From Saccoglossus kowalevskii (taxonomy: Eukaryota > Hemichordata > Enteropneusta > Harrimaniidae): a DNA stretch of 64,000 bases. The stretch's first letter is position 1. Each line of letters opens with the position of its first letter. This document shows, in pieces, positions 1 through 64,000 of this stretch. The notes beneath the pieces are model-generated. The model made no database searches. It saw nothing but the letters and a program-made list of their open reading frames with translations, and was not told the DNA's origin. Location of the stretch: assembly GCF_000003605.2 (NCBI RefSeq), contig NW_003137821.1:256406-320405 (forward strand), in the 5' to 3' direction. The position numbers and the translations under genes are program-made.

Positions 1-1550
1 AAAAAAAAAGTGCTGCATTTAGACGTGAATAGATCATAAACATGCAAGATAACAGAAAATCTTAGCTGGCTTTGTCCAAGTATTTTGTACAGGTGTCTGT
101 CAAAAATTAATGATTCACTGAGACAAATATGAACTGCCTCATTGTGTGACTACTGTATTATATGAAAAGTAAAAAAAAAACTTTATGAATAGCTATCATG
201 TTGCAAGCTCTGCTTTGTATGCAAATCAACTTAAATAGTTAGTTGGTGTCCAGTGGAGGGAGAAGTCAACAGTACTGTTGCCTCCTGAGAATCTACATTT
301 TCAAACACTGCAATCTTTGAAGTGCGTTTTTAAACCAGTATTATAAAAACTCTATCATTCTGTTCTAACAGCTGAAACATATTCCTGTGAGTTTTCATTT
401 GTCGAATGAACTGTTTGTCAAATACAGAATACATATATTTTAGAACAATTTTCTTTTTAAAATGTGGATTAAATGTTTTGCTTTTTATGTATTGTTTTTG
501 ATTTGATAAATTTGAACCAAACGGATTTTCTATTAGCTTCAGATCTTGATCAAAGTTTGGCACCCAGTTCATAGGAGTGCTTATATTGATTTTCTGACAT
601 CTTGTTTTTGATAGGATTTTATTGGTAGGTTTGCAAATGTGTATCAGACTGTGCATTCTCTCCATGAGTTGGTTTTGAAACCCAGTATGGGATTCTGATA
701 TACATTACCAAGGATATTATTACAAGATAAATAATTTGCTTCATTGAACACATACAACAATGCATATTTCCACTGAGATCAGTGACCTTTGATGTGTATC
801 ACCAGTGATCAGTCAAGTAGAAACAGTCAAAATATTTTATCAGATTTTCTCAATTTTTGCATAATATTTTCATACAGGACATCTGTTGTTCAAACTCAGG
901 GAAGACTTTATACTGATGAATAAGGTGACCAAGTTTGGTGAAGTTTGGAATAGAATTAGTAAAGTTATTATGCACACAATAACAATTATTAACGACGACG
1001 ACAACAACGACAACGCCGGACAAAATTTTCCCCTTAATATACCTTTCCCTTCCATCTTTGATGGTACGGGCAAGGTAAAAAAAAAACGTGATTATTGCGC
1101 CGCTTCAACTTCAACAAACGCGTTTCTAAACTTGCCTTTTTACTTAAGATATCCTCGAACCTTGAGTCATCGTCAACACCATCGTGACATAAATATAAGT
1201 CCCCGTATTGGCGATCAGAACGAAACAGTCACTCCAATTTGAATTGTCTTTCGAATAATAGTGATATTTATAACCAAATTGCCAGCAAATTGTGTATTCG
1301 CAAATTAAGTAAATTTAATTTACAAGACTAATTTACAATAGAACAGTGAATGCAAAACAAATATCAGAAGTTCACATAAGGCAAAAAAGTAAATAATTAT
1401 TTCAAATATTAATGTTAGTCAATACCAAATTCCTGACTGCACTAAAACATCGACAGCCTCATGTGAACTTAAAGCGGGAGGGTTGTCACCTGCGCACACG
1501 CAAGAATTGAGTCCCAATCGACACGCTAAAAACGCAAAATCTCATAGATA
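1..1550. other. Non-genic left edge
   Basis: AT-rich sequence with no recognisable gene apart from the doubtful open frame listed at 330-665. A short GAC/AAC-rich simple stretch lies near 990-1020. Short open frames here have no family signature and no convincing splice sites. Confidence 0.5.
330..665 (-). CDS. Unrecognised open frame, possible 3'-terminal exon
   Basis: An open frame of 111 codons on the minus strand from ATG at 665 to a TAA at 330. The composition is rich in Lys, Asn, Phe and Ile, without low-complexity runs. The frame stays open upstream of the ATG until a stop near 705. A minus-strand AG at 695-696 could be an acceptor, making this a terminal exon of about 694-330, but its pyrimidine tract is weak. 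No AATAAA was found on the minus strand between 329 and the window edge. I recognise no domain or family. In AT-rich DNA a frame of this length can arise by chance, so it is recorded as possible only. Confidence 0.2.
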   Translation of the reverse strand: MERMHSLIHICKPTNKILSKTRCQKINISTPMNWVPNFDQDLKLIENPFGSNLSNQKQYIKSKTFNPHFKKKIVLKYMYSVFDKQFIRQMKTHRNMFQLLEQNDRVFIILV

Positions 1551-1556
1551 GACGCT

Positions 1557-1660
1557 TGTTTGTAAACAATAACACACTAAGGCCATCTGACGCATGCGCA
1601 TGTGACGACTCCCCCACTTTAAAAGGAAATAATAGATCGCTGTTCACGCCATGTTACTGT
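1557..1660 (+). promoter_or_regulatory. Promoter-like cluster (forkhead, NRF1-like, TTTAAAAGG)
   Basis: GTAAACAA (1562-1569) matches a forkhead site. GACGCATGCGCA (1589-1600) matches 10 of 12 positions of the NRF1 consensus. TTTAAAAGG follows near 1618 and could act as a TATA-like box. The grouping resembles an animal promoter, but no gene can be supported downstream, so this may be an enhancer or chance. Confidence 0.25.
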
Positions 1661-1913
1661 ACACATTTTACGGGTTTATTAAAAATTGTCGTCATTTTCA
1701 CAAATGCGGGGGACGCCGTGACGACCCGTCAGTAAATAAGCGGGCCCTTATTCCTAAGGTGGTCAAAATTGAAATCAGAGCTCGGACCACTATTTTTTTG
1801 TTGTCGTCTGAGATCGGAGCATTTTTAAGAGAAAATATATTTGAAAAAAATGCATTGCGGAAGACGTCGTGAATATACACAATCGTTTAGAGAACTGACT
1901 CATTAACGACATT

Positions 1914-1952
1914 TTCCAGAAATTAGAACCCGTGCTGCCACCCCTATATAAA
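1914..1952 (+). promoter_or_regulatory. Heat-shock-element-like site next to a TATA box
   Basis: TTCCAGAAATTAGAA (1914-1928) has the alternating TTC/GAA layout of a heat shock element with one imperfect unit. A canonical TATATAAA follows at 1945-1952. The spacing suits a + strand promoter firing near 1975-1985. No supported gene lies downstream, so function is unproven. Confidence 0.25.
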
Positions 1953-4900
1953 TAATGGTTCTCTCTTAATGAGCGCTACAACAAAACGACATTGCAATAT
2001 TCCTAGTTCCGATTCGGTTCTGAAAGTGGATTTAGGATAATCTTGCCAGTATAATTTGTTTTTCTTTTGTTTTTACTATTTTTGTCTATAAGTATATCTC
2101 TCCTCGCCGTGACCCCTTTCTAACTAGGCACGCCCGGAGTCCGAGCAGGGTTTAGCTAGCCGGCCAAAGGATGCACCCCCAACTTCATACGTTTGTAATT
2201 ATTCTTATACTCTGGGACTTTTATTTCACGCGGGTGGTGATTTTTCTTAATCTGACATTTCAATTCCGTTACATTGTAGTTTCCACTTGTTATTAATAAT
2301 GAAAACACGCCTGACTTTGTTTGAATTCATGCCGCAATAATGTTAAACTAAATAAAAATTTGTGTATTCAATATATTAATTTGAACCAGACCATGACTAA
2401 AGTGATTATCGGATTAACTCAACAAGTTGTTATACCACCCATTGTATCACATCTCCTGGCATGCACCGCAGCACGGTGATTCATGTTATACTGCCTTCCG
2501 TTTACCGTTACTAGACACCACCGTCCGAAATCCCTGCGCCCACCCCTATTCATATTGAACATGTTCTCAGTTTGTCGGTGTATAGTCGGTCACTTTGGTG
2601 TCCAAAACGGGCTTTGCAGTTCTCGCGATCGCCCATTCACAAATCTCTCGTCGCCATTCACTTTTCCCGAGTCCGATTTCACTATGTAACCCGTAGCGGT
2701 TACGAAGGTGTAATCGTACACCGAATAATTGTGTCAACCCGAAGCTATAGGCTAGTAAGTTGATGTTGTATGCACCGTGTCCATTTCACATGACTTGGTG
2801 TGGTCGCAAATCTCTTCTACGAAGGAGCATACAGCGCAATCAGCTCACTAACCATAATGAGCCCGAAACACGTATTATACAAACAAATCGTATTAGAATC
2901 CTTTTTTTTTTTAAATCGAAAACAGATTACAACGTTTTTTTACGGACGATGTCGTAACTTTTACGATACACGAAGGAATTGTTTAAATTGATGTATGCCC
3001 TAGGTTAACGATGCACGTGTATAGTAACCGTTGCTAACGTGTCGCCACTGCTTGGGATATTATGGATACATTTCTTGACGCCGCTGTAAATCATTGGACG
3101 TCGTTCAGGCATTCGACTACCTGTTGATTATGTCGCTTGAAGCGCTCGCTGGAGCCACTGTTTATAACTATGTAAAGATGCCCCTGCCTTTTAATGAGTG
3201 CGCCATTGACTCTGTCATACCGCACAAAAAAGGTTTTTGTTGCCTTCTTGTTCTTTTCAATGGATACCTCCAACACTACTTCATTAACCCCACTAAAACG
3301 ACCAATTTGCGTCGACCTCGTCGGATTTGTTGTGTCGGCGTCAGCACTGGACATTCAATAACCCGATATTTCCTGATTGATTTTATTGCGAATGTTGATC
3401 GTACATAAACTGATGATCATTAAGCACACCACGCAATTGGATATATATTCATATATGTACAATTGTCAGCGAACATTCGATTGTAGGCAGTCTTTATTGA
3501 TATAATGATTAAAAAATCATTTTGCAGTGCTCTGCTTTTTGTAGCAATTTGAGAACTAAGCATATCGTGGATGAGTTTCAGTTATCTTCTCAGGTCAAAT
3601 TCAGTCAATTGTTTCTTCGTCAGAGTTTAACCCCGAGTTATTGGCCAGTAAGCGTATTTATTTGTTTCTATAATATCTACAATATTTTGAACTCGGATTA
3701 CAGCATATCAAAGCCTCAGTGACCTGGACAAAGCTTGACTGTTAGAGACCAGACGGCGTTTCGTACACCAACCACCCATAAGGGCATACACATAAACGAA
3801 ACCCACCATCATTACGGGACGCACAGCTGGAAATCGCCCATGCGAAGAACCGTTGTAGCGCTGTATGGCCAATTTATTGGCAATGCATGGCAAACCGCCA
3901 ATTACCCGTCTCGTATCCTAGCGGTATATTTCCGGGTAATAATCGGTAGCTCGTCAAAAAACGGACTGATTCAAATATCGATCCAAATGTCAACGGGATA
4001 GCATCGTTTGCAGAATCCATGAAAATAGTTTATGAATTAAAGTGTGTTGCGTCACCGACTCATATTATTATTAGATTTCTCACAACGTCATTATTGTTAA
4101 TGATGATTCGATACAGAACGGAATGAAAATCGTTTTACGGTTACTATAAGGCTCTTTACTTCGAGTGCATGATACACTCAAAACCTTTTGTGTGTAAAAT
4201 AATTACTTTTAAAAGACATTTCTCAGTTCCGGTCATTTTGGGAACACCCCGGGCCATTGTGGGAAGTGAAAGGTGCAGGGAGATGGAATAAAGTACAATG
4301 TTTTGAAAACGTTTCTTTTCATTCAAATTTGACACTTCTCAAATTAATGCAATGGATAGCGCGAGGCTTTATTTTAAAACCGATTTTTTTTTTTTTTGGT
4401 GCCTTCATATGTGGGAGTATAGTCTGGCCACCTTTTGATTGTTCCATTCATTCATATGTTCGCAGGACACGCCCCATCGAACACAATTAGAATCGAAAGA
4501 TCAACGTACCAGCTACAATTACATTTCAAGTGTCAAAAATGTACGAAAGACATTCAATTGCACATCGCTCGTGTGATTGATTGAAGCAGGGCACCACATC
4601 AGCGCCGCAAAAATGTCAAATTTGAACGTAAGGCACCTGTGTGACATCTTATGGTAATCTGAACTGCGTTTGGTGTTGCGCCGACATCATTTTGGGCACG
4701 CGATAGGGACCGATTTCATCACCACTCTGGAAATTGCCGCTAACTAGCTCGACAAAAAAAATGTTGGAATTAAAAGGCGCCGAATTATTAGGTGCTAACC
4801 CAAGTGTGGAATGCAAACGATTACAACTACGAGCAGAACGGTCAGAGAACAAACTATCGATACGCTATTTTGTCTTGAATGGAGAAACGGTTTGTTGCCT

Positions 4901-7900
4901 ATTATCGATAGATGCAAAGAAAGTCGCCTCCGAGAAGGTCAATTAATTTGTAACGCAATATGAATAGAGGTCTGGAACCCTTTCCAATAAACCGTATACG
5001 TTAGTAAGGGGGTGCATCACGTCCAAGGTATGGCGGCATTTCAGTCGGCGGTAGTTGCTCGTTTATTCGATTGTTGGTGGAATACTTGGCCACCGGTATT
5101 TAGTTACAGTCAATGTTAAGCGTAGGTTTACATAGTACTTCTTTCAACTTGAAGCCCATTCAGTTCGTATTTCGCACTCCCTGTTTCCTGTGACCATTTC
5201 ACCAATATTTGCCCTACTTTCCATTTCACAGGAACGTCTACATTCTTTCGTTTGATGCATTCGGAGGAACGTCCGTCACACAAATCGAATGATTTGATTT
5301 TAAGCTTGAATTTCTTATTTTATAGGTCAGATGAGAACATGGGGCTCAGATAAAATTGATCACCATCAATTGATATAGTGCATCATTAAGCGTGAAAATA
5401 CACAAGAAAACTACTTTCGCATTCGCCGAATGGCACGCGATGTTTTCACAACGACGCCATGACCTTTGCTTGTCCTGTGTTCACGTTCGATTTCACGCAC
5501 AGCGCGGGATCTCGCAGTGAACGGAATGGTCGATTTGAAAAGGCAACACAATATAAGCGTAAACAAGTAATGTAACTTTGTACTCATATGGGTCATTTTG
5601 ACAACTCCCGTGAAAGTTTGATATGACCTATAGCGAACAAAACAAACATCGAAAACGTCATATTAACCGGAAGTCCGATACGTTTTTTCGAACTTTAGTT
5701 CCGATTTATACTGCGAAAGTGAAAACAACTGATCATCCTAATTGTCAAATGTTTTACAAACACATGTGGTATCACCAACTTGATCTTGAAGGGTAAAAAT
5801 AACAATACGCATATGTACCAAAATGCTGCATTCAAGATTAAAAAAATAGATGTATCTAACAAAAACATATCTTCAATACAATACATGCGTCTTCTGTATC
5901 TGAAAAAATAACATTGGTACCTTAAAAATCGGTGGTCGTCGCGCAGCGCGTGTTCGAATTCCGTGTAAACAAACATCGTATTTTACATGCGTTGTATACG
6001 TCGCTATGGGTACCATATCGAACAGGACGCGTCGCAACGACTGCAGCGCTTTAATGATATACACCAACAAAGAATGAATGCATTTATGGTGCTTCACAAT
6101 TTATGAAATTCAACCTAATAGCACAGTTACGCAAATGATGTTACATTTATTTCGGTGGATGTTTAATTAGAACAAAATAAGAATCGCTTGCGAACAATAT
6201 TCAGTAACTACTTAAAGTTTTGTCAGAAATGTACACATGAAAATTCACAGAAATATACTTTTTCCAGAGTAGTAGTGTGAAGTAGATAGTTAAATAACAT
6301 GACATATAAATACACCAAGATAGAAAACACGGCATATAAATGCGGTTAAATTTTGTGATTCATGAAATGGGTTTGCTTTAGGGCTAAAAACAACACTTTT
6401 GGTCTAAATCATGAAATATATATTAGCCTGAACACTTCTTACCCGATTGTGTGCAAATGGTCCAGTTATGTCGTCACAGTGACGCATGGTGCAGTTAATG
6501 CTGTGGGTGGAAGCACAAGGCGAAGGATATTTGATTCAAAACAGTTGAAGAAGAGGTACTGAAAGTATTTCAAATTGAAATTTTATATTGAGTGACCAGA
6601 AATGAATAATAATTTGTACCAAAAGTCCCATGTATTTAAACGGCTAACCCCATTGAATTCATGTTTTCAAAGTCTAGTAAAAAGTTGTATATAGTACACT
6701 TTTTGGAGACATTACTTATATCGTCTATATAGGCGGAGTCTTTTTTGTAGTCCTTATTTTGTGAATCACGTGCACTGAGCTATAAAAATGAAGTCTTAAA
6801 AACTGTTTTTTTCAATAAAAGAAGTATCAACAACACGTTTTTATTTTTTTCCGTCCAAGTCTTAAATTCCCAGAGAAATGCCATTTCTATTTTAGAGGTA
6901 CCTAGAAGCAACAGAACAGTGACAAAAAGGGGACAAACGAATTTAAATTTGTCCGGAGAAATAATCTGGTATTTAAAATAATATTACAATAATTTATAAT
7001 AAAAAAAATGTACAGTCTGCAATGATGAAAACACATACTAACAATTATTGGCCAGTCCCTATGGGCGTGTTGGTTGGTTGACATAACGAAAGACCTCCCG
7101 TACATATTTCTGTCATTAATAGTTTGTTTGGTCAAGGAAAACTGAGTGGGAAAGGCTGATATCCATTTACCACTTTGTTTGAGGGCAGTGACAGGTTGGG
7201 TCACTATCCTAAAACAGCGACAGAGGAGTATTCACTCGCCGAACAGCGGTTTTCAGATATCAATATTTCTACTCTCTGTGTGATCATGAGGTAAAATGAA
7301 TCACCCACACACGCACTTTAAACTGATCGTCAAACGTATTCGAACAACGTATTAGGCAATTGAGCTATTTGGTCCCTTCGCTAAATCTGGATTCAATTTC
7401 AGTTTCCATCGGTCTTCGTTGCATGCCTCTCACCTTCAACTTCGTTGTTTGTTTATTTACATCTCCCGGAATCTACTGGAAGCACGCACCAGTCCGTCGG
7501 GGCATACCCTTTTTTTTTTTTTAGTATTAAATGAGTCTTGCTCTAATCAGTTGACGGCGGAATGTGTTACTGAAAACCACAGATGAGTAAATGGGAAGTT
7601 GTCACACTCACTTGAAATAATAAATAATTATTACTGAAGGAGTCTCTGTGGACTAGGAGATTTGTCTTATATCGGAGTACATGCCTGATCGTGTACGTAT
7701 GATGCAGTCACTAGATATGTTTTGGGGTGACAGGGAAGAAAGAAAGAGTGGAGTGTGTACGTACAAATTCGATTTATTTATTTGGCACTTAAGCTGACCA
7801 CATTTTAGTCAGAAGGGAATGAATGGTTATCAAACCATGCGAGCGGACGATGACTAATACCTACCATCAACTTGTTTCAAAATATAATATACATGTTTTG

Positions 7901-8093
7901 CAAAGTGTATTATTAGATGAGTACCAGACACTCTATAAATAAACACATTTTTCAAACTCTTGAAAGCTGTTTAAAGGCATGCTCTCTGTATGATTTAATT
8001 TCTGTCTCTGAACACTGTCGTGCATTATGTAATGTGTTTTTTATATGATTCATGTTGATTACGTTAATTTATATGTGTATATTAAAGCGCCGT

Positions 8094-8107
8094 GTTTCTA
8101 TGGAAAC
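8094..8107. promoter_or_regulatory. Palindromic X-box-like site
   Basis: GTTTCTATGGAAAC is a near-palindrome with the half-site geometry of RFX X-boxes (GTNRCC, spacer, RGYAAC), but both halves deviate from consensus. Confidence 0.25.
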
Positions 8108-9418
8108 CGATGCTGTTCGAATCTTAAGATTAGATAATTATGATGATTTGTAGCCAGTTCTCAAACTTATTGATTTTTGTTCAACTTTTTGTGTTTCCAT
8201 GGTTAGTTACTGGTGTTGTGTTTATTGCTCTCTCCCTATATTTACTGTTTCGGCCATTCTTGATTACATAAATCTTCAAAGTTTGTTTTGTATTTGTTTT
8301 GTTTTGTTAATTACTATACAGTAACGTAGTTTACGTGGGAGAGGTCGGAGGGTGGCACCAACTCTATGCCCCAGGTCACCCATCTAAACAAAACAACCTA
8401 TACCTGGTCGGATCAGACACTGATTTAGTAGTGGTTCCATAGGCTCAGTAGTATGAAATACTTGCTATGCCCGGCATGTCCGGCCTAACAGCTTTGACGA
8501 GCAAAGTTTTGCGCGACGAATTGTCCTCGTTACTTATAGAGTCCAACCTCTAAGTGTTCTTCGAGTATTGATCAACAATCGGCGAGCTGGCATGAATTTT
8601 AACCAATTCAATATATCCAGTGACTCATCAATACATTGAATCCTCCCCCTCAACAAACTTATACCAGTTCAACTATATAACACAAAGAGCCATTATAAAA
8701 ACACAAGTCGATGTATAAAATACCAGGTCGAGAGAGATTCCTATATGTGTGCCTATATACAATTGAATGTACTGAGATTGTTTTTTAAAATCTTGTTCAA
8801 TGTCGGAAAATAGTAGATTTAAGTGTGTTCTTAGAGGTGTTTACCCCATTAATAGCATTCATGGTATCATTTAGTAGGTGCCATTGTATATATGACATCT
8901 CAGACTGTCTGTCCTGAAATGAACACGATGGCTATTACGTAGTAAAGCCTTTATATAGTACAAATAACTCTGATTATTGGAGCTCATTAACGGACACCAC
9001 GCGATGGACGCACCACACCAACTGATACGCCGATTGCAAACAGTGTGTTGCGCATTAGCTTAACCTCCTTAAAATATTGACAAGTTTATTAAGAGCCATG
9101 ACACCTCGGAGTGGGTTCTTTTCCTGTGTGATTAGAGCGCGATGAGTTAAGTCAAGATAAAACAAAATCAACGCGCCCTGTCCTTCAGGGGGTCTTATTT
9201 GGCGATCGTTCACTAAAAGTACCTTTCCATTGTATTGGAACGGAAGTTTTTAAGTGTACCGCTGACAGGGTTTGACAATCGCGATCCATTCAAGGCTTTC
9301 AATAAGCTTAGTAAATTACAATCGGGTTTTCTTTTGTTGCATGTATGCAACTTGAAAGAAAATTGGGAGGATTTTGAACCGGTTCACTTGGTCCTACGTT
9401 TCTTTCACATTACTTCCT

Positions 9419-9428
9419 GTCACGTGAC
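9419..9428. promoter_or_regulatory. GTCACGTGAC E-box
   Basis: A perfect 10-bp palindrome of the USF/MITF/TFE class. The site is common and no gene is adjacent. Confidence 0.25.
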
Positions 9429-9492
9429 TATCGGGTCACTGGTCATTTTATCTATAACGCTTTCGATCATTGTTATGACTATGATACTAATA

Positions 9493-9563
9493 CCCCCCCC
9501 CCCACACACACACATATATATATATATATATGAACTATTTAAACAACAACAACAACAACAACA
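9493..9563. repeat. Compound microsatellite C(n)-(CA)n-(TA)n-(AAC)n
   Basis: A C run followed by CA dinucleotides, TA dinucleotides and, after a short interruption, AAC trinucleotides up to about 9563. It produces spurious poly-Gln and Ile-Tyr open frames. Confidence 0.9.
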
Positions 9564-9569
9564 AAAATA

Positions 9570-12500
9570 TAACTATGCAAAAACCATCATCCCAATCTCT
9601 GTTGACCGACTATTTTCAATTTATTTCTGAGAACATACAGCAAACCTGGGAAGTATCTTTCAGTCTAGGTAAATTGTGCTCTGAAATGAGGACCAAAAGT
9701 CATACTAGGTAACTTAATGAGAAGCATGGTACAACAATAAACTCTTTTTCACACGTATAATTTTTTTTAGGACACATATGTGTTCGGTGTGAAGCGTTCA
9801 CTTTATGTTATTTTCTCTATAGGTTTGGATCTTTTCCATTCAAGGTCAAAAAGTTTTTTTGACACCTACTTCTGACCTCACAAACTCTGCATACTGTTCT
9901 GTTGCAGTGAATTTACTTTTAAGTCAACTATTTGACGAAACCGTGTTTAGAATCAATATATATGTTTTGTGACAATCGCTGCAATTATCTACTAGGCCAT
10001 CTAAAATAAATAGCAACTACATCACTGAAAAATAAAAAAATCAACCGTAGTCACCCAGATATATACTGTATTTATATACTAAATTATATTGGTGACGTCA
10101 TGCATTTGACCATGTCTTCAGTGTCTGTGTGATGTCAGCCATGTAAACGGCATGTGAAGTGAGTGCCCTTGCCCTTCTAAAGCGATATTGTGAAGACAAC
10201 TTTCAAACGGACGTTTTCGGGACAGGACTCGTCGTCATTTTTGCAGCGAGTTCATTGATTTGGTGAGACACGTTAAATAAGTGACTTACGACCAATGATT
10301 CTTAAAATGAGGTGATCAGTGTGTACTTGATATATGGCAGGCATTCCAGGGGCTCTCAATGGTCCAATTACTACAATAATTCTGTCTGTCACCACTTGGC
10401 CTTCAGGCCTTGTAACGAAACTCAGGCGCAACTTCTCGCATTTCGTTCAGAGCGTAACTTCGTATATTTATTTGTTTGTTTCAATTATTTGTTTTCCGGG
10501 GTCGGCAATTGTTTCTTGTCAACACTCTGCATTAGAATAGTACCAAGGCCTATGATATTCTTGAGAACGTTCTCGGAGAGAATGTAGGAAGGTGGCTCGC
10601 AACTAAATACTGTTGTGCAGCAGACCGACACACGAGAGCATATCCCAACGCCACTGACTTGCAACATTTACCTCCACCTCCGACAAACATGAATAAACTG
10701 GTGAATTAAACTCGCAATATTTTCACGAAATGTGTCTAAATACGTATTTTAAAAGGTACGTTTTTGCTGATATTGGAATTCAGGTGCCGTCTGCATTGTT
10801 ATCGGTGTCTGAGATGAGCAGGCGGCCATATTTGAGTCGTATTTCGTTCTGGGTGCTGAAGAACGCACAATCATGATAAGTGTGCTTGTCACGATGCATT
10901 GTGATATATGTGTTTATAACGAGGGTTGACCAAAGTTCACAGAATATTACGAAGTCTCCCCAAAATCGACGCTGCTAAACTCAAATCAGGACAATTAAAC
11001 GCGTCTGATTCACCATCAATGTTTATCAGCGGCATACTAAAACTCTCGTTGCCCTAGTTCGTATTTGTTGACCCGACTTAAATTTGCTGAGCTGAAAGTA
11101 GTCCCGTTTTTTTTTTTAGTGAATACTCAATGCAATCCTTGAACTGTCTATGGTACTAGCGCACTGTGAGCAGGTAGCCTTGGACTTTTATAGCAAATTA
11201 TATTACGCTGCTAATCATGAATCTGAGCCTAAGTCGCATATTTTCGCCGTGTTTCTTGTGTTCGCTCGATTTTGTTCTCCAACGTACCCTCATCATATTA
11301 ACTACTAACTCGCCTTTAGCCTAACCTGTATACGAGCGTACTGTCAGCATACATCGTACCCTAGTTAGCCTAATCTCCCCGCCCTCATGTTGCATATCAT
11401 ACTAAGCCGAACCAGTATGACACAACAGCGTTTTATTTGTTTTAGGTCTACCAAACGCAGCGTGTTTTTAGTAATGTTGATTATATTTTTTCTATTCCCG
11501 TAAAAATCTTCTTTTTTTACTATGGTAGAACAGAATCTGTTCAATAAAACGTTTGCAAAGGTGTAGATGATTATATTGATAGATAATTTCGTAAGTAACT
11601 CCGACAAATTTCCCAATCCTATTCATTACTGATACTATGTTGGATTCACTCTAAATTGTCGACCAAGAAAAAAATGCTGGTTTTTGCCGAGGGTGGGGAA
11701 CGTTGTCTACTTTATTGGATAACATTACCCAAGCGCTGTGGGAACTAAGTGACCTTGCTCCGTCGTCATCTTGCATACATATGTGCTTCTGTTATACGTA
11801 ATTTGACGAATGATTCGGAAAAAATATAACTACATAGTATGGATAATACGTATGAAGGGGGTTAGCAATCGATTATATTTATTTATCTTCGAAGAGGTTC
11901 GTTTAATTTTCTGAATTCATATATCTGTGTCAGAAATTCGGTGAAATATATATATAATTTACATCAGTCGTGCATGATGGAGAAGGAATCTTTTAATGAA
12001 ATACAAGGCGCACCCCGGGGTAGACCCTCCACGCCCCAGTCTGTGATTTGTGGCATGGTTGGGGCAATCAGACTTTGCATCGCCCATAACACCCGACACA
12101 CATTCATCATTAATCCGCTAAATCCAGTAAGATAATCTCCCCATTTGAAGTACAATCTTGGACGATCTTGCGCTGAGGAGGGGTGTGTCCCGTTACTTCC
12201 TTCCTGGATGCGTCACTAATCACACTGGTTGGTTTGTTTGCACTGTACATGCAATGAATAAACTCCGTATAAATTGATGAATATCACTTCGAGGTGTACC
12301 CGGATTTTTTCATCGATTTGGGAAAAGGGACATCCCGACTTGGCCGAGGTCGAGTCGGTGGAAGGAATGAGTTGAATCTACGGCAAACTTTAATAAGTGG
12401 CCGTTCCATCATGCTCCACGTAGTAGTTTTTATGGAGGCTAAACAAACATACCAACGCTCGACTAACAGACGGAAACAAAACATAGACGTGTTTAGTTTT

Positions 12501-15500
12501 CGTTTAGTGTCAACTTCATGGCATGCATTTCATCGCTAAACAAATCAAACAGTGCTTGCGAAGAATGGAATTCGGCTGTTAATTTTCAGGATGACCTTTC
12601 GATTCGTCGGTCGACCTTATTAGGGATTTATTAAGTCGTGACTGGTCCGAGATATAGTAGCAGTTTTCGGATATACCCTTTTCCTGCAGAGTTTGTCTGG
12701 TTTCGAGTACGACCACTCGAGAGGTGTAACTCTATACGGGATGTGGAAATCTGAGCAGTTCGGCTGACTTGTTGCGAGTAGCCATCGATCAACACCGGTC
12801 GTTTGGTGGGCGTTGCCCGAAGCGTCCAGAAACCCTGGACCTACCGCCTTCCCAGGCCCATTTAGGTAGCTCGATACACATTAAAACATGAACAAAATTG
12901 ATCACAGTAAATCATTCACAAATTGTTGTGTGATGATTCACTTACATGCACGTCATTCATATTTAACGTTTTTACGGAGAAAGAAGGATGTGTTTCCAAG
13001 AAAACATGTGCAAAATAATCTGAAAAGCGGCCATGTTAGAACATTTACCATAGGATCTCATGTAAATACATTATTCCAAAGATAACTTATACTGATATGT
13101 TCATTTCACGATATTGAGCCTGGATGGCCAGTGAAACTATCGGTGACTCGGAAGTAATTTAAAAAAAAGTCTACACAGAGAACATTTACAAAATATACAC
13201 ACAAATACAATTACAGAAAAACAATATTGGTAATATCTCCCCGGAGTTCATAATGGTCAATCCTTTTAAAATGTTTCACTGTATATAGAGATACTGCAGT
13301 CGTTTAGTGTCCAGGAACGCCATAGAAACGTTGCTATAGCAATATCCTAGTATCCGCGTCCTTCAGAAGTATTTACCGAATTTGGTTTATTGCATTTGAG
13401 TACGAGACAAGCATCGCGATTCAGGGGCACTTAACGAATATGTTGACATATTTATTAATTTATTTCATTCCCTGAAGCACTTCTGAAATTGACGTACAGA
13501 GTGCCCGGCCGACGAAACCCGTAATATTTAAGCGTAAGGATGTCACCAGTAGGAACAGGAATGCGGAACTGCAATTCGAAGCGCCCGGGTCAAACTAGGT
13601 CAAAGCAGTTTAGATATCTTTCATTTTCTTTGACATATCACGAACAAAAAACGAAACAAGAAATTATTATTACAAAGCATTGAAAAACATAATCTTTTTA
13701 CAAACAGACACTCGTGAAGTTTGATCGTGATTGTATTGTATACACAGTGAGTTACGGGTGGTCTGTTTTGATTCGTTAAGCCCGGTGAACGTAAACTTTT
13801 AAATTGGCCACTAATAAGATTGGGTCTCATATGAAACGACAACGAGTCGCCCAAGCGAGAATGCTCTGGCTAATGAAGCGTGCGGTTCTATCGATACGTA
13901 ATAATAACGTATGATTGTCAGTGCACTGACTATTTGCCGGGAATATGCACTGAACACCGGCCCATCGGCTAGCAGTCAGACGTCCGGCTTGTATGTAGGT
14001 CATACAACGTTGCAACAAAAGCATAAACCATTAACTTTTAAACCAGTGCCACTTCATTTGAAACATTTGAAGTAAGTGATATACTGGTATTGTAACACAT
14101 TCTCCAGTTTATGCCGCTAAACAGCTCAAATTTTCCGCGGGAACTTGAGTTGAGTCATCAACAGAAATACGTGTTATCATGCAAGTTGATCAGTCTGTGT
14201 TAGCGAGGAGTTGTTTAGGCTGCAACGGGGTGCAGTGCAATGCTTTTATTAAATGCATTTGATGGTTAATTGTTTTACTGCGTAGTAAACTTTATTTCTG
14301 GTCATTTCATGGGCCATTCGCTGCCAGGAGTGTATGTAAAGTTCTCGAACATCATGTACTACAGTGACAGCGAGCCGCGTAAATAGTTCAGTTGACGTTG
14401 GGATTTTATGACAAACGTTAATAGAATTGGGTCAATCGGCTTTTTTTGGCGGGAACATTCCATACTCGTTAGGCAGTACTGCCCTGAGGACGATAGAAAT
14501 GCACTGAACCACCGCTTGAGATGTAACGAGCTGGGCGATAGGTTCTCACGTGTAGGAATGCATGCAGCACGCCAGATATTACGACAAAGGTTTGCTGACG
14601 AACGCGAGATGGTAGTCACTCGGCGCTCCCAGAGTTCTTGTAGCATAGACCCATCTTGAAGTCATGGCAACTACCGTGCACGCAGGGTTACTTGGAGGGT
14701 ATAGTTCTGGTCGGGTAGGGTGGGGTGGTGTGCATATGTGTCATAGAAAGTATATACGCGAGAAATGCCGCGCATGGTCAATGAATATATTTTGTCAGAA
14801 ATGAACGCAAGGCGGTGGTTTGAAAAATACATTTAGTGGTTCAGTTCTGAACTAGAAACTAGAAAGACTCTAACATTGGTTCGATGTCTTTTGAAGGAAG
14901 TTATATCGTATGTTGGTTGATGGGAGTAACAAACACCACTACTAGCATATATAAACGTGGAACATACAACATATTTGAAAGCTCGTTTGTATATTATTTT
15001 ATTCATATAATAACCAGTTTCATGACACATCAAAAAACATAACACGCAGTCATCATTTTTTTAGAATTATCGTTGCAGAGGACTGTTTCTCGAGTCTCCC
15101 ATAACACTATTGTGTATATGGTAGGCAATCCAGAAGAGTATACATGCACTTGTTCATATATCTGATCCACAAACCCCACTGATAATTCTATCGTGACCTT
15201 GGAATGTGTCACAAATATTCCCTTCAGCCTTCAAATATGATCCACTCCTAAGAAACTTTGCACACTGAAAAAGATTATATTTGAATTCAGAAAAGCAAAC
15301 ACCAACTATGGACAATTAGTTCGCCTTATCGTTTTTTTTTCTCTGCTAAACCAAACTGAATTGATAACGAAGAAACAATTTCAAAAGACTTAGCAACCGA
15401 ACAACGCTTTAGATCCCCATGGACGAGTCCAGACCTGAACTTTTGTCGTATGTTCCCACAATCTAGGTCATGTGATCAGGCCCAGATAATTTCAAAAGAT

Positions 15501-17127
15501 ATGAATGAGAACACCTTGTTGTGTCATGTGAATTTATAATGAGTTCAAAATTTACAGAGACAGATGTTATGAATAAAATATCAAAAGCTTAACTTAAAAA
15601 CAAATAATAATACGAATTCAACAGGTGCCCAGTTGCTCTTCTTGAGTCTGGAGAAGCGTGTCGCGTCGTCGTTCCCACTTTGTATATATACTACAAAAGA
15701 TTATTGTTATCACGATGAGAAATGATGAAATCATTTGGCAGGGAACAAATTTTGAAATTAGAAATTGAAGATAGCCCAACACTCGACAGAAAAGGTCAGG
15801 GTGTCTAATCACCAAATCAAATATGATTCTTATTGCTGTAATCACTCAAGGCCATTTGCAAGTCTTATTAGAAGTTTTTTTCTAAATTCAGTTTCAGGAT
15901 TATGTTGGATAAAATTGTTCATAAGCTGTTAAAAAGTCCCTATGATGATTACAGAGTTCAGTGGAATCTTTTTCTACTGATCATACTAAGTATAAATGCA
16001 ACTTCAAGAGATCTCAGTCATCATAGGGGGTTTAGAATTCTATGGTATTAAAGAAATGGAGTTGGATAATGGATAAGGTGTCTTTCTTCGCCCTTCTCCT
16101 CGTTTCTGACACACCCCTTGCTGCTGTTCTTGCCTTACTTTGTGTAACGTAAGCAGACCGAAGGTAAATGTGTGTCCTTCACGACTGGACGGTCCAAGGT
16201 CATGGCCAGTGCCCTTTTTGTGAATGACCTGGAGACAGAAATCGGATGAAAGACGAGAGGAGTAGAAATGACCGCTACTGTGATCGTGATAGTTGAATAC
16301 ACACGTGACAGTTCTTTCAGGAGTGGTAAACCTTTGAGCCCATGTTAGGTCACAACTACCAATGTCAGCTACCAATTTCAAGGGTAAAGGCAAACACTAT
16401 TTTTAGACCGTGGTTACCACGTAAACCATGCATATTTTGTGTTTTATCGCATATATAGTGCAGTTTTCAAACCAGAAATTTAAACTTTTTGCAGATTTCT
16501 CCACATTTACACATTTCGCAATTGAAACATAGACTCGTTCAACACATATCTACAGCACATATTTAACGTTTCATCCACTTATCTCCGGGTAGCTGGGGTT
16601 TCCACACATTGAGAGCCAGGAGTTCAAACAAAACTAAACGAATGGTAACACAGCTATCGATGAACACGCTGTGTGTAGTAAAACGTTAATATAACGACAA
16701 GTACATTTTGTTTAAAGATTATTGTATGGACATGTGTCACAATTTCTGTGTAATGGTCAAACATGTACCTTGTAAATGTGATGTTCAATTTATTATTTCC
16801 GACATATCAATTATCTACTAATAGTAAAGACATGTGTCACATGTTTTGTTATGCATTATTGATGACATTGATTGAGTGCCATGTTTCAATAACGTGAATG
16901 AACAAAACAACATAAACGAATATTTTTTGCTGTTGGATCTGTAGAATTGTAAGTATCATTAAACTTGTTGTGCGTGGAAATATCTAAAACGCCATCGTGA
17001 TTTTTTGATCGAATTTTGACTCAAACTTGTATTTGTAAACCAAATTTAGCGGTAAAATCACACTTTCTGTGGACGGACGATCAAACCGTCATATATACTG
17101 CAAACAGTAGTGTCTGCACAGTAAGCG
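9570..17127. other. Non-genic stretch upstream of Myc
   Basis: No supported gene or transposon. Overlapping opposite-strand open frames at 12284-12539 and 14359-14659 have no recognisable domain. One X-box-like site is listed separately. Confidence 0.5.
13330..13343. promoter_or_regulatory. RFX X-box-like palindrome
   Basis: GTTGCTATAGCAAT is an almost perfect palindrome resembling the RFX consensus GTTGCYATGGCAAC. It is directly preceded by another half-site, CCATAGAAAC. Confidence 0.3.
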
Positions 17128-17980
17128 CAGTACACGTCATTCCATTGGATCATACCCAAATCCAGTACACGTTATTCCATTGGATCATACACAAATCCAG
17201 TACACGTTATTCCATTGGATCATACCCAAACCCAGTACACGTCATTCCATTGGATCATAACTAAAACCAATACACGTTATTCCATTGGATCATACCCAAA
17301 CCCAGTACACGTAATTCCAGTGGGTATACCCAAAGCAAGTAAATGCAATTCCAGTGGGTATACCCGAACCCAGTACACATAATTCCAGTGGGTATACCCA
17401 AAGCAAGTACACGTAATTCCAGTGGGTATACCCAAACCCAGTACACGTAATTCCAGTGGGTATACCCAAAGCCAGTACACGTAATTCCAGTGGGTATACC
17501 CAAAGCCAGTAAATGCAATTCCAGTGGGTATACCCAAAGCGAGTACACGTAATTCCAATGGGTATACCCAAACCCAGTACACTTTATTCCAGTGAACAAC
17601 GCCCAAATCCAGTACACGTAATTCAAATGGATATACCCAAAGCCAGTAAATGCAATTCCAGTGGGTATACCCAAACCCGGTACACTTTATTCCAGTAAAC
17701 AATATTCAAACCAAGTACACTTTATTCCAGTGAACAACGCCCAAATCCAGTACACGTAATTCCAGTGGGTATACCCAAAACCAGTACACGTAATTCCAAT
17801 GGGTATACCCATAGCCAGTACACGTAATTCAAATGGGTATACCCGAATCCAGTACACGTAATCCAATGGGTAACCCAAACCCGGTACACGTAATTCCGGT
17901 GGGTATACCCAAAGCCAGTATAAGTAATTCAAATGGGTATACCCAAACCAAGTAAACTTTATTCCCGTGAACCGCGCCCA

Positions 17981-18450
17981 AAACCAGTACACGTAATTCC
18001 AATGGGTATACCCATAGCCAGTACACGTAATTCAAATGCCATAGCCAGTACACGTAATTCCAATGGATATACCCAAAGCCAGTATAAGTAATTCAAATGG
18101 ATATACCCAAAACAAGTAAACTTTATTCCCGTGAACCACGCCCAAATCCAGTACACGTAATTTTAATGGATATACCCAAAGCCAGTAAATNNNNNNNNNN
18201 NNNNNNNNNNNNNNNNNNNNNNNNNNNNNNNNNNNNNNNNAAACCAGTACACGTAATTCCAATGGGTATACCCATAGCCAGTACACGTAATTCAAATGCC
18301 ATAGCCAGTACACGTAATTCCAATGGATATACCCAAAGCCAGTATAAGTAATTCAAATGGATATACCCAAAACAAGTAAACTTTATTCCCGTGAACCACG
18401 CCCAAATCCAGTACACGTAATTTTAATGGATATACCCAAAGCCAGTAAAT
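17981..18450. repeat. Exact 210-bp duplication flanking a small gap
   Basis: Bases 17981-18190 are identical to 18241-18450 at every position I compared, with only the 50-N gap between them. Neighbouring minisatellite units elsewhere differ at several positions, so exact identity ending precisely at both gap edges suggests overlapping contig ends that were not merged. Confidence 0.9.
18191..18240. other. Assembly gap (50 N), probably spurious
   Basis: A 50-base run of N inside the minisatellite, bordered on both sides by the same 210 bp. Confidence 0.97.
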
Positions 18451-20324
18451 GCAATTCCAGTGGGTATACCCAAACCCGGTACACTTTATTCCAGTAAACA
18501 ATATTCAAACCAAGTACACTTTATTCCCGTGAACCACGCCCAAATCCAGTACACGTAATTCCAATGGATATACCCAAATCCAGTACACGTAATTCCAATG
18601 GATATACCCACATCCAGTACATGTAATTACAATGGGTATATCCAAAGCCAGTACACGTAATTCCAGTGGGTATACCCATAGCCAGTACACGTAATTCCAA
18701 TGGATATACCCAAACCCGTTACACGTAATTCCAGTGGGTATACCCATAGCCATTACACGTAATTCCAATGGATATACCCAAAACCAGTACACGTAATTCC
18801 AATGGGTATACCCAAACCCGGTACACGTAATTCCAGTGGGTATACCCATAGCCAGTACACGTAATTCCAATGGATATACCCAAAACCAGTATAAGTAATT
18901 CAAATGGGTATACCCAAACCAAGTAAACTTTATTCCCGTGAACCACACCCAAATCCAGTACACGTAATTCCAATGGATATACCCAAATCCAGTACACGTA
19001 ATTCCAATGGGTATACCCAAACCCGGTACACGTAATTCTAGTGGGTATACCCATAGCCAGTACACGTAATTCCAATGGATATACCCAAAACCAGTATAAG
19101 TAATTCAAATGGGTATACCCAAACCAAGTAAACTTTATTCCCGTGAACCACGCCCAAATCCAGTACACGTAATTCCAATGGATATACCCAAATCCAGTAC
19201 ACGTAATTCCAATGGATATACCCAAATCCAGTACATGTAATTCCAATGGGTATATCCAAAGCCAGTACATGTAATTCCAATGGGTATACCCAAACCAAGT
19301 ACACGTAATTCCAATGGGTATACCCAAACCCAGTACACGTAATTCCAGTGAATCACACCCAAAGCCAGTACACGTAATTCCAATGGGTATACCCAAACCC
19401 AGTACACGTAAATCCAGTGAACCACACTCAAACCCAGTACACGTAATTTCAATGGGTATACTCAAACCCAGTATACGTAATTCCAATAGTATACCCAAAC
19501 TTAGTACACGTTATTCCAGTGGACCATGGCCAAATCCACAGTACGCTTTATTCTAGTTGACCATACCAACAAACCAATAAAACACTTTATTTCACGCGAC
19601 CGTACCCAAACCTGGAACATAGGAAACCAAATCAGCAGACCACCTTGTTCCATTCTGGTACAATTACTTTCAGTGGATCCCGTTCTATTCACGTTGCATT
19701 TCAATTAACAGCTATCAGGAATTGGTCACAAAGAGGGAAAATTAGGTCAGATGTTTATTTTATCACACTCGACTCCATGGCAACAAAATACAGCGGTGGT
19801 TTAGCGAAATAACTTTGTTTCCGCAGTACAATCCGCCAGTGTTGCACAAATCATTTTGTTTAAACTTGCATGTTGAATTACAACGTAAATACATGCGCAT
19901 AGCCAGTGATATACAATCTACATCCTTTCCCACGGCCATAATTGCTATATAGTTATCGATGACGCCACTAACACTACCAACACAGTGAATGCTGAACCCT
20001 GGATGAACATCCGATCTTTACTGCTTTGGACGGAATGCTAAGTTTCGTGCCACGGTTATTTCTTGCCTAATATATCAACATGTCAACGCGAAGTACTAGG
20101 GGTCGAGAGAAAAGTGTTTTATTTGAGGTGATATACATGGCTGGGCTGTGTCAATGAATATCTATCTAAATAAAATATATTGCAGCTATTCGGCCGTGAA
20201 TCTCCGACTAACGTTAAAAGAAACTTCGATCTCCAGATCTCAGTATTTACTTTAGAAATATCTCCGAGTTTCAACACCCGAAAAGTGTCAGCGGTGACTC
20301 TCGACAATTGGTTCGTTGCCATAG

Positions 20325-20338
20325 AAACCACACAATTT
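20325..20338. promoter_or_regulatory. RFX X-box-like site
   Basis: GTTGCCATAGAAAC: the left half matches GTNRCC exactly and the right half AGAAAC is one base from RGYAAC. Confidence 0.3.
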
Positions 20339-23300
20339 ACTGTAGATATATCCCATTCATTGTCCAGATACCAGTGTGTACCAACTGAAGGAGTATTTCG
20401 CTGAAGGACAAAATGTGACGTCGTCCTTTCATCAAACATCTTTTCTTTGCACGAAGATTAGCGTATGTACTGGTAACCCGAGGTACGATTATCACGGATA
20501 CGCGATAAGTGAGAGAAAATGTAACCCGTATTTAATACTGCAAATTATTGTGCAAAAATCGTTTTTTTTTTTTTTTTTTAATTGGTTGCAATTGATTTTT
20601 TTAGGCCGGGGACGTTCTGGGCAGTCTTAGTGAAATGGCCAGTATGCACTGACACTTCAAGTCGGTATATCTCGTTGACACACCTTGGACAGTTTAAAGT
20701 GCAATCAAACCGGGCAAAGGGGCATTGCCATTATTGTTTCGATCAACGGGAGGAGGGGTTGGAAAGCGTCACATAGAACCGGAAGCCAAGCGCTGGGGTC
20801 AACGGTTTTTCTTCTTTAGTCCCGGAGGCAATGTGTTCTCCCATTGTAACTGCATCAATGATGCTGTTGCCACGACGACGCATTTCCATGCCGTTTTTTG
20901 TTGTCCTTTATTTTAATTTGTATTTCCCCCCTTCTTTGGTTGGTGACTTTCCTGTGTATGAACATCGTCCACACTTGGACTAGGCCGTAAACGTTTTAGA
21001 TTTGCTTCCGGGCGGCGGTGGGTTTCAATATATCCGGAGAGTTGGTCGATATTGTACGACTCACCTAGGTATTCCCACACAACGTTACAATGCGGACGTA
21101 CATCGTGACAAAATAAAAAATTACCACTGGGTAAATTAATACATTTATCCATTTATAATTGTGAACTTATGCAGCTAACTCGCCACTGTCCGAACAAGTG
21201 TCCCTGGTCCGACCGGTATTTGTTTTATTTGACCTTGGAATCACTAGAGATTGGTCGATCATATCGTATCATTCTCTATTGTGTGTCGGTATCTTGTAGC
21301 GTCTACGGACCTGAAGATAGCAAACGCCAACGGCAGACTTTGTACTTTTTTAGATAAGGCATGGGCGAAATGAATCGACCGGGACTTATGTACAGGTACG
21401 GTAGCACTAAGGTCAGATATGACAGCCGATATACCGAGCACTAGTGATGCGGACTCACCACCAGTCCGCGTGGGAGCCGGCTATGTTTTTGGGAGCTTAC
21501 GAACAGGTCACGATTATGTGACAGCGTGCTCATAGTGGATACACTATGATAGTGGTTACTAAAATAACCGTGGTGGAAACTAGTTTTATGAATCAGGCCA
21601 CGTGTACATCACTATGGTAACAACGGATGATAATCGTCAGATGAAGCCTAGTGAAGTGTCACGGGTCGTTCGGTATTTAATAAATGGTAGCCGTCTATAT
21701 AGGGAGTTGGTGCACGATTCGCTCAATGCATTGTATGTCACATCGTCCACATACACCATCATTAGTATAGAATGACACTGCGCAGTCTGTAGAAATATTA
21801 ATTCAAATGCCTCAGTGCCGTCCGCGCTATGATATCGATTGTTCGAATTTTGGTCGTATTAAAACGCCGGGGACTCGGAAGGATACGACGATTTAACCAT
21901 TTAAATAGATCCCCTCCCCTCTGTTGAGTTTAGGTGAAGGTCAATTTTATCGGTTTTATGTATTTCTTGGAATGTTGCCAGTTGAATTTGACCTTAGCTT
22001 TGACCTGCTGATGCCGTTTGGGGGGTCGTGTATGGGGTACTAAAGGTCATTTCTGACAATGTAAGATTATTAATTTTAAAGTAACCGTATCCGATTTAAT
22101 GAAGAAACATGCCGCTCTTTAAAATATGCGACACGCAGTCATCATTATCTCCCCGATAGCACGTGATAGGCTGAACTCTATACTAGGGGTCACATTGACC
22201 TCAGAACGAATGTCAGCATCGCGTAAAAGCGCTGACTGCGTTTCCACTCGTCGTTCTATTCACTACTGCTGGTATTGTATACGCTTGACAACATTTCGTA
22301 CGATTTCGCAATTCCATCTATTTCGCAATACCATCAATGAATTGAAATGGTCGAGACTATTTGCGTCTATGTATTAACAAAGGAGGGTGGTATGCTTTGG
22401 CACTCGTGGATTTGGATCGGGTGTACGTGAATTCGTGATGATATTTTTAAAATTATCTCAAGGTTCATTGAACGTCGAAAAGGCGGTCCTATGGCCAATG
22501 GGCGTCATCTCGCCAATGGACTTTAGTTGAAAAACGCCATTTCTTAAGACGTTTGCATAAGGGTGGAACTTTACATAAAGTCAACAGTCAGTTAAAAAAA
22601 ATCATGTTGAGAAAAAAAAACTGAAAAGATTGTCGTCAATGAATAATGGTGCGATACGAGTTGAAACCGTGGGACAGTTAAAATCTATAGACGGTTGTAT
22701 ACTCAGTATAGTACAGTTGAATAGCTCATGGAAATCTCAAAGAACCGAGCACAACTTGACGGGACAATGGGCTTTCAATGTATTCATAACGTGCTTAAAA
22801 GAACATTTCCCGCCATTGGCTCTTCATTTGGAGTCCTCCCCCTTATAAAATTGTACCTGTACTGAGGCCATGGGAAAATGCCTAACTTGGGAGGTGTCGT
22901 ATCTATGGGAACCAACTAAACCACATTCCAATACCGTCCAGCGTCTTCTATGCACGGTATGGTATTTCAATGCCTGGAGTCATTGTACGCTAGATAATAG
23001 AAAACGACTGCGATGTTGATTAACTGCTCGTCGATTTTCCCCAGATCAAATAAACAATTTACATATCTGTAATTCTTTGCTATTAGATATAAGAAAGGAA
23101 TCTACAAGTTTTGTTTGCAATAAAACAGAAAGCATTGCTTGTTGGTAACGCATTGACAAATCCTGGAACAAACGAGCCCCTCGATGTCGTCTGCGTCAAT
23201 GGTTGTAGAGGTATGCAAACGACACTTAGAAAACCAGCCCGAAGTACACACCGACACGTTCAAACTTGTTTTCTGTTTATTACATTTCCTTGTCTCAATG

Positions 23301-26300
23301 AAAAACGACCTGGATTTGAGTTCACCTACCCAAGTGTTTTGAAAACATAATAATCTTTACGTGTGTAGGTAATATATGTAGCAAACTTCTTTTGGAGTCG
23401 TGAACCCAATGCCCAATCCACTGTGTATGTATGGACTGTAAGAGTATCTTATCCTGCACACTAGAACCCCAGCAGGTCGCTGACAAATTTGTCATCAAGA
23501 ACACTTACATATAGGCCCACTTCCATTCAAAATACTCAGAAACATCTGGAAATTCTCAAATTTTTTTAAAAATTATTTCATCTTCACGTATCAATAATAA
23601 TAATAATTTTATTGCGCAACTTAGCCATGTGTGGGTTTAGTAAGGTAAAAATGATTACAAAAGACAAATAAAATAAGACTCACTGTAGGACACTCCGACT
23701 TCAATATGACGTCACGGTCACTACATCATTCTTGATATACACGCTTGGCACCTAACGTTCACGTTTGGGACGTTCGCTTTTGTAAACAATAACATTTCAG
23801 ACAGCAAAAATGCTCATATGGTGGTGAAAAAAAATATGATGTTAAATTAGCGAAACCTACATGTTTTAATGTTTACGGTGTTAATCGTATAAATGTACAT
23901 TTGGCATCTTTCTTCCCGGCTTTCGTGATCGGCCCATTTGGAATTTTTGCTCCAGACATGCACGTTTGGTATTTGCCATTTTTTTTTTGGTATTTTGACA
24001 CGTTTGCCATTTTTGACTTGCTGAACTGGTATTTATTTGACAAGATTTACACGTTTTGCACATTAGGCTTAACATTTTACATTGCTGCCGTTTGCTGTGG
24101 TAGCCTCAAATGTGTATGTTCTGCAAGTTTCCAAACATGCAAATTGTACCGATTCCAGGAAAATTTTACTTGCAACTTTCTTGGATACGACTGTTTGTGG
24201 GTTCATAGCTCTTATAGTTTCTAGTTTCTTTTCGTGAGCACGTCGAATATTTATGCAAACGAAAGCGAAAACTACTGCTATTCTTCGAAATCAGTACAGT
24301 TCAAATCCTAACCTGACTTTCAGTAATAATATAGTATCAGGGAGGATGCTTCAAATTACCCCATCGCTTTCCAAACATATATCAAGTTTTTTTCAATCAT
24401 TTGAATATATAATTGGAGACAAATGTATGATTGAAAAAAACAGACTAAGGCACACGGCCTTAGGTAATCGTTACGTTTCGAACAATATTGTGTATCACTG
24501 TTGGTTTTATATAAACCTTTTTCCTGTGGCACGTTCAATTAGAAGGAATATTACAGGTGTTACTGTTAGAAATATATTAAATTATACTTTTGCTTATGAG
24601 GTTACTCAATATTGATTCCTTATAAGGCGATTATTTCACCATCTCTATCCTTCATCTCCGATTGTTCTGTGTCAATAATAATCCGGGCAGGTTTGTTCAT
24701 TTATTTGGCAATCCTACAGCTCACACCATGCTAAATGTGTACATTGTGGCGAAAAAGCATGCCCTCAAACACTCGGCGTCGGAGCACTACTAGTATTTAA
24801 AAAAAAAAAAAGCTGATACGTAGCAATTAAAAAAACGGGTTATTTTTACCTTATGTGTTCAGTGATATGTGGTATTGTATTCACGATTTGCCGGTCAGCT
24901 ATCAGTACCGAAAGATATACACTACCCATGAACAATTGTGATACGAGAAATTTTGTTGATGCAAAGACTATAAAATTATGTTTATATGTGTTTGAATTGT
25001 GGCTGGATATATTCTTAGCGCAACTAATTTATTCACTTCATCTTTGCAATACTTCACAATTTAAACAGAAACGAGAGGTTTCTATTGGAGAATTGAATAT
25101 CGTTTGAACGTCGCTGCGCGTTGTGCTCGTTGATTGGCTGGTTGAATTCAACTGCCATTGAAATGTATAAGTAATAATAGGAGATGGATAAGATGGAGGT
25201 AATGCCTTTGTTGTGCTGATAGTATAGCCATTCACGTAGACACCATTTATGTGCATTTTTTAGGGGCCAAAGACTCGGCTTGTTGTTTTGCCACTTATAT
25301 AATATCATTTGCTTTTTTAGAATTAAAGAAATCGCATTTTTGCAATTATTTAATCGTATGTGAATGTTAAAAGCCGCAGAAAAACAAACACAAACAAACA
25401 AACAAATGCAACCGTCGGTATGGACACCCACAAAATGACGGCATCAAGTAACGGGAAATTAGCTGACACTTGTTGAGCCTAGTTTTTTTTATTTAAGTTT
25501 GTCACACAAATAAACGTGCCTGCTTATTTTTCTGTTCACGCGTCAACTATTATTTTGGGTGCGGTGACTTAGTTAGATAAGATTAGAAAATATGAAAAAA
25601 ATGATTCTATAGGAAAGACATGAATAGCACAGTGAAGGCAAATCATTAAACGTAACTATTCCATATAAATTAAATCGTATAAGTCTTGATGCAAGAACAA
25701 AATACAGACAGTTTTATTTTTTGGTTTTAAACATGTCAAAACAGGGGTACTGTGTCGATAGTTTTAACCATTGATACTGATAAATAAAGAAACATGTTGG
25801 GGTCATCATCTTAAACGAGTGTGTGTTTACATTCTGTTCGTATATTGAAGCAAACATACTAGTATCGAATCATCATCGCAGTCGTCGCAAAGCGTCGTGA
25901 TCGATGTGGGTCCCATGCAACAACGCGTGTAAATTTTTTTTTTTTACTACAATCGAACGCGCGTCAAGAAGTGGCTGAGGCGCCGAAACCTACAGGGTAG
26001 TGAAATTAAACATCCAGTCTCTTCAACTGCAAGGTAGCGTCATGTAAAACGTCTGTTTTGACGCCACTACACCTTCTCAGAGACGCTACACGGCACATAC
26101 TTTGGATAATTAACTGATTGTTTTCGTTATGTGCTGTTTTAACCGGAAACATGCTTTGATCAAAACAAAACAAGTAACAAACTGAACTTCACATTTGATT
26201 TGTTTCCGTAAAGTGACCTCGGCCCAATTCTAACGTGCTAGTTCTCAGGTTTGGTCGGTGAACGATGGTGGGATGGGCGAACATTTGAACAGATGTTTGT

Positions 26301-26395
26301 CCGTGTTTTTTTGTATAAAATGTTCTGCCATAACAGATTAGTATACAGGTGATACAGGTGATACAAGAAACTAAATCGTATTATGTGGGGACTGA

Positions 26396-26396
26396 C

Positions 26397-26430
<34 letters not shown>
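26396..26430. repeat. (TA)n microsatellite
   Basis: About 35 bp of TA dinucleotides with one interruption. Confidence 0.9.
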
Positions 26431-27535
26431 CATGCCAACAAGAAAACCAAGAGAATCCAGCTGGAATGATGTCGATATTCAGAAAGCAACTATGTGACAA
26501 AATCTATGAATACGCTACAAATGTTAGGGACCAGCAAACTTCTACATTTGGGGGAGCGAGGGGAGTAGTGGTTTGTGAAAACGTGTCTATCAAGCTTTGA
26601 ATACTCTAGACGCAACAAAGCCATTCTCTTTATCTATATAAATATTTATACATTCCAATGGCAGCCAATCAACGAGCACTGTAGACATCGATGTCATTTT
26701 AAAACATTCCCGTGTCATGCAATCAGCTAATAGAAACCTCTCGCTTTAGTTCGGACTGAGAAATTATAAATATTTATAGAAATGAGGGGAATGATTCTGT
26801 TGCGTTGAGAGTATAGTAGTATATTTACATCACCAACTTTATATTGCCCAGTATTAAATAATACCGTAGGCTGCGATACTCGCTTGCCTCAGGCTCGAAA
26901 CTGTGTAACTCGTGAGAAAAATACTACTCACGCCGTCGTTTCAGTTTTATTTTTAGTCAGTGCCAGCTAATGTTTTTAAAAGTGAAATTTATAGAAAAAA
27001 ACACTTTATAGTCACCCGCCCGGTCACGCTTGCGATCACAGTGCACAAACGTGCGGGTGTATGTGTGTCCCTACTGCTCGGAAACTATACTACCATGTAA
27101 ATGGGAATTATGTATATTTTTTGCAATTTTGGCAACTAGAAATATACAACGACACACACAAATAAAATTACTGGTCGCCAACCGCATCAACACGTGTACT
27201 GCATGAGGGTGGGTGGAATTGGTGTTCATTCTACAGTAAAATAAATATGTCATTATCGGTTTCAACATCCGGTACCAGTGACTCAACATGTTGTTGTTGT
27301 TGTAATGATCTTGTTATGGCAATGTTCGGTGTATTTCAAGTATCGCCAATTTGGGCAAATTTGTAACTTTGAGAACAATGGCAAGGTCGGACCTACAGGC
27401 CAGCACTATAGCACCGAACTGCATGTTCCGTTTGTATCTTTGTTTTTTAATTTTGAAATACGTTGACCGCAACCGTTTTTTAATTGACGAATAATGCGCA
27501 CATCTCCAGCTTCTGAAGACGACGTGTTGCCATGG

Positions 27536-27549
27536 TAACCATCCACTAC
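27536..27549. promoter_or_regulatory. Consensus RFX X-box
   Basis: GTTGCCATGGTAAC matches both X-box halves (GTNRCC and RGYAAC) exactly with a 2-bp spacer. It lies about 3.7 kb upstream of the predicted Myc exon 1. Confidence 0.4.
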
Positions 27550-30500
27550 AAGCAGACAGAACCCTAATGAAGAGCACGTTAATGCATGGGTGTGGCACCT
27601 CCCATCAGATTGGTTTATTTGTGTGAAGTTGCGATAAGATACCGATTCTCTGTAATCATGATCGATCTTCGTACTGGTGGCATTGGGAAGATTAGTCCTT
27701 GTTTTATCCCACGCATCTTCACACGAGGAATGTTTAACAGTTTAGCATCCCCATTCCTTTAAACTAATCAGGGAGAAAAAAATATCCCGGGAAAAACGAC
27801 CCCACGGACGGCTTGGACAAACGTTACATGTGTAACAAAATTGATACATCTTATGACGTTAACGCAATCAATTTGCCACACTGTATGTATGTAAGTACGC
27901 TTCCGTGCTTGATTTTAGATTTGCTTCGTAGATTTAGTTTTACGCCGTGTATAGAACGACTGATTTCACGGACGTTTAAAAATCGCGGTCCCAACCCGGG
28001 TTTTCAATCGTGTCACTCCGTTTTTTTACGGTGGAATAGATCATGAACAAACATACAGAGGGCATATAACCTCCTAAAGTAAATAGATTCAAACACACAC
28101 AGAACACAGCGTAGTCAGGTTATATACAACTCTGTTTTAATATTATAACTCCATTCAATTGCTATCAAAGTCCAGAGTTACGGTGCCCATGCATTGTGTT
28201 CTTCTGGTCTCAGCATCTGGTATGCCGGATTGCGTTGTTCTGAGCGTCTGGTACAACCGTGGGGGGTCCATTTTATAGCTCTTAGGGGATCCGTCGGTAG
28301 GGGAGTCTTTGAAATAAAACACCCGTGTCGTAAACTGCGTAGTTCGGTAATCCATATGGTCAGTTATAACATTAAAATTTATTAATTACCTAATTAACAT
28401 GAACAAATGATACGATTAATCAATGGAAGGATGGCAGCTGAGGAACTCACGGGTCATTTAATTTGGATACTAGTGTATAGTATGACTGTGAAGGCCCTTA
28501 GAAGATGGTCTTGAATAAAACAATTGTTTCATTTCGTTATTATAAACAATTTACTGCATGCAATGTTGTGGCTTGGTTTTCTTCCAGTTCCACGAAATGT
28601 GCCACGCTCTTTCTCGTGGATTCCAAATGGTGTGCTCCTACTAAGTTGCCTGGGCCAGACAAAATTTCCAGCGAACTACACTCTGGCAGATCCCCGCCAC
28701 GGTCACCAGTTGTCACCCAAGTGTCACAATCTACGAGCAGTTATCACAGAAAATAAATGTTGTATAATAAAGTTGAATCAAATCAGGGAACGGGAGTTTA
28801 TTTACGGAAAATTACGAAATACAAGTTTACGACGATCATTGTTATTACAACACCTTTTTTTATCACAAATATTTACCGAGCATCAACTCTTGCATCCCGT
28901 ATACAATAACCGCATAATGCGCATATCCGTTTTGAATTCTTTATGTTGCTGGTGAATATGTAAATCGTCGTAAGTCGTTTGACAACTAATGCTTTAATCG
29001 GATGCACAACTTCCTGGGACAATTTCCAGTTGTTGTGAACGCAAACTGCGAAAAGAGATTTGAGTTACTCCGGGAATAATCAATATTAGTGTATTAACTT
29101 TTTACAAAACGATAATACATTCAAATTTGAAACTGTAACAGCCATTTTAATTATGAGCATTAGCAAACTTCTTACTGAGTGCATTGTTATGCAAATTAGC
29201 AATTATCTCAGCTTCTTTTTAGTGCACATTCCAGAAAAAATAGCTCGTAGACGCTTTGACCTTTTGTTTTGAAATTTTCACAAATGATTGACAAGGTGTT
29301 TATCTTCTAAACGCCGTCGGGCATTGTTTTTAGTTGAATAGTGTTACAGCAATCGTACAGACAACTAGCCTGGGTGTTAATTTATGCATAAACTTGAAGT
29401 AGTGAAATTGGAGCTGCTGCCCTACAAAATTGACAACTGGTAGACATTTTTCAAGACGGCGCTTTCTTCATAGTAAACAGATGTACCCATAAACCAATTT
29501 TGACAGGAAACAGAAGCATGGTTTAGAAGCTAATTTTTTTAAATCACTTTTGACCAAAAAAGCACATTTTTGTGCATATTTCCAACTAGAGTGTCCAACA
29601 AAACTTTAAAATTCATACAATAAGCTTTCCGAAAATATATAGCTTTGTGGACAAGGGAGGTCATCTTGATTTCCTAATTAATTAATTAAAATACCTGTCA
29701 GGTAAACTGCATCTCTACCTTAAATCGAAAGAGCATACAAGCCAGAGAAAAGACACCCCCCCGGTCCCAACATTCAAACACACCCGACCCGACAGGTGCC
29801 TGGCTTCCGATTGCTTTATCGGTAGGAAATCGCCCAGGGTTTACAGGGAAACAGTCAGTGCATAGCGTATACGTAGTGTGGCACTCGTACCACAAAGCCC
29901 TGTTCTAGACAGCTTCTGATTGCACTTTGAGAATTGAAACTTTACCTGCGGGGCAAACATGGGTGTAACTACATGCAAACAAAAAGTGTGGATATATGAA
30001 ATCGCGATAAACCTTGTGATTAGAGATTCTGTTTGAACATACATGTGGTATAGGTACTTAGTAATTTACCGACGAAGGGACAACCTTTATACGAAGTCGT
30101 TGCTTATCGATAAACAGCGTGTCTGACAAGAGCTCAAACAAACTGTTAAAATTAAATATTATCACTCAACGACACTGACAGGGTGTCACTGATAATTTCG
30201 GCGATGACCCTGAAGACGAACCCAGCAGTTGGTTATTTTCCCGTGCAGTACTGGTGTTTATCCTTGCGTCGTACGCTAGCAGTGCTGCGGAAGAGGAACA
30301 CGTGTTCCTATTTTTATGAATGGACCACTCGTAATGTTAACGTGGCACCGTAGTAAAAATAAAAAAGACGCACATTGCGTGCCTACTTCTTAACATACAT
30401 GCATACACCTGTTGTGGGTTTCATGACTCTGGACTACCTCCAGAATTCATCGTCCATGACAAACTCTTGAATTTTGAAAAAACAAAACTTGTGTAGTATC

Positions 30501-30890
30501 GGAGAATTCGACTCGAATTCGAATATTCCAACAACCCACGACGCTGTATATAATTGCACATTGATTTGACACGCCATTTTGATAATTACACAGCCGGTGT
30601 TTGACTACTACTACTACTCGTTACTACATCCTGCCCTCTGTGCGAACCGGCTAGTATACATGTGTTTACCGCTGCACAGACGTTTCTATGGATTTGGGCA
30701 TGTTTCGGATGTATACTGCACGAAATTACTGATTACGCATGTATGTTGCGTACACGAATGTTGCGTACACACAGCCCTTCAAAGTCCTCCACTATTTCCA
30801 AAAAAAATGCGATTTTACTCTGAATAAATGCGTAAGATTGTCGAGTAAATTGATTGGTTAACGTAGTAATAAAGCAAGGTAGACAACGCG

Positions 30891-30973
30891 TAATTTGCAT
30901 AAAACACGCCTACTTTATTTCGCGGGCTACCGAAGTGGGCACTTTTATGCAAATTAGAAACTTTGCGCCAAAA
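30891..30973. promoter_or_regulatory. Myc upstream dyad: inverted octamers and an E2F site
   Basis: TAATTTGCATAAAA (30891-30904) and TTTTATGCAAATTA (30943-30956) form a perfect 14-bp inverted repeat 38 bp apart. Each arm contains an octamer (POU/Oct-type) motif. A consensus E2F site follows on the minus strand (TTTGGCGC within 30962-30973). The dyad lies about 300-370 bp upstream of the predicted Myc start region. E2F control of vertebrate MYC is well known; its use here is inferred. Confidence 0.4.
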
Positions 30974-31258
30974 TAGTTCCAAGAATCATTCCTGTTTAAC
31001 ACATAAACAAGATTTAAAATGCATTTTTGTTGTCAAAAAGAGAATATATCGCGTATTGTGTAGTTTTGTTGTCATTATGCGCGTAATATTTTGAAATTTA
31101 TATTATTTGCGTAAAAATGACCTTAGTATGAGCTGCCCTACGCGGATGAATACAGAATGTAACAGTTCATTTAGCGGGTTTTCCGGTCTACATTTATTAC
31201 GCCTACTCCAGCTTGGTGAATAAGCATTGACTGTGTGAGGGAGATACGTAGTATTTTC

Positions 31259-31306
31259 ATTCTACCTCCAGTTTTCTTGTGAAATAAGTCAAAATTCCGC
31301 TCCAAG
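31259..31306 (+). promoter_or_regulatory. Predicted Myc core promoter and non-coding exon 1
   Basis: An initiator match TCATTCT (31257-31263, A at 31259) is followed by a strong donor, CAAG|GTAAGC, with the intron starting at 31307. The next strong acceptor is TTTTTGCTAG at 31696-31705, three bases before the Myc ATG, giving a 399-bp intron in the 5' UTR. A non-coding first exon matches the classic vertebrate MYC layout. No convincing TATA box lies upstream, so the exact start site is a guess, while the donor is well supported. Confidence 0.5.
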
Positions 31307-31708
31307 GTAAGCACATTCGATAGAGCACACATGTTTATGCCCACCAATGAAATGTTTTTGTAGCATTCCGTTTTTAAGTTGTGAAATTCAGTGAAACAAG
31401 TTGCCGTCTGGCGACTCCCAGTGACTGGAGATTTAAATTCTTCACGCGTAACGTTTTACTCGCAGGTAGGGTTGCCAATGATGCCAGACTACGAACTTGG
31501 GGTTTATTGCGTCTGCTACCGAAGGTGAATAGTTCTTAGTGTAGCTGGCAGGGTGGATTTTAGTTTGTGTGTTTAGACTAGTTTTTACTAAATTCTAACT
31601 CGACTACAGTATGTTATCGCGTTCTTGTATGGACTTCCTCGTATGCTGCTGTAATAATTGAAATTTTTTCCATGGTCTGACGCGTCTCTCGTTTCTTTTT
31701 GCTAGGAA

Positions 31709-34359
31709 ATGCCAGAAATGGAACCAGAGCAACGTATTCAGTCTATATTGGATTACGACAAGTATCAGCCTTATTTTCTCGGGCACGACGAAAATGAGGA
31801 GTTTTACGGAGCTACGCATACACCGTCGCCGAGTGAGGACATTTGGAAGAAATTTGAGCTGCTTCCTACACCGCCTCGGAGTCCCGGTAGGCCTGCGCCG
31901 ATACCACTGCTCTCTGTCGTCGCAGAAGCCTTACAGCAAGTTTCAGAAACATTGGACGATGATAACCATACCCAGACATTCGTGTTTCCAGACCTTTCAA
32001 ATTTGAAATCGAACCTTATACAGGACTGCATGTGGAGCGGTGGAAATAACGGCACTCCAGAAGAAACTACGAAGGGAGAAACTACTCTGCCAGCGGCTAT
32101 TGCCGCTTGTTTGACCCCTCCCCCTCTGGATTACGCCGTTGCTGAATGTGTCGACCCTACTGCCGTATTTCCATACCCTCTGAACGACCCTAAGGATCAA
32201 CTTAGCGGACCATCGCAATCAGATTCAGGTAAATTCTATTTCTCTTGTTAAAACATCGATGCAACCCAGTGAATGAACGGGTGTTGCATTGTTTGGTAGC
32301 AATCGACGTCTGTGTTGCAACATGTCTCTAATATTGCTACAATTTTAACTAATGAATCTAATCAATGATAAGGCTGTACTGGAACGTCCACTAGTTTCCG
32401 CCCAGACACACATTTCGAAGGTTCAGAGACTAGTTGAAAAGCGGAGACCGTCAATGAATAATTCTTCACTTTTGTTGTTATAGTCTGATGATTCATGATT
32501 CGTTCATTTGGGCAGAAATCGAACAGCTGGAGTGGAGAGTCGTCGCATTTTTTTGTTCGTTCGTACACAAACGCTTTCTACAGTTTGTTTTACCACTGAA
32601 ACTAGTTACGTAACGAGGTGTTGGACGCCTTTTCACACCTCAGCTTGATTTTAAAAGCACTTGACCCCCCTTTGTCGTTAGATTAAGCGAGTCTCCCTGC
32701 TGATTTAGTTGCTATTTCCCGGCCATGCGATGACTAGACAACTGTTTAATATATCGATCTCGCATGGTAATAGTCTCTGCGACCCCGATTGCCCAACGCG
32801 CCGGAGCATATCGGCTGTTCTTGATTGCTCTGCGATTAGACAAATCGGAGAGATTTCGCAATACTAAAAGATAACAGACGTGTCTGTGTGGTGCACTGGG
32901 CATTCTTGCAGTATGTGGTAAACGGTATGCTGGACATAGCTGCACGTAGACTTAGTCCCGAGTTTAGCCGTGTGAAAAATCTGTATGGCGGGAATTTTAG
33001 TTGGATTGCTTGGTCTACGCGTAATACATGCCATACATGAAATTACGTTTTGACCGGCTAACACAATGACTAATTCGTCTCTTTATTTCACGCCACCAAC
33101 GGTGTGCTGTAAGTTGGAAAATGAGCATGTTTTCTATTATTCTGAAATCGTTTATGAGCTCATTAATTCAATGTAATGCATAATAAAACGTTCATTCATA
33201 ACGCGCCTTATTATAGAATGACATTTTGCTTGCATAAAATATTAGACTAATTTCTAAGATTTATTGTTGGCTCTAGGCAAAAATCTATATGCACAGTTTC
33301 ATATCATTTGAATGGTGGTACAGGACTCTCCTACTTGTGGTCATGTGTTAGAATGAATCTAGGGTCCTCTTAATTAAGCAATGCTTAATTAATGAATAAG
33401 TAATTAACTAAGTGAATTGTAGGTGTTAATCCATGGAAGTCAATAAACAAAAGCATTTGTTTGGATAAATTTGTTTATAAGCTTTTACTATGCTGCTGTC
33501 ATGCTGTTGTCATGCTGTTACAGTGTAAGAGGCCTGGATACGTAGTTTTTTTTTTATGTTCTTGTAGTCAATGATTTTGTCCAGTTTACTGTTCCCAATT
33601 ACCTGATGTAAACAGTGGACAAGTTTCATCATGTTGGGAGCTTGGACTGACTAGTTAACCTCTCTGACCCTAGGTCAGGCTCTACTTTACGTGCATGTCG
33701 GATTTTTTGAAAACTGTCAACCACTAATGAACTATTTTTTTTTTTTTTTTTAATTTACAGAAGAAGAAATTGATGTTGTTACTGTTGCAGAGAAATTACA
33801 ACAGCCACCAAAAAGAAAGGTTACAGCGCCAGCTACTCCTGCATCAAACACCGCCACTACCACTACCAATACTACAAGTAGTATCACTTTAAAGCGAGTT
33901 AGACCTAGTCATAACCATCATAATCATCATTCATACTCTACACCAGCCAAGAAAACAAAACAAGAACTGTCCATGGCAGAGTTGAAAGCACTGATGCAGC
34001 AGTCAAATGGAGGTCGTCGAACGCCAGGAAACAGCCGACCGGGCAGTCGTTCAAGCAGCAGACCTAGTTCTGATTCTGAGGACAATGATAAGCGTGCCAC
34101 GCATAATGTGCTGGAAAGGAAGAGAAGAAACGATTTAAAAACAAGTTTTTTGACTCTGAGAGACAATGTTCCAGAATTGGAGAATCAGGAGAGAGCACCA
34201 AAAGTTGTAATTCTTCGCAAAGCCACTGATCATATACAACAAATCACTGCCGATGAGCTACTCCTGGTAAAGGACAAAGAGGGCTTAAAAAAGCGAAATG
34301 TTATTCTTCTGGACAAACTTAACAGACTAAAAAACGATCTCAACTTTATGTTGTATTAG
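31709..34359 (+). CDS. MYC: Myc transcription factor (bHLH leucine zipper)
   Basis: Coding exons are 31709-32228 and 33761-34359, encoding 372 residues. The splice is AGATTCAG|GTAAAT to TTTACAG|AAG (phase 1) and yields SDSEEEIDVV, matching the acidic junction of vertebrate MYC. Domains in order: Myc box 0 (about 14-36, [10 protein letters not shown]); Myc box I with the phosphodegron LPTPPRSP (Thr54 and Ser58, equivalent to human Thr58 and Ser62, the GSK3/Fbw7 switch); the Myc box II core DCMWSG (106-111); [14 protein letters not shown] (147-160); a His-rich patch and NLS-like PAKKTK (235-240); basic helix-loop-helix about 283-335 with E-box-contacting His288, Glu292 and Arg296; and a zipper to the C terminus with heptad Leu ending in Met. 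The protein should pair with Max and bind CACGTG in the nucleus. It is shorter than human MYC, mainly between boxes II and the acidic region. The ATG lies 3 nt after the acceptor. TRIT1 follows on the same strand. Confidence 0.97.
32229..33760 (+). other. Myc intron 2
   Basis: A 1532-bp GT-AG intron. Its acceptor is preceded by a long T run (33734-33751). A small perfect inverted repeat, TTAATTAAGC / GCTTAATTAA with a 3-nt loop, lies at 33370-33392. Reading into the intron adds seven codons and stops, so an unspliced message would encode only a 180-residue N-terminal fragment with boxes 0-II and no DNA-binding domain. Confidence 0.85.
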
Positions 34360-34855
34360 AGCCTGCTTGGATACATTTATACAGATAAAATTGTATATTT
34401 TCAGTTTCAAGTGTTGCGTGATGTGATGTGTCGGGGGGGAGATAACTCACTAGCCAACTTTGTATATATTATTTGTTATATTTCTAACAAAACTGATAAA
34501 AAATACCTAATTATGATAAAAAAAAAACGTGTTTGCTTTATCATTGTATAAATTTGTAAATGAAGATTTTATATATTTAGTTTATTATAAAAAAGCAAAA
34601 ACACTGCCATTTTGAATTCGGTACTGCGAGTGTACTGTTTAGAAATAACGCTGGTTTGTTTAAATTACATGTAGAAACAAGCTGGCTCCCGTTTTGTCCT
34701 CTGACCCTTTGTTAACGTTGGTCTTTGTTGCGAGAAATATACATGAAGAATAAAATAAGTTTTCTAGCAAGGATATTAAATTGCCGAGCTGGGATGTCTA
34801 ATCTTGTGTTGTATATTTAAATTGTCAATAAAACTGCAAGTTTGTTTGAAGTTGA
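34360..34855 (+). terminator. Myc 3' UTR and polyadenylation site
   Basis: Two AATAAA signals occur, at 34749-34754 and 34827-34832. The second is followed by a GT-rich tract (34839-34865), typical of a cleavage site near 34850. The UTR is AT-rich, with ATTTA-type motifs around 34570-34585 and one Pumilio-type TGTATATA at 34461-34468, in keeping with an unstable message. Confidence 0.7.
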
Positions 34856-34859
34856 TTGT

Positions 34860-35645
34860 CATTGTCCTTTATCACAACAAAATTGGTTTAAAGTCCCTCT
34901 GCCTTTGTTCCTTTGTGATTCTGCTATGTGGAAAGTTGATTTGCATAAAGCCCGCCAAAATCATGATGGTTGATTGACATCTTTTTTAGGGTAAGGAATG
35001 CGTTTAATATTAATGAGATAGTTAAGCCTCGCCCACCAAATACTAGAATGTTCAGTAGTCATGACTGCAATAAGGGCATACAAGCTGGTCGAATAAAGCA
35101 ACTTTAGTCAATATGGAAATCTTCTCGAACGATTTATGCTACAAAATGCCAGTAGCATAACCTCTGAATGAACCCGTTTGATAGCGAAAAAAAACTCCCA
35201 TGTTATTCTTGACAAATGGCTTTTTGCTGGTTCCCTAGCAACGAGTGTCCACTGGTTGGAATGCTGCCAACCTATGAGTTTGCATTTTCCCATGCCCCTG
35301 TGATTATCCAGTGAATATTAACTTAACATGTTTGGAAAAGTACCAAATTAATGCAGACAGAGTATATAACTGAACTCCTATATGAACCTAATTATGCAAA
35401 TTTTCATGATTGCACAAGAGTTGCGGAGTTAGGCAACTACGAATCCGAGGATTTTGATTATATCTTTTGTGTTAATGTTTTTAAAATGTTGGAAAAATGG
35501 TTAGTAAAATAACCCTAGAAATTCTGAACATCAATTACATTGATAATTAATCTCAAAATCAGTCAAGTTTATACATTTTTTGGTTACTTGAGAGCTTGGG
35601 GAGCTTCAATTGAGAAATGCAATCGAGCTAGGTAGGCTACCTCGT
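34860..35645. other. Myc-TRIT1 intergenic spacer
   Basis: About 0.8 kb without coding potential. It contains ATTTGCATAAAGCCCGCC (from 34939), which resembles the octamer arm of the Myc upstream dyad. The TRIT1 start site must lie in its right part. I see no TATA box near the TRIT1 ATG. Confidence 0.5.
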
Positions 35646-35649
35646 TGAT

Positions 35650-35767
35650 ATGAATCATGGGTAATTACAATGGCGGCGCCCATGCGGGTGCTTCCCCGAT
35701 TGCCAGTATTGGTGATTTTAGGAGCTACTGGCACTGGGAAATCCAAACTGGCATTGGAATTAGGTAG
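35650..35767 (+). promoter_or_regulatory. Upstream ATGs before TRIT1
   Basis: If transcription starts left of 35650, two upstream frames precede the TRIT1 ATG: a 4-codon frame (ATG at 35650, TAA at 35662-35664) and an overlapping 36-codon frame (ATG at 35657, TAG at 35765-35767) in another phase. Either could damp TRIT1 translation. The start site is unknown, so this is conditional. Confidence 0.3.
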
Positions 35768-35807
35768 CAGATTCAATGGTGAAATCATCAGCGCAGATTC
35801 CATGCAG
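35670..35807 (+). CDS. TRIT1: TRIT1 coding exon 1
   Basis: Encodes 46 residues with the P-loop GATGTGKS and ends in ADSMQ. Donor CAG|GTAAAG, phase 0. The ATG at 35670 is followed by GCGGCGGC-like codons. No in-frame ATG lies nearby upstream. Confidence 0.93.
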
Positions 35808-38800
35808 GTAAAGTTTGATGTGTGGATAAATCGGCACAATCCTTGGTTCCCACGTGAAGCCATACAAGATCTCATCATAGTCTTGTTTACAGGTAAAGAC
35901 ATGAAGATTTGACCAAGAAAATAACATTGGAAGATCGTTGATACGTATTGAAAAAAAGTAGAGAATATAGAACTCGTTAGTATTTTCATGCAAAGAAGTC
36001 GACGTGTTGTGTAGCTTGAAAAGCATGTCTGGGACGGTAAAATGACTGTCCATACAGACAAAGCGTCTTGAATATGCGGAAGCACGTGGTCCAATATATA
36101 GACCAAAATGTCTCAAGTTGCCGTTGTAATATCTCAGCCAAGAATATTGTTATCTAAAGTGATATAACGACCACGGTTGCCCAATTTCAGACTATTAGAG
36201 CATCACATAACATGCACGAATATATTCTGTTGAATTATATTTATTATTATTTACACAATGTGCTTCTCATACTATAACGTATTGCCAGATGACATGCTTT
36301 CATGATACCTGTTCATAACCTAACCTTAATTGTGGAAGGTACTCACGTTTGTACCTTCCATGCCTTAATGGAGCCTTGGGAGTTAGGCCAGACTTTTGTT
36401 ATTACTTGTTTCGCGAACCCGCCGAATCTGCGAATGAACAGGAGCCGAAAATGAAATAAAAATATAATTTTATTGCAGCGTAATTTCTCGCACTCGTAAG
36501 CGCAAAAAATGCTAAAAAAATATTATTTTTATCTTCATTTTTTTTTTACCGTCCGCCGCATAACAAATCCAAGTTGCATTTTCGTGGGAGTATCATTATC
36601 AAATTACCAAAGTCTCGCGCAGATGAGAAACCAGGTTATACATGGAATACAATTTTATTTCATTTCTTCTCTCTGATCAATGATCTCACTTACAAATCTT
36701 TGTGAATCACGCAAATCTAATGAAAAAAAAAGAATTAATTTTATTTTTTATTCGCCCTCCTCAAAAAAATTCAGTGTTCTCCACAATCCAAAATAGCTGG
36801 TGGGTGGCCTAATTAGCATAAATTTGCATATAATTTGCCTCCATTTACATACAGCATTCTAGCATTTATGTCATGAACTGCAATACACACTAAGTTATTT
36901 ACTATTCTCTTTTTAATTTAATTGAAATTATTCTGCATTCTTGAAATGCAATTCGTGTAACCAAGAGCAAGTACAAGAGTTATAATGTAGAAAATATACG
37001 AGGTGATTTGTCCCCGACGCCAAAACAGGCGATTTTCAAAATAAAACTCATAACATTTGTGGCATCAGTACTCACCTGTGCCGACAGACGGTAAGATGCA
37101 TTTACGCATGTACGGTCACGATACGTTGCGTTTTCACACGTTTTGGAATTCAAGAAAAAATGCTAGCAATCGGCAAAATAAAAGAATCTGCTATGTTCTC
37201 GAAAGATTAGACAATAAAGAATGGATAAATTGAAAAAAGTACCTGGAAAAGATAACTAAAATATTATTCAATTACAAATACTCGCGGTAAACTAATCCGG
37301 CAGCCATGTTTGATGTTTATTACTGCTTTCCGAATTCAGTACACGAACACCCAGAATGCGCTGTTCCCCTATGCAACTTAGATACTAAATCGTTACAGTG
37401 CCAACAGCGGTGGGTGGCCGACGGTCACCAGTTTGCCTTCTCCATGCTATTTTCACAATGAAAATCGAGTGAACGTTGTAAATATGGCTAGAATTTTAAT
37501 TTTTGTTCATGTACATGCAATCTGCTAATATATTTGTTTATTTTCTGTGCATATACATTTCGTTCGTATATACTTCTTTCTTTCGTGATCGGAAGACCAT
37601 TATTAAAAATACAGCTGTAAATTCAAACCACTGTAGTTGCGTATTGTAAGCAATAAGTGGCAACAATGTCGGGCGACAATGAATTCAGGCGATTGACACA
37701 TTGCCATGAATAAACTTGATAACTGCTTGCAGACTTCCAGTGGTCATTGTTTATGTCTGGACTCTTGAAACAATAGCAAAATAAAGGGTTGGGCAACTAC
37801 TCTTTTGTTTAGGCTTGGGAAGAACAATGCAAGCTTTTTACAAATAATTTCAGCTGGATGTACGTTGGTGGGCGGGTGTTGAGAGTTACTAGGCGACCGT
37901 AAAACTTGATGGCCCACCGAAAACCTCTTCTGGAGAACACTGAAATTGCCTTATAAAAACTCGCGAAACAAGGAATACAAAAAGTCTGGCCTTATTAGTA
38001 AATGAACAAATACATTCCATAATTTGTGCAGAAATTGTAACTCATTATTTTTGAGATATAAAATAACTTTCACAATCTCGATAGAACTTAAGAAGTTACA
38101 CTGTAACCATCCCACCCATATCAGAAATACTGGTTAGTTATTTTGAATAATGATTTGAATTGACTAAGAAATCATAAATGTGTGTATACATATAGATGTT
38201 TATTCAATGACTCAACACCGACTAGAAATACTGTGGAATACTTTATTTTCACTGGAATTAATTTTCGCTAAAAAGGCATTTTGAATGTTCTGTATGGAAT
38301 TTATTTTCACTGATTTTTGACAAGTTTAATGTGAAATATAGGAAAAAAAGTATATTCGCTGGATTTTATTTTCACGGAATCATCCTTCAGCGAAAATAAA
38401 TTCCAAGCGAAAATAAAGTATTCTACAGTAGTAACATGGATAACATTTGGAAATGATAGACTTGTTTCATAATAAAGTTGGATAAATTTTAAGAAAACTA
38501 ACAACTAATTTTAAGCAAGCAAATAAATAAATAAAAAAAAATCTAAACACATTAAATTAAACGCGACTAAATTTGACCACAGTTATGTTATTCACATTCA
38601 CCGGTATAATCAGTCATGTAGTTGCAACTGTTGACTAAAGTTAGGTCACGGTTACTAAAAAAGAGTAACCGTGGATAAGTTAACCAATAGTTGTCAGTTG
38701 GAATAAAACACATTTAACTATATTTGGCTTTGTCATTTTAATTTACTAAGCCTGTGCTAAGGAGCTGTGCGTAAACACTACTTACAATTAAAATTACAAT

Positions 38801-41800
38801 GGGGATAAAAAAGACGGATAAAGGAAATCAAGGTTAAAGGTTAAGCCTGATCCAACAACAAATTTACCTACTTGATTAATTTAAAAGGACAAGAGAATTA
38901 AAAAGATGGATTTATAAACAACAATAATAGAAAAAAAATGTGCAGGTGTATATTGCACCTAGAAATCATAAAGGACGATCTGTTTTTTCTCTAAAATTGG
39001 CAGCGTAAAAGTTGTGCTGTGTCTTAGAGGAAAAATAAAACTGATGTGAACACACTACTATTAATAATATTTATTTATTTGCATCTTTATAAATACCGTA
39101 TTTCTATCAGTACAGTAGCAATAAAAGTATAACAAAGTATAATAATAATAATGAAATAATAAAGAAAGAGAAAATATTATCATGTTAAGTATAAAAGTAA
39201 AATGTAATGTGTTAAATTTTTTTACTAATAGTAATAAGTTTAATAATAATAAAACTAAGACTAATAATAATAAAATTTAAAGCTATCAACTATTTATTCT
39301 TTCTTGAACGCTTTGTAAATAAACTGAAACCTTTATAATTTCACATACATCTGCACTGAGTAATCGAATGAATGTATTGGGCAAGTGTGAATTGGAGGTG
39401 TGGCTATGCTAATGAGTGTTGTTAATCACTTGCATAGCCTATGGCGCAACCTGTTTCAGCGGTCCAACATCACGTGACTTTGATTGACAGTAGTTAATTA
39501 TTCAAGATTAGTAGCGCGTCACTTTCTCCGATTCATGTTTTTGACTTTATTCGTCAAAATCTCAACTCGTACACTATTTATTGTCATAAATACTACACAC
39601 AGTCACTGCTGTGATATTCATAGTCGCATGCATCCACTTTGGCATGACATAATTAACCTGTAAGTTCGAGAAAACGCGCTATTACCGAGGCTTGGCTGGA
39701 GCTGTTTACTACAGCGTGACAAGCAAGGAAATAATCCCTATTGTTTAGGACCGTATTTATACTATACCTGGGCCTTTAAGTAAATCTTTAGCGTCTGTTG
39801 TGTTTTCATTCAAATCTAAATTCTAATGTACTGTGTTGTGTTGTGTTGTCATTTGGGCATGAACCTTCACTTCAAACCAGGACTACTAGTACCTGGCTTG
39901 TCTGCAAACAGTATACAGCACATAATTATTCGCTAGGTTTAAATTTGTCCATTTCTCTGCTAATAAGTAAAGTATGCTAAATTAAATACATGTGGACATG
40001 CATGTGTAAAATAACAATAGAACTCATTGTTTCACTGGCAAATTCATAAATATAAAACACAGTGAATATGCTCAAAACATCAAAATAGTGAAATTAAATG
40101 TCAGTGAAAATAAATGGTTTTACAGTAACTTAAAATCAGGCCATCAGCTGGCTTTGTTTGTTTGTTAACTCATAAAAACGCTAGTGTCAACACTGTTATT
40201 TTGTTGTACAAATATTAGATAATCTGCTGAAATGTCTGCTTGAGTTCTGACTTAGTAAAAATACCGGTGTCTGAGAATTGAATGCTGGCCTTCCACCTAA
40301 TATTTTGTGTAGTTCATCCCAAAATGGCATAGTTTTTGGAACCGCACTGCTTCTGTTGTTGTGCTCAGTCACTTCTCTGTACTTAAAGTACTATACGTAA
40401 AGTTTTGATCTTCCGTTGACATTGTAATGACGTCCTGTCCAACCCCTTTTCAGCCGCTTTTTCTGCAATCAGAACATAGACATTCCTAGACATTTCGTCC
40501 ATCATTCTTTGATTATTAGATTCTCTCCATACAAATATCAGTAATCTTGCTTCTTCGTCTAACCAGTTCGACGTTCGACCTGTAACCTCTGACGCCATCT
40601 TGTGTAATGACGAGCATAAGTAAGTCAGTGATTGAGGGCGTTTGGCCATCGTATTGTGTTCACATGGCACATAGCGTTGTGCAAGAGCCGGTGTGAACAG
40701 CGTTTAGGATCTGGTCCACCCCGTTGACGACAGTGTCAAAAACGCTGATGCCTAAACGGCGTATTCTGTTCACAACATTTTAACAATATTCTCAAATAAA
40801 AGGCATTGTAACAACGGCTTATTTCGTCCAGTGAGAACACCACTATTGTCATCAATAATTTCAACTTGTTCTTTGTAGTATGTTACTAAAAAATATACTG
40901 TGGAATACTTTATTTTCGCTGGAATTAATTTTCGCTGAAAAGGCTTTTTGGGCGTTCTTTATGGAATTTATTGTCACTGATTTTTGATTAATTGAATGTG
41001 AAATATAGGAAAAAAAGTATATTCACGTTATTTTATTTTCACGGAATCATCCCTTCAGCGAAAATAGCGAAAATAAATTCCAAGCGAAAATAAAGTATTC
41101 TACAGTAAGACATATTTAGGTATGTTACTCCACACAATTGATGGTTTTGAAAGCAAGGTAAGCGAGCTATATGCCATCTTTAAGGGACAAATATTAAGTT
41201 ATGCTCGTAATGTAATTTTGTTAACACTAGTTGCTGCAGTATCCAGTGATCATTAGGTGTAGTAATGCCATTATGAATGTTAGGTATAAATGTCAATTTG
41301 AATATGCAATTTTTTCACATGAATTATGCTTGAAACAATTAGAGCTATTGGAGGTTTTATTTGGACATGGGGGGGGGGGGAGAACTACAACTACTCCGGA
41401 ACAATTTTAAGTTTTTTTTTAAACATTTTTGGGAATACCCGATCAAAGACATGATAGTGGGGAATGGTAGACATAGTAACAAATCATGCTAGTTTAGCCA
41501 ATAATTTCTAGCCCTTTGCCACTGAAAACATAATTATAGTACATTATCACTATGAAAAATTTAAATTTATGAATTTATTTGCATACTTTTACTAATATCA
41601 ATGTTGAAATTCCTGAATTCTAAGGATGTACACTCTGGAAATATTTGAATGAAGGTTATATCGTACAATGAATGTTATTCAGATTGTTATAAGCCCTTGA
41701 TTAACTTGGAGGTAACACAAGAACAAAAACAGACAAAAATTGATTTTTGCAATGTCGAATTTGAATTGCCGGTTCAGCGGCATATCTCCAATAAAACCCA

Positions 41801-44800
41801 TATTACATTTATCACCGACAAATTAAACAAATTAATACTACCGGTATATCGTGAACCTGATATTTTGACTGTTTAAAAATATTACACAGACTGACTAAAC
41901 TGGAGGATGGAGGTTTGTGTCTTCTGTCCTACTTATTTTGCAATAACACAACTGTAATCCATTAGCAACACAATATAGTAGTGTGCAATAATTTGTCTTT
42001 TGCACATTTTTTAATGACAATTGCTACATTCACACGACAGCATTTTATTGGAGCCTACGACTCAAAAATGGCCGTGTATACGCGTTCAGCTCGAGCCGGC
42101 TCAAGCCAGGCTCGGCTCCAATATACCCACAGGGTTGAGCCCCGACAGGGTTGAGCCCCGACATGGCCCGACTGTGTATACGCAGGGACCAATTATCGGA
42201 GCCCAAATCATGCCCTCAATCGTCTTCTTCAAGTAACCTTTCATTTCAATTATGGCAGAGGCAACATCGTTTGTAATTTCATGCAATATCTGGCTTGATG
42301 AAGAGTTACGCGTCCTAATATATATTTGGTAGAGTAAAGAAATACTGCGATAGATTGGCAGAAAAATTAAATACAAAATTATGCGACAAAAACTTGAACG
42401 ACTGAACAGATCCAATGGAAATTGAAGAAACTTTTTAAAGACACCAAAGATAAAAATCATAGAAGCGGCCATGGTACGGTGATGTGTTTCTAGTAGGTTT
42501 AGATTGACAACTGTTACACATATCAAAACACTTACAAAATGGTAATTTTGCATGACAATAACTTGAGCGAATGGGCTGTACACATTTTAGCTGCTGTGTT
42601 TTCTGTTTATTTCAGATACTATTACCTAAATCATAACACCAGTGCATTGTCTTTTCTAACTACCTCCATGCTCAGACTTGTGACCTTCCTTTTTTTTTTC
42701 CTCCCAGCTCAACAGCATCGTGTCATGTAAAGAAACAACATAAGCACGACACCAAAATTGTTGTCAGCCATGTTTTTTTTCATACTAATTACCGGTATTT
42801 AAGGGCACTGTTCCGTTCGGCTCTGATCAAACTAAATTGAACTCTGGCAGTTCTCGGCTCTCTAACCCCCCCTCCCCCCGACCATGTGAACGCATTGGAG
42901 ATGATCCCCTGTTAAACTGTGGGAGGAGCAGTAGTTCGGCTCTGATAGAATGCTGCCGTGTGAACATAGCATATAATTGCAGAGTGTTTTACTTCCATGC
43001 AGTTACTAAGTACACCTCTCATTAATACAGTTATCTATTCGGTTAACTAATCCAGGGTCCTATAAATGAACAAATTGTGAAATATCATGGTATGGTGCTT
43101 TGTTTAATATCAGTGTTCATTCAGTATAATGTAGACGATAAATTAGCTTCCCATGATGTTGTGGAATGTTTCAGAAACTGATTTTATGCAACATATTTTA
43201 AAGCACTACATTTTGTCGCAGCGAATCATGTTCGAAATGAGGCATATGTAAAAAAAAAAATTAGTGTAAAAACATTAATGAACAGTTGTGACTATTTAAC
43301 AAACTACATAGATGCCAATACTTTAGGTGACTAACTTAGTGTTATTATCGTATCAGAATATTTGAGGCAGATTCACATGCTGGATTGTGGATGGGGAGAG
43401 GGTTAAGTGTGACCCCCACCCCCCTCCATATGCTAAGCAACTTAATATGCAATGCAAATTTTTATTAAAATATAATTGTACATAATGAAATCTGTTAGAG
43501 ATGTGTGTACGTTTGACTTTGAGGTTAAACGCCATTGTCAGTAAGCTGTGAACATTCACTCTGACTTATTGAATTTTTACACTGCCATCGGCCGTGTAGC
43601 CACTGTAGTCCAAAAAATAAGCTTGGTACAAATTGGTTGCCTCTACTTGTGTTTTAAAAAAAAACTTAGTCATTGTGTTTGCTTGCTGTTTTGTTTTTTA
43701 CCCCCCGTGGTCACATATATCCTAAGTTACTACCCATTTAACACAAATTTAGCCTTGCCCCCCATAATCACTATTTTATAGACCCCCTGCCGTGATGCTG
43801 TTTTAAGTCCCTCCCTGGGCAGGTTTGATCCGGTGTAAATGCATCAACTCTTGGCCAGCTTGTTATAAATGATTTTACATCGACTGTGATTTCCGCAGGG
43901 ATATACCCTCTTTTGGAATGCGTTCTTGAAGAGATTAGTTCAGTCAAGTATTAGCACTTTGAAGGATCAGCTACCGGGCTAAGAGTCTCAAATCGAGAAA
44001 CAATTGGAATGCTTGTATACCTGTGCTGCTTTTCTCAATACAATTGCGAATCTAGGTCCAAATGTCACTGGTTAAGTTTATCTAATTGTTAATTTTGGTT
44101 GCTGTTGCCGGTTGTTTTAAAAGTGAAAGTGAAAGCTATTAGTGGAATGTTAATGTAGCCTGGGAAACAGGATTGGGTAGTTGCACGGAGAATTACAATT
44201 AATTATATTGTTTCTCTGCTCTGTACTGCCCTCAGTTACTTTGCTCTATTAGAATTGCGTCTCTGGTAAAATTTTTCATTCAATTCATTCAATGACACTT
44301 TAAGCTTGCACTAATCTGATCTGACTTGTGACTGTATTTACGTAAACACACCCGATTGAAGAAATACTTGTAACGAAGATAATCGTGTGTATGATGCAAT
44401 ATCAGTAACATAAAACTGTTCTATATGACATCTCTCGGCAGCAAATCTGATTGGTCCTTTGATATTGTCGCATCACCAACTAGTCGCCTCCGAAAATGGC
44501 AAAATATAGCTTATCTAGAATATTTTTTTTCATGGTAAATGTTTAAAATACTGTAAAGGGGGAAATTATTCACTGGGTTTTAATTTAGCTTATTTCGCTG
44601 ACTGGAAAATGCGCTAAATTAAAACCCAGTGAATATGTAAAATTTAGCATAGAACACATTATCTAAATGACGAAACCGTGAATTTAAAACCCACTGAATA
44701 TGCCTGAAATGGTAAATCAGTGAAATTTAAACCCAGTGAAAATTAGTCATTTTACAGTATGATTAATCTAAAGGTCCTTGCTAAGTACTGTAAAATACTT

Positions 44801-47800
44801 TATTTCCGCTTAGAATTAATTTTCGGTATTTCGCTGAAGGAATGATTCATAGAAAATAAAATCGAGCGAATATACCTTTCTTCCTATATTTCATATTCAA
44901 CTCGTCAAAAATCTGTGAAAATAAATTCCATACAAAACACCCAAAAAGTCTTTTCAGTGAAAATTTATTCCAGCTAAAATAAGGTGTTTTACAGTACATG
45001 TACCTATAGTTTTATGCATTCTCCAATGTGCATTTTTGTTATGAAGTTTCTTTCGAGGATTTCTTCATTTCTACTTGTCCCTACCATGGCAACACATGAA
45101 ATTTTTTCTTCACTGAACCACTGCTACTGCTTGCCAGGTTTATAGCCAAAAAATAGAAAGTGCCTGTCTAAAAACTCCATCGAAATGATAGCATTCCCCA
45201 ACCACAGATTTACAATCAATTTTTTGTTAATGTTTATGGTTATAATTTACAGGTAATTTTCAATCAAAATTTGACAGGTTTGCCTGTCTAATGAAATTCT
45301 GTCTAAAATGACAGGTAGATGGGTGGTTGGGTAAAGCCTGCTGCTTGCTGATTGGCTGTTGAAATGTGTGAAGACCACAGATAGAACTTGTCCACTATTT
45401 AGTTTGTTTATTATGTTTTCAATATACTAGTACATTGATGGTTCAAAAAATGAATTATTTGGTTATTCACAGCCAATAAACTGTCTGCAATGTACGTTCA
45501 AGAAATAGCGATCCTATATGCAAATGAATAAAATGCGCTATGAAGCTTATTATACTTGCAAACAAATAACGACTCAGTATCTGCAGCGGAAAAGCTCGAA
45601 ATGTATACATGTGATAAATAGAATATCAAAATTTGTGGCCGTGTTATATCATGTTTTAACTCTTATAAGTTTCTCGCCAAAGGCTTGAAACGTATAAAAA
45701 ATGGCTACACTTGTTCTCATGTGTCTCTCATTAGATATTCTCTATAGCCGTATCGTTTCACAAAGTGTGAAATGGGAGAAGTCTGGAACTGGATCGGAAC
45801 AACTATAATTTCCTCTTAACCTTTCACTATCGGTTCCCTATTTGCCGTCACAAATTTACAAAATATCCCTGTTCATAGTCTGCAATTTCCTTCAATAGCA
45901 AAAAATTGTTTGAGTAAAAACTGAAAATTTACTCAAATTTATTCTGTTGGCTCCAAAATTAGGGTTCATTTCCAGAAATATTAAAGAATATCAGAAAAAA
46001 AGCGCAGAAAAATTTGGGCGAGAAAGTCTGGTGGTGAAAACGTGAACACATTGTCTGATTATGCTGTTTAATTTCCCATTCATTTTGGCTCCTCTCTGTG
46101 AAACCTTTCAGCAGACGATGTTTCAGGCCAAAAGTCAGTTAACACCTTTCACAAAATTAACCCTTGTAAAAAAAAATTTTTCTTTCAAAAATGTTGATTA
46201 ATATCTACAGCCAATTGGAAAAATATGTCCACATTACAAAGAAATTAGAAAAAATTACCTAAAAATGGGCAAAAAATTTACGTGGGAAAAATTATAATTA
46301 AGAAATGTTATTTCATTGCAAGTGACGCCTTGAATCTACTGTATTTGAATAATAAATGCATCGTAAATAACAAATGAATGACATTAAAAGAAACCTAGTC
46401 ATTTTGTGGAACGGTGGATACAATGCTTATATCATTTTTTCTAAATGACGTCACTAATCATTACGTTGTGTCATAATTATACTTGAAGATGTTTAATTTG
46501 AAAGACTAAAGTAGAGAAAGATGTAATGATAAATTGTGTCGTTGAAATAAATTCTGAAGGGCCACAAAAATCATTCTTGGGATTCAAAAAATGTCACAGT
46601 AAAAAAACATTTTTTGGATTGCCTCCATCCATTTTAAACATTTACCATGAAATAAATTCTGAAGGGCCACAAAAATCTTTCTTGGGATTCAAAAAATGTC
46701 ACAAATATGTCACAAAAATGTCACAAATATGTCACAAAAATGTCACAAATATGTCACAAAAATGTCACAAATATGTCACAAAAATGTCACAAAAATGTCA
46801 CAAATATGTTACAAAAATGTCACAGTAAAGAAACACATTTCGGATTGCCTCCATATGTCTGCATACATCCGCGTTTGAAGCGTTTGAATTGTTTTACGTG
46901 CTGTACCTAGTTTTATGATTACATTAGTACTATTGTTTATAATATCTCTTAGTTGTTACTGGCGTAATTGATACAGTACATTATATAGGAACTCCAAATT
47001 TAATCACCATCTGGCATACACATGTATAGGGTGTATTGATATACCTAGCGTATTACTGTGTTTACGTTACATATGTGCTGCATATTGTTAATCCATTGCA
47101 GCGGGATTAACGCTGTTGCACTCCTGCACATTAGGGCTGGCTCGGTTTGTAACCAAATTAGACGCATATTAGTTGATCAGCCGAAAGGCATGCGTTTAAA
47201 TATGTCTTCTTATACTACGATGTTATTTGTAAATGATGTCAGTAATACGCTTGAACACCGTAAATTAAGTACTGTGGAATACTTTATTTTCGCTGGAATA
47301 AATTTTCGCTGAAAAGGCTTTTTTGCCGTTTTTTATGGAATTTATTTTCACCGATTTTTGATGAGTTTAATGTGAAATATAGAAAAAAAAGTATATTCGC
47401 TGGATTTTATTTTCACGGAATCATTCTTTCAGCGAAAATATATTCCAAGCGAAAATAAAATATTCTACAGTACTTCGTGTATTTAGTTTCCATGGTTTCT
47501 GTAGTTTTGTGTTCCTTGGCAGGAAACTAACTATTGTTTTAAATGTTCACATGGATTTAGTTTAGCGAATTTTACTTATCAATAAAAATTAGTGAAATTA
47601 AAAACCAGCAAATAATAAACGTTAACAGTATTATTTGAATTTGTTTTATTATTATCACATGACTAGGGAATCCTGATGATCAAAATAAGTCACATATTAC
47701 TGTAAAATCTGTATTAGAAGCCGCGGCTTCTATTAAAATGGTACAATACAACAGAGAGGATGCGGCTTCTATTAGAGCATCTACACATATGAGAAATGAT

Positions 47801-50800
47801 GAATTTTTGATTCCCAATTTTTTAAAAAAATGGGTGCGACTTCTATTAGGGATGCGACTTCTAATACAGATTTTACGGTAATAGTCCAACACCCATGCAA
47901 TTGTGCGCTTTTAATAGAGTAAATACAGTACATTAATTATTCTACTAGACAGATGGGTACACTGGTGGTTTGATGTGGTGTATTAATATAATGCGCAGTC
48001 TGAGCGTAGCCTATATAAATCATCTTAAATGGGTTTGCATTCACGTAAGTGTTCTGTACTTCCAATAAAATAATGGTTTCTCCAGACGTTAATAGTGTAA
48101 TATTGCAATGTTGGTACTTGGATAAATAGCTCTGACAAGGACGGAGTGATTCCTACATTTGAAATCGACTATCAAAAGCTGCATCCCTAATAGCAGGCTG
48201 CATCCATTCTTTTTGAATATTTAAGAATCAAAAATTCTCTATTTCTCATACGTTTTGATGCTCTAATAGGCGCAACATCCCGTCTGTTGTATTGTACCAT
48301 GTACCGGTAGACGCAGCTTCTAATACAGATTTCACAGTACACTTCTCATTAACATTGTCTGTACGTGTTTCTGATAGTTTGACAATTGCAATGTGTTACA
48401 CGTCTATCTATGGTGACTTAGGTTTGCATATAAATTATATGTCTTTACCGAGTACATTAAAACTTTGCACACATTACGCATTCGTACATATGAGACTCTT
48501 GTACATGCTCATTTCAATTTAGGCTTAATGATTCAAATTTTGAAATGTACATTCATATACATATATCATCTTAGAATGTAAACGTATATATTTATTACTC
48601 AAACTTAGATAACTTGTCATTATTTATCCTGGTTTAACCTTTTCACCACCAGACTTTCTTGCCCAAATTTTTCTACACTTTTCCCTTATATTCTTAAATA
48701 TTTTTGGAAATGAACCCTTATTTTAGAGCCAACAGACAAAATTTGAGTGAATAAACCTTTTTTCCTATATTTTACATTCAACTTGTCAAAAATCAGTGAA
48801 AATAAATTCCATACAAGACACCCAAAAAGTCTTTTCAGCGAAAATTAATTCCAGCTAAAATAAAGTATTTTACAGTATTTTGTGATGAAAAGAGGAAACT
48901 GGCTGATAAAACTTTTATTTTCATTACATTATTATCATTTTATTACCATTACTGTGTTATGTTGTGACCTATTTTCTTTTCTCTACTATATTCATGCTAA
49001 ATTATATAAACAGTTATTTTCTTTCTGAAATATTCATTGCATGATTGTATCATTAATTATTTATTCCAATTTTCAACAAGCAAATTTTCACTGACATCTG
49101 CTCAAAAATGATGTATACTATTTGACATTGCCGTGTTCAGGTGCAGTTCTGGTTGTCTCCATTCCCGAAAGGTTTGATTCATCCATGTGGAACTCGTATA
49201 TGAATTATTATTACAATCATTGTAAAAATTGACATAATAGGAAAGTACGAGAAATCTACTATTTATACGGATTTATTTTTTGAACGAGCGATTAAAATTG
49301 ACAATGACGGGATCATCCACAAGTGTAGCATTGTCATGTATGCATTGTATTCTATTGCAGGTCTACAAAGGTTTGGATATAATAACAAATAAAGTGCCAG
49401 CAGCCGAGCGTCAGCAGTGCCCTCACCATATGATAGATTACGTGGACCCGCTCGGCAGATACACGGTCGTGGATTTCCGTAACAAAGCCGTGCCAATTAT
49501 ATCCTTTATAGTAGTGTCATCCAGAATTGACGGTAATTCCACTTTTAAAAGCGATTTCCCAGGGACTGTGTATTGTCATGTGTTAGTTAAATTTTCCCTC
49601 CCAACATTGTGAATGCAGTGATTGTCCCTTCCCCCCCCTCAAAAATATCATACCCATGCTAATTGTCGCGACAATAGAATATCTTATTTATCATTATTGT
49701 ATTAATTGTTTTAGAATAAGAGTTCTATTTATTATTCATCAAAATTAAGTGAAGAGGTGGCCACTATGTTGAACATTTTCCGTGGAGAACCCTTATTCGG
49801 TGTCCGGCAACGTACACAGCTACTTGATTTTACGCCCTGCATACAGCATTGGTGCTTATAATCTACAAATAGCGAAGTAACTAAACTCTAAAATTAGACT
49901 GTGTTTTCACTGAATCCGCGTTTCACAATGATTCAGCATTTGACATGTAACACACCTCAAAGTACAGAGGTCGTACTACACTGACCTACGTATGACCTGT
50001 AAATATGAAATAGTGGACATATTTCAAAAATATAAGAGGTCAGAAAAAGGTTGTCTAAGTTCATGCATCAATGTGTGCGCGGCGATTGCCCAGTCAATTG
50101 TGGCACGGAAACGGTAGGGTGGGCGGAGTTCAGATGGGGTTGTTGGGATGGGTTGGCAGCGGTGGTGTGTGTGTGTGTGTTTGTGTTAAGGGACAGACGA
50201 ATGAGAAGAAATGACAACTGTTCATTTTGTGGAGGCTTTCTATATAAAATGTGTATTTCATGCTTTCTTAAATATGTATTTAATAATTTATTTTTCATAA
50301 ATTTAATTTTTTTCAATTTTATTTATTAGTTATTTTATAAGGGTAGTTTTTGGAAAGCGAAAATAAGTTAAACCCACATAAATTCATTATTTTTCAAAAA
50401 TGTTATCATTATACAATGGATCAATGAGATTTGGTCCAAAAATGCATAAAAAATATTTACAAAATGTTTCACCAAAAGAATATACATGTAGCTTTCGATA
50501 ATTAATAGAGAAATGCTGTTTCTAATACTTTCTAATAACTTTAGACATCAACACTGGCCAAGCTGGATTTATAGTTGTGAATCTGCTCTAAAAATAAAAT
50601 GTAATAATGCAACAACCCTTTAACCCTAGGTTTATGTAAATGGTTGAAATCACCTCTTATATGCATTGTTTTTTATTTGAAAATTATGTTTTTTTTTCAA
50701 TTTTTTTTTATATTATCTGTTACCCAGAATCCTTCCAGTAATCACACCATGAACAAATAAGTATATTTTGAGATGGCTGAATTGTTAAAAACTATATTGG

Positions 50801-53800
50801 TTGCGTGCTTGAAATAATTTCTGATTTATTCAGCGTAGCAAAAGTCAGGGTTCCTCCCACAGTTAACCCAATGTATTAAAACCTGTGTAAACAGATTAAC
50901 CCTGGTTAGTCTCAATCTTGAGTTCTGTGTTAAATATATAATAAAAATAAATTTATTGCATCCTTAGAAATAGTTAGTTGACAGCAATAAAATGTAGAAT
51001 ATAATACTAAAATAAAATTGTCCGTTATTGTTATTTCAGATTTCAAATATTTTGTATAAGTATTAACCAACTTGTCTTATTGTGGGTAGGATGACTTTTA
51101 AGTTACTAGATGTACATGTATCAAGCAATAATGGCCTGTAAAAAAAATTATGCAGATTTAATTTTAATTTTGTAATAAGACTATTCAATACCGTAACAAA
51201 TAGATGTGTACGTTTATTAAATAATTATGGTTTTGAATACATGCATAACAAGTTGATTGGGATGAAAAACGTCCTTTGAAACGAAAAACAAACATTTCCC
51301 AATTATGCCGTATGTGGTGCATTTCACTGATAAGTGGAATTGTAAAAATAATGTGGTTTAGGTTTTGTACTATTAAATAAATACTATTTTTTTGCTATGA
51401 AATGGACAATTCAAAATTAAATGTTTCTTATGGCTTTCATGAAGTGCATATATTCTGATATGATTTTATGTCTCGTTGGGAAAATGTATAGAATTGTTAT
51501 ATTAAAAATTGAATGTTGACAGAGATGAAAATTTCTGCTTTATTATAAGCATTGACTCTACAGAGATGTTTTCCCAGTACTGCATCCGGATCTTCTTAAG
51601 TACAAATATTTGAGTATGCAAACTTCAATAGTTGTTGATTTTTACATAATACTGTATAAAATACTTTATTTTAGACGTAATTAATTTTCGCTGAAAAGAC
51701 ATTTTGGGTTTTTTGTATGGAATTAATTTTTACTGTAAAATATAGGGAAAAGGTATATTCGCTGGATTTTATTTTCACTGATTCAGCGAAAATTAATTCC
51801 AAGTGAAAATAAAATATTTTACTGTATGAAATTCTCTGGACCCCCTTCTCATACCTAAAAAAGTGCCTAGGAACTCCAATATTTAGGTGACAGTGCCCAC
51901 GATAGTTGGTTATGATGCCTCCAATCATCAACTTTGATCAGATTTTGAAAACTTTTGGTTGAAATATGTAAAGAAATAATTTTGCTCCAGATTTTTGCTA
52001 TTGGGGGGGGGGGGGTACTGGTATGTCCACAGAGAACCACAACTGCGTAATTTGCATAAGTTATTAAAACAAATTTAACTGATGTTCTTAATATTGAAAT
52101 CTTTGACATTCTATTTTTAAAGAGCTTTACTCTTCCCAAGTTGTTACCAAGTAGTTGGTCGTCTATATATAATTATTTCTCTTCTCAATGCATATGTATG
52201 TTAAGTTTTGTTCTGTTGAGCGAAATTGACAATGGGAAAATCCTGACAGGTCATTCATGCTGTTCAGAACAACATGAAAAATCAGACCACTGCGTCTCGT
52301 TGAATCGGTAGATTCGTCATCAGTATAATTTGATATATATACTATTTGATTTATCCAAAAACAAATGGATCCCCAAAGTACTATATCGCACAACGAGACG
52401 ATTGAGATGCAGGTCCACGATTTTGTATCCTTCAATTTTTTCTCTTTTTATTGAGCTGTACAAACCAGATGCGCTTTTGAGTAATATTACAGAATAATTA
52501 CATTAACCTATTAGAAGTCTAATATTGCTTATATTGATGTAGTTTTGCAAACACACTAACCTGATTTTATATGGATACATTTGGATTTTCTGCTAGCGTA
52601 TTCGCTGTAATAGCGCATACGCAATCGTAAATTACACGAATTATTCTATGCTCAAAATACGTAGTACTGTAAACTTCTTTATTTTCGCTTGGAATTAATT
52701 TTCGCTATTTTCACTGAAGGAATGATTCAGTGAATATAAAATCAAGCGAATATTCTTTTTTTCTCGTATTTTACATTTAATTCGTTAAAAATCAGTGAAA
52801 ATGAAATCATACAAAACACTCAAAAATTCTTTTCAGTGAAAATTAATTCCAGCTAAAAGAAAGTATTTCACAGTATTTAAATGATTCATCATATAGCAAA
52901 GGAAACTTTTGGTTTAGGAGAACTTTAATTAACTTGTGTGAAATATATCAAATGTAAAAGACTGTTTGTTAACATGGTATTTGAACATGCATTGCTCACC
53001 GACTCCCCCCTTTTATTGACGTTCTTAAATTTATTATAATATGACATATTTTACCATAGAACACTTCTGTCATTTTAATACTTAATACAGCATAGATGCT
53101 ACTGTTTCAAATGTGAATATAATCCTGAAAAATGTGTTGCTATTCCATTAACCTTTTGTGTACCATTATTTTTCTCAACAAAATGTTGGTGCCTGTTATT
53201 ATGTATTTTTCTAAAAATTTTTGACCAGAAGGACATACACGTAAATTACCAATCTCTTAGCTACAAGTCTTTATCAAAACATTGGAAAAATACAATGGGA
53301 TTAAAATTTGTAAATGATGATGAATGTTGACTTCGACCTTCCAAGGGTTAATAGTTGCGTTCACGCACAGCTCCTTAGCACGGGCTAAGAGGTCAAATTC
53401 CTTAGCCCGTGCTAAGAAAACGTGCGTGAACGCTTAGCACGGGCTAAGGAATGCTAAGTACGGGTTAAATCTGATCCGAATTTAAGACGCGGTCTAGACC
53501 TTAGCACGGGCTAACGAAGTATGCGCGAACGCTTAGCCCAGGGCTAAGCGCCCTCTGCGGCGACCTTTGGGTGTGAAAATTGTCCCATGTTCGTATAACG
53601 ACACTATTCCACCAGTCATTACTCCGCGCTCGCTTCCACACTAATCGGGTCACTGTAGTAGTAGAGCGTACAGCAGCTCCAATCGTAGACAAAATAAATT
53701 TGGTTCGCTGTCTACGACGTGCATTAATAAAACTCTGTATTCTGTTACGACCGTTGTATACTGTTTATGTGCATCCAAATAAGTTGGGTCCGTCTTCTCT

Positions 53801-56800
53801 CGCGTACCTGTGCACGTCGCTTCAAATTTAGAACGAAACATGCCAGCAGCAGAAATAGAACCTCGCGCGTGTCATCCATTTTTCGTTCGCAAATAGCGGC
53901 TTACCAAAGGTCACCGACTAATGGCACCTCTTAGCCCGTGCTAACGACTGGCCCGCCCTGTGCGTGGACGCAATTGGGTCTAGCCAAAATGCAAATATGC
54001 TAGATAAGCCTAAATCAGCTTAAATCTTAGCCCGTACTTCGTGTAACGTGAACACAACTAATAATGCAAAGTATTACTAAGACAATGCAGCGGGAGTATC
54101 GATGAGATCGCGTACTGCCTGAGTGCATGCTTTGCAGTTTACTCGTAATAACATTAATTATTATTATACATCTTTTCCTTCCAAGGATACACCATCGGAA
54201 TGCCGAAATCCAAAATGTTTAGAACAGAATCAGCAAACTACTTTGTGTGGGTCCGGTCAAACCCTGGGGCAGCCATGTTTCTTGTTTTTATTATTAGAGG
54301 ACGCTTACGCGTGTAATCGTTCCATATTTGGAATTCGCGTTTCTTAATATGGTAGGATGAAAATACCCAGTAAAATACCGCAAAATTACGGCACGCTGTA
54401 ACTTATGGCGTTACGGTGAAAGATGTATAATAATACATTTTATCATATCTAGTTTATGTGACATTTGCAATTTGAATGCTGTATTAGTAGCACAAGCGAT
54501 TATGCAAATTACTGAGTAATAAGTAATATTTTAATAATCAGTATGCAAGAAATGTAATATTTGGTTTACATCTTGCTTCTACTAGGGCAAATACAGAATT
54601 ACTGAAGCCTGTACTTCAAACTACCTGTTGCGAATTTGTCGTCTCTTTCAACCCATTTGTCTTCATCACTCAGTATCGCACAAGGTCCACCATTTCCATT
54701 AGCAATGATTTCAATACAATGGCTAGAGCCATTTTCAAGGTTTTCAACACCAAAATTCTTAAATAGCATAGAATTAAATTAACTTGGACCCTGGGAAAAC
54801 GTGAATAAGCCGTGAATAAATATTTACCTCTTAACATATATATTAAGTGGTTTTGTCGAAAAACTAGAAAACATACACACAAAAAGTGGCTTCACAAGTT
54901 GTTTAACTTTCAATAAACCCCCACATCAATGAAGGTTACTGGTGTTTTTGTTTTGAACTTGACTATTGTCTGAATGGTTTAATTCAAGTAGGGGGTGGTG
55001 TTATTATCCTGAATGGCTTCATGACATGTCTCTTTCACACTGCATACGTTGATGAGTTTCTCAAATGATATGCTCAGGTGTTCATGCACATAAAAGGCAC
55101 GTCTTTTTGACTTTTTTAATTGGAATACCTATAGATTCAAAAGCATGGGAATTTGATTTTGGGATAGTGGGAAAATGCAATCCTGGCATGGAGGACCACG
55201 CCTAAATTTGATTGACCTTCAGCTATGGTCTTCCTTTTGTAAAACCAGTCACAAAATGAAGCTTGACCATTTGAACTTGTTGATATAATTCGCTGGTACC
55301 ATCTTCAATCGTGAGTGTTTTCTAATTAAAATAATCGTAAAATTTGACCCAAAAATCAAAAATAGGATAGGATAGGATAGGATAGGATAGGATAGGATAT
55401 TTTATTTGGAACGTACACAAAAACAATGCTTGAGTAAAGTCCAACGTAAGAAACATACAGTATATTTATGTTTCTTGAAACAGAACTTGTGTTCGTTCTT
55501 CCCTGGATACATGCAGTTGCCGTTAGAATTTGTCATTAATTTTATTCATCACAAGTTGAAAGCTTCTATGGATGGTTGAAAGGAATAGGAAATAGACTGC
55601 GTCAGTATACAACGGATAATTCTTCCTCCAAAATTTTGCTACAACATTAAAAGAATCTTTTGTCTTTTTTTAGCCTGGAAGTAATTAGTTTATTGTTCAT
55701 GGAAGTCTGGAAATCCAATTTGTTCTTTGTATTATAGACCTTTCTTTCTGTTAATTATTATTATAATTATTATTATTTGAAACTTGTATAGCGCCATAAT
55801 TCTCGAGAGTCTGATCAGAGACGCTTCACAATTATAAGAATTTAAAAAAAAAAAATGAAAGTTATTGATGTTCGTTCTTGTAGGCGTAGGCTTGTTGAAA
55901 CAATGACGAGTCTTCATTTTCTTCCTAAATACAGATAACAAATCACATTTTTTTCATGTCAAAAGTAAAATTTATTTAGTTTTGATGCTAGATTCTGAAA
56001 GGCACGTTTTTTATAAGATGACTTTACTTTAAGTAGTAGTTGTGTTATCGAACGGAGATTACAAATGGGATTATATGGCTTTAGATAAGTAGGCTGGTGC
56101 TTAGCCTCGAAGTAGCTTAATTGTGATTAGAAGAAGTTTGAAGTCGATACGCATGGGTATGGGTGGCCAGGGAATGTTGCTTTCTAAGGTCTGTGCATAT
56201 ATGCACCGTGAGAGAACCACAATACAGTGATTGGACTTCATTCATTTGTAATGTTATATAATCTAATGGTAGCCTAAGCTGTACTCAATCTATTGTCGTG
56301 TACACAACCTTTTTCAAAGGTTAATAAAAGCTGCCTTAGCTCAAGTGTGTATATGGTGATTACACCCTGAAAATGCTTGGAGGAAAAAATAAAAAATGAT
56401 ACGCTGTTCTCTCAATAAGGGGCTTTCCCACCCGAAATGAAGATTGTTTGAAACAAGCAAACATTAGTATTCTTTTTATAGACTTTTGTTTTTTGACAAT
56501 TCTCCAAATACATTTCTTAGGTGTGAACAGGGAGGTGTAATGAGATTATTATAGCTCCCTGGTATGAACAAATTAGGTTAAATGTTGGGAGAATATCTCT
56601 CAAACAAGAGATTCTTTATTTATTTTTTTCTGTATGAAAAAAACAAAACAAGAGAATTTTTTAAAAATATTGAAAAACCACCCATATGATGAAACTATAT
56701 AGTTTGCTTCCGGGTTTGTTGTAAGTTAAGTTGTCAAAAAATCTACATTTTTCTCCTGATCTAGGAGACTGTCCTTCCTTGGAGATGGTTTCTGTTTTTG

Positions 56801-59800
56801 ATGGAAAGTGCTTGATTGTCTCAACAAAGCCCAACAACATTATAGTGATAACACTGTGGATCTTGCATGAACAATAGAGAGATTAACTCTCAGCTTAGAA
56901 AGACAAAGGGATGTTTTTTTTTGTAGCAGTGGAGATTTCTTTGTCTTTCACAAAAGCAATTGTGCACATAAGTGAAATGCATCATGGGTATACTGCTATT
57001 CTTTAGATAGATAAGTAATATGCCACACATTGTCGAAATTGCACAGATTTGTAAACTCAATGTTAACATTGAACCTGTGTGTGATTCTACTGGAGACCAT
57101 GCATTTTAAAGTGATAAAATTCATAAATCTGATTGGGTGCCTATGTAAAACATATGACCAATAGGAGTTGGCATAGCATACAGCAATGAACATGAAACAA
57201 AATGGCTGGATGTTGAATTTCCAAAGAGAGCGCACTTTAATACACACTTGCTGAACAGGATTATGCCAAGGCACAGTCCCTCTATCCCCGGTCTGGAAAC
57301 GACTAGCGTTCTTTTGTCTCGAACCGCAGTGCGGGTAAACAAACCATTCACACGCAGGCGGAGGGAGTCAGGAAGTCAGACAGATTACAATACCGGTACC
57401 TTCAAAATTTACCGTCATGCAAAGCGATACCTCATTGTATGACTTCCCTTTGACTTCAAATTCGGGCAACCACAACGTAAACAAACATGTAAACAAAATT
57501 ATCACTATGAAATTTGGGTTTTTTGAACCCTGATACGCATCACAACCAGCCTACCAACTCATAAACATCCAGTTCCTGCAATTCAAAGATTAATATCGGG
57601 AATTATGTTCATTTTCTCGTTTTAATAGGGAAAAAACTTCGTGTGCCAACATGCTGACATCGCTAAACAAATCTGTCAAAATGGCNNNNNNNNNNNNNNN
57701 NNNNNNNNNNNNNNNNNNNNNNNNNNNNNNNNNNNNNNNNNNNNNNNNNNNNNNNNNNNNNNNNNNNNNNNNNNNNNNNNNNNNNNNNNNNNNNNNNNNN
57801 NNNNNNNNNNNNNNNNNNNNNNNNNNNNNNNNNNNNNNNNNNNNNNNNNNNNNNNNNNNNNNNNNNNNNNNNNNNNNNNNNNNNNNNNNNNNNNNNNNNN
57901 NNNNNNNNNNNNNNNNNNNNNNNNNNNNNNNNNNNNNNNNNNNNNNNNNNNNNNNNNNNNNNNNNNNNNNNNNNNNNNNNNNNNNNNNNNNNNNNNNNNN
58001 NNNNNNNNNNNNNNNNNNNNNNNNNNNNNNNNNNNNNNNNNNNNNNNNNNNNNNNNNNNNNNNNNNNNNNNNNNNNNNNNNNAAAATGTGTCGCTGCTGG
58101 TAAAATAGATGAATTAAAGAACTACTCGCCGGCTAAAATATGACCTTATACAGATATCCTGATTAAAAAATTATGTGAAAAAGTACGAATTCTGGAATAA
58201 ACAACTAAGTTGTAAAAAAAAATACATAACACTGACGATGTCAAATCACGTACTGATCACGTGACAATGCTTTGCCCACACCCGCAATACGCCTTTGCCA
58301 GGGAAGAAGACCAATTCACACCTAATACAATGACCGTTTCTAGACCGGGGATAGATGGACTGTGGCCAAGGTATATTAGTGAGAGGACGGGCAAATAAAC
58401 AAATCTTAGCTAATGTGCGTAAACAATCTAATGATCAGATGTCTGCATAGTTTTTCTCTCAAATATATTTTGGGGTGCAAGAGAGGCATATACTGGGGGA
58501 TTAGGCCTAGGAATGGGATGCGTAAAGAGCGTTTATCTTTTCATGGTGCAATCACCTAATGTAAGTTAAATTTATTACACACTAGGCTTCCATTAATAAT
58601 ATCTCCATAATCTCGTTTCATGTTGGGAACTTTTTACCATCGATGTCGTCATCGAAGTCTTATCTAACTGCCACGAGTGATTGTGGTCTGAAAATTACAC
58701 AGTTGTTGCGAATGTTTCAATTTTTGAGTTCATTTGAATAATGACTTTAGAATGATAAGATAAGGGTATGCCACTGATATGTGATGAAAATAACACTTCA
58801 AGTCGAACAAAAGTGGGAAATAATCCCACAATTTTATTTTATATTCACCAATTTAGTATTACATAACCTTGCTTATTGCAGCTTGTGCAATCAGAACTTC
58901 GCGTCCACTATGTTCTATAATATATTAGTCAGAATTCAGTTTGATTAGCGTTCGTAGAAATCCCTCAGAATGGGAATTTTACAAAATAATGATTTGCTTG
59001 CATTTTTAAAAACGTTCGTTAATCACCTTGACTGGCATCGTACGTAGATGATATTTTATCACGTCAGAAACTTCCCATCATCGTTGGCGGCACCAACTAT
59101 TACATCGAGTCGCTGCTTTGGAATATACTATTGGAGATGCCGGTAGGTCATTATGTTTGTCACTTCCAATGAAAATGTAAAGCAGTATTGTGATAGGACG
59201 TTTGTACTCCTGTGTTTACTCTATTACTTGTAAAAATGTTTGTATAAATGACAACAGTGCCTGTGGTAAAAAAAAAGTCTGATTTGAATACAACAAAAGA
59301 AATTTTTGATTTGCATGCTTTTGTATTTCGAGACACTACTAATGAAGAAAATACTGTAATTTAGATAGAATGTTGCCTTTTATTCATTTGGAATAATTGT
59401 CATGTGACCTTGTGCCATGCCATATAAAGTCTGATTTAAAGTTTGATTTTTGGGAAATTTTTCACCCATTAACCTTTTCACCACCAGTTCCCTCTTTTCA
59501 CAAATTCACAAAATAGTCCCATTTATAGTCTGCACATCCCTTCAAAACAAACAATTTATTAACTCATAACAACCTACTGAAGGAGGTTAAAGGTTACAAC
59601 AACAACAAAAATTACAGATAAAAATTAATCAAATTACAATGGCTAATAGTTTAAAGACAACCAGAAACAGACTAAATTGAAGTTAGTAACGGAAATATAT
59701 AATAAAGTAAAATGAAACACCAACAAAAAACTATAAACTGAATATAAAAACAAAAACCCAATGAATAGGTTTAAAAAAAAAAGTTAATCTTCAGAAGATT

Positions 59801-62800
59801 GGGACAAAAATAGAAAAATGTTTTGAGTAGAAAGTGAAAATTGACTCAAATTTTGTCTATTGGCTCCAAAATTAGGGGTCATTTCCAGGAATATTGAAAA
59901 ATGTGAGAAAAATGTGCAGAAACATTTGGGTGAGAAAGTCTGGTGGTGAAAATGTCAAACAACAAAGTCAGCTTGTGTAACTTTACACAAAACAAGTCTT
60001 CATATCTTGTAACGTTTTGTATTTTAGTACAACTATAATAATGCTCTAGCGGTATTTGCTTAGTGTTTTTTTGAAATGTAATGCAAGAATTGTAAGGAAT
60101 GAAAATATGCAAAATGATTCATTAACAATTTGGCGGGAACAAATTATTGCGTTTTATTTATTTTATTTTTTTTTTAAATATTTTTTGGGCCAGGCGACAG
60201 TTCCGGACATTGGGTATCACTGTTGTCTCTCCTGACTTTTTTGTATGTGCAAATTGCAAGTGCTAGTGACGAAACACAGTGCATTTTGCCACAGAAGTCG
60301 TATTCATGTTTGAGACTACATGACAGGGCTGTGTGGCCATCTCTCTGTCAAATGGCAATTTGTAATGCGCTATCCTGGCGTCAACCGGACCCATCAAACA
60401 CAAGCACCTGCGGACCTTAACCAAGGTTCCCCCAAAGTCGCATTCATTAGTGAATGAATCTCCATTGAGTCTGTGGCACACTCACCCAGGGTAGGGGTCG
60501 ACCCTTTGATGTTCAACCTAAGGTAGGATTTGAACTTGGGTCTACCGATCATGAGTCTGATGCGACAACCACTATGCTACCAGTAACCGGTAATTATTGC
60601 GTTTTAATATTATTGTGTGAAAAATGCATGTTTGCACAGAATTTGAATGACTTTGTTTTCATGTTCTTGTGTTTTGTGATTTTTCAATCCACTGGTCAAA
60701 AGATAGCCATTAGGCCAACAGCTATTTTGCCCCAAACCTATTAGTCAGACATGCTCATGCTCACGACCTTAGACGATAACAAGTCTGGACCAATTCCATA
60801 CAAGATTTATTGCCGTATGGGGTGTAATAAAATTGCTCATCATCTTGTTTAGTGATTCCATTCAAATGGCTGACTGGTTGCCATTTTGTTATACACATGT
60901 ATATGTATTTGTATGACATTCCTCGACTCATTCAAGTTCGTTGATCGCTATCAGGTGTCACTGAATACGCACTTGACAGGAGCCGTGATGAATTGTCAGT
61001 AATCTTGTCGTAAATGATGATATGTCTCACAAGGTGGATTCGTGTGATTGGTTGATGGGGGCGTAACAGGGTTCTGTTGTCAATACTGAACAAGGATGCA
61101 AAATGAACAACCCTTACCATAGTATTTATTTTAAATGTACCTAATCAAGCATTGAAAAACAGCACAACAGTTCACACGGAATAGAAGGTGATCTTTTCTC
61201 TTCCAAGGAGTTTATTTTACCCCCTTTGATACGTGCAACCTAATTGAAAAGTTGATTTGAAAGACTGGAATTTCAATTTCATTTTCTTCAAATTGTTTAC
61301 AGATCAGAGACTCGGGTGAATTGATTCTGAACAAAGAACTTCACAGAAAAGGTGAACCCTCACTAACACCGGGAAAACGTAGTTGGAACGATGATATAGC
61401 CGGGAGTGCTCTGAAAGTGAAAATGCAGAAGACTGAGGGGGACGTTGGTGATTCTAATGTGAAAATTGAAGAAAAGGACCATGAGGAAAAAGACGAGACT
61501 AAAAAAGGGGTGATGAAAAGTGAACTTGAAAATAAAAGAGAGGAACTTAGACAGTTTATTTCTAACATTGAACTTGACAAAGTGAGTGGAACTGAACTTC
61601 GATGCAAATTAGAAGCAATTGATCCAGTTATGGCAGACGGAACTCATCCCAATGATAAAAGAAAACTATTTAGGTAATAGTTTATCATTGCTGGACTATA
61701 GGTTGTTTTTTATTATCCTAGAATTGATGCGAGTTCTGCTGACTAAGACAGACTGCGTAGGCACAATAATCTGGTATTGAACATTAGTTGATTGAATGAT
61801 GAGAGATCAAATGATTGAAAAAGAAAACCCTGCTTGCATCATCTGAATTGGCCACTGAAGTACATGTATTTGAGAAATATTTTATCAAACTTTTTCAAAT
61901 TTGGTTACTGTAAAATGAGTAATTTTCACTGGGTTTAAATTTCGCTGATTTACCATTTCCGGCATATTCAGTGGATTTTAAATTCACGCTTTAATCATTT
62001 AGATAATGTGTTCTATGCTAAATTTTACATATTCACTGGGTTTTAATTTAGCGCATTTTCCAGTCAGCGAAAATAGACAAAATTAAAACCCAGTGAATAA
62101 TTAATCCTTTTACAGTATGTTATTTCTAAGTTTCTGGTGAGATCCAAAATGCATGACATCAGCATAAAAAAATCTGAATATGTCATCGGGATATTATTCA
62201 AATTTTGTACCTGATAATGTGAGCAAACTCTCACATTGGACATAATTTAAATAAATATGTTTTTTCTCATTGTTTTTATTATTTCTAAAATACTAACTTT
62301 CTTTACCGTCATGTTTAGTCTCAATGTGAGGTCACAACCTTTTTTTCCTTGATGACACTTTAGAAAATACAATATATGTAAAGCCTGAAAAACAACAACA
62401 TTGTAATAAGTCTCATCAAGACGCTATATGAATTTTTGCAAAGTCAAAATAAAAAAGGAAAACACTAGAACAAACAACAGAAAATAATATTTTTTCAGAG
62501 AATTCAGGTTCTAAATGGGTTTGATAGGATTTTGGCAATGATTGGACATCCACATTTTCCTAGCACTTACAGTAAAATCTGTATTATAAGCTGCATCCCT
62601 AATAGAAGTTGCACCCGTTCTTTGATTGAGAATTGAGAATCAAAAATTCATCATTTCTCATATGTGTAGATGCTCTAATAGAAGCCGCATCTCTTTTGTT
62701 GTTGCATTGTAACATTTTATTAGAAGCCGCAGCTTCTAATACAGGTTTTACTGTACAAGCAAAAATACAGTACTATCCTACTACCTTAAATACCAAAAAA

Positions 62801-63173
62801 ATCAGCATACAATGCAGCTGGTATTTACCTTCAATACGACATTTATGTGACATTTGCAATTTGAATGCTGTATTTGATCCATTAGTAGCGCAGGTACTTA
62901 ATTGACAGAGGCATTTCTATCAACAAAAAAGGTGTATTTGAATGATCCAAGTATACAGGTGAGGCCATTATTTCATGCACTTCTAATGGAGCAAATACAG
63001 TACACTGAACACATTTTATTTCTATTTCAGAAGTCTGCAGGTTTTTGTGGATTATGGTGTGATACACAGTGAATTACTTGAAAAGCAGCGTTCAACCGAG
63101 GGTGGAAGCGTGCTCGGAGGTCCTCTCCGTTACAAAGATGCGTGTATATTGTGGCTACAGTGTGAAAGATCTG
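35670..63173 (+). CDS. TRIT1: tRNA dimethylallyltransferase TRIT1 (5' five exons, gene runs off the window)
   Basis: Five exons (35670-35807, 49361-49498, 59044-59142, 61303-61673, 63031-63173) join in frame to about 296 residues, aligning with human TRIT1 and bacterial MiaA. The enzyme transfers an isopentenyl group from dimethylallyl diphosphate to adenosine 37 of certain tRNAs in cytosol and mitochondria. Visible motifs: P-loop GATGTGKS (18-25), [12 protein letters not shown] (42-53), [13 protein letters not shown] (76-88), [12 protein letters not shown] (106-117) and [15 protein letters not shown] (about 240-254). The short N terminus has three Arg and no acidic residue before the P-loop, compatible with weak mitochondrial targeting. 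A second Met at position 5 could give an alternative start, as in yeast MOD5. Exon 4 adds roughly 70 residues of Lys/Glu-rich sequence absent from human. Intron 2 is AT-AC (U12 type). The zinc-finger C terminus lies beyond the window. Confidence 0.95.
36333..36360. repeat. Short perfect hairpin
   Basis: TGGAAGGTAC and GTACCTTCCA pair perfectly around an 8-nt loop, just left of the Harbinger-like element. Confidence 0.6.
36386..37991. mobile_element. Non-autonomous Harbinger-like DNA transposon
   Basis: Terminal inverted repeats of 31 bp beginning GGCCAGACTTTT and ending TTGTTTCGCGA match at 28 positions. They are flanked by the direct duplication TTA (36383-36385 and 37992-37994), the 3-bp target typical of PIF/Harbinger. 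A subterminal inverted segment (TTCAGTGTTCTCCA near 36769 and its reverse complement near 37932-37945) supports a single element. The 1.6-kb body has no long open frame, so it is non-autonomous. Confidence 0.75.
38229..38430 (+). mobile_element. MITE family A, copy 1
   Basis: A 202-bp element, TACTGTGGAATACTTT to AAAGTATTCTACAGTA. Its inverted ends extend about 45 bp, and TTTATTTTCRCTG motifs recur inside in both orientations. Ends in TA/TA suggest a TA target. Confidence 0.85.
38621..38704. repeat. Fold-back hairpin
   Basis: CACGGTTACT and AGTAACCGTG pair perfectly around a short A-rich loop. The stem continues imperfectly for about 35 bp on each side. It could be a small MITE or a miRNA-like fold; no family was recognised. 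Confidence 0.45.
39910..40127. mobile_element. MITE family B, degenerate copy
   Basis: The right half (about 40056-40127, ending TTTTACAGTA) matches family B, including CAGTGAATATGC and GTGAAATTAAA. The left boundary near 39910 (ATTATTCGCTAGGTTTAAAT) is weaker. Confidence 0.5.
40196..40670 (-). pseudogene. Myb/SANT-like (trihelix) DNA-binding protein, broken
   Basis: The minus strand encodes [15 protein letters not shown], then [13 protein letters not shown] and [10 protein letters not shown]. After a one-base shift in frame near 40395 it continues [11 protein letters not shown] and [16 protein letters not shown], stopping at 40196. Trp-x-x-Glu-Glu, the spaced hydrophobics, and the WDEL-ILG-RP ending are the signature of Myb/SANT-like domain proteins. 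These occur as the accessory gene of PIF/Harbinger transposons and as domesticated host genes. The single shift could be decay, an assembly error or a very small intron. No transposase lies beside it and no clear terminal repeats were found. It sits inside TRIT1 intron 1 on the opposite strand. Confidence 0.6.
40896..41107 (+). mobile_element. MITE family A, copy 2
   Basis: A 212-bp element with TACTGTGGAATACTTT at the left and GTATTCTACAGTA at the right, close to copy 1 throughout. It has an extra CGAAAATAG duplication in the right arm. Confidence 0.85.
42022..42971. mobile_element. 950-bp TIR element with CACACGRCAGCATT ends
   Basis: The left end TGCTACATTCACACGACAGC and the inverted right end TGCTATGTTCACACGGCAGC match for about 34 bp with a few differences. 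The subterminal zones are GC-rich (CGAGCCGGCTCAAGCC, GAGCCCCGACAGGGTTGAGC), unlike the AT-rich core. A minus-strand open frame (42472 to about 42205) lies inside and has no recognised domain. The target duplication is unclear. Resemblance of the ends to 53353-54059 (GTTCACGC) suggests the same superfamily. Confidence 0.6.
42101..42472 (-). CDS. Unrecognised open frame inside the TIR element
   Basis: From the ATG at 42472 ([18 protein letters not shown]) the frame is open for about 120 codons. The last 30 or so are read out of the GC-rich subterminal repeat. The N-terminal two thirds are hydrophobic and basic, and the mid part ([20 protein letters not shown]) looks helical. It may be a captured gene fragment or a decayed transposon reading frame. 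No function is proposed. Confidence 0.25.
   Translation of the reverse strand: MAASMIFIFGVFKKFLQFPLDLFSRSSFCRIILYLIFLPIYRSISLLYQIYIRTRNSSSSQILHEITNDVASAIIEMKGYLKKTIEGMIWAPIIGPCVYTVGPCRGSTLSGLNPVGILEPSLA
44549..44759 (-). mobile_element. MITE family B, copy 1
   Basis: A 211-bp element from TACTGTAAAGGGG to TTTTACAGTA. It is the reverse-complement orientation of the copy at 61906-62117 and shares CACTGGGTTTTAATTTAGC and its inverse. Confidence 0.85.
44786..44996 (-). mobile_element. MITE family A, copy 3 (reverse)
   Basis: A 211-bp element from TACTGTAAAATACTTT to GTGTTTTACAGTA, in reverse orientation to copies 1 and 2. It begins only 26 bp after a family B element. Confidence 0.85.
45816..46046. 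mobile_element. MITE family E, copy 1
   Basis: About 230 bp starting TTAACCTTTCAC and ending GTCTGGTGGTGAAAACGTG. It shares GGCTCCAAAATTAGGG and TTCATAGTCTGCA with 59469-59957. The inverted ends follow the pattern TTTTCACCACCAG. Confidence 0.75.
46544..46860. repeat. Nested tandem duplication with a TGTCACA array
   Basis: A segment beginning GAAATAAATTCTGAAGGGCC occurs at 46544 and again at 46649. In the first copy a single TGTCACA is followed by AGTAAA and then GGATTGCCTCCAT. In the second copy that point has expanded to 12 units of 11 bp (46697-46828, alternating TGTCACAAATA and TGTCACAAAAA) before the same GGATTGCCTCCAT. The open frame across it is a by-product of a stop-free repeat. Confidence 0.9.
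47270..47472 (+). mobile_element. MITE family A, copy 4
   Basis: A 203-bp full-length element, TACTGTGGAATACTTT to TATTCTACAGTA, very close to copies 1 and 2. Confidence 0.85.
47698..47880. mobile_element. MITE family C, copy 1
   Basis: A 183-bp element, TACTGTAAAATCTGTATTAG to AATACAGATTTTACGGTA. Internal GAAGCCGCGGCTTC forms a local palindrome, and GCGACTTCTATTAGGGATGC repeats it near the right end. Confidence 0.85.
48163..48339. mobile_element. MITE family C, copy 2 (left end worn)
   Basis: Shares GCATCCCTAATAG, AGAATCAAAAATTC, GATGCTCTAATAG and the end CTTCTAATACAGATTTCAC with the other copies. The left terminus is not recognisable. Confidence 0.75.
48634..48877. mobile_element. Chimera of MITE families E and A
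   Basis: 48634 to about 48750 is the end half of family E (TTAACCTTTTCACCACCAGA, then TTTTAGAGCCAACAGACAAA). From about 48750 to 48877 it is the right half of reverse-oriented family A (TTTTTTCCTATATTTTACAT to AAGTATTTTACAGTA). The switch occurs within GAGTGAATA, where both families have similar bases. Confidence 0.75.
49361..49498 (+). CDS. TRIT1: TRIT1 coding exon 2
   Basis: Encodes 46 residues beginning [11 protein letters not shown] and ending DFRNKAVPI. The acceptor is TCTATTGCAG. The donor is ATATCCTTTA directly after ATT (phase 0), the U12-type AT-AC consensus. Confidence 0.93.
50164..50186. repeat. (TG)n microsatellite
   Basis: TG dinucleotides with one interruption. Confidence 0.85.
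51650..51826 (+). mobile_element. MITE family A, copy 6 (internally shortened)
   Basis: 177 bp from TACTGTATAAAATACTTT to AAAATATTTTACTGTA. It keeps TTAATTTTCGCTGAAAAG and CGCTGGATTTTATTTTCACT but lacks about 30 bp of the middle. Confidence 0.8.
52665..52875 (-). mobile_element. MITE family A, copy 7 (reverse)
   Basis: 211 bp from TACTGTAAACTTCTTT to AAGTATTTCACAGTA, in the same orientation as copy 3. Confidence 0.8.
53353..54059. mobile_element. Harbinger-derived non-autonomous element with subterminal repeats
   Basis: The ends AGTTGCGTTCACG and (inverted) AGTTGTGTTCACG are flanked by the direct triplet AAT (53350-53352 and 54060-54062). About eight copies of TTAGCACGGGCTAA or its inverse occur near the ends (53374, 53400, 53435, 53455, 53503, 53532, 53932, 54026). 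Two of them form a perfect 16-bp hairpin stem. Inside, the minus strand reads RARSNDWW (about 53608-53631), like the N-terminal Arg-Ser-x-Asp-Trp-Trp motif of Harbinger transposases. This suggests an internally deleted Harbinger element. The base composition is richer in GC than its surroundings. Confidence 0.65.
54453..54596. mobile_element. MITE family D-like copy
   Basis: Shares a 26-bp left segment (54453-54478, TTTATGTGACATTTGCAATT and on) with 62842-62867, followed by CTGTATT-TAGTAGC. The right end CTTCTACTAGGGCAAATACA matches the D family end. The interior differs. Confidence 0.6.
55363..55399. repeat. (TAGGA)n microsatellite
   Basis: About 7.4 copies of TAGGA, followed by TATTTTATTTGGAACGTAC. 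In minus orientation this looks like the 3' tail of a non-LTR retroelement ending in (TATCC)n. Confidence 0.9.
55748..55850 (-). mobile_element. 3' end of a minus-strand LINE or SINE
   Basis: An (ATT)n stretch (about 55748-55778) abuts AACTTGTATAGCGCCA, and TCTGATCAGAGACGCTTCAC follows. In minus orientation this is a GCG-containing hairpin tail and an (AAT)n terminus, a 3' end shared by many invertebrate non-LTR retroelements. The 5' extent (toward about 56100) could not be defined. Confidence 0.5.
57272..58364. mobile_element. TIR element with a 7-bp target duplication
   Basis: The left end CACAGTCCCTCTATCCCCGG and the inverted right end CACAGTCCATCTATCCCCGG continue matching through TCTRGAAACG, about 30 bp with two differences. 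The direct repeat GCCAAGG flanks both sides (57265-57271 and 58365-58371). A 7-bp duplication and CA termini fit P-superfamily elements better than hAT (8 bp), but 397 bases of the centre are unknown, so the class is tentative. Confidence 0.75.
57686..58082. other. Assembly gap (397 N)
   Basis: A run of N inside the 57272-58364 element. Unlike the 50-N gap, its flanks are not copies of each other. Open frames running through it are meaningless. Confidence 0.97.
59044..59142 (+). CDS. TRIT1: TRIT1 coding exon 3
   Basis: Encodes 33 residues, [16 protein letters not shown] then [10 protein letters not shown], containing the conserved VGGT loop of the prenyltransferase. The acceptor is AC (U12 type). 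The donor CCG|GTAGGT is phase 0. Confidence 0.93.
59469..59957. mobile_element. MITE family E, copy 3, interrupted
   Basis: The left part TTAACCTTTTCACCACCAG to about 59550 and the right part from about 59818 to GTCTGGTGGTGAAAATGTC match family E copy 1. The 270 bp between them (59550-59818) are A-rich and absent from copy 1, so they are an insertion or the part lost in copy 1. Confidence 0.7.
60142..60606 (-). mobile_element. tRNA-derived SINE with intact target-site duplication
   Basis: The element body 60157-60591 is flanked by the perfect 15-bp direct repeat AATTATTGCGTTTTA (60142-60156 and 60592-60606). On the minus strand the head carries an A box TAGCATAGTGGTT (60567-60579) and a B box GTTCAAATCC (60526-60535), 44 nt apart as in a tRNA. 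The anticodon-loop-like CTCATGA suggests a tRNA-Met relative. A non-tRNA body of about 300 bp follows, ending in an A-rich tail (about 60157-60180). The perfect duplication implies a fairly recent insertion. Confidence 0.85.
61303..61673 (+). CDS. TRIT1: TRIT1 coding exon 4 with a charged insertion
   Basis: 371 bp starting after TTTACAG and ending TTTAG|GTAATA (phase 2). It encodes 123 full codons. The C-terminal part [16 protein letters not shown] followed by HPNDKRKLF matches human [23 protein letters not shown]. The preceding stretch of roughly 100 residues is Lys/Glu-rich (such as [16 protein letters not shown]) and about 70 longer than human. Confidence 0.92.
61906..62117 (+). mobile_element. 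MITE family B, copy 2
   Basis: 212 bp from TACTGTAAAATGAGTAATTT to AATCCTTTTACAGTA, the near full-length inverse of the copy at 44549-44759. Confidence 0.85.
62568..62755. mobile_element. MITE family C, copy 3
   Basis: 188 bp from TACAGTAAAATCTGTATTAT to TAATACAGGTTTTACTGTA. The order of shared blocks shows it lies in the opposite orientation to copy 1. Confidence 0.85.
62868..63000. mobile_element. MITE family D, abutting a TRIT1 acceptor
   Basis: 133 bp with ends CTGTATTTGATCCATTAGTA and (inverted) CTGTATTTGCTCCATTAGAA. It ends 30 bp before TRIT1 exon 5, leaving just the pyrimidine tract and AG between. Confidence 0.7.
63031..63173 (+). CDS. TRIT1: TRIT1 coding exon 5
   Basis: Starts after TTTCTATTTCAG and ends ATCTG|GTAGGT (phase 1). 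It encodes [16 protein letters not shown] and later [15 protein letters not shown], matching human SLQVFEETGISHSEFL and GGPLKFSNPCILWLH. Confidence 0.93.
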
Positions 63174-64000
63174 GTAGGTAAACAAATCAAATGTGGCTGA
63201 ATTTTAGCGGCCTGCTTTACATAAAACGCTTCACGCGACAAAATAGCAGGGGTAGTCCTTTCTGTGATCTGCTTGTTTTGTAAAGATTTTATCAAATTCT
63301 TAAAAAGTTATCATTCAAAGTCAAGCTCTCTGTTTCTTCCAAAGTTAACATCAAAGTTTGTGAAAAGCACAAGAAACTTTAACCGAGGGAGTCGTCACCT
63401 GCACACGCATAAAATGGCCATAGAGTGTCATTGTTATAAGCATTATCCCATGATCCTTTACATTTTTAGCTAAAGTTGTTATCATTGCTTAGGACTCGAT
63501 TCCTGTGATTCCTCAATTACTGGTGATGGACGCTTTGGCACAGGTGACAACCAATTCACTTTAAACTGTAGGAAATGTGATTAGTTATGCTGCTTCCTGT
63601 TGGGATTCTATAGTGTGAGCGTTATTTTACGGCATGATTTTATGTCAATCATGCGTATTCAAATCAAACCGTTAGTGACATTACGTTCAAGACACACAAT
63701 AATTTGCATATTTTATTAAATTATTGACTTTTTACCTCCGCTGTCATCTTAGATGACAGAGTGGGGGCTGTTCATATTGGTGAATGTCTGTCGCTGTCTG
63801 CCCATCATCTCTCAACAATTCCATTTTCAACTTCTTCTTGAAAACTAGCAGCTCAATTACTCTGATACGTAGCTACCTTTGATGGACCTCTGTCAGATTT
63901 GTTCATTTGATGACGATAACTTCAATTCTATTTTTGGCGAATATTTTTGATGAAAAATGCTATATTCAACTTCTTTTTGAACGATACCAACCTGATTGCT
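63174..64000 (+). other. TRIT1 intron 5 (start) with a dispersed-repeat fragment
   Basis: No further TRIT1 exon is visible before the window ends. From about 63725 the sequence looks repetitive: TTCAACTTCTTCTTGAA near 63827 and TTCAACTTCTTTTTGAA near 63966 are about 139 bp apart. This resembles dispersed invertebrate repeats of that type, but its ends are not seen. Confidence 0.4.

What the first reader, a model, noticed from the sequence alone, without database searches (positions are those of the whole stretch)
49499..59043. Minor-spliceosome AT-AC intron in TRIT1
The donor ATATCCTTTA and branch site CCTTGAC, 12 nt before a terminal AC, are textbook U12 signals. Using them restores exact colinearity with human TRIT1 ([17 protein letters not shown]). 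A GT-AG solution would need a phase-1 donor at this point, and none exists. It makes production of a tRNA-modifying enzyme depend on the minor spliceosome. I do not recall whether vertebrate TRIT1 has a U12 intron at this place.
Basis: partly seen in the sequence, partly recalled or inferred. Interest (0 to 1): 0.72.

Follow-up and report, generated by a model that had tools for sequence, protein, structure and literature searches.

The report
Minor-spliceosome intron in TRIT1 gene
A tRNA-modifying enzyme gene in an unnamed animal-like genome carries one intron with textbook signals for the rare second splicing machine; this is a convincing but ordinary example of a known kind of intron.

Summary
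Intron 2 of a TRIT1-like gene runs 49499-59043 (9545 nt, phase 0). It starts ATATCCTTT and ends with a CCTTGAC branch site whose A lies 12 nt before a terminal AC. ATATCCTTT occurs once on + and never on - in 64 kb, exactly at the exon end. AT-AC joining gives a product without a gap at the junction in the 5 alignments shown of 6 matching solved relatives and against Pfam IPPT (95.8 bits). The four other introns modelled from end to end are GT-AG. The genome holds U4atac, two U6atac loci and PDCD7/U11-59K matches. U11 and U12 searches did not complete.

One qualification: a phase-1 GT-AG solution exists 34 nt downstream (49532|GT...AG|59048). It is in frame and adds 10 residues, but fits worse (83.7 bits). 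It is the main rival and a possible alternative isoform.

Splicing was not seen (no RNA data). Whether human TRIT1 has a U12 intron here could not be tested. Verdict: very probably a real U12-type AT-AC intron, ordinary, a new member of a known kind.

The parts
35670..35807 (+). TRIT1 exon 1 (proposed ATG to ...SADSMQ), P-loop region GATGTGKS; followed by GTAAAG donor
   Evidence: tblastn with recalled TRIT1; exon model; PDB search of the joined protein
49361..49498 (+). TRIT1 exon 2 ([11 protein letters not shown]...[11 protein letters not shown]), 138 nt, ends in phase 0
   Evidence: Pfam IPPT match in own genome
49499..59043 (+). U12-type AT-AC intron 2, 9545 nt, phase 0
49499..49507 (+). 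U12-type 5' splice site ATATCCTTT; UCCUUU is complementary to AAAGGA in the genome's two U6atac loci
   Evidence: U6atac letters; the pairing was checked by eye
59026..59032 (+). U12-type branch site CCTTGAC, branch A at 59031, 12 nt before the intron end
59042..59043 (+). terminal AC of the intron
59044..59142 (+). TRIT1 exon 3 ([33 protein letters not shown]), 99 nt
   Evidence: Pfam IPPT match in own genome
49533..59047 (+). rival GT-AG intron (ACG|GTAATT ... GTACGTAG|ATG), in frame, product 10 residues longer
61303..61673 (+). TRIT1 exon 4, with a charged stretch not matched in recalled human TRIT1; GT-AG introns on both sides
63031..63173 (+). TRIT1 exon 5; the gene runs on past the window end

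Best explanation
Intron 2 of the TRIT1 (tRNA dimethylallyltransferase) gene is a U12-type AT-AC intron removed by the minor spliceosome. By established knowledge of minor splicing (recalled), U11 and then U6atac would pair with ATATCCTTT, U12 would pair with CCTTGAC and expose the branch A at 59031, and the two exons would be joined after the AC at 59043. This gives a phase-0 junction inside the conserved IPPT domain. Shown here: the signals, their spacing, the colinear product, and U4atac, U6atac and PDCD7 matches in the genome. Inferred: that the splicing happens, and that full-length TRIT1 depends on it.
For: The nine donor letters match the recalled consensus, the branch site matches, and the branch-to-end distance of 12 nt lies within the optimum of 11-13 nt stated in PMC6717393 (passage). 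The donor 9-mer occurs once on both strands of the 64-kb window, exactly at the exon end. There is no gap at the junction in the 5 alignments shown of 6 matching PDB sequences, and the 79-aa product matches Pfam IPPT 1-74 to 2-75 at 95.8 bits. It is the best of 92 candidate splice pairs. Own genome: U4atac 67 bits (gathering 53), U6atac 136.2 and 111.8 bits (gathering 33), PDCD7 three exon matches of 40.1, 31.8 and 31.6 bits (cut-off 27); each of these searches rang in 0 of 14 control genomes (RNA letters).
Against: No RNA data. U11 and U12 snRNA and CENATAC searches did not complete. [quoted passage not shown] A GT donor 34 nt downstream scores higher (5.7) than the gene's own exon 4 donor (4.2) on a matrix recalled from memory and has an in-frame AG partner. 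The pyrimidine fraction before the AC (0.62) does not set this intron apart from the gene's GT-AG introns (0.62-0.75). A search for STX6, meant as a control gene with a conserved AT-AC minor intron, found no match, so no second AT-AC intron was shown in this genome. One of the three PDCD7 stretches reads across a stop.
Confidence: 0.95

Rival explanations
1. The intron is mainly removed by the major spliceosome as a GT-AG intron, 49533-59047. The protein then carries [11 protein letters not shown] in place of V at the junction and is 10 residues longer.
For: The pair is in frame and stop-free; its donor ACG|GTAATT scores 5.7 on a recalled matrix, against 4.2 for the gene's exon 4 donor and 8.2 to 10.5 for its four other GT donors. 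[quoted passage not shown]
Against: Pfam IPPT falls from 95.8 to 83.7 bits, with an insertion at a place without a gap in the 5 alignments shown. The acceptor has little pyrimidine tract (0.56 against 0.62 to 0.75 for the gene's four CAG acceptors). It leaves the U12 donor and branch site unexplained (about 3e-10 per register).
Confidence: 0.03
2. An AT-AC intron removed by the major spliceosome (U2-type AT-AC).
For: Such introns exist (PMC2831892 and PMC8280824, passages).
Against: The donor scores -12.5 as U2 and 14.3 as U12 on matrices recalled from memory, and a U12 branch site at the right distance is not expected for a U2-type AT-AC intron.
Confidence: 0.01

Closest known systems
U12-type (minor) introns, AT-AC subtype, of animals
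   Same: ATATCCTTT donor, CCTTRAC branch site, 12 nt branch-to-end distance, the only AT-AC intron among five introns modelled in the gene, minor snRNAs in the genome
   Different: No difference in the signals was seen. The phase is 0, the less common phase for minor introns. Presence of this intron in TRIT1 of other species was not testable here.
TRIT1 / MOD5 / MiaA tRNA dimethylallyltransferases (Pfam PF01715)
   Same: P-loop, IPPT domain match, C2H2/matrin-type zinc finger encoded downstream
   Different: Exon 4 encodes a charged stretch without a counterpart in recalled human TRIT1; exon(s) for the DYQHGIF...-like part were not found next to a run of N

Membership tests
U12-type AT-AC intron | 5' splice site RTATCCTTT (consensus recalled) | tested here: met
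   ATATCCTTT at 49499-49507
U12-type AT-AC intron | branch site close to TTCCTTRAC, 11-13 nt from the 3' splice site | tested here: met
   CACCTTGAC, branch A 12 nt before the end; distance range from a passage of PMC6717393; the sequence consensus is recalled
U12-type AT-AC intron | no polypyrimidine tract next to the 3' splice site | tested here: inconclusive
   pyrimidine fraction 0.62 at -20 to -5; the gene's four CAG acceptors have 0.62-0.75
U12-type AT-AC intron | the host genome has a minor spliceosome | tested here: met
   U4atac, two U6atac loci, PDCD7; U11 and U12 RNA not answered
U12-type AT-AC intron | removal in vivo depends on U12/U6atac snRNPs | not testable with these tools
   needs RNA data and experiment
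TRIT1 orthologue | IPPT domain and C-terminal zinc finger | tested here: met
   Pfam PF01715 174 bits; zf-met 28.1 bits (cut-off 21.2) and zf-C2H2_jaz 23.1 bits (cut-off 22.6) on downstream exon pieces set side by side
TRIT1 orthologue | only such gene in the genome | tested here: inconclusive
   PF01715 rang at 2 places, exons 2 and 3 of this gene; 4 candidates scored, exon by exon, so a diverged or finely split copy could be missed
TRIT1 orthologue | complete open reading frame | tested here: inconclusive
   a run of N follows exon 6 and the next exon(s) were not found by tblastn

The most novel reading that the evidence does not exclude
The U12 AT-AC pair (49498/59044) and the overlapping in-frame GT-AG pair (49532/59048) are both used. 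The choice between minor and major spliceosome would then yield two TRIT1 proteins that differ by a 10-residue insertion inside the IPPT domain, making tRNA i6A37 modification a readout of minor-spliceosome activity.
Probability: 0.06. Interest if true: 0.45.

Novelty: new member of a known kind. Interest (0 to 1): 0.2.

Why it matters
If removed as inferred, a tRNA i6A37-modifying enzyme is among the genes whose full-length product needs the minor spliceosome in this species. AT-AN minor introns are the subtype reported to need CENATAC (PMC8280824, abstract and passages). Human alone has hundreds of minor introns (691 U12DB introns are named in a passage of PMC7367187), so this adds one example and changes no general view. 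It does show that the gene would be mis-modelled by an annotation that allows GT-AG introns only.

Tried and rejected
All in-frame, stop-free AT/GT/GC - AC/AG pairs with the last exon base at 49400-49639 and the first exon base at 58960-59119 were scored against recalled human TRIT1 (GT and GC donors with AG only); 92 qualified and the AT-AC pair at 49498/59044 was best. Donors at 49507 (ATAGTAGTG) and 49495 (ATTATATCC) with the same AC scored 264 and 263, but neither has a U12 donor motif.

Rfam over the window at gathering threshold: 0 matches. Repeats in 49400-59200: 12 direct families, the longest copy 44 nt, and 31 inverted pairs (25 shown), the longest arms 61 nt; none of those shown reaches the splice sites in a way that suggests a recent insertion there, the nearest being a weak 20-nt arm at 49509-49528. 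A run of 397 N lies inside the intron, so an unseen exon there is not excluded by sequence, though the protein needs none.

Literature, full text: TRIT1 with 'minor intron', 'U12-type', 'minor spliceosome', 'U12' and 'ZRSR2', and 'tRNA isopentenyltransferase' with 'U12-type', gave 0, 0, 1, 1, 2 and 0 papers. The four papers were seen only in the listing; by title and start of abstract none is about minor introns. 'U12-type introns' with 'AT-AC' and 'Branchiostoma' gave 1 paper, listing only. A search on minor introns in animals gave 68 papers, 20 listed; five of these were read as passages (PMC10639083, PMC8280824, PMC2831892, PMC6717393, PMC7367187). TRIT1 with MYCL and 'synten' gave 0, and TRIT1 with exon and splicing terms gave 24, 8 listed, none opened. 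Supplementary tables and online databases, where lists of minor introns are kept, could not be read, so I do not claim that a TRIT1 minor intron is unreported.

Genome searches not answered: U12 RNA RF00007, U11 RNA RF00548, CENATAC PF14968, COX1 PF00115, meant to help identify the organism, and a search for a processed copy with joined exon DNA. First tries of PF01715, PF16021 and PF09177 (3, 32, 47) were answered on repetition. PF09177 (STX6) found nothing, and the tool says that this does not show absence.

Full report
What was checked. The window is part of contig C2915 of a 572-Mb assembly in 4830 contigs. The four other introns modelled from end to end are GT-AG (13553, 2160, 1357 and 6388 nt), the donor after exon 6 is GT, and only intron 2 is AT-AC (9545 nt, phase 0). 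Exons further downstream were seen in tblastn but not modelled.

Is it more than chance? ATATCCTTT occurs once on the + strand of 64 kb and never on the - strand, and it sits at the last codon that aligns with relatives. CCTTRAC with an AC shortly after it occurs once on + and twice on -. At the intron's base composition, the donor, a branch site at one of six distances and the AC have a joint chance of about 3e-10 per junction register. This assumes independent letters; even with dozens of registers allowed, chance is not a good explanation.

Does the junction make sense as protein? Joining 49498 to 59044 gives VYKGL...[19 protein letters not shown]...NILLEMP. phmmer against the PDB matched 6 distinct sequences, named tRNA or adenylate isopentenyltransferases (that they include yeast MOD5, bacterial MiaA-type enzymes and a plant enzyme is recalled). 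In the 5 alignments shown there is no gap at the junction; the only gap, in 3a8t, is 15 residues before it. Against recalled human TRIT1 the only gap is likewise upstream, at PL-GRYT. Pfam IPPT aligns residues 1-74 to positions 2-75 at 95.8 bits.

The rival. A GT-AG pair, 49532|GTAATT to GTAG|59048, is also in frame and free of stops and makes the protein 10 residues longer. Its donor is not bad: on a matrix recalled from memory it scores 5.7, above the gene's exon 4 donor (4.2) and below its four other GT donors (8.2-10.5). Pfam gives its product 83.7 bits, 12 bits less. It puts an insertion where the shown relatives have none and leaves the U12 signals as coincidence. I judge it unlikely as the main product but not excluded as an alternative one.

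Machinery. The genome encodes U4atac (67.0 bits, gathering 53), two U6atac loci (136.2 and 111.8 bits, gathering 33) and PDCD7/U11-59K (three exon matches over the cut-off of 27 bits, best 40.1; one reads across a stop). The U6atac sequence of both loci contains AAAGGA, the reverse complement of TCCTTT in the donor (read by eye). Searches for U11 and U12 RNA and for CENATAC did not complete. A control search for STX6, whose AT-AC minor intron is listed for fly and human in PMC2831892, gave no match, so no second AT-AC intron of this genome was examined.

Known context. AT-AC introns are 24% of minor introns in PMC8280824 and about 26% of human ones in PMC10639083 (passages). [quoted passage not shown] AT-AC minor introns convert to U2-type less often than GT-AG ones (PMC2831892, passages). 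[quoted passage not shown] TRIT1 is not named in the main texts of PMC6717393 or PMC7367187. Their gene lists are in supplements or databases that could not be read, so whether human TRIT1 has this minor intron remains open.

Gene identity. The joined six-exon protein scores 174 bits to IPPT and matches the solved tRNA isopentenyltransferase 3eph (yeast MOD5, recalled) at 1.5e-38. Downstream exon pieces encode a zinc finger of the zf-met/JAZ type, as recalled for TRIT1. The IPPT search of the genome rang only at this gene (2 places). A Myc gene lies just upstream on the same strand; from memory, human MYCL and TRIT1 are neighbours too, which would be conserved gene order and would support orthology.

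Verdict. The finding is right in substance: a U12-type AT-AC intron with textbook signals. It is ordinary of its kind. The species was not identified.

Noticed in passing
31706-32248 and 33754-34356 (+): A Myc gene (Myc_N 124.1 bits in the first frame; HLH 58.4 bits and Myc_N 25.8 bits in the second) ends about 1.3 kb upstream of the TRIT1 start on the same strand. Recalled: human MYCL and TRIT1 are neighbours on 1p34, so this may be old conserved gene order. 17 of the 251 open frames of 60 aa or more were scanned with Pfam; only these two rang.
   Followed up: partly
directly after TRIT1 exon 6, beyond the window (C2915, from about 326,090): A short run of N follows exon 6 and the exon(s) for the DYQHGIF... 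part of TRIT1 were not found. Behind the exon 6 donor the sequence reads DDFHGV after a TGA, which may or may not belong to a missing exon.
   Followed up: partly
61303-61673 (+): TRIT1 exon 4 encodes a long charged stretch with no counterpart in recalled human TRIT1; in the one PDB alignment shown for the whole protein it lies between the two matched stretches.
   Followed up: no
L008:2523-2595 (-): A tRNA match (54.2 bits) about 0.9 kb downstream of the weaker of the two U6atac loci.
   Followed up: no
53357-53452: Short inverted repeats inside the intron: arms of 20 nt, 100% complementary, and of 33 nt, 88% complementary.
   Followed up: no
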